Positions 1 through 50,375 of a stretch of DNA of 50,375 bases are shown here, in pieces. The stretch's first letter is position 1. Every line of letters starts with the position of its first letter. The notes beneath the pieces are model-generated. The model was given only the letters and a program-made list of their open reading frames with translations, had not been told where the DNA came from and searched no databases. Both the position numbers and the translations under genes were made by a program. This DNA comes from Bacteroidota bacterium. Lineage in GTDB: Bacteria; Bacteroidota; Bacteroidia; Palsa-965. The stretch lies in assembly GCA_013298545.1 (NCBI GenBank), contig JAAFIA010000029.1, positions 1 through 50,375 of the forward strand, written 5' to 3'.

Positions 1-84
1 TTTGAAGGCCATAGCAGGGCGGCTACGGTCGAAAAACGCAACGAAGTATGGTGCAAAAAGGCGCATAACAAAATCAAAGGATAA
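1..84 (+). CDS. possible C-terminal end of a truncated gene
   Basis: The window opens in an open frame that runs for 27 codons to a TAA and has a basic tail. A second frame is also open and stops 7 nt later, so the true frame cannot be decided. A terminator-like hairpin follows shortly after, which supports the presence of a gene end here. No family can be recognised from so short a piece. Confidence 0.25.
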   Translation, partial: FEGHSRAATVEKRNEVWCKKAHNKIKG

Positions 85-118
85 AATTTAAACAGTTACT
101 AAGCGCCATTTAATACCT

Positions 119-154
119 AGAAAAGCCCAGTTATGAAAATGACGGGGCTTTTCT
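119..154 (+). terminator. intrinsic terminator-like hairpin
   Basis: A 10-bp inverted repeat, AGAAAAGCCC and GGGCTTTTCT, surrounds a loop of about 16 nt. The 3' arm carries its own T run. It follows the end of the truncated upstream gene and precedes the MbnP-like gene. Confidence 0.6.
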
Positions 155-196
155 GCGTTTGATGGCCAGTTTCTAGTTTTTCCCAGTTGTTTTGAT

Positions 197-204
197 TACT
201 TTTG
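197..204 (+). promoter_or_regulatory. Bacteroidota -7 element (TACTTTTG)
   Basis: A perfect TAnnTTTG match lies 21 nt upstream of the ATG of the MbnP-like lipoprotein. No convincing -33 TTG was found at the usual spacing, so the assignment rests on the -7 element and its position. Confidence 0.45.
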
Positions 205-225
205 AAAGGCTCATAAAAACACCCA

Positions 226-1044
226 ATGAATTTTTCACGCACCATCGTAGGATTTCTATTTGCAGGTCTGTTGTTACAAACGTCTTGCAAAAAAGATGAA
301 ACGCCTGAACCGGAACCCGATCTGCCTACCAATTCGGGTTCGGGAAATAATCAACCGCCGCCAACAGGCAATGCCATTAAAATTGATTTTGAAAATGTTG
401 TTGGAGCAACGCCATTAACCTTAGGGCCAACTTATTTGTATGAGAATACAAACGGCGATTCGTTTTCTGTTTCAAATTATAAATACTACATCAGCAATGT
501 GAAATTGCGTGATGCGAATAATAACGTGTGGACCGAAAGCGAAAGCTATCACTTGATTAGTGAGGCTGATTCGAACCTGCATTATTTTTATTTGCGCGAT
601 GTCCCGGCCATGAATTATGTTGCTATGGAATTTACAATTGGTGTAGATAGTGTACGCAATGTTTCGGGAACACAAACAGGAGCATTGGATCCGGCTTTAG
701 GCATGTTTTGGACTTGGAATACGGGCTACATCATGGCAAAAATTGAAGGCAAATCGCCGAGTTCTCCGGCAGGAAACAACCGCATTACATTTCATTGCGG
801 CGGATTTTCTGGACAATACAACAGCATTCGCTATGCAAGTCCTTCATTCAACAGCCAACAGGCACTCGTTACAGCCAATACGGTTCCGATTATAACCATG
901 CGAAGTGATGTGTTGTCGTGGTTTAATGGGCCAAACGTGATTGATTTTTCGCAACAGTACAATGCGACAACACCGAATGCGACAACTCAAATGTTGGCCG
1001 ATAATTACGCCGATATGTTTACCGTGATCAATATTTCAAATTAA
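226..1044 (+). CDS. MbnP-like copper-associated lipoprotein
   Basis: The 272-residue product starts with a lipoprotein signal whose lipobox ends at Cys21 (LLLQTSCKK), followed by an acidic proline-rich linker to about residue 45. The rest resembles the MbnP family: a start like IKIDFENVVGATPL, then YKYYISNVKL, and a Trp-rich MFWTWNTGY motif near residues 160-168. In characterised MbnP a tryptophan is oxidised to kynurenine by the di-haem enzyme MbnH and the protein binds copper. The next gene, 10 nt downstream, is an MbnH/MauG-type protein, which strongly supports the assignment. Location is probably the outer face of a membrane. Copper binding here is inferred from the family, not shown by the sequence. 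Confidence 0.75.
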   Translation: MNFSRTIVGFLFAGLLLQTSCKKDETPEPEPDLPTNSGSGNNQPPPTGNAIKIDFENVVGATPLTLGPTYLYENTNGDSFSVSNYKYYISNVKLRDANNNVWTESESYHLISEADSNLHYFYLRDVPAMNYVAMEFTIGVDSVRNVSGTQTGALDPALGMFWTWNTGYIMAKIEGKSPSSPAGNNRITFHCGGFSGQYNSIRYASPSFNSQQALVTANTVPIITMRSDVLSWFNGPNVIDFSQQYNATTPNATTQMLADNYADMFTVINISN

Positions 1045-1054
1045 GTGCTGTATT

Positions 1055-2113
1055 ATGCCTAGTCAACGAATCAAACTTGTAACGACTTCTATTTTCGCAT
1101 TTGTTGGTGCTTGTGTGTTTTTTGCCTCCTGCGATCGCGATCCTGAAATCATTCCTGCGTTAACGAATGATGATGTGAAATTTGAATATCCTTCCTATTT
1201 TCCGCAGCCGGTGTATGCGTTTCAGAACAATATGCCCACGCTCGAAGGATTTGAATTGGGGCGAAAATTATTTTATGAACCGATGCTCTCGCGCGACAAT
1301 ACCATTTCGTGCGGAAGTTGCCACCAACAAGTTTCAGCTTTTGCCAATACCGAGCACGATGTGAGTCATGGTGTTGATGGCTTGCTGGGCAATCGCAATG
1401 CGCCGGCACTTCAAAATATGGCTTGGTTTACGTTGTTTATGTGGGATGGTGGTATCAATCACATCGAATCGCAACCACTTGGACCTATTGCCAATCCGGT
1501 GGAAATGGATGAAGACATCAACAATGTGATTGCCAAATTGAGTGCCTCAACGGCCTACCGCAAATTATTTAAAGCTGCTTTTGGCGACGAAACGGTAACG
1601 ACACAACGCATTACTCGGGCTATTGCGCAGTTTCAAGGCTTGATGATTTCTGATAATTCGAAGTACGACCAAGTGCGTCAAGGCCGTGCTTCATTTACTG
1701 CGCAAGAACAAAGTGGCTATCAACTTTTTCAAGCGAAATGCAATGCTTGCCATACCGAACCCTTGTTTACAAACAATGGATTTCGAAACAATGGTTTGCC
1801 CGTAGATCCAACCTATAACGATTCGGGACGGATGCACATTACCTTAAATCCATTAGACTCGCTGCTGTTCAAAGTCCCTTCGTTGCGCAATATCGAAAAG
1901 ACAAGTCCGTATATGCACGATGGACGTATGGTAACTTTGCAGGAATGTTTGGATCATTATACGAATGACATTGTGATTTCGCCAACACTTGATCCGCTGT
2001 TAAGTTCGGGAAGTATTCCGCTGACAGCACAAGAGAAAGCCGATATCATTGCTTTTTTGCGAACACTTACCGATACCGAATTTCTTACCGATCCGCGATT
2101 TAGGGAGCGGTAA
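1055..2113 (+). CDS. di-haem cytochrome c peroxidase/MauG family protein (MbnH-like)
   Basis: The 352-residue protein has a signal ending in a lipobox-like FFASC at Cys26 and two CxxCH haem c motifs, CGSCH at 86-90 and CNACH at 229-233. The spacing fits the bacterial cytochrome c peroxidase/MauG superfamily. Typical features are GRKLFYEPMLSRDNTISCGSCH at the first haem (residues 69-90) and VPSLRNIEKTSPYMHDG in the C-terminal half. It sits directly after an MbnP-like gene, so the likely role is post-translational oxidation of that partner rather than simple peroxide detoxification. A generic peroxidase role is the alternative. Confidence 0.85.
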   Translation: MPSQRIKLVTTSIFAFVGACVFFASCDRDPEIIPALTNDDVKFEYPSYFPQPVYAFQNNMPTLEGFELGRKLFYEPMLSRDNTISCGSCHQQVSAFANTEHDVSHGVDGLLGNRNAPALQNMAWFTLFMWDGGINHIESQPLGPIANPVEMDEDINNVIAKLSASTAYRKLFKAAFGDETVTTQRITRAIAQFQGLMISDNSKYDQVRQGRASFTAQEQSGYQLFQAKCNACHTEPLFTNNGFRNNGLPVDPTYNDSGRMHITLNPLDSLLFKVPSLRNIEKTSPYMHDGRMVTLQECLDHYTNDIVISPTLDPLLSSGSIPLTAQEKADIIAFLRTLTDTEFLTDPRFRER

Positions 2114-2147
2114 AGGCAACATGGTATGCGATCAAACTCTTATCAAC

Positions 2148-2546
2148 ATGCGCTATTCATTTGTATTTATTTTGATGCTTGCCTTGTTTGGATGCAAACC
2201 CGATCCCGATCAGGTTGATGCAGGTCGCGTGCGTTTGTTGGTTACGGTGAGCCATCACAACATCCCAATTCCCAATGCGGTTGTTTTTCGTAAAAATGGA
2301 ACACTTGAATTTCCCGGTCAAGACACATCGCTTTATGAGAAACGCTATGTTACTGACGAACAGGGAAAATTGATTTTGGATGACATCGGAAATGGTGCTA
2401 AAAAAATACTGCTCTACGCAACAGGCATTGATCCAACATGGGACACAACGCAGCAAACGCCTGTTTGGGGCTATCAATATACAACCATCGAAACACGGAT
2501 CGGGGAGAGTAAGGATGTGGTGATGGTGATTCCGGTGAGTGAATGA
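2148..2546 (+). CDS. small lipoprotein of unknown function
   Basis: The ATG chosen gives a clean lipoprotein signal (MRYSFVFILMLALFGC, Cys16) and a mature part of about 117 residues. In-frame starts further upstream overlap the preceding gene and would spoil the signal. The mature part has a beta-rich pattern with VTDEQGKLILDDI, like carboxypeptidase-regulatory or transthyretin-like domains. It follows the MbnP/MbnH pair by 34 nt on the same strand and may be a third member of that unit. No specific function can be assigned. Confidence 0.65.
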   Translation: MRYSFVFILMLALFGCKPDPDQVDAGRVRLLVTVSHHNIPIPNAVVFRKNGTLEFPGQDTSLYEKRYVTDEQGKLILDDIGNGAKKILLYATGIDPTWDTTQQTPVWGYQYTTIETRIGESKDVVMVIPVSE

Positions 2547-2569
2547 GTTTTTCTTCCCACATAGCTACA

Positions 2570-2655
2570 CTGACTTGAGACACAACATTGTAGGAGAAAC
2601 AGAGCGAAGTGCGGAGCGTGTTTGATACTCGCTCTGTTTCTCTGCACTTCACTCT
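2570..2655. repeat. dispersed hairpin repeat, copy 1 of 3
   Basis: A 13-bp inverted repeat, GAGAAACAGAGCG and CGCTCTGTTTCTC, flanks a 23-nt centre, preceded by a TTGAGACACAA segment. Related copies sit near 32.4 kb and 34.9 kb. All three lie just upstream of a gene with a TAnnTTTG promoter (here ndk). The flanks of this intergenic stretch also carry two copies of TTTCTTCCCACAT. Confidence 0.6.
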
Positions 2656-2784
2656 AAAACGATGCGTTCTCAGAACTCACTTCTCGCGTCTAAATAAGTA
2701 AATAGATTTCTTCCCACATGCCCCGCACAGATCTGAGCGATATGGAATGAGGGCTTGATGTTATAGAAAATAGGGAGAAAAGTG

Positions 2785-2792
2785 TATCTTTG
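2785..2792 (+). promoter_or_regulatory. Bacteroidota -7 element (TATCTTTG) of ndk
   Basis: A perfect TAnnTTTG lies 37 nt before the ndk ATG. The -33 region is weak, with a TTG at 2755-2757 that is further upstream than usual. Confidence 0.6.
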
Positions 2793-2829
2793 CGGGCATT
2801 TTTAAGAAAAACAAAGCACTCATACAGCA

Positions 2830-3249
2830 ATGGCAACTAACCGCACATTTACCATGATTAAGCCCGATGCAGTGGGCAACAATTACATTGGCGCTATTTT
2901 AGCGAAAATCAATGAAGCCGGATTCCGCATCGTAGCGATGAAATACACAAAACTTTCTGCTGATATGGCAGGTCGTTTTTACGAAATTCACAAAGAACGC
3001 CCCTTTTACGGCGAACTGGTTGATTATATGTCGTCTGGTCCAATCGTAGCCGCTATTCTTGAGAAAGACAATGCTGTTGCCGATTTCCGTACCTTGATTG
3101 GTGCTACAGATCCGGCTAAAGCGGAGCCAGGAACCATCCGCAATTTGTATGCAAAGAGTATTGCTGCAAACGCCGTTCACGGATCGGATAGCGACGAAAA
3201 CGCAGCGATCGAAGGCAACTTCTTCTTTGCCGGAACAGAGCGTTTCTAA
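2830..3249 (+). CDS. ndk: nucleoside diphosphate kinase
   Basis: The 139-residue protein has the full-length NDK fold. It starts with [11 protein letters not shown] and carries the phospho-acceptor histidine at 117 in NAVHGSDS, in the usual [17 protein letters not shown] context. It transfers the gamma phosphate between nucleoside triphosphates and diphosphates in the cytoplasm. It is a monocistronic unit with its own promoter and a strong terminator directly after it. Confidence 0.97.
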
Positions 3250-3267
3250 GTTTTATTTTCTAACAAT

Positions 3268-3301
3268 AAAGCCGCCTTCATATATGTTGGCGGCTTTTTT
3301 A
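3268..3301 (+). terminator. intrinsic terminator of ndk
   Basis: The arms AAAGCCGCC and GGCGGCTTT enclose a 12-nt loop and are followed by a T run. It is 19 nt past the ndk stop codon. Confidence 0.85.
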
Positions 3302-3314
3302 TGTCTTTAAATGT

Positions 3315-4010
3315 TTAGTGTAAAGCCTGTTTCCAATTTTCCAAAAAACGTTTGTCTGCCGTTAGCGATCCAACGACGCGGTAGTTCGATTTTTCTAAGA
3401 CAATAGACTCCGTAGCACGTTCTTTCACAACCGCCCACGGATAACGCCCGCTCGAATGAATAAACCACGTTTCTTCTTTTTCGACACTGAGAAAACCGAC
3501 GTGCGAATCGAGTCCGATGAGGTATAAATGCGTTCCTTTTTGCTTCACTTCGCTCAAAAAACTAGCGAGTGGTTTCTTGCTGTATGTGGTGATGTTTTCT
3601 TTGTCGAGCAATTCGCGAATCATGGCTTCAGACGCAAGTTGTGCGCATCGGGAGCGATCAATTTTTACACCACAATCGCGTAAAACGGTTGTTACAAAAT
3701 ACCCGCAAGCAATGCGTCCTTTGCCCGGCGTTTGTGTTGTTCCATGAAATGCCCAACGCGTTCCTTGCCAATACGGAAAGAGTTCTTCTGAAACGCCACG
3801 TTGCAAGTGTTGGGCTAATGCCGTTGTGGAAGACGCATTTTGTTTGACTTCTTTTTGGAAAGCCACAATTGTTTTTTGATACGCTTCGGGAGTATAGAAA
3901 AAACGGTGATAGCCGGGTAACGAATACCGAAATGGTGTAAGCCAGAGCAAGCCGTAACATGCCAATACAAGGCCCAAACTCCAAAGCGTAATTTTCAGCA
4001 AGCGCTTCAT
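3315..4010 (-). CDS. membrane-anchored protein with a cysteine-peptidase-like pattern
   Basis: The 231-residue product has one N-terminal membrane segment (about residues 7-25) and a periplasmic body. The body contains GRIACGYFVTTVLRDCG (Cys102) and later histidines in LDSHVGFL (His170) and WFIHSSG (His185). A Cys early in a helix followed by His in strands is the layout of NlpC/P60-like and related papain-fold hydrolases, so a peptidase or amidase role is possible. This is a pattern-based suggestion, and the family was not recognised with certainty. Just upstream of its start codon lies a fragment of the comEC 3' end. Confidence 0.6.
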   Translation of the reverse strand: MKRLLKITLWSLGLVLACYGLLWLTPFRYSLPGYHRFFYTPEAYQKTIVAFQKEVKQNASSTTALAQHLQRGVSEELFPYWQGTRWAFHGTTQTPGKGRIACGYFVTTVLRDCGVKIDRSRCAQLASEAMIRELLDKENITTYSKKPLASFLSEVKQKGTHLYLIGLDSHVGFLSVEKEETWFIHSSGRYPWAVVKERATESIVLEKSNYRVVGSLTADKRFLENWKQALH

Positions 4011-4029
4011 GCGTTAACGAAAGTAGTGG

Positions 4030-4110
4030 TTATTCTTCACGCAAGTTATGCGCGAATGTTCCGTTTGTTTTAACGTTAACAAATTGGATATGGTGTTGCT
4101 TGCAAATTTT
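4030..4110 (-). pseudogene. duplicated fragment of the comEC 3' end
   Basis: Read on the minus strand this stretch encodes KICKQHHIQFVNVK followed by a diverged tail ending LREE and a TAA stop. The C-terminus of comEC 2.1 kb away (from 6152) has the same 14 residues and ending, with only five changed residues in between. About 43 nt are identical (from TTAACGTTAACAAATTGG on the plus strand) and the remaining 38 nt show about nine differences. There is no upstream comEC sequence, so this is a remnant. With the intact comEC tail it forms a direct repeat around metY. Confidence 0.8.
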
Positions 4111-4150
4111 TCATCGGATATTAACCCATACAGCATTGTTTCTTTTGAGC

Positions 4151-4196
4151 ACAACAATTCGGGCACCCGAAGGAACGAGTGCCCGTTTAATGTTGT
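4151..4196 (-). terminator. hairpin downstream of metY
   Basis: A CGGGCAC/GTGCCCG stem with a 12-nt loop is extended by ACAACA/TGTTGT outer arms. It lies about 40 nt past the metY stop. It lacks a strong U tract, so it may be a processing or weak termination element. Confidence 0.5.
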
Positions 4197-4233
4197 GGTT
4201 GGTGTTTTGGCGAAAAAAAATTTGCTTCGATGT

Positions 4234-5679
<1,446 letters not shown>

Positions 5680-5724
5680 TCAACATCGCTCTCCGTCGGA
5701 AAAGCGCATGCAACACATCATCAT
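5680..5724 (-). CDS. putative Met/Cys-rich leader peptide 2 of metY
   Basis: The frame reads MMMCCMRFSDGERC and then stops. Seven of the 14 codons are Met or Cys and six are consecutive at the start. It ends about 40 nt before terminator 2. A segment in codons 11-13 (GGAGAGC) can pair with the GCCCTCC of the terminator 5' arm with one mismatch, which could give an alternative antiterminator. Translation is inferred from composition and position. No Shine-Dalgarno is visible, as is usual in this phylum. Confidence 0.6.
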   Translation of the reverse strand: MMMCCMRFSDGERC

Positions 5725-5785
5725 AGCGATGTTGGCAGGTGTTGTGTATGGCGTGTTTAGGTTCATTGATTTTGATCTTGGTAGA

Positions 5786-5827
5786 AGACATAAAAAAGCC
5801 CTTCAGGAAGTGCTGAAGGGCTTTTTG
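5786..5827 (-). terminator. metY leader terminator 1 (attenuator)
   Basis: The 14-bp arms AAAAAGCCCTTCAG and CTGAAGGGCTTTTT enclose a short loop and run into Us. It follows leader frame 1 by about 20 nt and precedes leader frame 2. Confidence 0.9.
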
Positions 5828-5845
5828 TGATTATGGTTGATTTCA

Positions 5846-5920
5846 TCAACATGCACAAATGCAGCACCCTTCAGCGAAGAGACGCATACATGTACACATG
5901 GTGTTGTAGTTCTTATTCAT
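5846..5920 (-). CDS. putative Cys/Met-rich leader peptide 1 of metY
   Basis: A 24-codon frame starts about 18 nt after the -7 promoter element. Six codons are Cys (9, 11, 19, 20, 22, 24) and three are Met (1, 8, 12). Codons 8-12 read M-C-T-C-M. Codons 16-18 (GCTGAAGGG) are perfectly complementary to CCCTTCAGC in the 5' arm of terminator 1. A ribosome paused at codons 9-11 would leave that segment free to form an antiterminator, while one that reaches the stop would cover it. Expression is inferred. Confidence 0.7.
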   Translation of the reverse strand: MNKNYNTMCTCMRLFAEGCCICAC

Positions 5921-5937
5921 TGTTTTTTTCTGTGGTG

Positions 5938-5970
5938 CAAATATAAAATCGTTTTTTCTTACGATCCAAA
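5938..5970 (-). promoter_or_regulatory. promoter of the metY leader
   Basis: On the minus strand a -33 TTTG (5967-5970) is separated by 21 nt from a perfect -7 element TATATTTG (5938-5945). This is one of the best promoter matches in the window. It sets the start of a leader of about 360 nt before metY. Confidence 0.8.
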
Positions 5971-6151
5971 TATATTTTCAATAAAGTTGTAAATGCTAGT
6001 ATTTAAAGGCGTTTCAGGGGTTTGTTGTTTGTCCTTCGTTTTGGTTCGCTGTTTTTTAGTGGTGCAAACTAGTTTTCGGAAACGAATTTTATCGATGCCG
6101 TATTCAGATTTTGCAGGATGAGGAAGGATGAAATTTAATCTGACATTAGAA

Positions 6152-8314
6152 TTATTCTTCGCGTAAGTTACACGTGAATGCTCCATTTTCTTTAACGTTA
6201 ACAAATTGGATATGGTGTTGCTTGCAAATTTTTTCCCACCGCGCAATGGCCTTCGCGCCATTGCTTCCATCGGCAATAACGATGCTTGCTGCTGTTTCGT
6301 CGAGTGCTCGTTCAAGATTGCAGTTGGTATTGCGGCATAAAAGAATTGCTTGTGCCGAAACAAATGTAGCTTGTGCGTTGCCTTTGTTGATTTGCACCAT
6401 GCGCCAGTTTCCAAACTGAACAAGCATAGATGCAATGCGCAAATTATTTCCGATAGGTTGTTTGGGATGATATTGCAACGCATCATCCCAGCGCATCAAA
6501 GTATCATTTTCGCAACCAAATACAGGTTCTGCCGCAAGGCAATGCACTTCGATGGTGTTTGTCGATTGGTAGGCTGTGGAATCTGTAAGTAGGATTTGTT
6601 TTGTGCCTTCAATGAAACTGATTGCCGTAGCATTGTTCAAACTATGTATAATAATGCGCTGCTGTTTATTTTGTTGCTGACGTTTCCATCCGATACAACC
6701 ACTCAACACAAGGATCGATAATGCAACGAGATAAACCATGCGGATGTTTTTTTGCAATAAAAAATAAAACGAGCCTACAATGATGATGATGAGCAAAACC
6801 AATTCGGCAATACTCCAGACGCTTGTGTTGATTGAGGCTGCGGGCAATTGCTCTGTGCGTAAAACGGCTTCGTTGAGTAACCAAAATAACTGATTGGCTA
6901 GCCAACTTAAGCCATCGCCCAAAAAAGGAATTGGCGCAAAACACAAGAAGGCAATTCCCGCATACATCGCAATGGTTGAAAGTGGAATGAGGAGCAAATT
7001 GGCTGGTAAAAAATAAAGCGGAAACTGACGAAAGTAAAATAAGGTAAGCGGAAGTGTTGCTGCTTGTGCTGTAAGCGAAACAGATGTCAATTGCCAAATG
7101 TGTTTCGTGATGCGAAGCCTTGGTACATAAAGATTTTCAACGAGTGGATTGCACAAGACAATTCCCGCAACCGCTAAAAACGACAACTGAAAACCAATGT
7201 CGAAAAGTAATTGTGGATTGATGGCCAATAAAAAGAACGCGGATGCGCACAAGAGATTAAATGTTTGTCCTTGCTTGTTCCATGCTTGGCCAACAATTAC
7301 AAAACTAATCATGCAAGCCGCGCGCAACACCGCAGGAGAAAGACCCGTAATGAGTGCATACAACCAAATTAAAACGAGCAACAAAAGAACGCGGGTATAA
7401 TTTCCTTTTTTGCTTCGAGCAAGCGGTGTTAGGATTTTTCCGAAAATCAAGAAGACAATCGATACATGCAAGCCGGAAACAGACAAGACATGCAAAACAC
7501 CGGAAACAGAATACGCTTGTATCAGTTGCGGTTCGAGTTGATCGGTAGCGCCAAGAATTAAAGCAGATGCAACAGCGCTTTCGCGCTCATGCCAACCAAC
7601 GGCATAAAAGCGTTGTACACAGGTTTGGCGTATCTGCGATGCCCACGCCAGGAGCGGATTACCTTGATTGGATGCAATGCGTTTCCAATTGTGATCGCGA
7701 ATGTACGTTTGCAAAAAAATCTGTTTGCGCGCGAGCCATTGGCGGTAATCAAATTCGCCCGGATTGGCGGGTGCTTTCACCGGCTTTGCGGTTTCACAAA
7801 CGAGGAGCTGATCGCCGTATTGCAGTTTGCTTGTTGCAGCGGTTCGTTCAAACCGACAAAGCATTCCCGCCTTGCACGAAATCCATTTTTTACCAATTTG
7901 TATGGCTTCGATTTCGGCTTCTGCTTTTATCGTATTGTTTCGGATTTGCGGTGTTGAGGTAAGCCGTATTTTGAGTGCTTGTGTATGATACAAAATACGT
8001 GTGGGAATGCCTTGGTTTTTATGCGCTTGAAGAAGAAATACGCCAATGCCGCAACACACAAAAAGCACGAGTAATGCAATACGTTCTGTCTGTTTCCACT
8101 GCAACGAAATGTGCAAGAGTTTATGTTGAATGACTAAGCATAAAAATGCGCTAGGAATCAATACATAAATTGCATTGAACCAATGAGCGGGATAGAAAAA
8201 ATCTGCAATCCATATCCCAAGAATAAAAAAGAGCAAAGGCCGAAGCAAGGGATTGCTCGAAAAAAACAAATGTAATGCTGCGCGTTGCATAGACGTTAAA
8301 TCTACTGTTTGCAT
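6152..8314 (-). CDS. comEC: ComEC/Rec2-family DNA uptake channel
   Basis: The roughly 720-residue multi-membrane protein has an N-terminal OB-like domain and the Competence domain with the typical SVSGLHVSIVFL motif, followed by several more helices. The family forms the inner-membrane channel for single-stranded DNA in natural transformation. The C-terminal domain corresponds to the metallo-beta-lactamase-like part but shows no HxHxDH metal site, so nuclease activity is unlikely. The ATG at 8314 (MQTVDLTSMQ) is preferred to an upstream TTG, and the ATG at 8290 is also possible. Its last 27 codons are duplicated on the far side of metY. Confidence 0.88.
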   Translation of the reverse strand: MQTVDLTSMQRAALHLFFSSNPLLRPLLFFILGIWIADFFYPAHWFNAIYVLIPSAFLCLVIQHKLLHISLQWKQTERIALLVLFVCCGIGVFLLQAHKNQGIPTRILYHTQALKIRLTSTPQIRNNTIKAEAEIEAIQIGKKWISCKAGMLCRFERTAATSKLQYGDQLLVCETAKPVKAPANPGEFDYRQWLARKQIFLQTYIRDHNWKRIASNQGNPLLAWASQIRQTCVQRFYAVGWHERESAVASALILGATDQLEPQLIQAYSVSGVLHVLSVSGLHVSIVFLIFGKILTPLARSKKGNYTRVLLLLVLIWLYALITGLSPAVLRAACMISFVIVGQAWNKQGQTFNLLCASAFFLLAINPQLLFDIGFQLSFLAVAGIVLCNPLVENLYVPRLRITKHIWQLTSVSLTAQAATLPLTLFYFRQFPLYFLPANLLLIPLSTIAMYAGIAFLCFAPIPFLGDGLSWLANQLFWLLNEAVLRTEQLPAASINTSVWSIAELVLLIIIIVGSFYFLLQKNIRMVYLVALSILVLSGCIGWKRQQQNKQQRIIIHSLNNATAISFIEGTKQILLTDSTAYQSTNTIEVHCLAAEPVFGCENDTLMRWDDALQYHPKQPIGNNLRIASMLVQFGNWRMVQINKGNAQATFVSAQAILLCRNTNCNLERALDETAASIVIADGSNGAKAIARWEKICKQHHIQFVNVKENGAFTCNLREE

Positions 8315-8476
8315 AGTTTTTGACAACGGCCAATGCTGTAAAGCAAGAACACATGAATGTCTTTGGATTGCGCGCAATTCCTTTTTTTAGTGCTTGTATA
8401 GATTCGTTTTTCTGTTTGCAAACGTTTGTACACGGCTTGGGAATGTCTTGTTAAGCCATTTATTTTCAGCAACAGG

Positions 8477-8515
8477 TACATAAAAAAACTCCCGACACCA
8501 ATGCATCGGGAGTTG
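8477..8515 (-). terminator. intrinsic terminator of recQ
   Basis: On the minus strand the arms AACTCCCGA and TCGGGAGTT are followed by a U run. It starts about 20 nt past the recQ stop codon. Confidence 0.85.
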
Positions 8516-8533
8516 TAAATGGACTTTGAAAAT

Positions 8534-10738
8534 TTAGTTTCCGTACTCGGAAATGAATTTGATGCGCACCAGTCGGACTTCTTCTTCTGAGTAATCATCT
8601 TCGCCCAATTCATCAAGCGCTGCTTTTAACGAATCGTTTTCAGCTTCGCGGAAGTATTCGATGATGTCCTCTTGCTTGTCGCTATCCATCACATCGTCGA
8701 TGTAGTAATTGATGTTGACACGCGTTCCTGAATGCACGATGCTTTCAATTTCGCTGATCACATCATCAATTTTCAATCCTTTGGCTTCGGCCACATCCAC
8801 CAAATTCAACTTGCGGTCGATGCTTTGAATGATGTGTACTTTGAGACCAGATTTATTGACGATGGATTTTACGAGCATGTCTTGTGGACGCTCAATTTCG
8901 TTTTCTTCAACGTATTTGGAAATGAGGTCGAGGAATGGCGCACCAAATTTTGCGGCTTTACCAGCTCCAACACCATTGATGCGCATGAGTTCATCTTTGG
9001 TGATGGGGTACTGTATCGCCATTTCTTCGAGTGATGTTTCTTGAAAAACAACATAAGGCGGAAGGTTGCGTTTACGGGCTTCTTGGCGGCAGAGATCTTT
9101 CAGCATGGCAAAAAGATTTTCGTCTGCGCCACCCCCGCGCTGCCCGCCCGCCGTTACAATATCATCATCATCGGCATCCGTGCCAATATAATCGTGGTCG
9201 CGGGTAACCGTTATCGGATAAGGCTTTGCTAAGAATGCTTTTCCTGCTTTCGTCAGTTTAAGCAAACCGTAGTTTTCAATGTCTTTCGACAAAAATCCTT
9301 CGAGCACAGCGGTACGTGTTACGGCGTTCCACCAAGCTTCGTTCTTTTCATCGTCAATACCTTTTCCAAAAGAATCGAGTTGATCGTGTTTGTACGATTT
9401 AACCGTAGCTGTAACAATGCCTTGAATAACTTGAATGATGTGCTTGGTTTTGAATTTCTCTTTCACATCGCGAACCGTTTCGAGCACAAGCGTGATGTCT
9501 TCGGTTGCTTCAACTTTGGTTTTCGGATGTTTGCAATTATCGCAGCTATCGCAATTGTCTTGTTTATAGACTTCGCCAAAATAATGCAACAAGACTTTTC
9601 TGCGGCAAGCAGATGACTCGGCGTAAGCAACGGTTTCAAAAAGCAATTGTTTTCCAATTTCCTGTTCGGCAACGGGCTTGCCTTTCATGAATTTTTCGAG
9701 CTTCTGAATATCGTCGTAACTATAAAAAACGAGGCAATTTCCTTCGCCACCATCACGCCCAGCGCGACCCGTTTCTTGGTAGTATCCTTCTAAACTTTTT
9801 GGAATATCGTGGTGAATGACAAAACGCACATCGGGCTTATCAATTCCCATACCGAAGGCAATAGTTGCTACAATGACATCAATTTCTTCCATGAGAAATT
9901 GGTCTTGTGTTTCGGCGCGGGTTTGTGCGTCGAGGCCAGCATGGTACGGACGTGCTTTGACACCATTGACACGAAGCGACTCGGCGAGCTCTTCTACTTT
10001 TTTGCGACTGAGGCAATAGATGATACCCGATTTGCCGGGGTGTTTTTTAACGTATTTGATAACTTCTTTGACAACATCGACTTTGGGTCGTACTTCGTAA
10101 TAGAGGTTACCGCGGTTGAATGAGGATTTGAATACCGCAGCTTCGGTCATGCTCAATGTTTTGAGAATGTCTTGCTGTACTTTGGGCGTAGCGGTAGCGG
10201 TAAGTGCAATGATGGGAACGGTGCCAATGGCTTCGATGATTGGACGAAGACGGCGGTATTCAGGGCGGAAATCGTGGCCCCATTCTGAAATACAATGGGC
10301 TTCATCGATCGCAAAAAACGAAATTTGAATTTCGCGGAAGAACGCTACGTTTTCTTCTTTGGTCAATGATTCAGGCGCAACGTATAAAAGTTTCGTAACA
10401 CCAGCAGAAATATCTTTACGAACTTGTTGAATTTCTGCTTTCGTGAGGGATGAATTGAGCACATGCGCAATGCCATCATCTGTTCCAAAATTGCGAATCG
10501 CATCGACCTGATTTTTCATCAAGGCAATAAGTGGAGAAACAACAATAGCAGTTCCTTCGCTCATCAAAGCGGGCAATTGGTAGCAAAGTGATTTGCCGCC
10601 GCCTGTTGGCATAATGACAAAGGTGTCTTTGCCATCGAGAATGCTGTTGATGATTTCTTCCTGTTGCCCTTTGAATTGATCAAAGCCAAAAAATTTCTGG
10701 AGGCATTCGGTTGGTGTAATACTTTCTGTGTCAATCAT
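8534..10738 (-). CDS. recQ: ATP-dependent DNA helicase RecQ (first paralogue)
   Basis: The 734-residue protein has all RecQ parts. The helicase core shows Walker A MPTGGGKS with Lys49, and IDEAHCISEWGHDFRPEY. The zinc-binding segment is CRRKVLLHYFGEVYKQDNCDSCDNC-like (Cys set near residues 375-400). RQC and HRDC regions follow, the latter around MRINGVGAGKAAKFG. It unwinds DNA 3' to 5' in recombination and repair. The ATG at 10738 is chosen because the upstream extension has no similarity to RecQ. A weaker -7 element lies about 70 nt upstream on the minus strand. A second, diverged RecQ lies near 38 kb. Confidence 0.95.
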   Translation of the reverse strand: MIDTESITPTECLQKFFGFDQFKGQQEEIINSILDGKDTFVIMPTGGGKSLCYQLPALMSEGTAIVVSPLIALMKNQVDAIRNFGTDDGIAHVLNSSLTKAEIQQVRKDISAGVTKLLYVAPESLTKEENVAFFREIQISFFAIDEAHCISEWGHDFRPEYRRLRPIIEAIGTVPIIALTATATPKVQQDILKTLSMTEAAVFKSSFNRGNLYYEVRPKVDVVKEVIKYVKKHPGKSGIIYCLSRKKVEELAESLRVNGVKARPYHAGLDAQTRAETQDQFLMEEIDVIVATIAFGMGIDKPDVRFVIHHDIPKSLEGYYQETGRAGRDGGEGNCLVFYSYDDIQKLEKFMKGKPVAEQEIGKQLLFETVAYAESSACRRKVLLHYFGEVYKQDNCDSCDNCKHPKTKVEATEDITLVLETVRDVKEKFKTKHIIQVIQGIVTATVKSYKHDQLDSFGKGIDDEKNEAWWNAVTRTAVLEGFLSKDIENYGLLKLTKAGKAFLAKPYPITVTRDHDYIGTDADDDDIVTAGGQRGGGADENLFAMLKDLCRQEARKRNLPPYVVFQETSLEEMAIQYPITKDELMRINGVGAGKAAKFGAPFLDLISKYVEENEIERPQDMLVKSIVNKSGLKVHIIQSIDRKLNLVDVAEAKGLKIDDVISEIESIVHSGTRVNINYYIDDVMDSDKQEDIIEYFREAENDSLKAALDELGEDDYSEEEVRLVRIKFISEYGN

Positions 10739-10973
10739 AACGTGATCGCGCGGGAGACGCGATGGTGTAAACGATGAATATGGTGTGGTAGTTAAATGTA
10801 ACGTAAAGATATAATGATTTTTTTTTTCATATCCCAACTTTTCGGAGGTTTTTTTCTATTGTTCTACGAATGGTAAAAATTGTCCGACGAATGTTTCTGT
10901 ATGAGTAAACAGCTTCTTTTGTAGTTTTACGTCTGTTAAATGAACTCTTTTTGAAGAGGCTTAATCTTTTTCT

Positions 10974-11678
10974 GTGGCCCGCATTGCTATTGTTATTCCT
11001 GCGTACAACGAGTCGGCATCGATTGCCGATGTGGTGGCTGATTTGCATCGTGTTGCGCGGGAGCGTGGACTCGATTTGATGCCTGTTGTGGTGAACGATT
11101 GCTCGAAAGACAATACGGGCGAAATTATTGAGGCATTGCCCTGTGTGGCTTTGCATTTACCCGTTAATTTGGGCATTGGCGGTGCGGTACAGACTGGATT
11201 TCGCTATGCGTTTGATAATGGGTTTGATTATGCGATTCAGGTGGATGGCGATGGGCAGCATCCGGCAGATGAAATTCCGAATTTGATCGAAGCGGCAGAA
11301 AAAAATAATTGGGATGTAACCATTGGTTCACGTTTTTTGACGGGCGAAGGCTTTCAGTCCACGTTGATGCGTCGTTCGGGCATTCGTTATTTTATGCGCT
11401 TGAATCGTTTGTTGACAGGTATCACCATTCACGATACCACATCGGGGTTTCGGGTGTTGAATCGGCGTGCGTTGGAGCGGGTGATGCATTATTATCCCGA
11501 CGAGTATCCCGAGCCGGAGGTTTTGGTGATGTATGCGCGGGTGGGGCTGCGGGTGGGGGAAGTTCCGGTTAAAATGCGCGAACGACAAGGCGGAGTTTCT
11601 TCCATCAACATGCGTCGGGCTATTTACTATATGGGTAAAGTAACGTTGGGAACACTTTTTACACGAATTCGTTTTTGA
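10974..11678 (+). CDS. family 2 glycosyltransferase (DPM1-like)
   Basis: The 234-residue protein starts with a GTG codon followed by ARIAIVIPAYNES. It shows VVNDCSKDNT and the DxD motif VDGDGQHP (Asp91, Asp93), with HDTTSGFRVLNR further on. This matches the polyprenyl-phosphate sugar synthase group of GT2 enzymes, which load a sugar from a nucleotide donor onto a lipid carrier. It has no C-terminal membrane segments, so it is a soluble or peripheral enzyme. A TAGTTTTA element near 10922 is a possible promoter. The sugar cannot be predicted. Confidence 0.88.
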   Translation: MARIAIVIPAYNESASIADVVADLHRVARERGLDLMPVVVNDCSKDNTGEIIEALPCVALHLPVNLGIGGAVQTGFRYAFDNGFDYAIQVDGDGQHPADEIPNLIEAAEKNNWDVTIGSRFLTGEGFQSTLMRRSGIRYFMRLNRLLTGITIHDTTSGFRVLNRRALERVMHYYPDEYPEPEVLVMYARVGLRVGEVPVKMRERQGGVSSINMRRAIYYMGKVTLGTLFTRIRF

Positions 11679-11749
11679 ATTTCCGTAACGACGCTGCAAT
11701 AATTTACAGCTAGGTTTCGTTTTATTCCCTCAATCAAGAAATTCTCCTG

Positions 11750-12457
11750 ATGCGTTACCTGTTTTTTATCATGGGTGTTTTGCTGTGCCCTTTTTTAGTT
11801 GCGGCACAGGCAAACGAAGAAACAAAACACAAGAAACTTCCGTGGGGAATCGATTTGCGCTATCATGCCAGCCATGTTTTGATTCAATCGTCACAAGAGG
11901 AAAATGCTGGAACATTTCAAACAAGTAATTTTCTTTCACCCGGAATTGGCGTTTTTGCAAAACCTGTTGAAACAAAATATTTTTCAGTTATCACAGGCAT
12001 GTATTACGAAAATAGAGGAAGTGGCGAGAGTATTTTTATTCGTCCTCCCAGAAGCCACCAAACCATTTTTGCAGCAGATCGTTTTCATTCACTGGTGAAT
12101 GATCTACAAATTCGCGGACACGTTGCTTACAAACAATTTCGGCCCTTTGTTGGTGTTGGCGGAACGCTGACCAGTGTGTTGAAACGCAGTTATGCCAATG
12201 AACAGGATATGGCGTATTGGGAACAGGTTTTCGGAAGTAGTATTGTACGTCCAACAGCTTATCGGACGTTTACGTTTGGTTATGTTTTTGCTGCCGGAAT
12301 CATGTATAACAATACCGTGAGTTTTGAGCTGGCACACCAAACCGATTTACGTCCAGTTCTGAATGAACCGAACGCCATCATGCGACTTGAAACTACTGCA
12401 TTTATTGTGCGATACAACCTGAACGATTTGCTGTCGAAGAAGCAACATAAAAACTAA
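11750..12457 (+). CDS. putative outer-membrane beta-barrel protein
   Basis: The 235-residue product has a signal peptide (MRYLFFIMGVLLCPFLVAAQ) and then alternating aromatic and polar stretches ending in an aromatic-rich strand (ETTAFIVRYNL). This fits the small outer-membrane porin-like fold common in Bacteroidota. A TAGGTTTC element 31 nt upstream is a likely promoter. No substrate or partner is apparent. Confidence 0.65.
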   Translation: MRYLFFIMGVLLCPFLVAAQANEETKHKKLPWGIDLRYHASHVLIQSSQEENAGTFQTSNFLSPGIGVFAKPVETKYFSVITGMYYENRGSGESIFIRPPRSHQTIFAADRFHSLVNDLQIRGHVAYKQFRPFVGVGGTLTSVLKRSYANEQDMAYWEQVFGSSIVRPTAYRTFTFGYVFAAGIMYNNTVSFELAHQTDLRPVLNEPNAIMRLETTAFIVRYNLNDLLSKKQHKN

Positions 12458-12487
12458 AAAGCGATACATTCCGGTATGGCTTTTTTG
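12456..12487. terminator. bidirectional hairpin between convergent genes
   Basis: An imperfect stem built from AAAAAGC/GCTTTTT with inner GATAC/GTAT pairs lies between the outer-membrane gene and phaJ, which face each other. Confidence 0.5.
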
Positions 12488-12511
12488 TTGTGTTGTATAA
12501 ATTAACAGGCT

Positions 12512-12919
12512 TTAAATTTGGGTAACATTCATGACGGTAGCTTCGCCACTAATCACGGTATCACCAGTTGATTTATCCACTACGATGGTTTCTACGTGCA
12601 TGCGGTGTTTTTCTTTGATTACTTCTTTTACCGTCATGCGCACTTCGTAGTCTGTTTCAACATACATCGGACGCATAAAAGACATGCTTTGTTTGAGGTA
12701 AATCGTTCCTTCGCCAGGGAAAAGCGTTCCAAAAATTTTGGAGAAAACACTACCGCCTAAAAAGCCGTGCATGATGGGACGTTTGAACATGGTCGTAGCG
12801 GCATAAGCTTCGTCCAAATGTACCGGATTATTGTCGCCTGTTACGGCGGCAAATTGAGCTACTTCAGCTTGTGTAAAGCGAAAAGTGTGGGTGTAAACGT
12901 ATCCCGTTTCGTACGACAT
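12512..12919 (-). CDS. phaJ: MaoC-like (R)-specific enoyl-CoA hydratase
   Basis: The 135-residue hot-dog-fold protein carries the hydratase 2 motif FAAVTGDNNPVHLDEAYA, with the catalytic Asp29 and His34. PhaJ-type enzymes turn trans-2-enoyl-CoA from beta-oxidation into (R)-3-hydroxyacyl-CoA, the monomer of PHA synthase. phaE and phaC lie 2.3 kb away, on the other strand, which supports this role. The start MSYETGYVYTHTF is preferred because the upstream extension is unlike the family. A related dehydratase in fatty-acid metabolism is the alternative. Confidence 0.8.
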   Translation of the reverse strand: MSYETGYVYTHTFRFTQAEVAQFAAVTGDNNPVHLDEAYAATTMFKRPIMHGFLGGSVFSKIFGTLFPGEGTIYLKQSMSFMRPMYVETDYEVRMTVKEVIKEKHRMHVETIVVDKSTGDTVISGEATVMNVTQI

Positions 12920-13026
12920 AAAATTCAGTTTTTTGTGCGTAGCGAAAATAGGATAATTTAGAAAGCAAGAAAGGTTCAAGCAGCAAGATTTTTTTTATAC
13001 CTTTCGGATTGTTAAAAAACTAACCC

Positions 13027-15015
13027 ATGACCCACTTTACTCCTAAATCGTATTTTTCAAAGTTCCTTCTCGTCTTGAGCTTTGGTTTGTTTTTCCATGT
13101 AGCGCATGCCTGTCACGGGGTAACGCTGGTTGGATTAGTTGCAACCAATACCGGAAATGCGCTCAACATCAACGCCAATTCTGATGCATCGTCATGTGGT
13201 TGCGGTCCATACCACATGGAAGTTGAATTGGTTACCAGCTCGAGTGGTTTTAGCGGTATGCCACCTATTTGGTCGAGCGCGACCTGGAATCAGGCTGGAG
13301 GCTCTTGGTGGCATTCGCTTTTAAACATTCCGAATTACAACCAACAAAACAATTGGCAAGACAACTGTGTCATGGAACCTTATGTAACCATCAGTCTTTC
13401 CTTTGCATCGCTTTGTCCGGGCACCACGTATTACTGGCGTGCGCGCGAGGCCGTAGCATTAGGAACGCCTGGGCCTTGGTCAGCAATATCTTCTTTCACT
13501 ACACCAGGCGGACCGCCTTCTGTCTCGGTAACCGCATCCAGTTCTTCGCCCATTGCTTGTCCCAATACTAGTGTTACGCTTACGGCAAGTCCAAGCGGTT
13601 TGTGTAGCGGCAATTATAGTTATTCGTGGGCACCAACAATCGGTCTCGGAAATCCCAATGCACTAGTTACTTCGGCCAATGTATTGGCTACAACAACTTA
13701 TACGGTTACTGTTACAGACCTTTCACTCAATCTTTCGGCTTCTGCGACTGTTACCGTTGTGGCTGCACAAGCACCTGTCATCATGCCAATGACCATGATT
13801 GAAAGTACGTGTAACGGGGCAACCGGAGTATTGGACGTTATGGTTATTGGTACACCGCCTTATACCTATTTGTGGACACCTTCTAATCAGGTAACACAAC
13901 AGGCAAGCAATCTCGCATCGGGATTGTACACGGTTTCCATCACCGATGGCAATGGGTGCTTTAGTTCGGTTTCCATCACGCTTGGCGATTCTTGTAATTT
14001 TGTTTGGCCCGGCGATGCGAATGATGATGCGGTTGCTAATATGAGCGACATATTGGATATTGCCATTGTCAATGGGGCGATGGGTTCTTCGCGTCCAAAT
14101 GCTTCGCTCAATTGGATTGGTCAGCCTTCAACAGCTTGGGGCCAAACCCTCAACGGCATCGATTATAAATGGATGGATTGCGATGGTAACGGAACCGTCA
14201 ATTTGGTTGATACCAATGCTGTAATTCAGAACTATGGATTTACACACAACAACCGTTACGGCCAAAATCAGTTTAATGCGAGCAACCCTTCGCTCTGGTT
14301 AAATTTCACAACAGATACCTTGTCTGCGGGATCGTCTGGATTTATTGATGTGTATTTGGGCGATGCTCAAATTGCGGCTAGTAGTATTTATGGACTTACG
14401 TTTTCGCTCAATTTCGATGCAACGCAATTGCTTTCGCAAAGCATGGGTGTTGATATTTCCAATTCGTGGCTTGGCGTTGCGGGCAACAATTTAACCTCAG
14501 TAAAATATACGGTTCCGAATTCAGGACAGTTTGACTTAGCGGTAACGCGTTACAACCAAACCTCCGTTTCTGGAAATGGGTTAATTGCGCGTATTCCCTA
14601 CACCTCAACCAATGCCTTGATTGGTTCTGGCAATAGTCTTTCTATTCCATTGTCTGTTACAAATCTTGAAGTGATTGATCATACCGGAAATCCGGTTTCC
14701 GTAAATATTGTTTCGGATACGTTGGTATTGTATGATCCAGGTCCGCTTGGCATCAACACAAATCAATCCGCATTGTCGCTTCCGTTACAGCCTAATCCGG
14801 CGAACGATGTGGTGAATGTGTATTGTACGACAGTAGCAAACGAGAAAAATCAAATTCAGATTTATGATCCAAGTGGTCGTTTGGTTTTTTCGCAAATAGT
14901 GAATCAAGCGGGTTGGTTTGCCTTATCAACGGCTGAATTGCCCGCAGGTATTTACTTGGTTGAATTTGCGAATGGCGCACACATCCAACGCAATCAACTG
15001 GTTGTAACGCATTAA
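13027..15015 (+). CDS. secreted T9SS protein with FN3-like and dockerin-like repeats
   Basis: The 662-residue protein has a signal peptide (to about residue 28), a fibronectin-like N-terminal region and a PKD/SprB-like segment. Two Asp/Asn-rich calcium-loop motifs resembling dockerin repeats follow (GDANDDAVANMSD near 328, DCDGNGTVNLVD near 383). The end is a Por/T9SS type A sorting domain (LQPNPANDVVNVY... LPAGIYLVEF, last 75 residues or so). It should be exported through the type IX system and attached to or released from the surface. A TACCTTTC element lies about 20 nt upstream. It separates phaJ from phaE without an obvious link to PHA. Confidence 0.85.
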   Translation: MTHFTPKSYFSKFLLVLSFGLFFHVAHACHGVTLVGLVATNTGNALNINANSDASSCGCGPYHMEVELVTSSSGFSGMPPIWSSATWNQAGGSWWHSLLNIPNYNQQNNWQDNCVMEPYVTISLSFASLCPGTTYYWRAREAVALGTPGPWSAISSFTTPGGPPSVSVTASSSSPIACPNTSVTLTASPSGLCSGNYSYSWAPTIGLGNPNALVTSANVLATTTYTVTVTDLSLNLSASATVTVVAAQAPVIMPMTMIESTCNGATGVLDVMVIGTPPYTYLWTPSNQVTQQASNLASGLYTVSITDGNGCFSSVSITLGDSCNFVWPGDANDDAVANMSDILDIAIVNGAMGSSRPNASLNWIGQPSTAWGQTLNGIDYKWMDCDGNGTVNLVDTNAVIQNYGFTHNNRYGQNQFNASNPSLWLNFTTDTLSAGSSGFIDVYLGDAQIAASSIYGLTFSLNFDATQLLSQSMGVDISNSWLGVAGNNLTSVKYTVPNSGQFDLAVTRYNQTSVSGNGLIARIPYTSTNALIGSGNSLSIPLSVTNLEVIDHTGNPVSVNIVSDTLVLYDPGPLGINTNQSALSLPLQPNPANDVVNVYCTTVANEKNQIQIYDPSGRLVFSQIVNQAGWFALSTAELPAGIYLVEFANGAHIQRNQLVVTH

Positions 15016-15034
15016 TCCGTAAAGCAAATACATC

Positions 15035-15066
15035 AAGCCTGTAGCCGAATGGTTACAGGCTTTTTT
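15035..15066 (+). terminator. intrinsic terminator
   Basis: The arms AAGCCTGTA and TACAGGCTT are followed by TTTT, 19 nt after the stop codon of the T9SS protein. Confidence 0.85.
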
Positions 15067-15149
15067 AATGCGTATTGCTATTAAATCGCATAAATAATAC
15101 GACGGACATGTAAATTTTACCGACGAATGATTATTTGATGATCTTGCTA

Positions 15150-15179
15150 TTGCTGGATTTGAAAAAAAGTGTACCTTTG
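15150..15179 (+). promoter_or_regulatory. promoter of the phaE-phaC operon
   Basis: TTG (15150-15152), 19 nt, then a perfect -7 element TACCTTTG (15172-15179), 65 nt before the phaE ATG. The leader contains CTGAAAA and TTTTCAG arms that could form a weak hairpin. Confidence 0.7.
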
Positions 15180-15244
15180 CACCCTGAAAAATGGCCTGTT
15201 AACGGTTAATTGGCTTGTTTTCAGATATTTATATAAAAAGCAAC

Positions 15245-16693
15245 ATGGATACTAAAAACTTCTTCGCGGCCTGGCAGGAAACCCAGACCAAACTCATGAA
15301 CAACTGGACCGAAAGTGCCCGTAAAATGCAGGATGCTGTTCGCAATGGTTCTGCTGCTGAACAAGGAGTGAATATCTATCAGGAATGGTTGAATAACCAA
15401 ACTGAAATTACGAAAACGGCTACGGAGCATGCTTCTAAAAATGCATCAGAACTCGGTGGTTTGTTTTCACAAAACGGCGCTACTAAAAACGGTTTCGATT
15501 TCACTACATACTATAACGAGTGGATGAACAATCAACGCGAGTTGATGAATAAAACCGTTTCGCAAATGCAAGACGCATCTAAAAACTTCGGTTTTGCCAT
15601 GCCCAATGCACAAGATTGGTTTACACGCATGCAAGAAATGCAACAGAACATGTGGAATCCGGCTACCAATTGGATGAACAATCCGATGATGAGCAACCCA
15701 TTCAATATGCAGCAAAATCCGATGATGACCAATTGGATGAACCAATCGCAAGAATGGATGAAAAATTTCATGGCTCCTTGGCAGCAACTCGGCGAGAAGC
15801 TGAACGATAAAACCATGAAAGAAGCTTGGGAAAACATGACCAACATGTCGCAAACATGGATGAATTTCTACCAGCAATGGCAGCCCATGTTTAAGCACAT
15901 GACCGAAAATACATGGACACCAGAATCATTCAAAAGTATTTTCAATCCAGAACAATTCCGCACCATGTTTGATAGCCAGTTTAACTGGTCTTCACCTGTT
16001 CATGTAAAAGAATTGTTTCAGCAATACAGCAATTGGATGGAAACTGCGCAAGGATATTCGCGCAACATGATGGAGCAAATGATGGCTAAAATGCCAGAAA
16101 ACGCTCGTCAACTCATGCCATTTTTAGCTTATGGAAATGGTGCAGAAAACAATTCTGTTTTTGCTGCTTACCAACGTGCCATGAACCCACTCGTGCGCTT
16201 GTACGCTCCAGGAAAAGAAAGCGAAATGAACGAATTGTTCAACGCCATGATGGAGAAACTTGCTACTTACGGTAAAAAACTTACTGAGCTTCAGTACCAC
16301 TTATATACCAACGGTGCCCAAACTTGGGAACAGTTTGTAAACGAAGCGCAAGAGCAAATCAAAAAAGGCGTAGATCTGAGCAATACGCAGCAAGTATTCC
16401 AGCAATGGACTGCAAAAAATGAAGAAGCTATGATTGCTCTTTTCCGCAGCGATGCATATTCAAAATTGCAAGGCGAACTTTTGGATTTAGGTCTTGAAAT
16501 TCGTCAGCAACAAGAGAAAATGGTTACGGTTGTTTTGTCGCCATTGCCAATCGTGATGCGCAGCGAAGCCGACGAATTGCACCAAACGATTTACGATTTG
16601 AAAAAACGCCTTCGTGCACTTGAAAAACAAGCTGGTGCAACAGAAGAAGTGAAAGAAACCAAATCGTCGAAGAAGAAAGCTGCAACAGTATAA
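15245..16693 (+). CDS. phaE: class III PHA synthase subunit PhaE-like protein
   Basis: The 482-residue protein is recognised as PhaE-like by its C-terminus, RSEADELHQTIYDLKKRLRALEK near 447-469, and by the phaC gene just downstream. PhaE partners PhaC on PHA granules and is needed for activity. It is clearly longer than the roughly 350-400 residues of better-known PhaE proteins. The extra part is an N-terminal half rich in Trp, Met, Asn and Gln with recurring EWxNNQ-like units (for example YQEWLNNQ, YNEWMNNQ) and runs such as NWMNNPMMSNPF. It probably forms amphipathic helices, like phasins. The ATG at 15245 is chosen over an upstream TTG. The tail is Lys-rich. Confidence 0.82.
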   Translation: MDTKNFFAAWQETQTKLMNNWTESARKMQDAVRNGSAAEQGVNIYQEWLNNQTEITKTATEHASKNASELGGLFSQNGATKNGFDFTTYYNEWMNNQRELMNKTVSQMQDASKNFGFAMPNAQDWFTRMQEMQQNMWNPATNWMNNPMMSNPFNMQQNPMMTNWMNQSQEWMKNFMAPWQQLGEKLNDKTMKEAWENMTNMSQTWMNFYQQWQPMFKHMTENTWTPESFKSIFNPEQFRTMFDSQFNWSSPVHVKELFQQYSNWMETAQGYSRNMMEQMMAKMPENARQLMPFLAYGNGAENNSVFAAYQRAMNPLVRLYAPGKESEMNELFNAMMEKLATYGKKLTELQYHLYTNGAQTWEQFVNEAQEQIKKGVDLSNTQQVFQQWTAKNEEAMIALFRSDAYSKLQGELLDLGLEIRQQQEKMVTVVLSPLPIVMRSEADELHQTIYDLKKRLRALEKQAGATEEVKETKSSKKKAATV

Positions 16694-16701
16694 TTTAAAA
16701 T

Positions 16702-16731
16702 AGCGGCGTTCTTTTTCAGGACGCCGCTTTT
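16702..16731 (+). terminator. hairpin between phaE and phaC
   Basis: The 8-bp arms AGCGGCGT and ACGCCGCT are followed by TTTT in the short gap between the two genes. It may act as a partial terminator or a processing site that gives more PhaE than PhaC. Confidence 0.65.
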
Positions 16732-16747
16732 CAAAATACCCTACACC

Positions 16748-17794
16748 ATGGCTGGAGAAAATATCATCAAGGAAATGACAGATGCTGGAACAAAAATCGT
16801 AACGGGTTACGATAATTTAGTTCGCATCGGAGATGTTGAAGTGGCTACAACGCCTAAGGAACTTGTTTTCCAACAAGACAAAGTAAAATTGTATCGCTAT
16901 ACCCGCGAAACAAAAGCTACTTACAAAACGCCTGTGCTCATTTCGTATGCCTTGGTCAATCGCCACGACATGCTCGATATTCAACCAGATCGTAGCTTTG
17001 TGCGCAACCTGCTTGGCATGGGTATGGATGTTTACATCATTGATTGGGGCTACCCAACACGTGCCGATAAACACCTGACCATGGATGATTACGTCAACTG
17101 GTTTCTCGATGAAATGGTTGATTTTGTGCGCCGCAACAACGGTGTTGAAAAAGTAAATCTGATGGGAATTTGCCAAGGTGGAACACTCAGTACAATTTAT
17201 TCCGCTTTGCATCCCGAGAAAATTGCCAATCTCGTAACACTTGTAACGCCAATTGATTTTTCTACGCCAGACGGATTGCTTTTCCGTTGGGCCAAAGACA
17301 TCAACTTCGATCGCATTGTGGATTCGTATGGTGCTGTTCCAGGTGAATTTTTAAATAATGGTTTTGCCATGTTGAAACCGATGATGCGTGTCAACAAATA
17401 CGCTTCGTTGGTGGACATGATGCAAGACAAAGACAAGTTGATGAATTTCCTCCGCATGGAAAAATGGATCAACGACAGTCCCGATCAAGCTGGCGAATGT
17501 TTCCGTCAGTTTATGAAAGATTTGTACCAAGAAAATAAATTGGTAAAAGGAACTTTAGAAATTGGTGGCCAGCAAGTCAATCTGAAAAAGATTACCATGC
17601 CGGTACTCAATATCTATGCAACCGAAGACCACCTCGTTCCACCAACTGCAACAATTCCGCTCAACGATCACATTGGAAGTAAAGATCATGAGTTGTACAA
17701 ATTCTCTGGCGGACACATTGGTGTTTTTGTTGGTGGAAAATCACAGAAAGAACTCGCGCCTGCCGTAGGCAAATGGCTCAAAGCCCGCGATTAA
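16748..17794 (+). CDS. phaC: class III PHA synthase catalytic subunit
   Basis: The 348-residue alpha/beta-hydrolase-fold protein has the size and order of class III PhaC. The lipase-like box is MGICQGGT with catalytic Cys142. The acid and base are Asp294 in YATEDHLVPP and His323 in SGGHIGVFVG. It polymerises (R)-3-hydroxyacyl-CoA into PHA with release of CoA. It lies 54 nt after phaE. There is no phaA or phaB nearby, so monomers may come from PhaJ, encoded upstream. Confidence 0.93.
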   Translation: MAGENIIKEMTDAGTKIVTGYDNLVRIGDVEVATTPKELVFQQDKVKLYRYTRETKATYKTPVLISYALVNRHDMLDIQPDRSFVRNLLGMGMDVYIIDWGYPTRADKHLTMDDYVNWFLDEMVDFVRRNNGVEKVNLMGICQGGTLSTIYSALHPEKIANLVTLVTPIDFSTPDGLLFRWAKDINFDRIVDSYGAVPGEFLNNGFAMLKPMMRVNKYASLVDMMQDKDKLMNFLRMEKWINDSPDQAGECFRQFMKDLYQENKLVKGTLEIGGQQVNLKKITMPVLNIYATEDHLVPPTATIPLNDHIGSKDHELYKFSGGHIGVFVGGKSQKELAPAVGKWLKARD

Positions 17795-17836
17795 AATATT
17801 GCAGATTGATTTCTGCGCCGATTGCTTGTTTGTTTT

Positions 17837-17880
17837 CACTGGCCTTTTTGCACCGCTCGCAGAAGGCCAGTGTTATTTTT
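17837..17880 (+). terminator. intrinsic terminator of the phaEC operon
   Basis: The arms CACTGGCC and GGCCAGTG enclose a 20-nt loop and are followed by a T-rich tail. Confidence 0.8.
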
Positions 17881-17943
17881 AGGTAGTTTTACGGGTATGA
17901 ATTTTAAAAGCATTTCCTAGTTTCGTCATCAAAATCAAACCCT

Positions 17944-18807
17944 ATGAAAACGCTTTCGTTGTTTTTTCTTGCCGTATGTCTTGTCCTGCTTCCAGTCGGC
18001 TTGTCGGCACAATCAGGTGTAACTATCGGAAAAGCTTATGTGCTGCGCGCTGCGACACGCGCTATTCCGTATGATTATGCAAAGAATCAACTTGGCGATA
18101 CAAACAAGGCTGTTATCCTCGAACGTGGTTATAAATTTACAATCATTGGAACAGCTTCGGATAACCGTTCATACATCATCGAACTCTGGAAATTTGTAGA
18201 GCCAGAAAAACCGCAAGGGAAAAATTTGTTGCAAGAACGAGCCGATAGTTTGGCATTTGAAAGCGCTGTTGGTACGCTCAATGATGTACGTTATTTTCAA
18301 GTTACGATTGCCGACTTGAACGCTAAAGCGTCGGATTTAGTTGGCGGTGGGCCTGTAATTGGCGCATTGATTCTTCCCATCAAATTGCGTCCAGCGTTTG
18401 ATCGCAATAAGCGCGATTTTGATTTTGCTAAAGACATTTCGCTGAATGCGTCATTTGCATGGCGTTATCCATTGGGATCGGGTTTGCGAAAACATTATTT
18501 CACGTGGGTACTTGCTACTGGCATTTCTTCCATTGCGATTGATAGCACGGTTGCGCCACTGCTCAATAAAAATCAACCGATTGATGTTTCAGGATATACA
18601 TTTTCAGGCGGCTTGATGTATGAATTTCATGGCGGGCAAATTGGTTTGTTTAGTGGTGTGGATTTGTTAGGACGCAATAAAGACCGCTACAAATGGGAGT
18701 ATCAAGGCATTCCATGGATTTCGCTTGGTATTGGTGTCAATATCTTTTCGATTAATGTAACGGATGGTAACGGAAGTCAGACACAGACGTACTCCAAACC
18801 AAAATGA
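17944..18807 (+). CDS. exported envelope protein of unknown function
   Basis: The 287-residue protein has a clear signal peptide (to about residue 22, LSAQ). It is beta-rich with a possible barrel-like C-terminal half, judging from alternating short strands. No family was recognised. It has no obvious operon partner, and the next gene starts 23 nt later with its own -7-like element. Confidence 0.6.
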   Translation: MKTLSLFFLAVCLVLLPVGLSAQSGVTIGKAYVLRAATRAIPYDYAKNQLGDTNKAVILERGYKFTIIGTASDNRSYIIELWKFVEPEKPQGKNLLQERADSLAFESAVGTLNDVRYFQVTIADLNAKASDLVGGGPVIGALILPIKLRPAFDRNKRDFDFAKDISLNASFAWRYPLGSGLRKHYFTWVLATGISSIAIDSTVAPLLNKNQPIDVSGYTFSGGLMYEFHGGQIGLFSGVDLLGRNKDRYKWEYQGIPWISLGIGVNIFSINVTDGNGSQTQTYSKPK

Positions 18808-18830
18808 GCTTAGGCGTTGTATCTTCGTAA

Positions 18831-19658
18831 ATGCGTATGCATACAACACCACTACTTCCGCACACCGATTCGGGCGGTACAAATCCGGTTCTTGTTTTTT
18901 TGCACGGGCTTGCTGAATCGCGCCACGTATGGCAATTCATGCAATCGGAACTTCAAGCAAAATTTCGCTGCATTGCATTCGACTTGCCTGGACACGGCGA
19001 TGCGTATGCCGTTCCTTGTGCATTTACCATGACCACTTATGCCGAACATGTCTTGCAAAGCCTTGACATACTTGGCATCAATTCGTATGTACTCGTTGGA
19101 CATTCGATGGGCGGACAGATTGCAACGGTCATGGCCTTGCGTGCGCCAACGTGTATTGAAAAATTAATTTTGCTCGCTCCTGCGGGTATAGAAGTATTTA
19201 CTGCCGACGAAGCGGCCAAATTGAATGCTTGGGCTAGTCAAACGTATCGTCAACAATTTTCGGCTGTGCAATTGCAACAAGCATTTTTTCAGCATTTCAA
19301 AAAGCAAACAGCAGCGAGTGCGTTTTTAGTAAACCTACACGAGCAAAATTACCAGTCCGAGCGATTTGCAAATTTTCAAGAAGCCATGATTCGTTCTACC
19401 GCAGGTATGCTTGCCGAGCCAGTAGCATTGTTCATCAAGCAAATCGAGCAACCCATTTTAGTGATGTATGGCGATCATGATTTATTTATTCCGAATCGGT
19501 TTATGCATGCCAGCCTAACACAAAACGATTTGTTGGTTTATATCCAAAAGCACGCAAAAAAAGCGGTTACAAAACTTATTCCGTTGGCAGGTCATTACCT
19601 TCCGTTGGAATATCCTGAGTTTTGTTCGCAAGAAATGTTGAAATTTATAAAGGAGTGA
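18831..19658 (+). CDS. alpha/beta hydrolase
   Basis: The 275-residue protein shows the classic fold: HGLAESRHVW for the oxyanion region, nucleophile Ser92 in VGHSMGGQ, acid Asp215 in MYGDHD and base His255 in PLAGHYLPLEYP. The substrate is unknown. Family members include esterases, epoxide hydrolases and C-C hydrolases. A TATCTTCG element ends 3 nt before the ATG, so the mRNA may be leaderless. Confidence 0.88.
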   Translation: MRMHTTPLLPHTDSGGTNPVLVFLHGLAESRHVWQFMQSELQAKFRCIAFDLPGHGDAYAVPCAFTMTTYAEHVLQSLDILGINSYVLVGHSMGGQIATVMALRAPTCIEKLILLAPAGIEVFTADEAAKLNAWASQTYRQQFSAVQLQQAFFQHFKKQTAASAFLVNLHEQNYQSERFANFQEAMIRSTAGMLAEPVALFIKQIEQPILVMYGDHDLFIPNRFMHASLTQNDLLVYIQKHAKKAVTKLIPLAGHYLPLEYPEFCSQEMLKFIKE

Positions 19659-19659
19659 T

Positions 19660-19667
19660 TACCTTTG
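19660..19667 (+). promoter_or_regulatory. promoter of the tRNA-Leu region (TACCTTTG)
   Basis: A perfect TAnnTTTG lies 11 nt before the first tRNA-Leu-like 5' half (19679). This is the expected distance for a tRNA promoter, but the intact tRNA only begins about 240 nt further on. Confidence 0.7.
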
Positions 19668-19678
19668 TCCAACATTAC

Positions 19679-19746
19679 GCGGATGTGTCGTAATTGGTAG
19701 CCGAGCCAGACTTATCCCGATAGTTATCGGGATGGTGCCGCGAGGC
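19679..19746 (+). pseudogene. truncated tRNA-Leu copy 1
   Basis: This copy matches the tRNA-Leu from its first base to the anticodon-loop sequence CAGACTTA, where the next bases are replaced by a 20-nt palindrome (ATCCCGAT-AGTT-ATCGGGAT). The variable-arm sequence GGTGCCGCGAGGC resumes and then stops. No T arm or 3' acceptor strand is present, so it cannot fold into a tRNA. Confidence 0.8.
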
Positions 19747-19938
19747 TCGAATAAAATAAAAGAGTAGAATAAATTGCGGATGTGTCGTAATTGGTAGCCG
19801 AGCCAGACTTAGTGTCGTAATTGGTAGCCGAGCCAGACTTATCCCGATAGTTATCGGGATGGTGCCGCGAGGCTCGAATAAAATAAAAGAGTAGAATAAA
19901 TTGCGGATGTGTCGTAATTGGTAGCCGAGCCAGACTTA
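19685..19938 (+). repeat. 127-bp perfect tandem duplication
   Basis: Bases 19685-19811 and 19812-19938 are identical by eye. Each unit holds most of a tRNA-Leu 5' half, the palindrome, the AT-rich spacer and the beginning of the next 5' half. The event made the array of fragments upstream of the real tRNA. It may be recent, or an assembly artefact. Confidence 0.85.
19776..19873 (+). pseudogene. truncated tRNA-Leu copies 2 and 3
   Basis: A 36-nt copy of the tRNA-Leu 5' half (19776-19811) is joined directly to another copy that lacks the first 6 nt and carries the palindrome and variable-arm remnant (19812-19873). Neither has a 3' half. Confidence 0.75.
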
Positions 19939-19984
19939 GGATCTGGTGCCGCGAGGCGTATGGGTTCGAGTCCCCTCATCCGCA
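19903..19984 (+). tRNA. tRNA-Leu (anticodon UAG)
   Basis: The 82-nt gene has matching acceptor arms GCGGATG/CATCCGC, an anticodon stem CCAGA/TCTGG with TAG in the loop, the long variable arm of a leucine tRNA (TGCCGCGAGGCGTA) and a T arm GGGTTCGAGTCCC. CCA is not encoded. A hairpin terminator follows. Confidence 0.93.
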
Positions 19985-19985
19985 C

Positions 19986-20017
19986 AAAGGAGAAACAAAA
20001 CTGTTTCTCCTTTTTTT
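19986..20017 (+). terminator. terminator of the tRNA-Leu
   Basis: The arms AAAGGAGAAAC and GTTTCTCCTTT have a short loop and a long T run directly after the tRNA. Confidence 0.88.
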
Positions 20018-20047
20018 ATTCAATGTATTATTTCGTACCGCTCTTTA

Positions 20048-21274
20048 CTATTTACACCCGACAGTCATTTTATCTCTAGCCGCTTCTGGATGTCCCATTT
20101 GTTGTGCTTTGGAGAGATCTTCGCAACACGCTTTTTTGTTTTCTAATTTGTAATAACACTTGCTTCGGATATAATAAGCTTCGGCACTTGGATTGTTTTT
20201 GATGGCAACAGACAACGCATCTACAGCTTCTTGAAATTTATTTTCTTCAAACAATATTTTTCCAATATATAGCGATGCTTCTGCGTTATTTCCATCGGCC
20301 GCAAGTACTTTATTGAAATCGGTTTTGGCCATTGCATATTTCGACTTGCCTTGCATGTAGTTTGCTTTTCCGCGCGCGAGTAATGTGGGAACATCGTCTT
20401 TTTTTAGGGCCAATGCTTTGTTGTAGTCTTTGACCGCTGCTGCCCAGTTTTTTTGTTTTACAAATAGATCACCACGCAGACGGATGACATCAATATCTTT
20501 TGTTTTCATGATGTCAATCAATGTGCTGTAATCTTTGATGGCTTCAGCATCGCGGCTGAGTGCGGTGAGGGAAGCTGCGCGGATTTTATACACTTCTTCG
20601 CCCGTTTGTTTCAGGGCAATCGCTTTTCCAAGTTCGGCAACCGCTTGGTCGTGTTTGTTTTGTGTGGCGTAAATTTTACCCAACTCAAAATGCGGGCCGG
20701 CGAGGGTAGGCGTGAGTGCTGCTGCTTTATTAAAATCGTTTATGGCCTCGGTTGTTTTATTCGATTTGTTTTGAAGCAACCCACGTTGGTAATAAATCTC
20801 ACCGTTTTTCCCATCGAGCGAAATGGCTTTGTTGAAATCGGCAAGCGCTAAGTCATACTGCGCCGTTTTGATGTACAGTTTTCCGCGATTGAGATACGTA
20901 TCGACAAAATCTTGATTGAGTTTTTGAGCTACTGAATAATCTGCAATGGCATTTTGATCTTGGCCCATATCGGTAAAGACAACAGCACGCCAGAAAAAAG
21001 TAGGGGCAAAGCGTGGATTAAGTTTTGCCGATTGGTTAAAATCTGAAAGGGCTAAATCTTTCTTCCCGAGATTGTAGTTTGCCCGCCCGCGATCAGTCCA
21101 CGCTTCAAAATAAGTTGCATCTGCTTTAATCGCAAGATCAAATTGGGCAATTGCTCCGGCATAGTTTCCCGCTTTAAAAAGTTCCATGCCTTTTTCGTGA
21201 AATAAATAGGCTGGTTTTTGTGCAAATAAGGTGAGTGGGAACAAAAAAAGAAGGAAAAGCAAGTGTTTTTTCAT
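20048..21274 (-). CDS. exported TPR repeat protein
   Basis: The 408-residue protein has a signal peptide (MKKHLLFLLFLFPLTLFAQ) and about eleven tetratricopeptide repeats covering nearly the whole chain, such as AYLFHEKGMELFKAGNYAGAIAQFDLAI. TPR proteins act as scaffolds, and this one should be periplasmic. The C-terminal region has a Cys pair (KKACCEDL) and a final Cys. No partner is visible in the neighbourhood. Confidence 0.85.
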   Translation of the reverse strand: MKKHLLFLLFLFPLTLFAQKPAYLFHEKGMELFKAGNYAGAIAQFDLAIKADATYFEAWTDRGRANYNLGKKDLALSDFNQSAKLNPRFAPTFFWRAVVFTDMGQDQNAIADYSVAQKLNQDFVDTYLNRGKLYIKTAQYDLALADFNKAISLDGKNGEIYYQRGLLQNKSNKTTEAINDFNKAAALTPTLAGPHFELGKIYATQNKHDQAVAELGKAIALKQTGEEVYKIRAASLTALSRDAEAIKDYSTLIDIMKTKDIDVIRLRGDLFVKQKNWAAAVKDYNKALALKKDDVPTLLARGKANYMQGKSKYAMAKTDFNKVLAADGNNAEASLYIGKILFEENKFQEAVDALSVAIKNNPSAEAYYIRSKCYYKLENKKACCEDLSKAQQMGHPEAARDKMTVGCK

Positions 21275-21373
21275 GGCTTAAAAATAAGCAGTTGCCCTTC
21301 AATTATCACGCCGATTTTACCAACAATCCACCCGAAATGCAGTTCTGTTGCCATAGAAAGCCCGTTTGTAGCC

Positions 21374-21456
21374 TAATTTTGTCGTAAATGATTGATTATT
21401 AGGGTGTAAATCAGTAGCCTGTTTGTGCATTATCCGCAAAAAAACAACTATATTCG
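21374..21456 (+). promoter_or_regulatory. candidate promoters of the PpiD-like gene
   Basis: Two -7-like elements lie upstream: TAATTTTG at 21374-21381, a perfect match, and TATATTCG at 21449-21456, one mismatch and 28 nt from the ATG. Which is used cannot be told. Confidence 0.45.
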
Positions 21457-21484
21457 TGGCCCAATAAAATAAAAAGCATCTTTT

Positions 21485-23641
21485 ATGACTATTCTTTCCA
21501 GTATTCGCAGCCGCATTGGCCTCATTGTAGGGATCATTTTTGTCGCGCTGTTGTCTTTTGTTCTTACCGATTTTATCGGCGGTCGTTCGTCTATGTTTGG
21601 CAATTCGCAAGGCCCAGTTGGTGAAATCAACGGAAACTCAATTTCGTATGGCGATTTCCAAACACGCATGCAACGCATGATTGGCGATGCCGATCCTGAT
21701 CCACAAATGCAGGAACAGTATGTAGCTGGTGTTTGGGACGAATTGGAAACAGAATTCATTTTTCAACCACAGTGGGAAAAAGCTGGTGTTACAATCACTA
21801 GCGAAGAACTTTCGGAACAAATGATGGGTGATAAACCTTCCATGTTCATGAATCAGTTTTTCCAAGATCGCCAAACTGGTCAAATCAATCCACAATTTGC
21901 CAATCCTGATGGAACCTTGAGTGGTGCTGCTATTCGTGGCGCAGTAAAACAATTTACACCAGAGCAGGAAGCACAATGGGTTCGCGTTGAAAAAGAAATT
22001 GGAAAACAACTTATCAAAGAAAAATACAATACACTTCTTCGTAAAGGCATCTACATTACTTCTGCTCAAGCCGAACAAGAATTTGCTGAAGAAAACACCC
22101 GTTTCGATGTGAAGTATTTTTCGCTTAAATATGCGGCAATTCCTGATTCAACAATTGACGTGAGCGATGCTGAAATTCAAGAATACTACAAAGCCAATCA
22201 AACCAAATTCCGTCAGGTAAAAAGCACCCGCGACATGGAGTTCATTGGTTACGATCTTTTCCCTTCTGCCGATGATATTGCCGAACAGCGTAAACAAATG
22301 GATAGTCTTGCTAGCAAATTCGGCCGTATCAAAACAGCTACTGATGACTCGATGTTTGCCATCACCGAAAGCGAAAATGGTACATACAATAAATCGTGGA
22401 TGGGTTCTGGTCAGTTTCCAGTTGGAGCAGACAGTCTTTTCCTCAATGCCGAAGCAGGTAAAGTATTTGGTCCATACAATTCAGGTGAAAATGTTGTGGT
22501 TTATAAAGTGCTTAACCACCGCACAGCTGCCGATTCTGTAAAAGTTCGTCACATCCTTGTTACCTATAAAGGTGCAGCACAAGCACCACCAGATTTGGCG
22601 CGTACGAAAGATCAAGCCAAGTTGCGTGCAGACAGTATTTTGCGTGTTGTAAAATCGGGCAAAACCAAAATGGAAGACATCGTTGATAAACTCACCGACG
22701 ATCCAGGTTCTAAACAAGGCAACAAAGGCGATTATGGCTGGTTTACTGCCGAAAGCGGATTTGTTCAACCATTTAAAGATGCTGGTTTCAACAACGACAA
22801 AGGCGTAACCGTAGTAACAGAAACCGATTTTGGTTACCACGTGATTCAAGTGCTTGATAAAACAGCTCCTGCTAAAAAAGCTCAAGTCTTGACGATCGAG
22901 AAAAAAACAGAACCTTCTGATAAAACCGTACAAGATTTGTACAACAAAGCATCTGCTTTTGCAGGTACAAACAACAAAGGCGATCTCTTCACCAAAGCGG
23001 CTCAGAAAGATGGTCTCAATATGATGAAGGCTCCTGACATCAGCGAAGACGCAAAACAAATTACAGGTCTTACCGAACCACGTCAGATCATTCGTTGGAT
23101 GTACAATGAAGACACCGAAGTGGGTTCTGTTTCTGAACCATTCCTCAGCGGCAATCGTTATGTTGTTTGCCACCTCACCAAAATTCTGGACAAAGGATTT
23201 AAGCCTGTAAGCGAACAATCGGTACGCGATATCTGCATGCTCGAAATCCGCAAGCAGAAAAAAGCACAACGTTACATCGATCAACTCAACAAACAAAAAG
23301 GTGCAACCATCGATGTTTGGGCAGCAAATGCCAAAGAAGCTGTTGCTCCAGCTCAGGGTCTTACCTTTACACAACCTTACATTCAAGGTGCAGCCTACGA
23401 AAACGAAGTGATGGGTGTTGTTTCTAAAATGACCGCTGGTAAACTGTCTGCTCCACTTAAAGGTGCAATGGGTGTTTATGTGGTGTATGTAGAGAAAGTA
23501 ACTCCTGCCGGAAAACTCACGGATGTTGCTGGTCAACGCAATAAAGCCATCAATACCATTGTTGGCCGCGTAGAAACTGCGGCTAGCGATGTCCTTCGCG
23601 AAGAAGCGAAAGTAGAAGACAACCGTGCGCGGTTTTTCTAA
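21485..23641 (+). CDS. PpiD-like periplasmic foldase (peptidylprolyl isomerase)
   Basis: The 718-residue protein has one N-terminal membrane anchor (about residues 10-30, GLIVGIIFVALLSFVLTDFI) and then a SurA/PpiD N-terminal-like helical region. A parvulin domain lies near 352-460 (VKVRHILVTYKGA ... GDYGWFTAESGFVQPF ... DFGYHVIQVLDK). A second, less conserved rotamase-like region follows. Such proteins help outer-membrane and secreted proteins fold after leaving the Sec translocon. It is monocistronic with a strong terminator. Confidence 0.9.
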   Translation: MTILSSIRSRIGLIVGIIFVALLSFVLTDFIGGRSSMFGNSQGPVGEINGNSISYGDFQTRMQRMIGDADPDPQMQEQYVAGVWDELETEFIFQPQWEKAGVTITSEELSEQMMGDKPSMFMNQFFQDRQTGQINPQFANPDGTLSGAAIRGAVKQFTPEQEAQWVRVEKEIGKQLIKEKYNTLLRKGIYITSAQAEQEFAEENTRFDVKYFSLKYAAIPDSTIDVSDAEIQEYYKANQTKFRQVKSTRDMEFIGYDLFPSADDIAEQRKQMDSLASKFGRIKTATDDSMFAITESENGTYNKSWMGSGQFPVGADSLFLNAEAGKVFGPYNSGENVVVYKVLNHRTAADSVKVRHILVTYKGAAQAPPDLARTKDQAKLRADSILRVVKSGKTKMEDIVDKLTDDPGSKQGNKGDYGWFTAESGFVQPFKDAGFNNDKGVTVVTETDFGYHVIQVLDKTAPAKKAQVLTIEKKTEPSDKTVQDLYNKASAFAGTNNKGDLFTKAAQKDGLNMMKAPDISEDAKQITGLTEPRQIIRWMYNEDTEVGSVSEPFLSGNRYVVCHLTKILDKGFKPVSEQSVRDICMLEIRKQKKAQRYIDQLNKQKGATIDVWAANAKEAVAPAQGLTFTQPYIQGAAYENEVMGVVSKMTAGKLSAPLKGAMGVYVVYVEKVTPAGKLTDVAGQRNKAINTIVGRVETAASDVLREEAKVEDNRARFF

Positions 23642-23663
23642 ACGCAAAGGTTAATCCATCAGA

Positions 23664-23699
23664 AACCGCCCAGTCGAAAGACCTTGGGCGGTTTTTTTT
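23664..23699 (+). terminator. intrinsic terminator of the ppiD-like gene
   Basis: The arms AACCGCCCA and TGGGCGGTT are followed by a run of Ts. Confidence 0.88.
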
Positions 23700-23749
23700 G
23701 AGTAAAACGGAAATACGTTCACCGCCAAGCCCATCACGAAAAAATCTTC

Positions 23750-24475
23750 AGAAATATTTAACCGCGAAGAGCGCAAAGAAACCGCCAAGTACGCCAAGCC
23801 CAGAGTATCAAAGCCTTAGCGGTTAGAGCAGCACGAATTGTGTTACAGGAAAAAATCAATTGCCAGACTAGTCCATTACAAAAAAACTTTGCGGTCTTTG
23901 CGAAAAGCCTTTGCGGCCTTAGCGGTTAGAGCAGCACGAATTGTGTTACAGGAAAAAATCAATTGCCAAGCTAGTCCATCACAAAAAACCTTAGCGGTCT
24001 TTGCGAAAACCTTTGCTGCCTTAGCGGTTAAATCAACATGAATTGTGTTAAAGCGAAAAAAATAATCGCCAAGTAAATCCTTCACAAAAAAACTTTGCAG
24101 TCTTAGCGGTTAAATCAACATGAATTGTGTTAAAGCGAAAAAAATAATCGCCAAGTAAATCCTTCACAAAAAAACTTTGCGGTCTTAGCGGTTAAATCAA
24201 CATGAATTGTGTTAAAGCGAAAAAAATAATCGCCAAATAAACTATCACAAAAAACCTTCGCGGTCTTTGCGAAACCCTTTGCGGCCTTTGCGGTTAAGTA
24301 ACTCCTTAAATTAGTTCTGGGAAAAAAACCTTCGCGGCCTTTGCGAAAACCTTTGCTGCCTTAGCGGTTAAGTAACTCCTTAAATTAGTTCTGGGAAAAA
24401 AAACTTCGTGGCCTTTGCGAAACCCTCTGCGGTCTTTGCGGTTAAATCAGCACGAATTGTGTTACAGGAAAAAAG
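23750..24475. repeat. tandem repeats of the CTTTGCGG/CGCAAAG family, locus 1
   Basis: About 700 bp of imperfect repeats with units of about 74, 82 and 104 bp fill the gap between the convergent ppiD-like and rodA genes. Each unit has CTTTGCGGTCTTTGCGAAA-like words followed by GCGGTTAA, then either a CATGAATTGTGTTA or a CTCCTTAAATTAGTTC spacer. A left arm in the opposite sense (TTAACCGCGAAGAGCGCAAAG) opens the block. No gene is visible here. The same family recurs near 35.9 kb. Confidence 0.8.
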
Positions 24476-24477
24476 AT

Positions 24478-25761
24478 TTATCGCAACACCATCAACCGTT
24501 GCGCATCCAAGCGTAAAAAGATAAAGAGCAAGAGCGTAAATCCAATCAACGAAGAACCACCGTAACTAAAGAATGGAAGCGGAATACCAATCACCAATAA
24601 CAACCCAATCGTCATACCAATATTAACGACCAAGTGAATAAAGAAAATACTCGCCACCGCATAGCCATAAATACGACTGAAATCTGAACGTTGTCGCTCG
24701 GCCATAAAAATGATGCGTACAATCAAAATCAAATACAACATCACCACAAGCGATGTTCCCACAAAGCCACCTTCTTCCCCCATTGTACAGTAAATAAAAT
24801 CTGTTTCGTGTTCAGGAACAAACTTGTTTTTGGTTACCGTTCCTTCCAGAAATCCTTTACCCCACAATCCGCCCGAGCCAATCGCATTCATGGATTGATT
24901 GGTGTTGTACCCGTATTTTTTTTCTACTTTTTCAGTAACAGGAAGTCCCAACCAAATTTTAATGCGGTATTGTTGATGTGGCGAAATACTATCGAGCGCA
25001 ATGGGCGTGTAGTGCATAATGCCCGAAAAAAATCCAATCCCTAAAAATAAAATGAGTGCTAAACGCCATGTTTTTTTTCTACTCAATAAAAATACACCCA
25101 CACCAAGCACAATCATGACAAATACAAATATCCAGAACATGGTCGGATACTTCAATCCAAGAATCGCTGAGGCAATTGACGCAATACCAAACACGAGCAA
25201 CCATACCGGAAAAACACCTTCGCGAAACAAGACAATGATAAATGCCAGAAAGACAAGTGCACAACCTGTTTCATTTTGAAGCACCGCAATAATCACCATC
25301 GGAATGAGGATGAAACTCATCGTCGTTACAAATGCTTTTTTGAGATCGGGCCGATTGAGATCGCTCAAGTATTTTGCCAAGGCCAAACCCGTTGCAAATT
25401 TCATCAACTCCGCAGGTTGCAAGCCAAAGCCACCAAACCGAAACCACGAATGACTGCCTTTGACCGTGTTGCCTAAAAAAAGTACCAAGAGATTTAAAAA
25501 CAAAATACCACCATAAAAGAAAAAAGCGGTAGCCGTAAAAAACGATGCATCGATGATGAGAATGGAACCCGCCAATAAAATCGAAATGCCGTCAAACATC
25601 AATTGTTTGCTCTCTTTGCGCGAAAGATCGAAAATGTCAGATTCTCCGGCTTGGTAAACTGCTGAATAGGTTGTTAGCCAGCCCAACGTCAAAAGCACCA
25701 AATAAATACCGACGGTAAACCAATCGATATTTCGGATAATACTTTCTGAACGTTCACGCAT
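24478..25761 (-). CDS. rodA: rod-shape peptidoglycan polymerase RodA
   Basis: The 427-residue SEDS protein has about ten membrane helices, with the characteristic GSHSWFRFGGFGLQPAE loop and, near the C-terminus, IGIPLPFFSYGGSS. SEDS glycosyltransferases polymerise lipid II with a class B PBP, here encoded by the upstream gene. It is the last gene of the purH-mre-mrdA operon. Confidence 0.95.
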   Translation of the reverse strand: MRERSESIIRNIDWFTVGIYLVLLTLGWLTTYSAVYQAGESDIFDLSRKESKQLMFDGISILLAGSILIIDASFFTATAFFFYGGILFLNLLVLFLGNTVKGSHSWFRFGGFGLQPAELMKFATGLALAKYLSDLNRPDLKKAFVTTMSFILIPMVIIAVLQNETGCALVFLAFIIVLFREGVFPVWLLVFGIASIASAILGLKYPTMFWIFVFVMIVLGVGVFLLSRKKTWRLALILFLGIGFFSGIMHYTPIALDSISPHQQYRIKIWLGLPVTEKVEKKYGYNTNQSMNAIGSGGLWGKGFLEGTVTKNKFVPEHETDFIYCTMGEEGGFVGTSLVVMLYLILIVRIIFMAERQRSDFSRIYGYAVASIFFIHLVVNIGMTIGLLLVIGIPLPFFSYGGSSLIGFTLLLFIFLRLDAQRLMVLR

Positions 25762-25767
25762 GTATTG

Positions 25768-27633
25768 TTAATGTTGCGCGGGCTTGGGTTTTGCTCCGCC
25801 TGATGGATGTTTATGAATCAAATCGCCTTCGATCATTTTCGTTTCGAGGTCGGTACGCAAAATTTTTCCGGTCAAATATTTTTCAGACAACAGACTCGCA
25901 ATTGGCGCTGCCCAGGTTGCTCCAAATCCTGCATTTTCGACCAAAATAGCTATACATATTTTGGGGTTTTCACGTGGTGCAAAAAGTACAAATACGGAAT
26001 GGTCTTCGCCATGCGGATTTTGTGCTGTTCCTGTTTTGCCGCATACTTCAATACCTGGCAATTGCGCAATACGTCCTGTTCCGGCTTTGACCACATTCGA
26101 CATCCCTTCAATTACGTTCTCGTAGATCTGACGATCTTTTACGAGTGTGAATTGTTTTTCGCGCCATTTCGGATCTTCTTTGTCGCCAACTTTTCTGATG
26201 ACATGCGGAATATGATAATAACCACGATTAGCAATGCAGCAAATGATGTTACACATCTGCAAAGGTGTAACACTCACTTCGGCTTGACCAATGCCAAGCG
26301 AAATAACGGTCGAAGCGCGCCAGCCGCCTTTCCCGAAAACTTTGTCGTAATACGATACAGTTGGAACAATTCCTTTGGCTTCAAACGGAAGATCGGTGCC
26401 AATTTTTTTGCCTACTCCGAAACTCAAAACGTAATTGCGCCATGCTTCAAAACCTTCGACCGAGTTTTTATATTTTTTGTTTTCGACGATTGATTTGAAC
26501 ACGTATGAGTAATACGAGTTACATGAGGTTGCGATGGAGCCACTCAAATTTGTTGGGCTGGCATGCGCGTGGCATTTGGGTTTTCCTCCCAATGGCGGGT
26601 AGCCGCGCGCGCAGGGATAAAGCGTCGATGGTGTGAGCACGCCTTCTTGTTGTGCAACCAAGGCATTCAATAATTTAAAGGTCGATCCTGGCGGGTAAAA
26701 CGATTTTAACGCACGATTGATCAGCGGGCGACCTAATGTGTCTTTTTGCAACTTCCCATAATTCTTCGGAAAATCGCGGCCCACCAACATATTCGGATCA
26801 TACGTGGGACTGGTTACCAAGGCTAAAATTTCTCCAGTACCTGGTTCCATGGCTACTAAGCCTCCAATTTTATTCTGCATCAGCAATTCGCCATACTCTT
26901 GCAATTCGGCATCCAACGTACACACCAAATTCTGTCCCGGAACAGAAGATGTATCGTACAAACCATCTTTGTAACTGCCCTGAATATTATTATTGGCATC
27001 GCGGATTTTAATGCTCACCCCTTTCTTGCCGCGTAAAGCATCTTCATAACCACGCTCAATTCCAAACATGCCCACATAATCGCCCTGTTTGTAGTACGGA
27101 TGTTTTTCGATGTACTTTTCATCCACTTCGCCAATGTAACCTAACAAATGCGCTGCAATGGGTTTCGGATATTGCCGCACCGTACGCGCCTGCACATAAA
27201 ATCCATTTAGCTTATAAAGCTTTTCCTGAATCCGCGCATTCAATTCGGGCAACATCTGACTTTCAAAAATATATTCCCGATAATCTTTTTTGGCACTTTC
27301 CAAATTACCACACAAACGAATCAATCGTTTGAGAAAATCTTCTTTTGTAATGTTTAGTATTTTGCACAAAGCCAAAGTATCACAGCCTTTCGCTTCACGT
27401 GGCACAATCATCAAATCATACGCTACTTGATTAAAAACAAGCAATTTTCCATTCCGATCATAAATCGCACCACGCGGCGGGTAATCGGTTAAGTATTTGA
27501 ATGCCTGATTGTCTGCACTCATCTTGTATTTATCCGTACCCAACTGGATATAAGCCAACCGCGATATGTAAAGAATCGCAGTGAGTATCACTACACCCAG
27601 AATAATGTATTTTCTTCCTGCCAGTGGGTTCAT
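25768..27633 (-). CDS. mrdA: penicillin-binding protein 2
   Basis: The 621-residue class B transpeptidase has one N-terminal membrane helix and a dimerisation domain. The catalytic motifs are SxxK in PPGSTFKLLNAL, SxN in ATSCNSYYS and KTG in CGKTGTAQ. It crosslinks the peptidoglycan made by RodA in lateral wall growth. It overlaps mreD by 4 nt and precedes rodA by 6 nt. Confidence 0.96.
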   Translation of the reverse strand: MNPLAGRKYIILGVVILTAILYISRLAYIQLGTDKYKMSADNQAFKYLTDYPPRGAIYDRNGKLLVFNQVAYDLMIVPREAKGCDTLALCKILNITKEDFLKRLIRLCGNLESAKKDYREYIFESQMLPELNARIQEKLYKLNGFYVQARTVRQYPKPIAAHLLGYIGEVDEKYIEKHPYYKQGDYVGMFGIERGYEDALRGKKGVSIKIRDANNNIQGSYKDGLYDTSSVPGQNLVCTLDAELQEYGELLMQNKIGGLVAMEPGTGEILALVTSPTYDPNMLVGRDFPKNYGKLQKDTLGRPLINRALKSFYPPGSTFKLLNALVAQQEGVLTPSTLYPCARGYPPLGGKPKCHAHASPTNLSGSIATSCNSYYSYVFKSIVENKKYKNSVEGFEAWRNYVLSFGVGKKIGTDLPFEAKGIVPTVSYYDKVFGKGGWRASTVISLGIGQAEVSVTPLQMCNIICCIANRGYYHIPHVIRKVGDKEDPKWREKQFTLVKDRQIYENVIEGMSNVVKAGTGRIAQLPGIEVCGKTGTAQNPHGEDHSVFVLFAPRENPKICIAILVENAGFGATWAAPIASLLSEKYLTGKILRTDLETKMIEGDLIHKHPSGGAKPKPAQH

Positions 27634-28148
27634 GCGTTTTCGCGTTGACGGTTAAATAAAAATTGTGTAACCACAAGCAGGAGCAGTGTTGCTAATGAAC
27701 TGCACAACACCCGGAATAACGTATGGAAAAATTCGCGGAAACTAAACATTTCCAGATAAAACAAGAGCAAATGATGCATCACCACGAGCAAAGCCGCATA
27801 CGTGATAAACCATGCAAAACCCATGTCTTGAATCGTGGGCTGTTTGCTATTCTCATACCCATCGCGCGGAGCAATAAGGCGCAGTACAGCAGGACGAATC
27901 CAACCAATAAACGTACAAACCGCCATGTGCATGCCCAAGGTATTGTAAAACCAATCAATGCACAATCCGGTGATCATGGCCAACAACATCCCCAACCAAG
28001 CCGGAAGATCAAACGGCAATAACAACAAGAAAAGCAAATACAGAAATGGATTGATGTATGGACCCGGTTCTACATTTTTGAGAATAAGTCCTTGCACCAA
28101 AATGAGGAGGAAAAAGCGGAGGCCGTTGCGGATGATTTCGTTCAGCAT
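27630..28148 (-). CDS. mreD: rod-shape determining protein MreD
   Basis: The 172-residue membrane protein has five or so hydrophobic segments, and its position between mreC and mrdA fits MreD. MreD sequences diverge quickly, so the assignment rests on context. It overlaps mrdA by 4 nt, which suggests translational coupling. Confidence 0.85.
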   Translation of the reverse strand: MLNEIIRNGLRFFLLILVQGLILKNVEPGPYINPFLYLLFLLLLPFDLPAWLGMLLAMITGLCIDWFYNTLGMHMAVCTFIGWIRPAVLRLIAPRDGYENSKQPTIQDMGFAWFITYAALLVVMHHLLLFYLEMFSFREFFHTLFRVLCSSLATLLLLVVTQFLFNRQRENA

Positions 28149-28150
28149 AA

Positions 28151-28990
28151 CTATTCGGCGTTGTTTACTCCACTAGAATCTTTAAGCTGTTGCAATTCGT
28201 CGCGGAACAGATTACGCACAATCATCACGTGTTCTAATTTTCTGAAATCGGTTGTTAATTGCACTTGAACGGTGTACGTTTTGTCGCCCGCTTTTTTCTC
28301 CCAAGAAACAACCGTACCTACGGGAACACCAGCCGGAAAAGCTTCGCCCAAACCGCTTGTGATGAGTGTATCGCCTTTTACAAGTTTGGCGTGTGTGGGC
28401 AAATCAATCAACTCCGCCGTGCGATAATCCGTTCCTGCCCAAATCAATTGTCCAAATGTGCCGTCTTTTTTCAAGCGCGCACTCACTTTCACATCTTTAT
28501 GCAATAAGGACATGACGGTGCAAAAATTATCCGATACATTTAATACCAAACCTACCACTCCATTGGTCGTCAACACACCCATGTCGGGACGAATGCCTTG
28601 CGCACGGCCACGGTTGATGGTAACAAAATTGTTGCGTCTGTTTACGGTATTATCGACAACTTGGCCAGCGATGTATTCGTATTGCTGACGAAAAACCGTA
28701 TCGCGAATCGAAAAGGTATTGGAAGAATAAGGAGCAAAGGATGATTTTTGCATGGACCGCAACCGCGCTAATTCCTCCATCAACATTTTATTCTGATCTT
28801 TTAAATCGAGGTACGCTGTCATTTCATTACGTGTCTCCAACATCGATCCCACAACTTGATTGGCTGTATTGACGGCACCTGCGCGATGGAAAAAATTGTT
28901 TCGCACCAATAGCCAACACGACAAGCCTTCCAGCAGGATGAAAAGCAAGAATAAATAATGTCGTACAAGAAAAACAACCAGATTACGCAT
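28151..28990 (-). CDS. mreC: rod-shape determining protein MreC
   Basis: The 279-residue protein has an N-terminal membrane helix, a coiled-coil stretch (about residues 60-80) and the beta-rich periplasmic domain with FVTINRGRAQGIRPDMGVLTTNGVVG. MreC links the cytoplasmic MreB filament to PBP2/RodA. Confidence 0.93.
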   Translation of the reverse strand: MRNLVVFLVRHYLFLLFILLEGLSCWLLVRNNFFHRAGAVNTANQVVGSMLETRNEMTAYLDLKDQNKMLMEELARLRSMQKSSFAPYSSNTFSIRDTVFRQQYEYIAGQVVDNTVNRRNNFVTINRGRAQGIRPDMGVLTTNGVVGLVLNVSDNFCTVMSLLHKDVKVSARLKKDGTFGQLIWAGTDYRTAELIDLPTHAKLVKGDTLITSGLGEAFPAGVPVGTVVSWEKKAGDKTYTVQVQLTTDFRKLEHVMIVRNLFRDELQQLKDSSGVNNAE

Positions 28991-29023
28991 CGGCTAATGT
29001 TCCGTGGTGGTTGAAACGACTGC

Positions 29024-30046
29024 TTATTTGATCAGGAATGGGAACTTATCGATATTCTTGAGCGCGATGCCTGTACCGCGCGCCACCGCACGAAGCGGAT
29101 CTTCAGCCACGTGAACAGGTAATTTTGTTTTGAGCGAAATACGACGATCCAAACCACGCAACAACGATCCACCACCCGCCAAATAAATACCAGTGCGGTA
29201 AATATCGGCTGAAAGTTCGGGCGGAGTCATTTCGAGCGCATTCAAAATCGCTTCCTCAATTTTTGCAATCGACTTATCGAGCGCGTGCGCAATCTCGACA
29301 TACGATACATAAATCTCTTTCGGAATACCCGTCATCAAATCGCGGCCATGAACTGGAAAATCGGGTGGCGCATTTTCAATTTCGGTCAATGCTGCACCCA
29401 CTTCAATTTTGATACGTTCTGCCGTACGCTCACCAATGAGGATGTTGTGTTGACGACGCATGTATTCTTCGATATTGCCCGTAAACTCATCGCCCGCAAT
29501 ACGAATCGACTTATCGCAAACAATACCACCGAGTGCAATAACCGCAATTTCGGAAGTACCACCGCCAATATCAATAATCATATTGCCCATCGGTTCTTCC
29601 ACGTCAATACCAATACCAATAGCCGCCGCCATGGGTTCGTGAATGAGATACACTTCTTTGGCTCCCGCATGTTCGGCACTATCGCGAACAGCACGTTTTT
29701 CTACTTCCGTAATACCCGATGGAATACAAATAACCATACGCAGCGAAGGCGAAAACAAACGCCGTCCCGGATTGATCATTTTAATCATGCCCCGAATCAT
29801 GTGCTCCGCCGCATGAAAGTCAGCAATAACACCATCTTTCAAAGGACGGATCGTTTTAATGTTTTCGTGGGTCTTGCCGTGCATCTGCATAGCTTGTTTC
29901 CCCACCGCAATGACTTTGCCGCTCATGCGGTCAACAGCAACAATCGATGGTTCGTCCACAACAACTTTGTCGTTGTGAATGATGATCGTGTTGGCTGTGC
30001 CTAAGTCGATCGCAATTTCCTGAGTAAAGATGTCGAACACTCCCAT
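29024..30046 (-). CDS. mreB: actin-like cell-shape protein MreB
   Basis: The 340-residue actin-fold protein shows IDLGTANTIIIHND, the second phosphate motif MIIDIGGGTSEIAVIALG and the adenosine motif GIYLAGGGSLLRGLD. It forms membrane-bound filaments that direct the rod elongation complex. It lies 39 nt after purH and is probably cotranscribed with it. Confidence 0.97.
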   Translation of the reverse strand: MGVFDIFTQEIAIDLGTANTIIIHNDKVVVDEPSIVAVDRMSGKVIAVGKQAMQMHGKTHENIKTIRPLKDGVIADFHAAEHMIRGMIKMINPGRRLFSPSLRMVICIPSGITEVEKRAVRDSAEHAGAKEVYLIHEPMAAAIGIGIDVEEPMGNMIIDIGGGTSEIAVIALGGIVCDKSIRIAGDEFTGNIEEYMRRQHNILIGERTAERIKIEVGAALTEIENAPPDFPVHGRDLMTGIPKEIYVSYVEIAHALDKSIAKIEEAILNALEMTPPELSADIYRTGIYLAGGGSLLRGLDRRISLKTKLPVHVAEDPLRAVARGTGIALKNIDKFPFLIK

Positions 30047-30085
30047 AAGATAATTCGCGCGTGTGGTATGGTGTATTGGTTGTGG

Positions 30086-31612
30086 TTAATGTTTGAAATG
30101 CCGAACGCCTGTCATGACCATGGCCATGCCGTGCTGATCGCAATAAGTTACCGAATCGGTATCGCGGATAGATCCGCCAGGTTGCACCACCGCACGGATT
30201 CCCGCGTTGTGGGCAATTTCAACACAATCGGCAAACGGGAAAAAAGCATCCGAAGCCATGACTGCGCCATTTAAATCAAAATTGAAACTTTGTGCTTTGG
30301 CCACAGCCTGACGCAACGCATCCACGCGCGAAGTCTGACCAGTACCGCTTGCGAGCAACTGCCCGTTTTTAGCAAGCACAATGGTGTTGGATTTGGTATG
30401 CTTCACCAGTTTATTGGCAAAAACAAGATCGCGGTATTCCGCTTCGGTTGGCACTTCTTTGGTAGCTGGTTTCATATCAGCAACCGTCTCATTTCGCAGG
30501 TCTTTGTCTTGTTCGATGATGCCATTGAGCAAGGTTCGGATTTGGCGGCTTGGTAAAGCGGCGTTTTTCTGAACGAGAATGATGCGGTTGTTTTTCTGTT
30601 GCAGGATTTGAAGTGCGTCGGCATCGTATGCAGGAGCAATGATGACTTCAAAGAAAATTTTATGAATGGCTTCGGCTGCTGCCGCGTCGATGGTGCGGTT
30701 GCAAATCAAGATGCCACCAAAAGCAGAAACCGGATCGCCGGCTAACGCATCGTTCCACGCTTCGAGCGCGGTTGGGCGAGAAGCAACGCCACAAGCATTG
30801 TTGTGTTTGAGAATGGCAAACGTACAATCGCTGAAATCGGCCATAAGATTCACCGCAGCATCCACATCAAGCAAATTGTTGTACGAAAGTTCTTTGCCGC
30901 TTAGTTTATCGAAAATAGCATCGAGGTTGCCGTGGAAAAATCCTTTCTGATGTGGATTTTCGCCGTAACGCAAAGCTTGTCCGCCATTGGCTGTTTGACG
31001 CAAGGCAATTTCTTGTCCGTCGGCATTAAACCAGTTGAAAATTGCTGAATCGTAATGCGAAGAGATGGCAAAAGCGCGTGTGGCAAATTGCTTGCGGTCT
31101 GCGAGATCGGTACTTCCGTTTTTGGAATTGAGCAATTCGAGCAAGGTTGGATATTCGTTGCGCGAAGAAACAATCAGCACGTCTTTGAAATTTTTGGCTG
31201 CCGCACGAATGAGTGAGATGCCGCCAATATCGATTTTCTCGATGATGTCTTGATCGGGTGCGCCAGAAGCAACTGTTGCTTCAAATGGGTAAAGATCTAC
31301 GATCACAAGATCGATCTCTGGAATTTCAAATTCTTCGAGTTGCGCAATGTCTGCATCCAACTCACGACGACCAAGGATGCCCCCAAAAATTTTAGGGTGC
31401 AATGTTTTGACACGTCCGCCCAAAATAGAAGGGTAGGAAGTAAGCTCTTCGACAGGTGTAACGGGAATACCGAGTTGTTCGATGAAGGTTTGTGTTCCGC
31501 CTGTGCTATACAGGCCCACGCCCAGTTCGTGAAGACGACGGATTATTGGCTCTAAATTGTCTTTGTAAAAGACTGAAATTAAGGCGTTTTTGATGTTTTT
31601 TGGACTGCTCAT
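30086..31612 (-). CDS. purH: bifunctional AICAR formyltransferase/IMP cyclohydrolase
   Basis: The 508-residue protein has an N-terminal MGS-like IMP cyclohydrolase domain (to about residue 145, with VKTLHPKIFGGIL) and a C-terminal formyltransferase domain (KHNNACG, KHTKSNTIVLAKNG). It catalyses the last two steps of IMP synthesis. It heads the rod-shape operon, an arrangement common in Bacteroidota. Confidence 0.97.
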   Translation of the reverse strand: MSSPKNIKNALISVFYKDNLEPIIRRLHELGVGLYSTGGTQTFIEQLGIPVTPVEELTSYPSILGGRVKTLHPKIFGGILGRRELDADIAQLEEFEIPEIDLVIVDLYPFEATVASGAPDQDIIEKIDIGGISLIRAAAKNFKDVLIVSSRNEYPTLLELLNSKNGSTDLADRKQFATRAFAISSHYDSAIFNWFNADGQEIALRQTANGGQALRYGENPHQKGFFHGNLDAIFDKLSGKELSYNNLLDVDAAVNLMADFSDCTFAILKHNNACGVASRPTALEAWNDALAGDPVSAFGGILICNRTIDAAAAEAIHKIFFEVIIAPAYDADALQILQQKNNRIILVQKNAALPSRQIRTLLNGIIEQDKDLRNETVADMKPATKEVPTEAEYRDLVFANKLVKHTKSNTIVLAKNGQLLASGTGQTSRVDALRQAVAKAQSFNFDLNGAVMASDAFFPFADCVEIAHNAGIRAVVQPGGSIRDTDSVTYCDQHGMAMVMTGVRHFKH

Positions 31613-31634
31613 AAAAAGCTTGTGAAAAGCGATT

Positions 31635-31642
31635 CAAAACTA
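31635..31642 (-). promoter_or_regulatory. -7 element of the purH-mre operon (TAGTTTTG)
   Basis: A perfect TAnnTTTG on the minus strand ends 22 nt before the purH ATG. Confidence 0.65.
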
Positions 31643-31808
31643 CGAAGTTTACAGAGCCGAAACACCAGTAAAATCAGGATTTTTCGCTTTGTTGATAAGT
31701 GTGTCGGATTGTTCATAACGCGAATACTTGCCACCGTGGTTTAGTGGGGCCGAAAACGCATTTCTAAAAGTTGCTTAGAAGCATTGCAAAAAGCAGTAAA
31801 TTCGTTTC

Positions 31809-32330
31809 ATGAAACAAGCCATTCTTCTCTTTTTGTTTGCATGCAGTTTTTCGATGCAGGCGCAAACTGGCGCCAATCCTACATTTACACAAGCAACAGA
31901 TTACAACGATTACATCATTTCGCGGCAAATGCGTGTTGGGGCTTGCATGAATCGCATGATCGCATTGCTCAACGATACGGCTAAAACGCAAGCAGATGCC
32001 GAAAACTTGCGGCTCGAATTGCAAAGCGAAGTGGCGCAATACCGCGATCAAATTAAAGCCATGCCTGCATGGAACGGTAGTATCGAATTTCGCAATGCCG
32101 CATTTGATTTGTTTCAGTTTTATTACGACATGTTTGCCGTAGAATACACGAAACTCATCCCAATCATTTATACTACGCCATATACCGAAGTGGAACAAAA
32201 ACGCGTAGAAGAAATTTTCGCAGCAGTAAGCGCCAAAGAAAAAATTCTCGATGCAAAATTCCTCGGTTCGCAAGAAGCATTTGCCAAAGAAAATGGGTTT
32301 GTATTGACGCCTGCCGACGAAACCGATTAA
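31809..32330 (+). CDS. small exported helical protein
   Basis: The 173-residue product has a signal peptide (to about residue 19, FSMQAQ) and a mostly helical mature part. It resembles the LIC11966-type surface protein group in size, helical content and position of aromatic residues, but this is a tentative similarity. A TAAATTCG element ends 4 nt before the ATG. Confidence 0.6.
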   Translation: MKQAILLFLFACSFSMQAQTGANPTFTQATDYNDYIISRQMRVGACMNRMIALLNDTAKTQADAENLRLELQSEVAQYRDQIKAMPAWNGSIEFRNAAFDLFQFYYDMFAVEYTKLIPIIYTTPYTEVEQKRVEEIFAAVSAKEKILDAKFLGSQEAFAKENGFVLTPADETD

Positions 32331-32370
32331 GTTCCAAATTACGTTCTGTTTTCCCCACGCAAATGGCCTA

Positions 32371-32586
32371 CGCAGACGTGAGACAAGAGACTTGAGACGA
32401 GAGACATGAGACTTGGTGATTTACCAGCCGAGCATGACCTACGCAGATTTGAGACACAATAGCGCAAGCGAAACAGCGCGAAGTGCGGAGAGCGATGTAC
32501 TCGCTCTGTTTCTCCGCACTGCAACTATGGGGTCTCAAGTCTCTCGTCTCAAGTCTCATGTCTCAAGTCTCTCGTCTCACGTCTGA
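32371..32586. repeat. dispersed hairpin repeat, copy 2 of 3, with long inverted flanks
   Basis: The outer arms are GACGTGAGACAAGAGACTTG-type and AAGTCTCTCGTCTCACGTC-type words that pair over tens of bases. In the centre is a copy of the CAGCGCGAAGTGCGGAG...CTCGCTCTGTTTCTCCGCACTG hairpin seen near 2.6 kb. The remaining intergenic sequence on either side shows no gene. Confidence 0.75.
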
Positions 32587-32665
32587 AAAAAAACGAGCGC
32601 AGCGAGTACACACCCAGAATCATCTTTAGCGTTTTTGAACGTGGTGCGTGGAATTTTGGAATTAT

Positions 32666-32673
32666 TACCTTTG
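32666..32673 (+). promoter_or_regulatory. -7 element of purE (TACCTTTG)
   Basis: A perfect TAnnTTTG ends 4 nt before the purE ATG, so transcription would begin at or very near the start codon. Confidence 0.7.
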
Positions 32674-32677
32674 ACCC

Positions 32678-33187
32678 ATGCAAGCACAAGTAGGAATCAT
32701 CATGGGCAGCGCATCTGACTTTCCTGTCATGCAAGAAGCCGCCGCCATTCTTGAACACTTTGAAATTCCGTTTGAAGTAGAAGTTGTATCGGCCCACCGC
32801 ACACCGGAACGTATGGTCGAATACGCCAAAACGGCTTCTACGCGTGGCTTGCGGGTGATTATTGCAGGTGCGGGTGGTGCGGCTCATTTACCCGGAATGG
32901 TTGCTTCGCTTACGCCTTTGCCCGTGATTGGCGTTCCCGTAAAATCATCCAATTCCATTGATGGTTGGGATTCGATTTTATCTATTTTACAAATGCCCAA
33001 TGGCGTTCCTGTAGCTACTGTTGCTCTGAATGCCGCACAAAATGCCGGAATTCTTGCCGCGCAGATTATCGGCAGCAACGAACCAACCGTTCAGATCAAA
33101 ATCGCAGCATTTAAAGAAGGACTTAAAACCAAAGTGCTTGATGGCGCAAAAAAACTCGATGCGTCGCAGTTTAAATTTAAAGTCTGA
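32678..33187 (+). CDS. purE: N5-carboxyaminoimidazole ribonucleotide mutase
   Basis: The 169-residue class I PurE has MGSASDFPVM near the N-terminus, SAHRTPERM with the active-site His, and AGAGGAAHLPGM. It moves the carboxyl group from N5-CAIR to give CAIR in purine synthesis. No purK is adjacent. Confidence 0.96.
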   Translation: MQAQVGIIMGSASDFPVMQEAAAILEHFEIPFEVEVVSAHRTPERMVEYAKTASTRGLRVIIAGAGGAAHLPGMVASLTPLPVIGVPVKSSNSIDGWDSILSILQMPNGVPVATVALNAAQNAGILAAQIIGSNEPTVQIKIAAFKEGLKTKVLDGAKKLDASQFKFKV

Positions 33188-33201
33188 CGGTAAAAAAGTG
33201 T

Positions 33202-34749
33202 TTAGTTCGGTGATAAGGCCGATGCTTCGGTACTAAGCCTTAAAAATTCGAGAATTTCTTCCACAAACTTTCGCTCATTCGATAAACGCGGCACTTTATT
33301 TTGTCCGCCCAATTTATTTTTGTGTTTGAGCCAATTGTAAAATGTGCCCATAGGCAAGGCTTTCACCTGAGGCATCAGCAAAACGAAATCGCGGTAACGC
33401 TTGGCCTCATAGTCTGAATTGAGTGCTTTCAGCGCAGTGTCAAATAAAACCGTAAACCGCTGCAAATCGTCTGGAGCAATTGCAAATTCAATCAACCATT
33501 GATGTGCCCCTTGCTTGCCTTCTTTGTCCATAAATACAGGCGCAGCCGTGTATTCGGCAATACTTGCACCCGTACGCTCGCATGCTTGCGCCAAGGCCTG
33601 TTCCGCATTTTCAATCATCACCTCTTCACCAAAAACATTCAAATAATGCTTCGTCCGTCCCGTAATTTTGAATCGGTAAGGCGATGTTGACGTAAACCGA
33701 ATCGTATCGCCCACTTGGTAACGCCATAAACCACCTGTTGTAGAAACAACCAGCGCATATTCTTCTCCAATTTTTACATCTTCCAGACCAATCGCTTTTC
33801 CGTCCTCCTTATTCCATTCCGAAACAGGCAGAAACTCGTACCAAATCCCATAATCCAACATCAACAACAATTCGCCACCAGCCGTTAAATCTTGAATGCC
33901 GAAGAAACCCTCAGTCGCATTATACAATTCCAAATAATGAATATCAGCACCCAACGTTTCGCGCAATTGTGGTCGGTAAGGTGTGATGCTGACACCGCCG
34001 TGGTAATACACTTCGAGATTGGGCCAGATTTCGCGAATGCTTTTCTTTCCAGAAAGTTCTAAAATGCGATGAAACAAAACCAACATCCACGAAGGAACAC
34101 CAGCAAGACTCGTTACATTTTCATTCATCGTAGAACGCGCCATCTGTTCCAACTTTTCTTCCCATTCACTTAATAACGCAATGCGCACATTCGGTGCCCG
34201 CAACCAATCGGCCCAGAGTGGTAAATTCTGAATGATGATGGCCGATACATCGCCATGATACGATTCATAATCTTCGAGCAAATCGGTTTGATGGCTGCCA
34301 CCTAAAGCCAAATTTTTGCCCGTAAATAATTGATGTTCGGGATAATTGCTGCAATAAATCGAAACCATATCCTTCCCGCCTTTGTAATGGCAATCGCGCA
34401 ACGATTCTTCGGTGATGGGAATAAACTTGCTTTTATCGCTTGTTGTGCCTGATGATTTGGCAAACCATTTTACTTCCGTAGGCCAAAGCAAATGTTGTTC
34501 ACCTCGGCGAAGCCGATCGATGTATGGTTTGATGGAATCGTAGGTTTGAATCGGAACGCGCTGCCGAAATTGTTCAGGTGTTTTAATCTCATCGTAATGC
34601 CAATTTTTGCCCCATTCCGTTTCTCTTCCCGATTCGATCAGTTTATGAAACCATTCTTGCTGTACCTCGTGCGGATATTTCTGAAACAGTTCGATTTGGT
34701 GCATACGTTTCACCATGAGCCAAGAAGCAATAGAATTGAAGATAGGCAT
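33202..34749 (-). CDS. GH3-family acyl-adenylating/amide synthetase-like protein
   Basis: The 515-residue protein matches the GH3 family, best known from plant auxin amido synthetases. It starts like MPIFNSIASWLMVKRMHQIELF and has FAKSSGTTSDKSKFIP as the ATP-binding motif, followed by typical YHGGVSITPYRPQ and YNATEGFFGIQD. Bacterial members are common in Bacteroidota, where their substrates are unknown. An ATP-dependent conjugation of an acid to an amine is the family chemistry. Confidence 0.88.
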   Translation of the reverse strand: MPIFNSIASWLMVKRMHQIELFQKYPHEVQQEWFHKLIESGRETEWGKNWHYDEIKTPEQFRQRVPIQTYDSIKPYIDRLRRGEQHLLWPTEVKWFAKSSGTTSDKSKFIPITEESLRDCHYKGGKDMVSIYCSNYPEHQLFTGKNLALGGSHQTDLLEDYESYHGDVSAIIIQNLPLWADWLRAPNVRIALLSEWEEKLEQMARSTMNENVTSLAGVPSWMLVLFHRILELSGKKSIREIWPNLEVYYHGGVSITPYRPQLRETLGADIHYLELYNATEGFFGIQDLTAGGELLLMLDYGIWYEFLPVSEWNKEDGKAIGLEDVKIGEEYALVVSTTGGLWRYQVGDTIRFTSTSPYRFKITGRTKHYLNVFGEEVMIENAEQALAQACERTGASIAEYTAAPVFMDKEGKQGAHQWLIEFAIAPDDLQRFTVLFDTALKALNSDYEAKRYRDFVLLMPQVKALPMGTFYNWLKHKNKLGGQNKVPRLSNERKFVEEILEFLRLSTEASALSPN

Positions 34750-34831
34750 AGGCTGGCGTTTTAATTAGTATAGGATGAAGGTACATTTTTTTATGCTTGG
34801 TTTATTTTCAAACTCGCTTCGCTCGTTTTTT

Positions 34832-34945
34832 TAGACATGAGACGCTAGACATGAGACGTGAGACGAAATACCGCAAGAGAAACAGCGCGGAGAGCGGAGA
34901 AACAGAGCGAAAAACGCACTCCGCGCTCTTTCTTCGCGCTATAAA
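34832..34945. repeat. dispersed hairpin repeat, copy 3 of 3
   Basis: GACATGAGACG-type words precede a variant of the same hairpin family (AGAAACAGCGCGGAGAGCGG ... CCGCGCTCTTTCTTCGCGC). It lies just upstream of the promoter of the frameshifted enoyl-CoA hydratase. Confidence 0.65.
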
Positions 34946-34973
34946 ACGGTATGTGTCAATAAATCGAATCCTT

Positions 34974-34981
34974 TATCTTTG
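34974..34981 (+). promoter_or_regulatory. -7 element (TATCTTTG) of the hydratase gene
   Basis: A perfect TAnnTTTG ends 4 nt before the ATG at 34986. Confidence 0.65.
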
Positions 34982-34985
34982 CGGC

Positions 34986-35742
34986 ATGACAACAACAGGA
35001 CACGTTCACACGCATATTGCTGACGGCATTGGAACCGTTACATTTTTTCATCCACAGAGTAATTCGTTGCCCGGCGATTTGTTGCGCAAGCTTGCAGCAG
35101 AAATTGAGGCCGTAGGAAAAAATCCTGAAGCGCGCGTGATTGTGTTGCGCAGCGAAGGCGATAAGGCATTTTGTGCGGGGGCTTCGTTCGACGAACTCAT
35201 TTCGATCAAAGACATTGAAACGGGCAAACGCTTTTTCTCTGGTTTTGCAGGCGTGATCAATGCGATGCGTACGGCTCCAAAATTTGTTTTGGTGCGTGTG
35301 CAAGGGAAGGCTGTGGGTGGGCTTGGCTTCGTCTGGCGATTATACGTTTGCTGTATCGAGTGCGTCTGCAAAATTGAGTGAGCTGGCCGTGGGAATCGGA
35401 CCGTTTGTTGTTGGCCCTGCGGTAGAGCGTAAGATCGGAACATCGGCTTTTGCCGAAATGGCCATCAATGCAACCGAATGGCGTAGCGCCGAGTGGGGGA
35501 AAGCGAAAGGACTTTACAACGATGTATTTGCAAGCGTAGAAGAAATGGATGCTGCACTCGATACGTTGGCTAAAAAATTAGCATCTAGCAATCCAGAAGC
35601 GATGCAGATGCTCAAAAACGTATTTTGGAAAGGAACAGATCATTGGGAAACACTTTTATACGAACGCGCCGAAATGAGTGGCACCTTGGTGCTTTCCGAG
35701 TTTACCGTCAATGCAATTAATTCGTTTAAGCAAAAAGCATAA
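34986..35742 (+). pseudogene. enoyl-CoA hydratase/isomerase gene with a frameshift
   Basis: The first part (MTTTGHVHTHIADGIG ... RVQGKAVGG) reads as a crotonase up to about 35320, including KAFCAGASFDEL, the first oxyanion-hole region. The second part (GLASSGDYTFAVSSASAKLSELAVGIGP ...) continues in a different frame to 35742. At the junction the expected GGG-V-GLAxxGDY run is shortened: the bases GGTGGGCTTGGCTTCG fit the family only if one base is removed or a few are added. This may be a real mutation or a sequencing error. In its intact form the enzyme would hydrate enoyl-CoA in fatty-acid degradation. Confidence 0.8.
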
Positions 35743-35769
35743 ATCGCACAGGTTATTGTTAACTGCAAA

Positions 35770-36165
35770 ATTCGTGGCTTTTTTTACCGCAAAGAGCGCA
35801 AAGTTTTTCGCAAAGCCCGCAAAGTTTTTTTCAAGAAATGATTTAGTGGAGTTGTTTAACCGCAAAGCCCGCAAAGGTTTTCGCAAAGCCCGCGAAGTTT
35901 TTTAAAAAGAAATAATTTAGTGGAGTTGTTTAATCGCAAAGTCCGCAAAGGTTTTCGCAAAGCCCGCGAAGTTTTTTTTTAAGAAATAATTTAGTGGAGT
36001 TGCTTAACCGCAAAGAGCGCAAAGGTTTTCGCAAAGGGCGCTAAGTTTTTTTTATACAAAGCATTTCAAGCAATGGTCTTTGCGTTCTTCGCGCTTTCTT
36101 TGCGCTCTTTGCGGTTAATTTTCAAGCAATGGGCTTTGCGTTTTCAAAAACACACCAATTTTGCG
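35770..36165. repeat. tandem repeats of the CGCAAAG family, locus 2
   Basis: Units of about 74 bp, with CCGCAAAGCCCGCAAAG, TTTTCGCAAAGCC and a TTTAGTGGAGTTG spacer, are repeated three to four times. They are followed by the same words in the opposite orientation (CTTTGCGCTCTTTGCGGTTAA). The block fills the gap between two convergent genes and can fold into a long hairpin. No gene was found inside. Confidence 0.8.
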
Positions 36166-36177
36166 TTTTGAAAGTCA

Positions 36178-37338
36178 TTAACTTTTACGTTCGAAGAAAC
36201 GTTTGTAAACGAATGTTGAAAAACGGATGGCGGTTTGGTCGATGTATTTGGTGAATAAATTGGAAAGGAAAAAAATTAACGCCAAGGAAAGAAGAAACGT
36301 AAATACAAAACTGAGGTGATAATTGAGTTGGATAGTCTCTATAAAAAAACGAAATGCAAACGCCGAAAATGACCCCAAGACAATCAAGTGCAACAAATAA
36401 AAACTGAACGAAATTTTTCCTAAAAAAACAGGAAGCTTTGCTGCAAGGAGCTGCGATAAAATAGATTTTTCGATTACAGAAAATACCAACAACGTGGCCG
36501 AGCCAATGAATACCCATTGGTTTTGTTCGGGATTGGCATTGCTCAATAAACCCATTTTACTCGTCGCATCATACTGGTACCAGAAAAAACTCCCCCCCGC
36601 CAAGGCCAACAGCGCCAAGGCAAGCGGTAAATACGATCCAATCGGACGGTAAAATTTACTGTAACGGTAATCGCATAAAGCTACGCCGAGCAGAAACGCT
36701 AATAAATATGTTTTGAGGAAAATCAATCCAATGGCAACATAGCACAACACGCGCAACCGCAAGCCACCAAAGGCAAGCAGAAAAATAAAGACCAACATTG
36801 ATCCTAGAAACTCCACATACATCGTCCATAAAACCGGATTGTATTCGAGCGTGCCGCCATAAAAAAATGCTTCCGAAAATGTTTCAGACAAAGCCTTCAA
36901 AAAATCGGGCGGAAAATTCCAGAGCTTGGGAAGCCAGGTGGTGTTGTGTGTGTAATTTTTTCCTAAATCGGCAATGCTAAAGGCTTGCAGGTGTAACAAA
37001 ACATACGCCAGCAAGACCGATGCAAACACCGGAATCACCAAGCGTGGATAACGTTTGATGATTCCCGCCACAGGCGATTGCGAATCGTTGTGCGCAAAAA
37101 AACGGTAACTCAAGGCATAACCACTCAACACAAAAAAAATACACACCGCAAATGTGCCATTGAAAAAAGCAGAGAGGAAAGAAGGTGCGATACTTAATTC
37201 AAGATTGGCGCTTGTATGGGTTTGTGTAGGTTGTAGCGTTAAAATGGCGGGATAAAAACTATACAGAAAATGATAGAATACAACCATCAAAGCGGCCATG
37301 CCACGCAAACCATCTAAACTTTTGTTTCTGTCCTCCAT
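36178..37338 (-). CDS. membrane acyltransferase (acyltransferase 3 family)
   Basis: The 386-residue protein has about ten membrane helices and begins with KSLDGLRGMAALMVVFYHF, the acyltransferase 3 signature with catalytic His. GTFAVCIFFVLSGYALSYRF follows. Such proteins O-acylate surface sugars. It lies 5 nt after recQ2 on the same strand, so it may be cotranscribed, though no functional link is obvious. Confidence 0.9.
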   Translation of the reverse strand: MEDRNKSLDGLRGMAALMVVFYHFLYSFYPAILTLQPTQTHTSANLELSIAPSFLSAFFNGTFAVCIFFVLSGYALSYRFFAHNDSQSPVAGIIKRYPRLVIPVFASVLLAYVLLHLQAFSIADLGKNYTHNTTWLPKLWNFPPDFLKALSETFSEAFFYGGTLEYNPVLWTMYVEFLGSMLVFIFLLAFGGLRLRVLCYVAIGLIFLKTYLLAFLLGVALCDYRYSKFYRPIGSYLPLALALLALAGGSFFWYQYDATSKMGLLSNANPEQNQWVFIGSATLLVFSVIEKSILSQLLAAKLPVFLGKISFSFYLLHLIVLGSFSAFAFRFFIETIQLNYHLSFVFTFLLSLALIFFLSNLFTKYIDQTAIRFSTFVYKRFFERKS

Positions 37339-37343
37339 CGCAT

Positions 37344-39542
37344 TTATTTTTTCAGCAAAACAAGTGCAAGACGAATTTGTGCATACGGAATTTCTTGATT
37401 CAGAAATTCAAAAATAGGACGCAAGGCGCTGTCTTGTCCCGTTTTTTCTACCGCTTCGCGCACACGTGCTACCGTTGCAGGTGTAACAAAGGCGCGCAAG
37501 TCAACCGATTCGCCCGATTCGGCGAGGTAGGCCAAGTGCGACCAAATCGTTTCTACATTCAAATTGCGTTGTTTGGCAATTGCTTCAACAGGCAAGCCTT
37601 GGCGGTAAAGCGCAAGCGTTTCGATGTAGGTATTTCCTTTTTGTACTTTGGGTGCGGCAATGCTTGTAACGAAAGCGGTGGGAGGAAGCACCGCATTTTT
37701 TTCGGGAAGCGTTTTTCCTTGTGCGCGGGCATGGTTGCGCAAACATTCGAGAAAAAGATCGCCATACTTTTCATACTTCGCACGACCAACGCCTGAAACA
37801 CTGAGGAACGATTCGCCGGTGAGCGGAAATTTTTCGGTCATGTCGCGTAGTGCGGCATCAGAGAAAATCATGAATGGCGGAACACTTTCGCGTTTCGACA
37901 GATCGAGGCGAAGCTTGCGGAGCAATTCAAATAATTCGGGATCAACAGGTGTGTTTGACGTAGTTCCGGTTTTCTTTTCGCGGCGTGGCTTTTCGCGAAT
38001 TTCATCTTCTGCTTCGCGCACAATTTCGGCGAGTTGAATGGTTTGTTTACCAAACAAAACATCGCGACCGAAATCCGTAATTTTTAAGGCAAAGTTTTCG
38101 TCGTACGCAATTTCCAAGGTGCCGAGTTGAATCAACTGCAAAAAATACTGTTGCCAATCGGCAAACGAAATATCTTTTCCTGCGCCCCAGGTTTTAATCG
38201 TGTGGTAATTTTTCTCCAAGACATCGGCCATCGACGAGCCGCGCAAGACATTGATGAGCAAATTCACGGCTTCTTTTTCGCCCGTGCGCGCTACCACGGA
38301 CAAGGCTTTTTGCGCCAAGATCGTTCCTTCAAACAAGGCGCGTGGATGACGGCACACATCGCAATTGCCACAATTGTCGGGCAACGATTCGCTGAAGTAC
38401 GTGATCAGAATTTTGCGTCGGCAGATATTCGCTTCGCAGAATTGCTGCATGCGTTTTAGTTTGGCGATATTGATTTCGCTTTGTCCGCTTTCTTGTGCCA
38501 TGCGCGAGAGCAAGACCAAATCGCCGAGGTTGTAATACAGAATCGTATCGGCAGGTTCGCCATCGCGTCCACCGCGACCAATTTCCTGATAATAACTTTC
38601 AATGTTTTTCGGCAAGTTGTAGTGAATGACCCAACGCACATTCGATTTGTCGATGCCCATGCCAAACGCAATGGTGGCGCAAACCACTTGTGTGCGGTCG
38701 TTGAGAAAATCGTCTTGTGCTTTGTTGCGTTCGTGGTTCGGCATTCCGGCGTGGTAACACACCGCATCGATTTTTTGTGCGCGCAGGGCTTCGGCCACCG
38801 CTTCGGTATTTTTGCGACTGAGGCAATAAATAATTCCGGCCTGATTGGGGCGCGAGCGAATGAACGTAACAATCTCCACGATTTTGTCTTTTGCTTTCAA
38901 ACCCGCACGCACGGCCAAACTCAGGTTGGGCCGATCAAACGAAGCCACAAACACATTCGGTTCGTGCATGCGCAATTGTGTGGCAATGTCGCGGCGGGTT
39001 ACGCGGTCGGCGGTGGCGGTGAGGGCCATGACCGGAACATCGGGCAGCATGGTTTTGATGGTATGCAACTGCGTGTATTCGGGCCTAAAATCGTGGCCCC
39101 ACGACGAGATGCAATGCGCTTCGTCGATGGCGACCATGCTGATCGGGAATTGTTGTTTGAGCCAAGCCAGATCGGTGATGAGTTTTTCGGGCGAGACGTA
39201 AATGAGTTTGATTTCGCCCGTTTGGCAACGCATGAGGATGTCTTGCGCTTCGCCGGGATGCGTGGTGCTGTTGAGTGCAGCAGCGCCAATGCCGTTGACT
39301 TGCAGGGCTTCTACCTGATCTTTCATGAGCGCCAGCAGCGGCGACACAACAATACAAACACCGTCTTTGAGTAATGCGGGAATTTGAAAACAGATGGATT
39401 TTCCGCCGCCGGTGGGCATAATCACCACCGTATCGCGGCCATCGAGGACAGATTGAATAATATCTTCCTGTAAGGGCCGAAAACTGGAATAGCCGTAATA
39501 GTGTTGAAGAATAGAAGCGGGAGTAAGGGCAAGCGTTGTCAT
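37344..39542 (-). CDS. ATP-dependent DNA helicase RecQ (second paralogue)
   Basis: The 732-residue protein has Walker A MPTGGGKS (Lys48), AIDEAHCISSWGHDFRPEY, zinc-binding Cys residues in CRRKILITYFSESLPDNCGNCDVC-type spacing, and RQC and HRDC-like parts. A further C-terminal HTH-like segment, ETLALYRQGLPVEAIAKQRN, is the one seen in many RecQ proteins outside the gammaproteobacteria. The ATG at 39542 (MTTLALTPASILQHYYGY) fits the family start. It is only moderately similar to the other RecQ in this window. Confidence 0.94.
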   Translation of the reverse strand: MTTLALTPASILQHYYGYSSFRPLQEDIIQSVLDGRDTVVIMPTGGGKSICFQIPALLKDGVCIVVSPLLALMKDQVEALQVNGIGAAALNSTTHPGEAQDILMRCQTGEIKLIYVSPEKLITDLAWLKQQFPISMVAIDEAHCISSWGHDFRPEYTQLHTIKTMLPDVPVMALTATADRVTRRDIATQLRMHEPNVFVASFDRPNLSLAVRAGLKAKDKIVEIVTFIRSRPNQAGIIYCLSRKNTEAVAEALRAQKIDAVCYHAGMPNHERNKAQDDFLNDRTQVVCATIAFGMGIDKSNVRWVIHYNLPKNIESYYQEIGRGGRDGEPADTILYYNLGDLVLLSRMAQESGQSEINIAKLKRMQQFCEANICRRKILITYFSESLPDNCGNCDVCRHPRALFEGTILAQKALSVVARTGEKEAVNLLINVLRGSSMADVLEKNYHTIKTWGAGKDISFADWQQYFLQLIQLGTLEIAYDENFALKITDFGRDVLFGKQTIQLAEIVREAEDEIREKPRREKKTGTTSNTPVDPELFELLRKLRLDLSKRESVPPFMIFSDAALRDMTEKFPLTGESFLSVSGVGRAKYEKYGDLFLECLRNHARAQGKTLPEKNAVLPPTAFVTSIAAPKVQKGNTYIETLALYRQGLPVEAIAKQRNLNVETIWSHLAYLAESGESVDLRAFVTPATVARVREAVEKTGQDSALRPIFEFLNQEIPYAQIRLALVLLKK

Positions 39543-39596
39543 GATGCGGTACAAAGAACAAGGAATAAAATGAACAAATGGATTTAACGGCGGCAA

Positions 39597-39924
39597 ATGT
39601 CTTACGATTTTTTGAACAGAGGTGTTTTTAAGTGTTTATATCCGTTTGTAAATGTTTGTAAATGTTTGTTGTCGGGTATGAGGTTGGTTTTGTTGGGGTT
39701 TTGGAAGGATTTATTTGCGATTGGTCTTAATGTTTTTGGGTTTAAATTTTAGTTTTAAGTAGTTAATTTTTATTTGTTGATGGTTTATTGGTAATATTAT
39801 TTGGATTTTTGGTGGGGATGGTTTAGGTTTGGGTACAATTTAATTAGAGTCAATTAGATGTTTGTTAGCATTGGCATGATACCCTCCAAACATATATACA
39901 AAATAAGTAAACCCAAAAAATACT
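39597..39924. other. AT-rich intergenic stretch
   Basis: No gene, tRNA or strong hairpin is visible. The stretch is T/G-rich on the plus strand and has a direct repeat of TGTTTGTAAA words near its start. It marks the shift from the normal composition to an AT-rich islet. Confidence 0.5.
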
Positions 39925-41004
39925 ATGGACTTAAAAGATCAATTAAAACAAATTGCAGACAGGGTTGTAAAACTTAAAGACCAAATCCAAACAGAAGAAG
40001 CAACTAAAAACGCTTTCATAATGCCTTTTTTGCAGGCATTAGGTTATGATGTTTTTAATCCACTTGAAGTTGTTCCAGAATTTGTTGCAGATATTGGAAT
40101 AAAGAAAGGTGAAAAAATTGATTACGCAATTTTCAAAGACGGAAAACCAACAATACTTGTAGAGTGCAAAGACTGGCGACAAAACTTGAACTTACACGAT
40201 GGACAACTATTGAGGTATTTTCACGTTTCAAATGCAAAGTTTGGACTTTTAACAAACGGAATTAGTTATCGTTTCTATTCTGATTTAGTTGTACCAAACA
40301 AAATGGATGAAAAACCGTTTTTGGAATTTAATATCACAGAAATTAAAGACAATCAAATTGACGAATTAAAGAAATTTCACAAAGTTTATTTTGACGCTGA
40401 CAGTATCGTAAATACAGCAAGTGAGTTAAAATACACAAACGAGCTAAAACATTTATTGCAACAAGAATTAGTAAACCCTAGCGCTGACTTCGTTAAACAT
40501 TTTGCAAGACAAGTTTATCCAAGTGTTGTAACGGCAAAAGTGTTAGAACAGTTTACAGTATTGACAAAGAAATCAATCCAACAACACATAAGCGACCTAA
40601 TTTCAGAAAGGCTTAAAACCGCATTAACAAAAGAAGACGAAACATCAAAAGCTGTAAGAAATTCAGACAATCCAGAAACGACTGATGATGAGAGTAAAAT
40701 TGTTACAACAGCAGAAGAAATGGAAGCGTTTTTGATTGTGAAAACTATTTTAAGACAGCAAATCGTTCCAACAAGAGTGGCGTTTAGAGATGCTCAATCT
40801 TATTTTGCAATTTTATTAGACGACAACAATAGAAAGACAATTTGCAGACTTTACTTGAATGGCAACAAAAAATATATTGGGACATTCGACGAACAAAAGA
40901 AAGAAATCAAAACGGAAATACTATCACTAGATGATATTTTTCAGTACTCAAAGAATTTATTAGGGACAGTTGAACATTATGATAAATCAAAGGAGATAGC
41001 CTAA
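39925..41004 (+). CDS. solo type I restriction HsdR N-terminal-like nuclease
   Basis: The 359-residue protein begins with a helical region and a PD-(D/E)xK nuclease core: KIDYAIFKDGKPTILVECKDW gives Asp66, Glu80 and Lys82. This matches the HsdR_N domain of type I restriction enzymes. It lacks helicase motifs and has no hsdM or hsdS neighbours. The C-terminus (about 280-359) has a small beta domain (YFAILLDDNNRKTICRLYL). Codon use is AT-rich, unlike its neighbours. It may be a stand-alone defence nuclease or a domesticated remnant. Confidence 0.8.
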   Translation: MDLKDQLKQIADRVVKLKDQIQTEEATKNAFIMPFLQALGYDVFNPLEVVPEFVADIGIKKGEKIDYAIFKDGKPTILVECKDWRQNLNLHDGQLLRYFHVSNAKFGLLTNGISYRFYSDLVVPNKMDEKPFLEFNITEIKDNQIDELKKFHKVYFDADSIVNTASELKYTNELKHLLQQELVNPSADFVKHFARQVYPSVVTAKVLEQFTVLTKKSIQQHISDLISERLKTALTKEDETSKAVRNSDNPETTDDESKIVTTAEEMEAFLIVKTILRQQIVPTRVAFRDAQSYFAILLDDNNRKTICRLYLNGNKKYIGTFDEQKKEIKTEILSLDDIFQYSKNLLGTVEHYDKSKEIA

Positions 41005-41105
41005 ATCAAAATCCTGCGGAGTATAGTGTCATTAAATATTAAAATAATTCAACATAAAGGACGAAGAAAAGCCAATGTTAAAACATGAGATGAATTCTCA
41101 ATCGC

Positions 41106-41336
41106 ATGAAACTGATCAGAAAAAAATATGATAGCGAAGATGAAGCAAATTTAATTATTGCAAAATGTCAACAATTCATTGGAAAAGATTTCGATTATGA
41201 AAACGAAACTTGGATGTTGAAAAAAATCTTTCATAAAAGGTTGGATAATCATTTTATAATTAGGTGTTCTTTGTTCATTCCGCCTTCTAAGCATTTTGAC
41301 ATCCCGTTTGAAGAATTAAAAATGAATATAGATTAA
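41106..41336 (+). CDS. small protein of unknown function
   Basis: The 76-residue product has a mix of charged and aromatic residues, starts with MKLIRKKYDSEDEANL and shows no known motif. It is AT-rich like the gene before it and may belong to the same acquired block. Confidence 0.45.
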   Translation: MKLIRKKYDSEDEANLIIAKCQQFIGKDFDYENETWMLKKIFHKRLDNHFIIRCSLFIPPSKHFDIPFEELKMNID

Positions 41337-41408
41337 GCAAATTATATATTCCCCACTCCGCAGGATTTGCAATTAAAAGTGTCCGAAGTACACATTAAGT
41401 TACAATAA

Positions 41409-41426
41409 CACACACACACACACACA
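41409..41426. repeat. (CA)9 dinucleotide repeat
   Basis: Nine CA units lie 49 nt upstream of the next gene's start codon, in its probable promoter region. Confidence 0.9.
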
Positions 41427-41474
41427 ATAACTACCAAAACTATTATTACTAAATCAATTTTAAATCACCCTATT

Positions 41475-41810
41475 ATGACATTGGAACAATTACTTCCCCT
41501 AGCCCAAAGCCTTATTAACAATAATGTAATAAAGACTTTTAAAGAGCAAGGTGCTAAAGTTGCATTTACAAAAATATATACTTTTCTTCCTGTTGCAATT
41601 CGACTATTTATCAAAGAAGAAGCGTTTATTAACTTTTGTTTGAAGCACCAAGATAAACTCATAGGAAATAAAGAGCATGTCAAAAATACTTCTACAGATA
41701 AGACAAGGATTAAAAAAGCCGTAACAAAAAAAAATGTTGTGAAAAAAGTAGTTAAGAAAGCAGCCGCTAAAAATATCATAGCAAAAAAAACGGTGGCAAA
41801 GAAAAAATAA
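41475..41810 (+). CDS. small protein with a lysine/alanine-rich histone H1-like tail
   Basis: The 111-residue product has a helical N-terminal part (about 1-72) and a basic C-terminal tail with repeated KK, VKK and AAKK words (KKVVKKAAAKNIIAKKTVAKK). Such tails bind nucleic acids in bacterial H1-like proteins. The N-terminal domain was not recognised. Confidence 0.6.
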   Translation: MTLEQLLPLAQSLINNNVIKTFKEQGAKVAFTKIYTFLPVAIRLFIKEEAFINFCLKHQDKLIGNKEHVKNTSTDKTRIKKAVTKKNVVKKVVKKAAAKNIIAKKTVAKKK

Positions 41811-41847
41811 GTACCCCCGCTCCGCAGGATTTACAATCTCTCCCGCT

Positions 41848-42196
41848 CCGCAGGATTTGCAATCCTGCGGCTGCGTAAATTACTTATAAGAATTAAAGTG
41901 CATGAAATTAAAGTGTAACGATTGTGTTTTGAAAAATCGTGTTTACCGCAGGATTTCAAATCCTGCGGAGTGAAGCATAAAAGTTTAACGTAAATAGAAA
42001 TAAAGCAAAAATTATGAAGCAAGGCGTAAAGCAAACGATCAGAACAGACCGAGCGTACGCATTCCCCCCCCCGCTCCGCAGGATTTGCAATCCTGCGGCT
42101 GCGTAAATTACTTGTAAGAATTAAAGTGCATGAAATTAAAGTGTAACGATTGTGTTTTGAAAAATCGTGTTTACCGCAGGATTTCAAATCCTGCGG
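41848..42196. repeat. REP-like palindromes upstream of the transposase
   Basis: Palindromes with arms CCGCAGGATT and AATCCTGCGG and a 3-nt loop occur at 41848-41870, 41946-41968, 42076-42098 and 42174-42196. Half copies are at 41358 and 41822. They are of the kind mobilised by REP-associated tyrosine transposases. Confidence 0.85.
42014..42063 (+). pseudogene. 5' fragment of the REP transposase gene
   Basis: The first codons of the transposase (MKQGVKQTI...) with one changed residue stop after about 16 codons and run into the next palindrome. Confidence 0.8.
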
Positions 42197-42241
42197 AGCG
42201 AAGCATAAAAGTTTAACGTAAATAGAAATAAAGCAAAAATT

Positions 42242-42814
42242 ATGAAGCAAGGCGTAAAGCAAACGATCAAAACAGACCGAGCGTACGCATTAACCTTAAC
42301 GGTTGAAAAATGGGTAGATGTTTTTACACGCAAAAATCACCGCGACGCACTTATTGAATCGCTTCGTTATTGTCAAAAGCATAAAGGATTGATTGTCTAT
42401 GCGTATTGTATTATGAGCAATCACGTTCATTTGATTGCTGCAACGCATGAACCATTTCTATTAGAAGAAACCATACGCGATTTTAAAAAGTTTACATCAA
42501 AAAAGATTATTGAACAATTACATGCCGAACCCGAAAGTAGAAGCGAATGGATGCTGCCTATGTTTGCGTCAAGTGCAAAGCCAAGTACAAAACATACTTT
42601 TTATAAATTTTGGAAAACAGGAAATCATGCGATTGAATTATATAACGAAAAATTCACTTGGGATAAAATAAATTATATTCATAACAACCCCGTAAAAGCA
42701 GGATTGGTGAGAGAACCGCAAGATTGGATTTATTCTTCTGCAACAAATTATTTTGGACTTGAAAGTGTTCTTGATGTTGAAATTGTCAGTCCTAGATTAA
42801 TTACGGTTAGATGA
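42242..42814 (+). CDS. REP-associated tyrosine transposase (RAYT)
   Basis: The 190-residue Y1 transposase has the HUH motif MSNHVHLI (His61, His63) and a catalytic tyrosine candidate at Tyr145 in INYIHNNPVKAGLV. RAYTs nick single-stranded DNA at REP hairpins. Here the gene is surrounded by many such hairpins on both sides, which makes it a likely intact element. The upstream tandem copy is truncated. Confidence 0.92.
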   Translation: MKQGVKQTIKTDRAYALTLTVEKWVDVFTRKNHRDALIESLRYCQKHKGLIVYAYCIMSNHVHLIAATHEPFLLEETIRDFKKFTSKKIIEQLHAEPESRSEWMLPMFASSAKPSTKHTFYKFWKTGNHAIELYNEKFTWDKINYIHNNPVKAGLVREPQDWIYSSATNYFGLESVLDVEIVSPRLITVR

Positions 42815-43038
42815 TTTTTCAAATCGTGTTTGCCGCAGGATTGCAAATCCTGCGGAGCGGTGAGGTCGAAATTGTCAGTCCTAGATTAATTACGGTTAGA
42901 TGATTTTTTAAATGGTGTTTGCCGCAGGATTGCAAATCCTGCGGAGCGGTGTTGAAATTGTCAGTCCTAGATTAATTACGATTAAATGATTTTTAAATGG
43001 TGTTTGCCGCAGGATTGCAAATCATGCGGAGCTAATAG
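42779..43038 (+). repeat. three tandem REP-containing units
   Basis: Three units of 85-89 bp start with GAAATTGTCAGTCCTAGATT and contain a palindrome (42833-42855, 42922-42944, 43007-43029). The first overlaps the transposase 3' end. Later copies have point changes, including a broken palindrome arm in the last. Confidence 0.85.
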
Positions 43039-43225
43039 ACAAGAACGCAACCTTACACAAGAGCAACTTGGCCAACTCGTTGGTGTTCAAAAAGCACAAA
43101 TTTCTAAATTAGAAAACAGCACCAACAACGCAACCATTGATACCATTCTCAAAGTATTTAAAGCCCTTAAAGCTGAAATAAGTTTCAACGTGAAGTTGGA
43201 TGACAAGGCGGTGAAAATGACGTAG
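43030..43225 (+). pseudogene. Xre-type HTH regulator lacking its N-terminus
   Basis: The remaining 65 codons read RQERNLTQEQLGQLVGVQKAQISKLENS..., a typical Xre/HigA-like helix-turn-helix. Its start has been replaced by the last REP unit. The open frame continues into the repeat with unrelated residues. It looks like an antitoxin-type regulator disabled by the repeats. Confidence 0.7.
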
Positions 43226-43314
43226 GAATACAGTTTCCTAAATTTTGTGTAATCGCTAGTTCATTTTTCCTATCCTTGTATTTCAAAAAACAGTCCACAC
43301 AAAAAAACAACACC

Positions 43315-43686
43315 ATGAAACTCGGCGCATTTTCCATCAGCCTCAACGTTAAAGATTTGGCAACATCGAAACAATTTTATGAAAACTTAGGCTTCTCGGT
43401 TTTTGGTGGTGGTATGGAGAAAAATTACCTCATCATGAAAAATGGCAATGCCTTGGTTGGTTTATTTCAAGGCATGTTTCAAGGCAATATCTTAACCTTT
43501 AATCCCGGCTGGGACGAAAACGCCCAAACGCTCGAATCATACAATGATGTGCGCGAAATTCAACGCGCACTCAAAAGCAAAAACATAACACCCGTAAGCG
43601 AAGCCGACGAAACCACAAGCGGCCCTGCTAGTATTGTCTTGGTTGATCCTGACGGCAATGCGATTTTGATCGATCAGCACGTCTGA
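43315..43686 (+). CDS. glyoxalase/VOC superfamily protein
   Basis: The 123-residue protein has the VOC pattern: [22 protein letters not shown] at the start and [19 protein letters not shown] at the end. It may be a dioxygenase- or lyase-like enzyme or a resistance protein, and the metal site cannot be confirmed. Its base composition is back to normal for the window. Confidence 0.85.
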
Positions 43687-43810
43687 GTTCTGCTAGGTTT
43701 TAATTTTAATGAAATTGGATCTTGTTTGTGGGAAAGCGTGCTTGGAAATGCGTGTGTGTTTTAATCGTTGCATAATCTCGAAGAAGTAGCTATCCAAGAT
43801 CAGAACATAA

Positions 43811-43842
43811 AAAAGGTGATCTGAAAATTCAGATCACCTTTT
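43811..43842 (-). terminator. terminator of tRNA-His
   Basis: The arms AAAAAGGTGATCTG and CAGATCACCTTTTT are symmetric and lie just past the 3' end of the tRNA on the minus strand. Confidence 0.85.
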
Positions 43843-43845
43843 TGG

Positions 43846-43920
<75 letters not shown>

Positions 43921-44000
43921 GTGGCTTCTGCTTTTTTAGCAGAACGGATGCAAAAGTACCAATTCCTGTGAAAACTCCAAGACATCGGGCTTCTTTTCGT

Positions 44001-44008
44001 TAATTTTG
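44001..44008 (+). promoter_or_regulatory. -7 element of the ATPase gene (TAATTTTG)
   Basis: A perfect TAnnTTTG ends 9 nt before the ATG. The 5' untranslated region would be very short or absent. Confidence 0.6.
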
Positions 44009-44017
44009 TTCAAAATC

Positions 44018-46174
44018 ATGAACCAGCCCGTACCACCTGTTTCCCTCCAAATCGAGGGCATGGATTGCGCCAACTGCGCGCTAGGCATCACGCGCAAGCT
44101 GACCAAGGCGGGTCATTCTGATGTAAAAGTCAATTTTGCTACCGGCGAAGCCTCGCTTTGCCTCAATCCCACAACCACCCTCGATCAAGCCATTGCCGAT
44201 GTCGAAAGCCTTGGCTATCACGTTGTGCGTCAAGTGGCCGGACAAAAAAATGCAACGAATTGGTTCTCTACCGAAAAAAAATTCTGGTTTTGCCTGATTT
44301 TTACCCTGCCCTTGTTTTTCGGACATATCCTTTTGCCGCACGATTCGGCCTTGCAAAATCCTTGGCTTCAATTGGCGCTTTGCTTGCCCGTGTTTGCCGT
44401 TGGTGTCTTGCATTTCGGTAAAAGTGCTTTCGGCTCCATCAAATCAGGCATTCCGAATATGGATGTGCTTATTTTTATTGGTTCAACAGCCGCTTTTTTA
44501 TACAGTTTATATCCGCTCGTGGCCAAACTTCCCGCAGGCACACACACACACGATTATTTGTTTTTCGAAACAACCGCAACCATCATTACCCTCGTTTTAT
44601 TGGGCAATTTAATTGAGCACCGCTCCGTAAAAGCGACAACTACTGCCATCGGTGCCTTGCAAGAATTGAAACCCGAAAAAGCCCGAAAAATCACCACGCA
44701 CAACGATCACGAACACCTGGAAGAAATTCCTGCCGATCAACTTCGTGTAGGCGATCTCATTCAGGTCAATAGCGGCGAAAGCATTGCTGCCGATGGCGAA
44801 GTGGTCTCAGGCGATGCTGAAGTCAATGAAGCCATGATTTCGGGCGAAAGTCGTGCGGCGCACAAAATTGCGGGTACCGATGTTGTAGGCGGTACAATTC
44901 TTTTGCAAGGCAACCTGCGCATCCGCATTACACGCACGGGTGCAGATACGGTGCTCGCGCGCATCATCACACTCGTAAAAGATGCCCAATTCGATAAACC
45001 ACCCGTACAACGTTTGGCCGATCGCATCAGTGCTGTTTTTGTTCCGGTGGTTTTAGGTATTTCGGTGCTTACCTTTTTATTGGCTTGGCTGGCATTTGAT
45101 GTCTCGTTGACACAAAGTTTGCTGCAAGCCATTGCCGTGCTTGTCATTTCGTGTCCGTGTGCAATGGGTTTAGCCACGCCAACCGCCGTTTCTGTTGGAA
45201 TTGGCCGCGCAGCTCGGAGTGGGATTTTAATTCGTGGAGGAACAACACTCGAAGAACTCGCTCGTATTGAAAAAGTTGTGTTTGATAAAACCGGAACACT
45301 CACCACCGGAAAATTCAGCATCCAAAAAATCGAATCGAATGCTGCGTTAACGGAAGCCGAAATAAAATCCATCTTACTCGCACTCGAAACCAGTTCGGCG
45401 CATCCCATCGCACAATCCATCACACGCGAATTGCAACAAGAAAATATTGTTGCCGATACACGTTTTCAACGCATCAGCGAAGAAAAAGGAATCGGACTTT
45501 CGGCAACCGATCAAGAAGGCAATTCGTGGACACTCGGTTCGTGGCGCAGTGCCGGATTAGAAGCCGACGCAGGTGCCGATTTATACATCTGTTGCAACAA
45601 AAAACAAGTGGCCGCTATTTATATCGAAGATGAAATTCGTCCCGATGCAAAAGCACTTATCGATTTTTTAAAGTCGAAAAATATTGGTGTGGTGATGTTG
45701 AGCGGAGACCAACTAAGTCGTTGCAAACCCGTTGCCGATTATTTAGGCATTACCGAAGTACATGCGGCACAATTGCCCGCAGATAAAGCGAATTTCATGC
45801 GTGCCACAACTGCAAAACAAAAAACAGCCATGATTGGCGATGGCATCAACGACGCACCAGCCTTGGCTTTGGCCACGGTTGGCATTTCGGTAAGCGATGC
45901 TTCTAAAATTGCCATGCAATCGGCACAAGTGGTTTTACTCGGAAATGCAGAAGATGGCGGACTGCTTAAACTACGCGAAGCCATTCAGATTGGGCAACAT
46001 GGTTTACTGACCATCAAACAAAATTTATTCTGGGCATTTTTCTACAATGTCATTGCTATTCCCATTGCGGCATTTGGCTTTTTAAGTCCGATGGTAGCTG
46101 CTTTGTCCATGGCTTTTTCAGATGTTGTGGTGATTGGCAATTCCATTCGTTTCCGTTTTAAAAAGATTTTTTAA
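44018..46174 (+). CDS. copA: copper-translocating P1B-type ATPase
   Basis: The 718-residue pump has one N-terminal HMA domain with GMDCANC (Cys17, Cys20) and eight membrane helices. The CPC motif is in VISCPCAMG (379-381), the phosphorylated Asp423 in FDKTGTLTTG, and GDGINDAP lies near the C-terminus. It exports Cu(I) (or a related soft metal) from the cytoplasm. The ATG is preferred to an upstream TTG. A (CA)n tract in the gene encodes THTH near residue 178. Confidence 0.95.
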   Translation: MNQPVPPVSLQIEGMDCANCALGITRKLTKAGHSDVKVNFATGEASLCLNPTTTLDQAIADVESLGYHVVRQVAGQKNATNWFSTEKKFWFCLIFTLPLFFGHILLPHDSALQNPWLQLALCLPVFAVGVLHFGKSAFGSIKSGIPNMDVLIFIGSTAAFLYSLYPLVAKLPAGTHTHDYLFFETTATIITLVLLGNLIEHRSVKATTTAIGALQELKPEKARKITTHNDHEHLEEIPADQLRVGDLIQVNSGESIAADGEVVSGDAEVNEAMISGESRAAHKIAGTDVVGGTILLQGNLRIRITRTGADTVLARIITLVKDAQFDKPPVQRLADRISAVFVPVVLGISVLTFLLAWLAFDVSLTQSLLQAIAVLVISCPCAMGLATPTAVSVGIGRAARSGILIRGGTTLEELARIEKVVFDKTGTLTTGKFSIQKIESNAALTEAEIKSILLALETSSAHPIAQSITRELQQENIVADTRFQRISEEKGIGLSATDQEGNSWTLGSWRSAGLEADAGADLYICCNKKQVAAIYIEDEIRPDAKALIDFLKSKNIGVVMLSGDQLSRCKPVADYLGITEVHAAQLPADKANFMRATTAKQKTAMIGDGINDAPALALATVGISVSDASKIAMQSAQVVLLGNAEDGGLLKLREAIQIGQHGLLTIKQNLFWAFFYNVIAIPIAAFGFLSPMVAALSMAFSDVVVIGNSIRFRFKKIF

Positions 46175-46177
46175 TTC

Positions 46178-46978
46178 ATGCTGGCTTTACTCCGAAAAAT
46201 GCTGAAACCAGCCGCACTCTGGCTGCGCGATCCAAATTACCGCCAAACGCTTCGCCTACACGCAAGCCTGCGCAACGTTCCTGCCGGACAGCGGCAACAC
46301 ATCCACGCAGCGGGATTTGAAATCGAACTACACGATGCCAGTTCGTTTTTAAATCAATGGGACGAAATTTTTGTACACGAGATTTATGCGTTTCAAGCGG
46401 CCACAACAAAACCCGTCATTGTAGATTGTGGTGCCAATCTGGGTTTGGGGATTTTGTATTTCAAAAAACGTTTTCCGCAAGCAACAGTTATTGCATTTGA
46501 AGCCGATCAAACCATTGCGCAAGTGGTACAAAAAAATGTGCAGCAAAATAAATTGACGGATGTAACCGTTTATGCTGCCGCGGCTTGGACTGCTACCGGA
46601 ACCATTTCCTTTGAAGCCGATGGTGCTCAAGGTGGTCAGGCCGGACATGGCACACGTCAAATTCCGGCCATGCGTCTGCGCGATGAATTGCTAAAACACC
46701 AACGCATTGATTTTCTAAAAATGGACATTGAAGGTGCCGAACTTGCGGTCTTACACGATTGCCAAGACGTACTCGAACGCGTTGACCATCTTTTTGTAGA
46801 ATACCATAGCCGCAAAGATCAACCGCAAGACTTGCACGAATTATTGCGTTTGCTCACACAACACAAGTTTCGCTATACCCTGCGTGGCGGCACCACCCAA
46901 TCGCCGCTGCTTGATACGACTGTAGAAAACGGATTTGATATGATGATTGATATTTTTGCCAAACGTATAACCGAGTGA
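46178..46978 (+). CDS. FkbM-family methyltransferase
   Basis: The 266-residue protein has the SAM-binding region VIVDCGANLGLGILYFKKRFPQATVIAFEAD-like (seen near residues 86-110) and IDFLKMDIEGAE, typical of the FkbM family. These methylate hydroxyls, often on glycans. It starts just after copA and overlaps the next gene by a few bases. It probably belongs to the surface-glycan cluster that follows. Confidence 0.9.
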   Translation: MLALLRKMLKPAALWLRDPNYRQTLRLHASLRNVPAGQRQHIHAAGFEIELHDASSFLNQWDEIFVHEIYAFQAATTKPVIVDCGANLGLGILYFKKRFPQATVIAFEADQTIAQVVQKNVQQNKLTDVTVYAAAAWTATGTISFEADGAQGGQAGHGTRQIPAMRLRDELLKHQRIDFLKMDIEGAELAVLHDCQDVLERVDHLFVEYHSRKDQPQDLHELLRLLTQHKFRYTLRGGTTQSPLLDTTVENGFDMMIDIFAKRITE

Positions 46979-48135
46979 GCGAACCGAAACCTATACATGT
47001 TTTGTTTTTGGCTGGTTGGTATCCCACAGCCGCACATCCCGCGCTGGGCGAATTTATTCGCCGCCACGCGCAAGCCGTCGCAGCGCACGTACGCGTGAGT
47101 GTGGTGTATGTGTATTCAGAAGCAACACCCGCATCCGCAATTACGACCAACGAAACACATGGCGTAACCGAAATTTTTGCGCGCTTTCAAAAAACAAATA
47201 CAACCATTCCCATTCTCTCCGCGCTCAAAAAGAAAAAACGCTACACCCAAGCCATGCTCGCCGGAATTGAACACGCGGTGCAAAAAAATGGACAACCGGA
47301 TTTAATTCATCTGCATGTTATTTTTCCTCCAGCACTCGTACTCGATGCGGTGAAAAAACAATTCGATGTGCCTGTTGTTATTTCCGAACATTGGTCGGGT
47401 TATTTGCCAGAAGATGGCAATTACCGCGGACGTGTATTACAGTATTTTACACAAAAGGCCGTGCGCCAAGCATCAGCAATCACCGTTGTTTCGCAACGCA
47501 TGGAAACTGCCATGCGCGCACATGGATTGCAGGGAACGTACCATTTGTTGCCCAATGTAGTGGACACCGATTTCTTTCAACCCAAGCAACGAAAACCTGA
47601 CGGAAAAATTAAACTGCTACACGTTTCCATGCTCATTGATCGCGAGAAAAATATTGCTGGATTGATTCGTGTCATGCGTCGTGTGCAAGCCATTACCGAT
47701 CTTCATTTGGATATTGTGGGTGGTGATGCGGAACAGGTTGCTTATTTTAAAAATCAAGCAGCCGATTTGACGAATATTACGTTTCATGGCTTGGTTCAGC
47801 CCAAACAAGTTGCGGCGTATTTGCAACAAGCAGATGCCCTCGTTTTATTCAGTTGGTTTGAAGGAATGCCTGTAACCATCATCGAAGCGCAGAGTTGTGG
47901 CTTGCCAGTTTTGGCAACGCGCGTGGGCCATATCGAACACATGGTGCGGGAGCAAGAGGGCATGCTCGTGGATGCTGGCGATGAAGCGGCGCTGGAACAG
48001 GCCATGCGTAAATTTGCCACACAACCCGAATTGTTTGATCGGGAAGCCATTCGCAAACGTGCTACCGAAACTTATGCTATGCGTGTGGTGGGTCAACAAT
48101 TATACGATCTTTACAACAGCATTCTCCAACATTAA
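46975..48135 (+). CDS. family 4 glycosyltransferase
   Basis: The 386-residue GT-B enzyme starts with GTG, overlapping the TGA of the FkbM gene by 4 nt. It contains PVVISEHWSGYLPEDGNY and the donor-site motif FSWFEGMPVTIIEAQSCGLPVLATRVGH with the EX7E spacing. It probably adds a sugar to a lipid-linked glycan. The sugar is not predictable. Confidence 0.92.
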   Translation: MSEPKPIHVLFLAGWYPTAAHPALGEFIRRHAQAVAAHVRVSVVYVYSEATPASAITTNETHGVTEIFARFQKTNTTIPILSALKKKKRYTQAMLAGIEHAVQKNGQPDLIHLHVIFPPALVLDAVKKQFDVPVVISEHWSGYLPEDGNYRGRVLQYFTQKAVRQASAITVVSQRMETAMRAHGLQGTYHLLPNVVDTDFFQPKQRKPDGKIKLLHVSMLIDREKNIAGLIRVMRRVQAITDLHLDIVGGDAEQVAYFKNQAADLTNITFHGLVQPKQVAAYLQQADALVLFSWFEGMPVTIIEAQSCGLPVLATRVGHIEHMVREQEGMLVDAGDEAALEQAMRKFATQPELFDREAIRKRATETYAMRVVGQQLYDLYNSILQH

Positions 48136-48137
48136 AC

Positions 48138-49799
48138 GTGAATACAGCACCACTCCGTATAGCCATTTTATGCCGCTCCGAAGTTTTTGAAGCTTGGGAA
48201 GCCGAGTGCATTCGTCAAGTCTTGGCACTCGATTTTGTTGAGCCTGTTTTACTCATTCAAGATGCAAGTCCTGAACCTGCGCCGCGTTCGTTTTTTCAGA
48301 AAATATTGGACCGTAAATTGCTTTGGCGCATTCACGAACGGCGAAGCCTCAAACACATTTCGGCAGCGCGTACAGTAGAACTAGACGAAGAATTTCGACT
48401 TGTTCCGAAACTGAAATGCGAACCTGAATGGCACGGCAAATACACACAACAATTCAAATCGGGTGATCTTGCGCGTATTCGCGAACATGCGCCGGATCTT
48501 ATTTTACGTTTTGGATTCAACATCATTCGGGGCGAAATTCTGACCGTAGCGAAATACGGTGTTTGGTCGTTTCATCATGCCGACGAACAGGTGTATCGTG
48601 GTGGGCCGGGCGGTTTCTGGGAAATTATTCACGGCAATATGGTTTCTGGTGCCTTGTTGCAACGTCTTACAGAATCGCTCGATGCGGGTATTTTGTTGCG
48701 CAAAGGCTGGTTTAAAACCATCGCCAAATCGCATGCTGCAAATGTGGATCAATTGCTTTGGGGAACAACGTTATGGATGAAACAGGTTTGTGTGGATATT
48801 CACAACAACGAAGCGGAATATTTGAACGCTACTCCGATTCAAACCAAAGCACCAATTAAAAAGTATCCCGGAAATTTTCGGATGCTCGATTATTTGTTCA
48901 AGAGTCGGATGGCTGCTTGGAAATTTTATTTCAATGATTTATTTCGTGCCGAATTTTGGCAACTGGGCATTGTTCCGCAAAGCATAGCGGATATTATGCA
49001 CAATGGCATTACGACCAATGTGCATTGGATTCCGCAAACACAAGCCGGAACCTATCAAGCCGATCCGTTTGGAATCAACTCGCCGGAGCGTGAATTAATT
49101 CTTTGCGAGCATTACGATTATAAAGTTGGCAAAGGACACATTGTTTCGATTACGCGCAATGGTGTGATGACAGATTTTTTAGAACGCACACATCATCTTT
49201 CATATCCCTATTTGTTTGAAGTATTTAACGATGTGATGTTTTTGCCCGAGTCGCATGAAAACAACAATGTATCGTTGCGTTATTTAGATCGTCCAGAAAA
49301 AACCGATATGCAATTGTTGCACGGCATTCCGGCAGTTGATAGTTCGGTGGTTTTCTACGAAGGAAAATGGTGGTTGTTTTGTACACGCGAAGATGTGGGT
49401 GCGAATGAAGCCTTGTACATTTATTTTGCGGATAACAATGATAGTGCGTTTGAACCACATGCTGCGAATCCGGTGAAGATGGATGTGCGTTCGGCGCGAC
49501 CTGCTGGAACGCCTTTTGTGCATGAAGGAAAATTATATCGTCCGGCACAATGTTGTGTGCCCGAATACGGCGTAGCGGTTGTGATTCACGAAATAGTGAA
49601 ACTCACCGAAACCGCTTTTGAAGAACGTGAAGTGCGTGTCTTGCATCCAGGAACAAACTGGCCAGCAACAACAGGCTTACACACACTTTCGGCATTTGGC
49701 ACATCGGAAACATTGATTGATGTGAAACGTCATCAGTTTAATTTCGATGCGTTTAAGCGCGCCTTGAATCGTAAATTACTTCGTGTATCGGGCCGATGA
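48138..49799 (+). CDS. formyltransferase-like domain fused to a beta-propeller domain
   Basis: The 553-residue protein begins with GTG. The N-terminal half has a formyltransferase-like core: FGFNIIRG, then GVWSFHHADEQVYRGGPG (His146, His147) and SLDAGILL (Asp182), corresponding to the catalytic His and Asp of Fmt-like enzymes. From about residue 270 it changes to a five-bladed propeller-like region with DSSVVFYEGKWWLFCTRE and PAGTPFVHEGKLYRPAQC, similar to the GINT1-type domain. It may modify and transfer an amino sugar. The exact activity is inferred from the domains. Confidence 0.7.
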   Translation: MNTAPLRIAILCRSEVFEAWEAECIRQVLALDFVEPVLLIQDASPEPAPRSFFQKILDRKLLWRIHERRSLKHISAARTVELDEEFRLVPKLKCEPEWHGKYTQQFKSGDLARIREHAPDLILRFGFNIIRGEILTVAKYGVWSFHHADEQVYRGGPGGFWEIIHGNMVSGALLQRLTESLDAGILLRKGWFKTIAKSHAANVDQLLWGTTLWMKQVCVDIHNNEAEYLNATPIQTKAPIKKYPGNFRMLDYLFKSRMAAWKFYFNDLFRAEFWQLGIVPQSIADIMHNGITTNVHWIPQTQAGTYQADPFGINSPERELILCEHYDYKVGKGHIVSITRNGVMTDFLERTHHLSYPYLFEVFNDVMFLPESHENNNVSLRYLDRPEKTDMQLLHGIPAVDSSVVFYEGKWWLFCTREDVGANEALYIYFADNNDSAFEPHAANPVKMDVRSARPAGTPFVHEGKLYRPAQCCVPEYGVAVVIHEIVKLTETAFEEREVRVLHPGTNWPATTGLHTLSAFGTSETLIDVKRHQFNFDAFKRALNRKLLRVSGR

Positions 49800-50375
49800 T
49801 TGAAAATATCCTTGCCAATTTTTCTGCGCGTTTTGCGGGTGCGATCATTAATTTTTTGATCCTCTTGCTGACGACCAATTACCTCGGTTTGGATGCGCGT
49901 GGCGAAATTAGTTTGATTCAATTGGCGTTAAATATCTTGCATTTGCTGAGCGATGTGGCGGGCGGGCCGGGCATGGTTTATCTCGTTCCGCGCACCCGGC
50001 TGCGTCCCTTGTTGTGGATTGGTTATAGTTGGGCGTTGGGCATCAATGCGGTGTTTGGATGGCTCGTGGTGCATTTTGGCGATATCAATCCCGAATACCA
50101 ATGGCGTGTGGTAGCGATTGCTGTTTTGCTTTCGTTACATTCAGTCAATCAAAATATCTTGATTGGGCGCGAAAAAATTAAACACTACAATGGTTTGTTA
50201 TTGACACAAGCTTTGTTGCTTATCGGCATCATGTCGGCGTGTATTTTTAGCCATTATCAGTATTCTGCTGTGGCTTTTGTAACGGCTGGTTTGATTGGTG
50301 CAGCAACAGTATTTTTATTGAGTACTTTTTTTGTTTTCCGTTTACCCGATTTGCCTTCTTTAAAAATTATCGAAA
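49796..50375 (+). CDS. polysaccharide flippase (Wzx-like), incomplete
   Basis: The visible 193 codons encode several hydrophobic helices (MIENILANFSARFAGAIINFLILLLTTNYLG...) of the oligosaccharide flippase/MATE type. It overlaps the previous gene by 4 nt. The product would move lipid-linked glycan units across the inner membrane. The gene continues beyond the window. Confidence 0.8.
   Translation, partial: MIENILANFSARFAGAIINFLILLLTTNYLGLDARGEISLIQLALNILHLLSDVAGGPGMVYLVPRTRLRPLLWIGYSWALGINAVFGWLVVHFGDINPEYQWRVVAIAVLLSLHSVNQNILIGREKIKHYNGLLLTQALLLIGIMSACIFSHYQYSAVAFVTAGLIGAATVFLLSTFFVFRLPDLPSLKIIE

Follow-up and report, generated by a model that had tools for sequence, protein, structure and literature searches.

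Hairpin-bearing truncated tRNA copies beside intact tRNA genes: a recurrent repeat architecture in Bacteroidota

Introduction

Few genes are annotated as well as those for tRNAs, yet some of these have truncated copies with a hairpin beside them, which raises the question of how such copies arise and whether they serve the gene that they accompany. We addressed this question at a tRNA-Leu(UAG) locus of a Bacteroidota bacterium (GTDB lineage Bacteroidota; Bacteroidia; Palsa-965; GCA_013298545.1; 4.53 Mb in 154 contigs), using a stretch of 50,375 nucleotides (contig JAAFIA010000029.1), which is hereafter called the window. A first-pass annotation, made from the letters of the window alone, had read the locus as a palindromic insertion accompanied by partial tRNA duplication, followed by a recent expansion. 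It also proposed that the transcript might give rise to tRNA-half-like RNAs or interfere with maturation of the tRNA by competition.

Structure of the tRNA-Leu(UAG) array

All features of the array lie on the + strand. It is preceded by the element TACCTTTG (19660-19667), which fits the Bacteroidetes -7 consensus TAnnTTTG; this element lies 11 nt upstream of the first tRNA copy, with a TTG another 19 nt upstream, and a sigma-70 scan of the locus found no + strand site. The first truncated copy (19679-19714) comprises nt 1-36 of tRNA-Leu, is identical to 19903-19938, and runs directly into the palindrome TCCCGATAGTTATCGGGA (19715-19732; 20 nt, 19714-19733, if the A/T ends are counted), which has the form TCCCGAT-AGTT-ATCGGGA in both units and replaces tRNA nt 37-41 (GGATC, the 3' side of the anticodon loop and the start of the 3' stem). 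Comparison with the intact tRNA showed that the sequence then resumes with nt 42-55 (19733-19746; remnant of the 3' anticodon stem and variable arm), followed by an AT-rich spacer of 29 nt (19747-19775). A second 5' copy (nt 1-36; 19776-19811) stops at a duplication junction, where its nt 36 is fused directly to nt 7 of the next copy at 19812; the latter (nt 7-36; 19812-19841) opens the second repeat unit and leads into a palindrome identical to the first (19842-19859) and into a second copy of nt 42-55 plus spacer (19860-19902). The two units form a perfect 127-bp tandem duplication (19685-19938), 19685-19811 being identical to 19812-19938. The sole intact tRNA of the locus, tRNA-Leu(UAG), stands last (19903-19985; ARAGORN, anticodon tag; Rfam RF00005, 49.6 bits) and is followed by an intrinsic-terminator-like hairpin (19986-20013), the only one found by a terminator scan of the locus, which gave none between the truncated units and the intact tRNA. 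This layout, from the promoter-like site and the AGTT-looped interruption of the anticodon arm to the complete gene at the end, is as the first-pass annotation had described it.

From the first copy up to the intact gene, the array spans 224 bp and contains no ORF of at least 90 aa, and a search of 19500-20100 against Rfam (E up to 1) gave no intron match, so that a group I intron in the tRNA-Leu anticodon loop was not encountered. Energy-based folding predicts that the acceptor strand of the first copy could pair with the 3' strand of the intact tRNA. The copy number is given as assembled, and short-read assembly may collapse exact 127-bp repeats. A chance origin of the array is excluded, because the 127-bp repeat is perfect, the palindrome abuts tRNA sequence twice, and a reversed control pattern had no match in the whole genome. 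The exact junction of the window is absent from the genome contig collection searched, and the best match by coverage in a plasmid collection was a Bacteroides finegoldii plasmid, covering 35% of the query.

Units in the same genome and in congeneric species

The genome-wide search that the first-pass annotation had called for was run with CCCGATN4ATCGGG and recovered five sites at four independent loci, all four of them inside tRNA sequence: the window array, Leu(UAA) on contig C100, Thr(CGU) on C66, and the D-loop of a full-length tRNA within a cluster on C74. A variant palindrome was found upstream of Gly(GCC), also on C100. The cluster on C74 (L264; G000:C74 20000-39000) contains 14 tRNA genes, with tRNAs at 9702-12445 and an extra tRNA-like sequence carrying TCCCGATAGTTATCGGGA in its D-loop; apparent RtcB RNA ligase and TROVE/Ro60-like genes lie on either side of it and NAD-related genes before it, all named by eye from translations.

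Comparison with relatives gave a mixed picture: the tRNA-Leu(UAG) orthologues of four congeners are without a unit, and a fifth congener (G005) has four units of ~98 bp each upstream of the same gene. The G005 array differs from that of the window in the position of the palindrome within the anticodon arm and in its unrelated spacer, and genes for Lys, Asp, Thr and Gly tRNAs in other families carry units as well. Palindrome insertion with partial duplication and later expansion thus fits the locus well and is strengthened by the many comparable loci, but a single local event does not: a one-off origin is ruled out by the units at Leu(UAA), Gly(GCC) and Thr(CGU) of the same genome, by the differently built array of the congener and by the units of many other species.

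Recurrence and anatomy across Bacteroidota

We scanned 84,980 species genomes for the palindrome ~100 nt ahead of a T-arm and obtained at least 119 loci, nearly all from Bacteroidota among the matches listed. Most of the analysable units among these matches (88 of 117) are clean copies in which the tRNA sequence, beginning at nt 1, directly adjoins the palindrome; the last tRNA position is nt 12-14 in 58 of them, nt 25-30 in 24, and another (nt 9, 21 or 22) in six. Ends at nt 12-14 or 25-28 account for 78 of the 88 clean copies (p ~1e-45 against uniform placement, for units that share ancestry; the p-values and E-values of this study generally refer to small sets of this kind). D-type units break off at nt 12-14, and their tRNA sequence mostly picks up again at nt 17-19; in anticodon-type units, which leave the tRNA at nt 25-28 and re-enter it at nt 44-46, the palindrome takes the exact place of the anticodon arm. 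Past the palindrome, tRNA homology ends after a median of 13 nt in the D-type and 14 nt in the anticodon type (14 nt in the window); because this distance is ~13 nt in both types, the position of the break appears to be set by the hairpin and not by the position in the tRNA. Units are 53-107 bp long, most amino acid isotypes are represented among those listed, and an intact tRNA of the same isotype stands after the truncated units. Some copies have palindromes in both arms (e.g., L067, L142, L158). It was an early impression from array periodicity that the leader is always duplicated, but this was rejected, the first unit often beginning at or just before tRNA nt 1.

A promoter-like TTTG element precedes many units, and at many loci the units separate the tRNA from a promoter-like site; similar units recur in several Pedobacter species and in Daejeonella/Sphingobacterium. 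Mirror-image 3' units, consisting of 3' tRNA parts with a palindromic anticodon arm plus terminator copies, were found downstream of tRNA-Ala(GGC) in two genomes (G027 and G223), both of which have 5' units upstream of the same gene too (eight in G223). With narrow patterns, truncated hairpin-bearing neighbours occur in ~5-17% of the sampled Bacteroidia genomes; a broader pattern includes natural tRNA stems or chance matches.

Several loci depart from the common form. Full-length tRNA-like sequences in which the palindrome constitutes the anticodon arm were seen at L147 (7596-7900), where the array precedes an intact tRNA-Pro, and at L155, and some of them are called tRNAs with anticodon ccat by ARAGORN. 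A Val(UAC) locus (L387, genome G085) has full-length downstream copies with the anticodon arm TTCCGGTATTACACCGGAA, called tRNA-Stop(tta) by ARAGORN. In two different species, units at a Val (L081) and an Ala gene (L086) both continue from the palindrome into CAGGCAACTTCGCTA, which is not tRNA sequence. Similar hairpin-bearing partial tRNAs appear under the labels of other phyla (L084, L101 (Phycisphaerae), L119 (Micavibrio), L153 (Peribacteraceae)), possibly reflecting binning errors or a wider spread.

Association of truncated copies with hairpins

A 5' copy passed a strict threshold at 81 of 126 tRNA genes close to the palindrome, in a set selected for it; among tRNA genes of the listed loci without the palindrome close by, a 5' copy was present in two of 62, one of these with a variant palindrome. 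Searches that require the palindrome cannot gauge its conservation. When 395 genomes were searched for D-arms lying close together, with no palindrome required, 21 truncated copies remained after intact tandem tRNAs and non-tRNA matches had been removed by eye; 16 of these have a perfect stem of at least 6 bp, nearly all the others have a degenerate one, and a single copy (G144) has none. The palindromes in truncated copies also belong to other families, including TCCCGCAC...GTGCGGGA, TCCCGCA...TGCGGGA, TCCCGGC...GCCGGGA and TCCGCCGCGGCGGA. In two genomes of one genus (G153 and G182), a common Val(UAC) unit with identical flanks carries TCCCGATAGCTATCGGGA in one and TCCGCCGCGGCGGA in the other; G182 has a second unit, of the anticodon type, between the Val(UAC) unit and the intact gene.

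In the anticodon-arm units the loop of the palindrome resembles the anticodon loop of the tRNA itself (p=0.0006 in a first set; p=0.11, not significant, in a second sample). A derivation of the D-type palindrome loop from the D-loop was rejected (p=0.95). A few Gly units hinted that a complement of the acceptor strand in the spacer would allow a folded mini-tRNA, but this was not significant overall (p=0.33).

Dispersal of the palindrome and Y1 transposases

The palindrome is present in 43 of 99 Bacteroidia genomes with 0-93 copies per genome, and the reversed control gave none. Only six of 82 sampled sites have an intact tRNA at most 250 nt away, and five of these six proved on inspection to be tRNA fragments interrupted at an arm. 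Away from tRNAs, 13 of 76 sites form the tip of a longer inverted repeat (against 5% expected; p ~1e-4), and 16 non-tRNA sites showed no flank duplication save for one 10-nt match of chance length. Full-length, apparently isolated tRNAs with the palindrome in the D-loop occur on C74 of the own genome and on viral contigs (L224/L227), suggesting that insertion needs no neighbouring copy. Both L224 and L227 are IMG/VR contigs; they agree in local sequence, and the gene concerned is tRNA-Met-like.

Y1 transposases were found in all ten genomes tested, and none of 20 Y1 loci in ten genomes was a cognate transposase flanked by the tRNA palindrome; L196 (G077) was the only one of the 20 with a related hairpin, and its palindrome lies at a distance. 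The possibility that the palindrome is the REP of a RAYT in its own genome was rejected, the Y1 genes there being flanked by other hairpins. The window itself contains a RAYT-type Y1 transposase (Y1_Tnp frame 42284-42571) in a REPtron at 41848-42944, with six copies of the hairpin CCGCAGGATT...AATCCTGCGG across both flanks, the sequence of which is unrelated to the tRNA palindrome.

Origin of the truncated copies

We consider it about an even chance (~0.5) that the window array belongs to a Bacteroidota-wide class of tRNA-derived repeats, in which the entry of a mobile REP-like hairpin into a tRNA arm is coupled to a break through which the gene is partly duplicated. A dispersed hairpin, most often TCCCGATN4ATCGGGA, would enter or replace a tRNA arm (the D-loop, the anticodon arm or, more rarely, the T-loop). 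Upon insertion or shortly afterwards, synthesis or repair of the DNA would break off ~13 nt past the hairpin and start anew on an unchanged copy, at its leader or, for 3' units, at its trailer. This would yield an outer truncated, hairpin-bearing copy beside an intact gene, and the cell would survive because the intact gene is retained. The homologous repeats might then expand into arrays through unequal crossing-over, as in the 127-bp duplication of the window. A hairpin insertion with a break rejoined to an intact copy would explain why the damaged copy lies outside, why its inner end is fixed, why mirror cases exist and why copies without a hairpin are scarce. The mobility of the palindrome, its coupling to the duplication and the dispensability of the units are what we infer here. 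Against this mechanism, the palindrome could be linked to no enzyme that would mobilise it, a resemblance to the anticodon loop is not expected from plain insertion, and units that persist in related species could also mean selection.

In a more general and rather less probable version, a Bacteroidota process would target the hairpin loops of tRNAs (D-, anticodon- and T-loop), and the same event would duplicate part of the gene with an intact copy always kept; the anticodon loop may be preserved while the stem is exchanged. If insertion and rescue by duplication are indeed coupled, the units provide a natural record of tandem duplications caused by hairpins and show how a repeat enters an essential gene without killing its host. 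To our knowledge, such a self-sparing mode of insertion has been found in no other mobile element.

Alternatively, the truncated copy and its hairpin might form a cis-acting element of the pre-tRNA (for folding, RNase P processing or antitermination), in which a hairpin of any sequence is selected. The position of many units between a promoter-like site and the tRNA would suit such a leader, as would the hairpin in nearly all truncated copies regardless of sequence, the G153/G182 pair, which differs in both strands of the stem with the hairpin kept, and the recurrence in Pedobacter and Daejeonella/Sphingobacterium. However, the units are sporadic over isotypes and species, four congeners do without one at tRNA-Leu(UAG), the 3' mirror units lie beyond the terminator, pairing with the acceptor strand is not conserved (p=0.33), and the exchange of palindromes argues against a conserved role, which makes a functional leader unlikely in our view. 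We regard template switching during replication alone as improbable to a similar degree; here a polymerase halted by tRNA hairpins would pick up a palindrome at another site before slipping back, and a mobile element would play no part. Such switching agrees with the inner break ~13 nt past the hairpin in both types, the several palindrome families at the same sites and the short matches at the junctions of some arrays, but one palindrome recurs phylum-wide as a dispersed repeat, also where no duplication exists. An assembly artefact or collapsed repeat is hardly credible, for although some arrays reach contig ends or hold runs of N, the window array lies 19.7 kb inside its contig and the same architecture appears in many independent assemblies.

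Comparison with known systems

A search of the open-access full-text literature found no description of hairpin-tagged truncated tRNA copies, the palindrome sequence included, and the process by which tRNA arms acquire hairpins while the gene is partly duplicated is apparently undescribed so far. REP-type repeats and Y1 transposases have been reported in Bacteroidetes (PMC6006769, PMC3733652), and a tetranucleotide foot, GTAG or GTGG, lies 0-2 nt 5' of the REP hairpin (PMC6006769). The tRNA palindrome resembles REP/REPIN sequences mobilised by TnpA-REP (RAYT) as a short palindrome with many dispersed genomic copies, although the own genome has only five sites, all tRNA-derived. It differs in its placement in tRNA arms with partial tRNA duplication, in that no cognate transposase was found, and in having no consistent GT[AG]G foot: the flanks in the window read ...GACTTA/TGGTGCC..., and in most other units the palindrome is preceded by GCTC(A), GAGCA or GAGCG, with GTGG only in some Leu copies.

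The palindromic elements of Rickettsia are much longer and are known mostly from protein genes. They are usually inserted in frame there and are not known to come with partial gene duplication, unlike the tRNA units, whose palindromes measure 18-20 bp and, in the window, lie in the tRNA leader. One such element resides in a tRNA pseudouridine synthase gene (PMC3733652), and the likeness is that palindromic repeats enter functional genes that survive.

Where partial tRNA copies are concerned, two further systems invite comparison. Phages and ICEs that integrate into tRNA genes leave a partial tRNA copy beside the intact gene, but the 224 bp of the window array hold no integrase or element body between the copies, and the units retain mostly 5' tRNA parts. 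The 178-bp repeats of E. coli tyrT (rtT RNA) are tandem and carry part of the tRNA beside the intact gene; they contain the 3' tRNA end and are not known to have a palindrome in an arm or to recur over isotypes. The units described here are natural fusions of tRNA 5' parts to the pre-tRNA leader.
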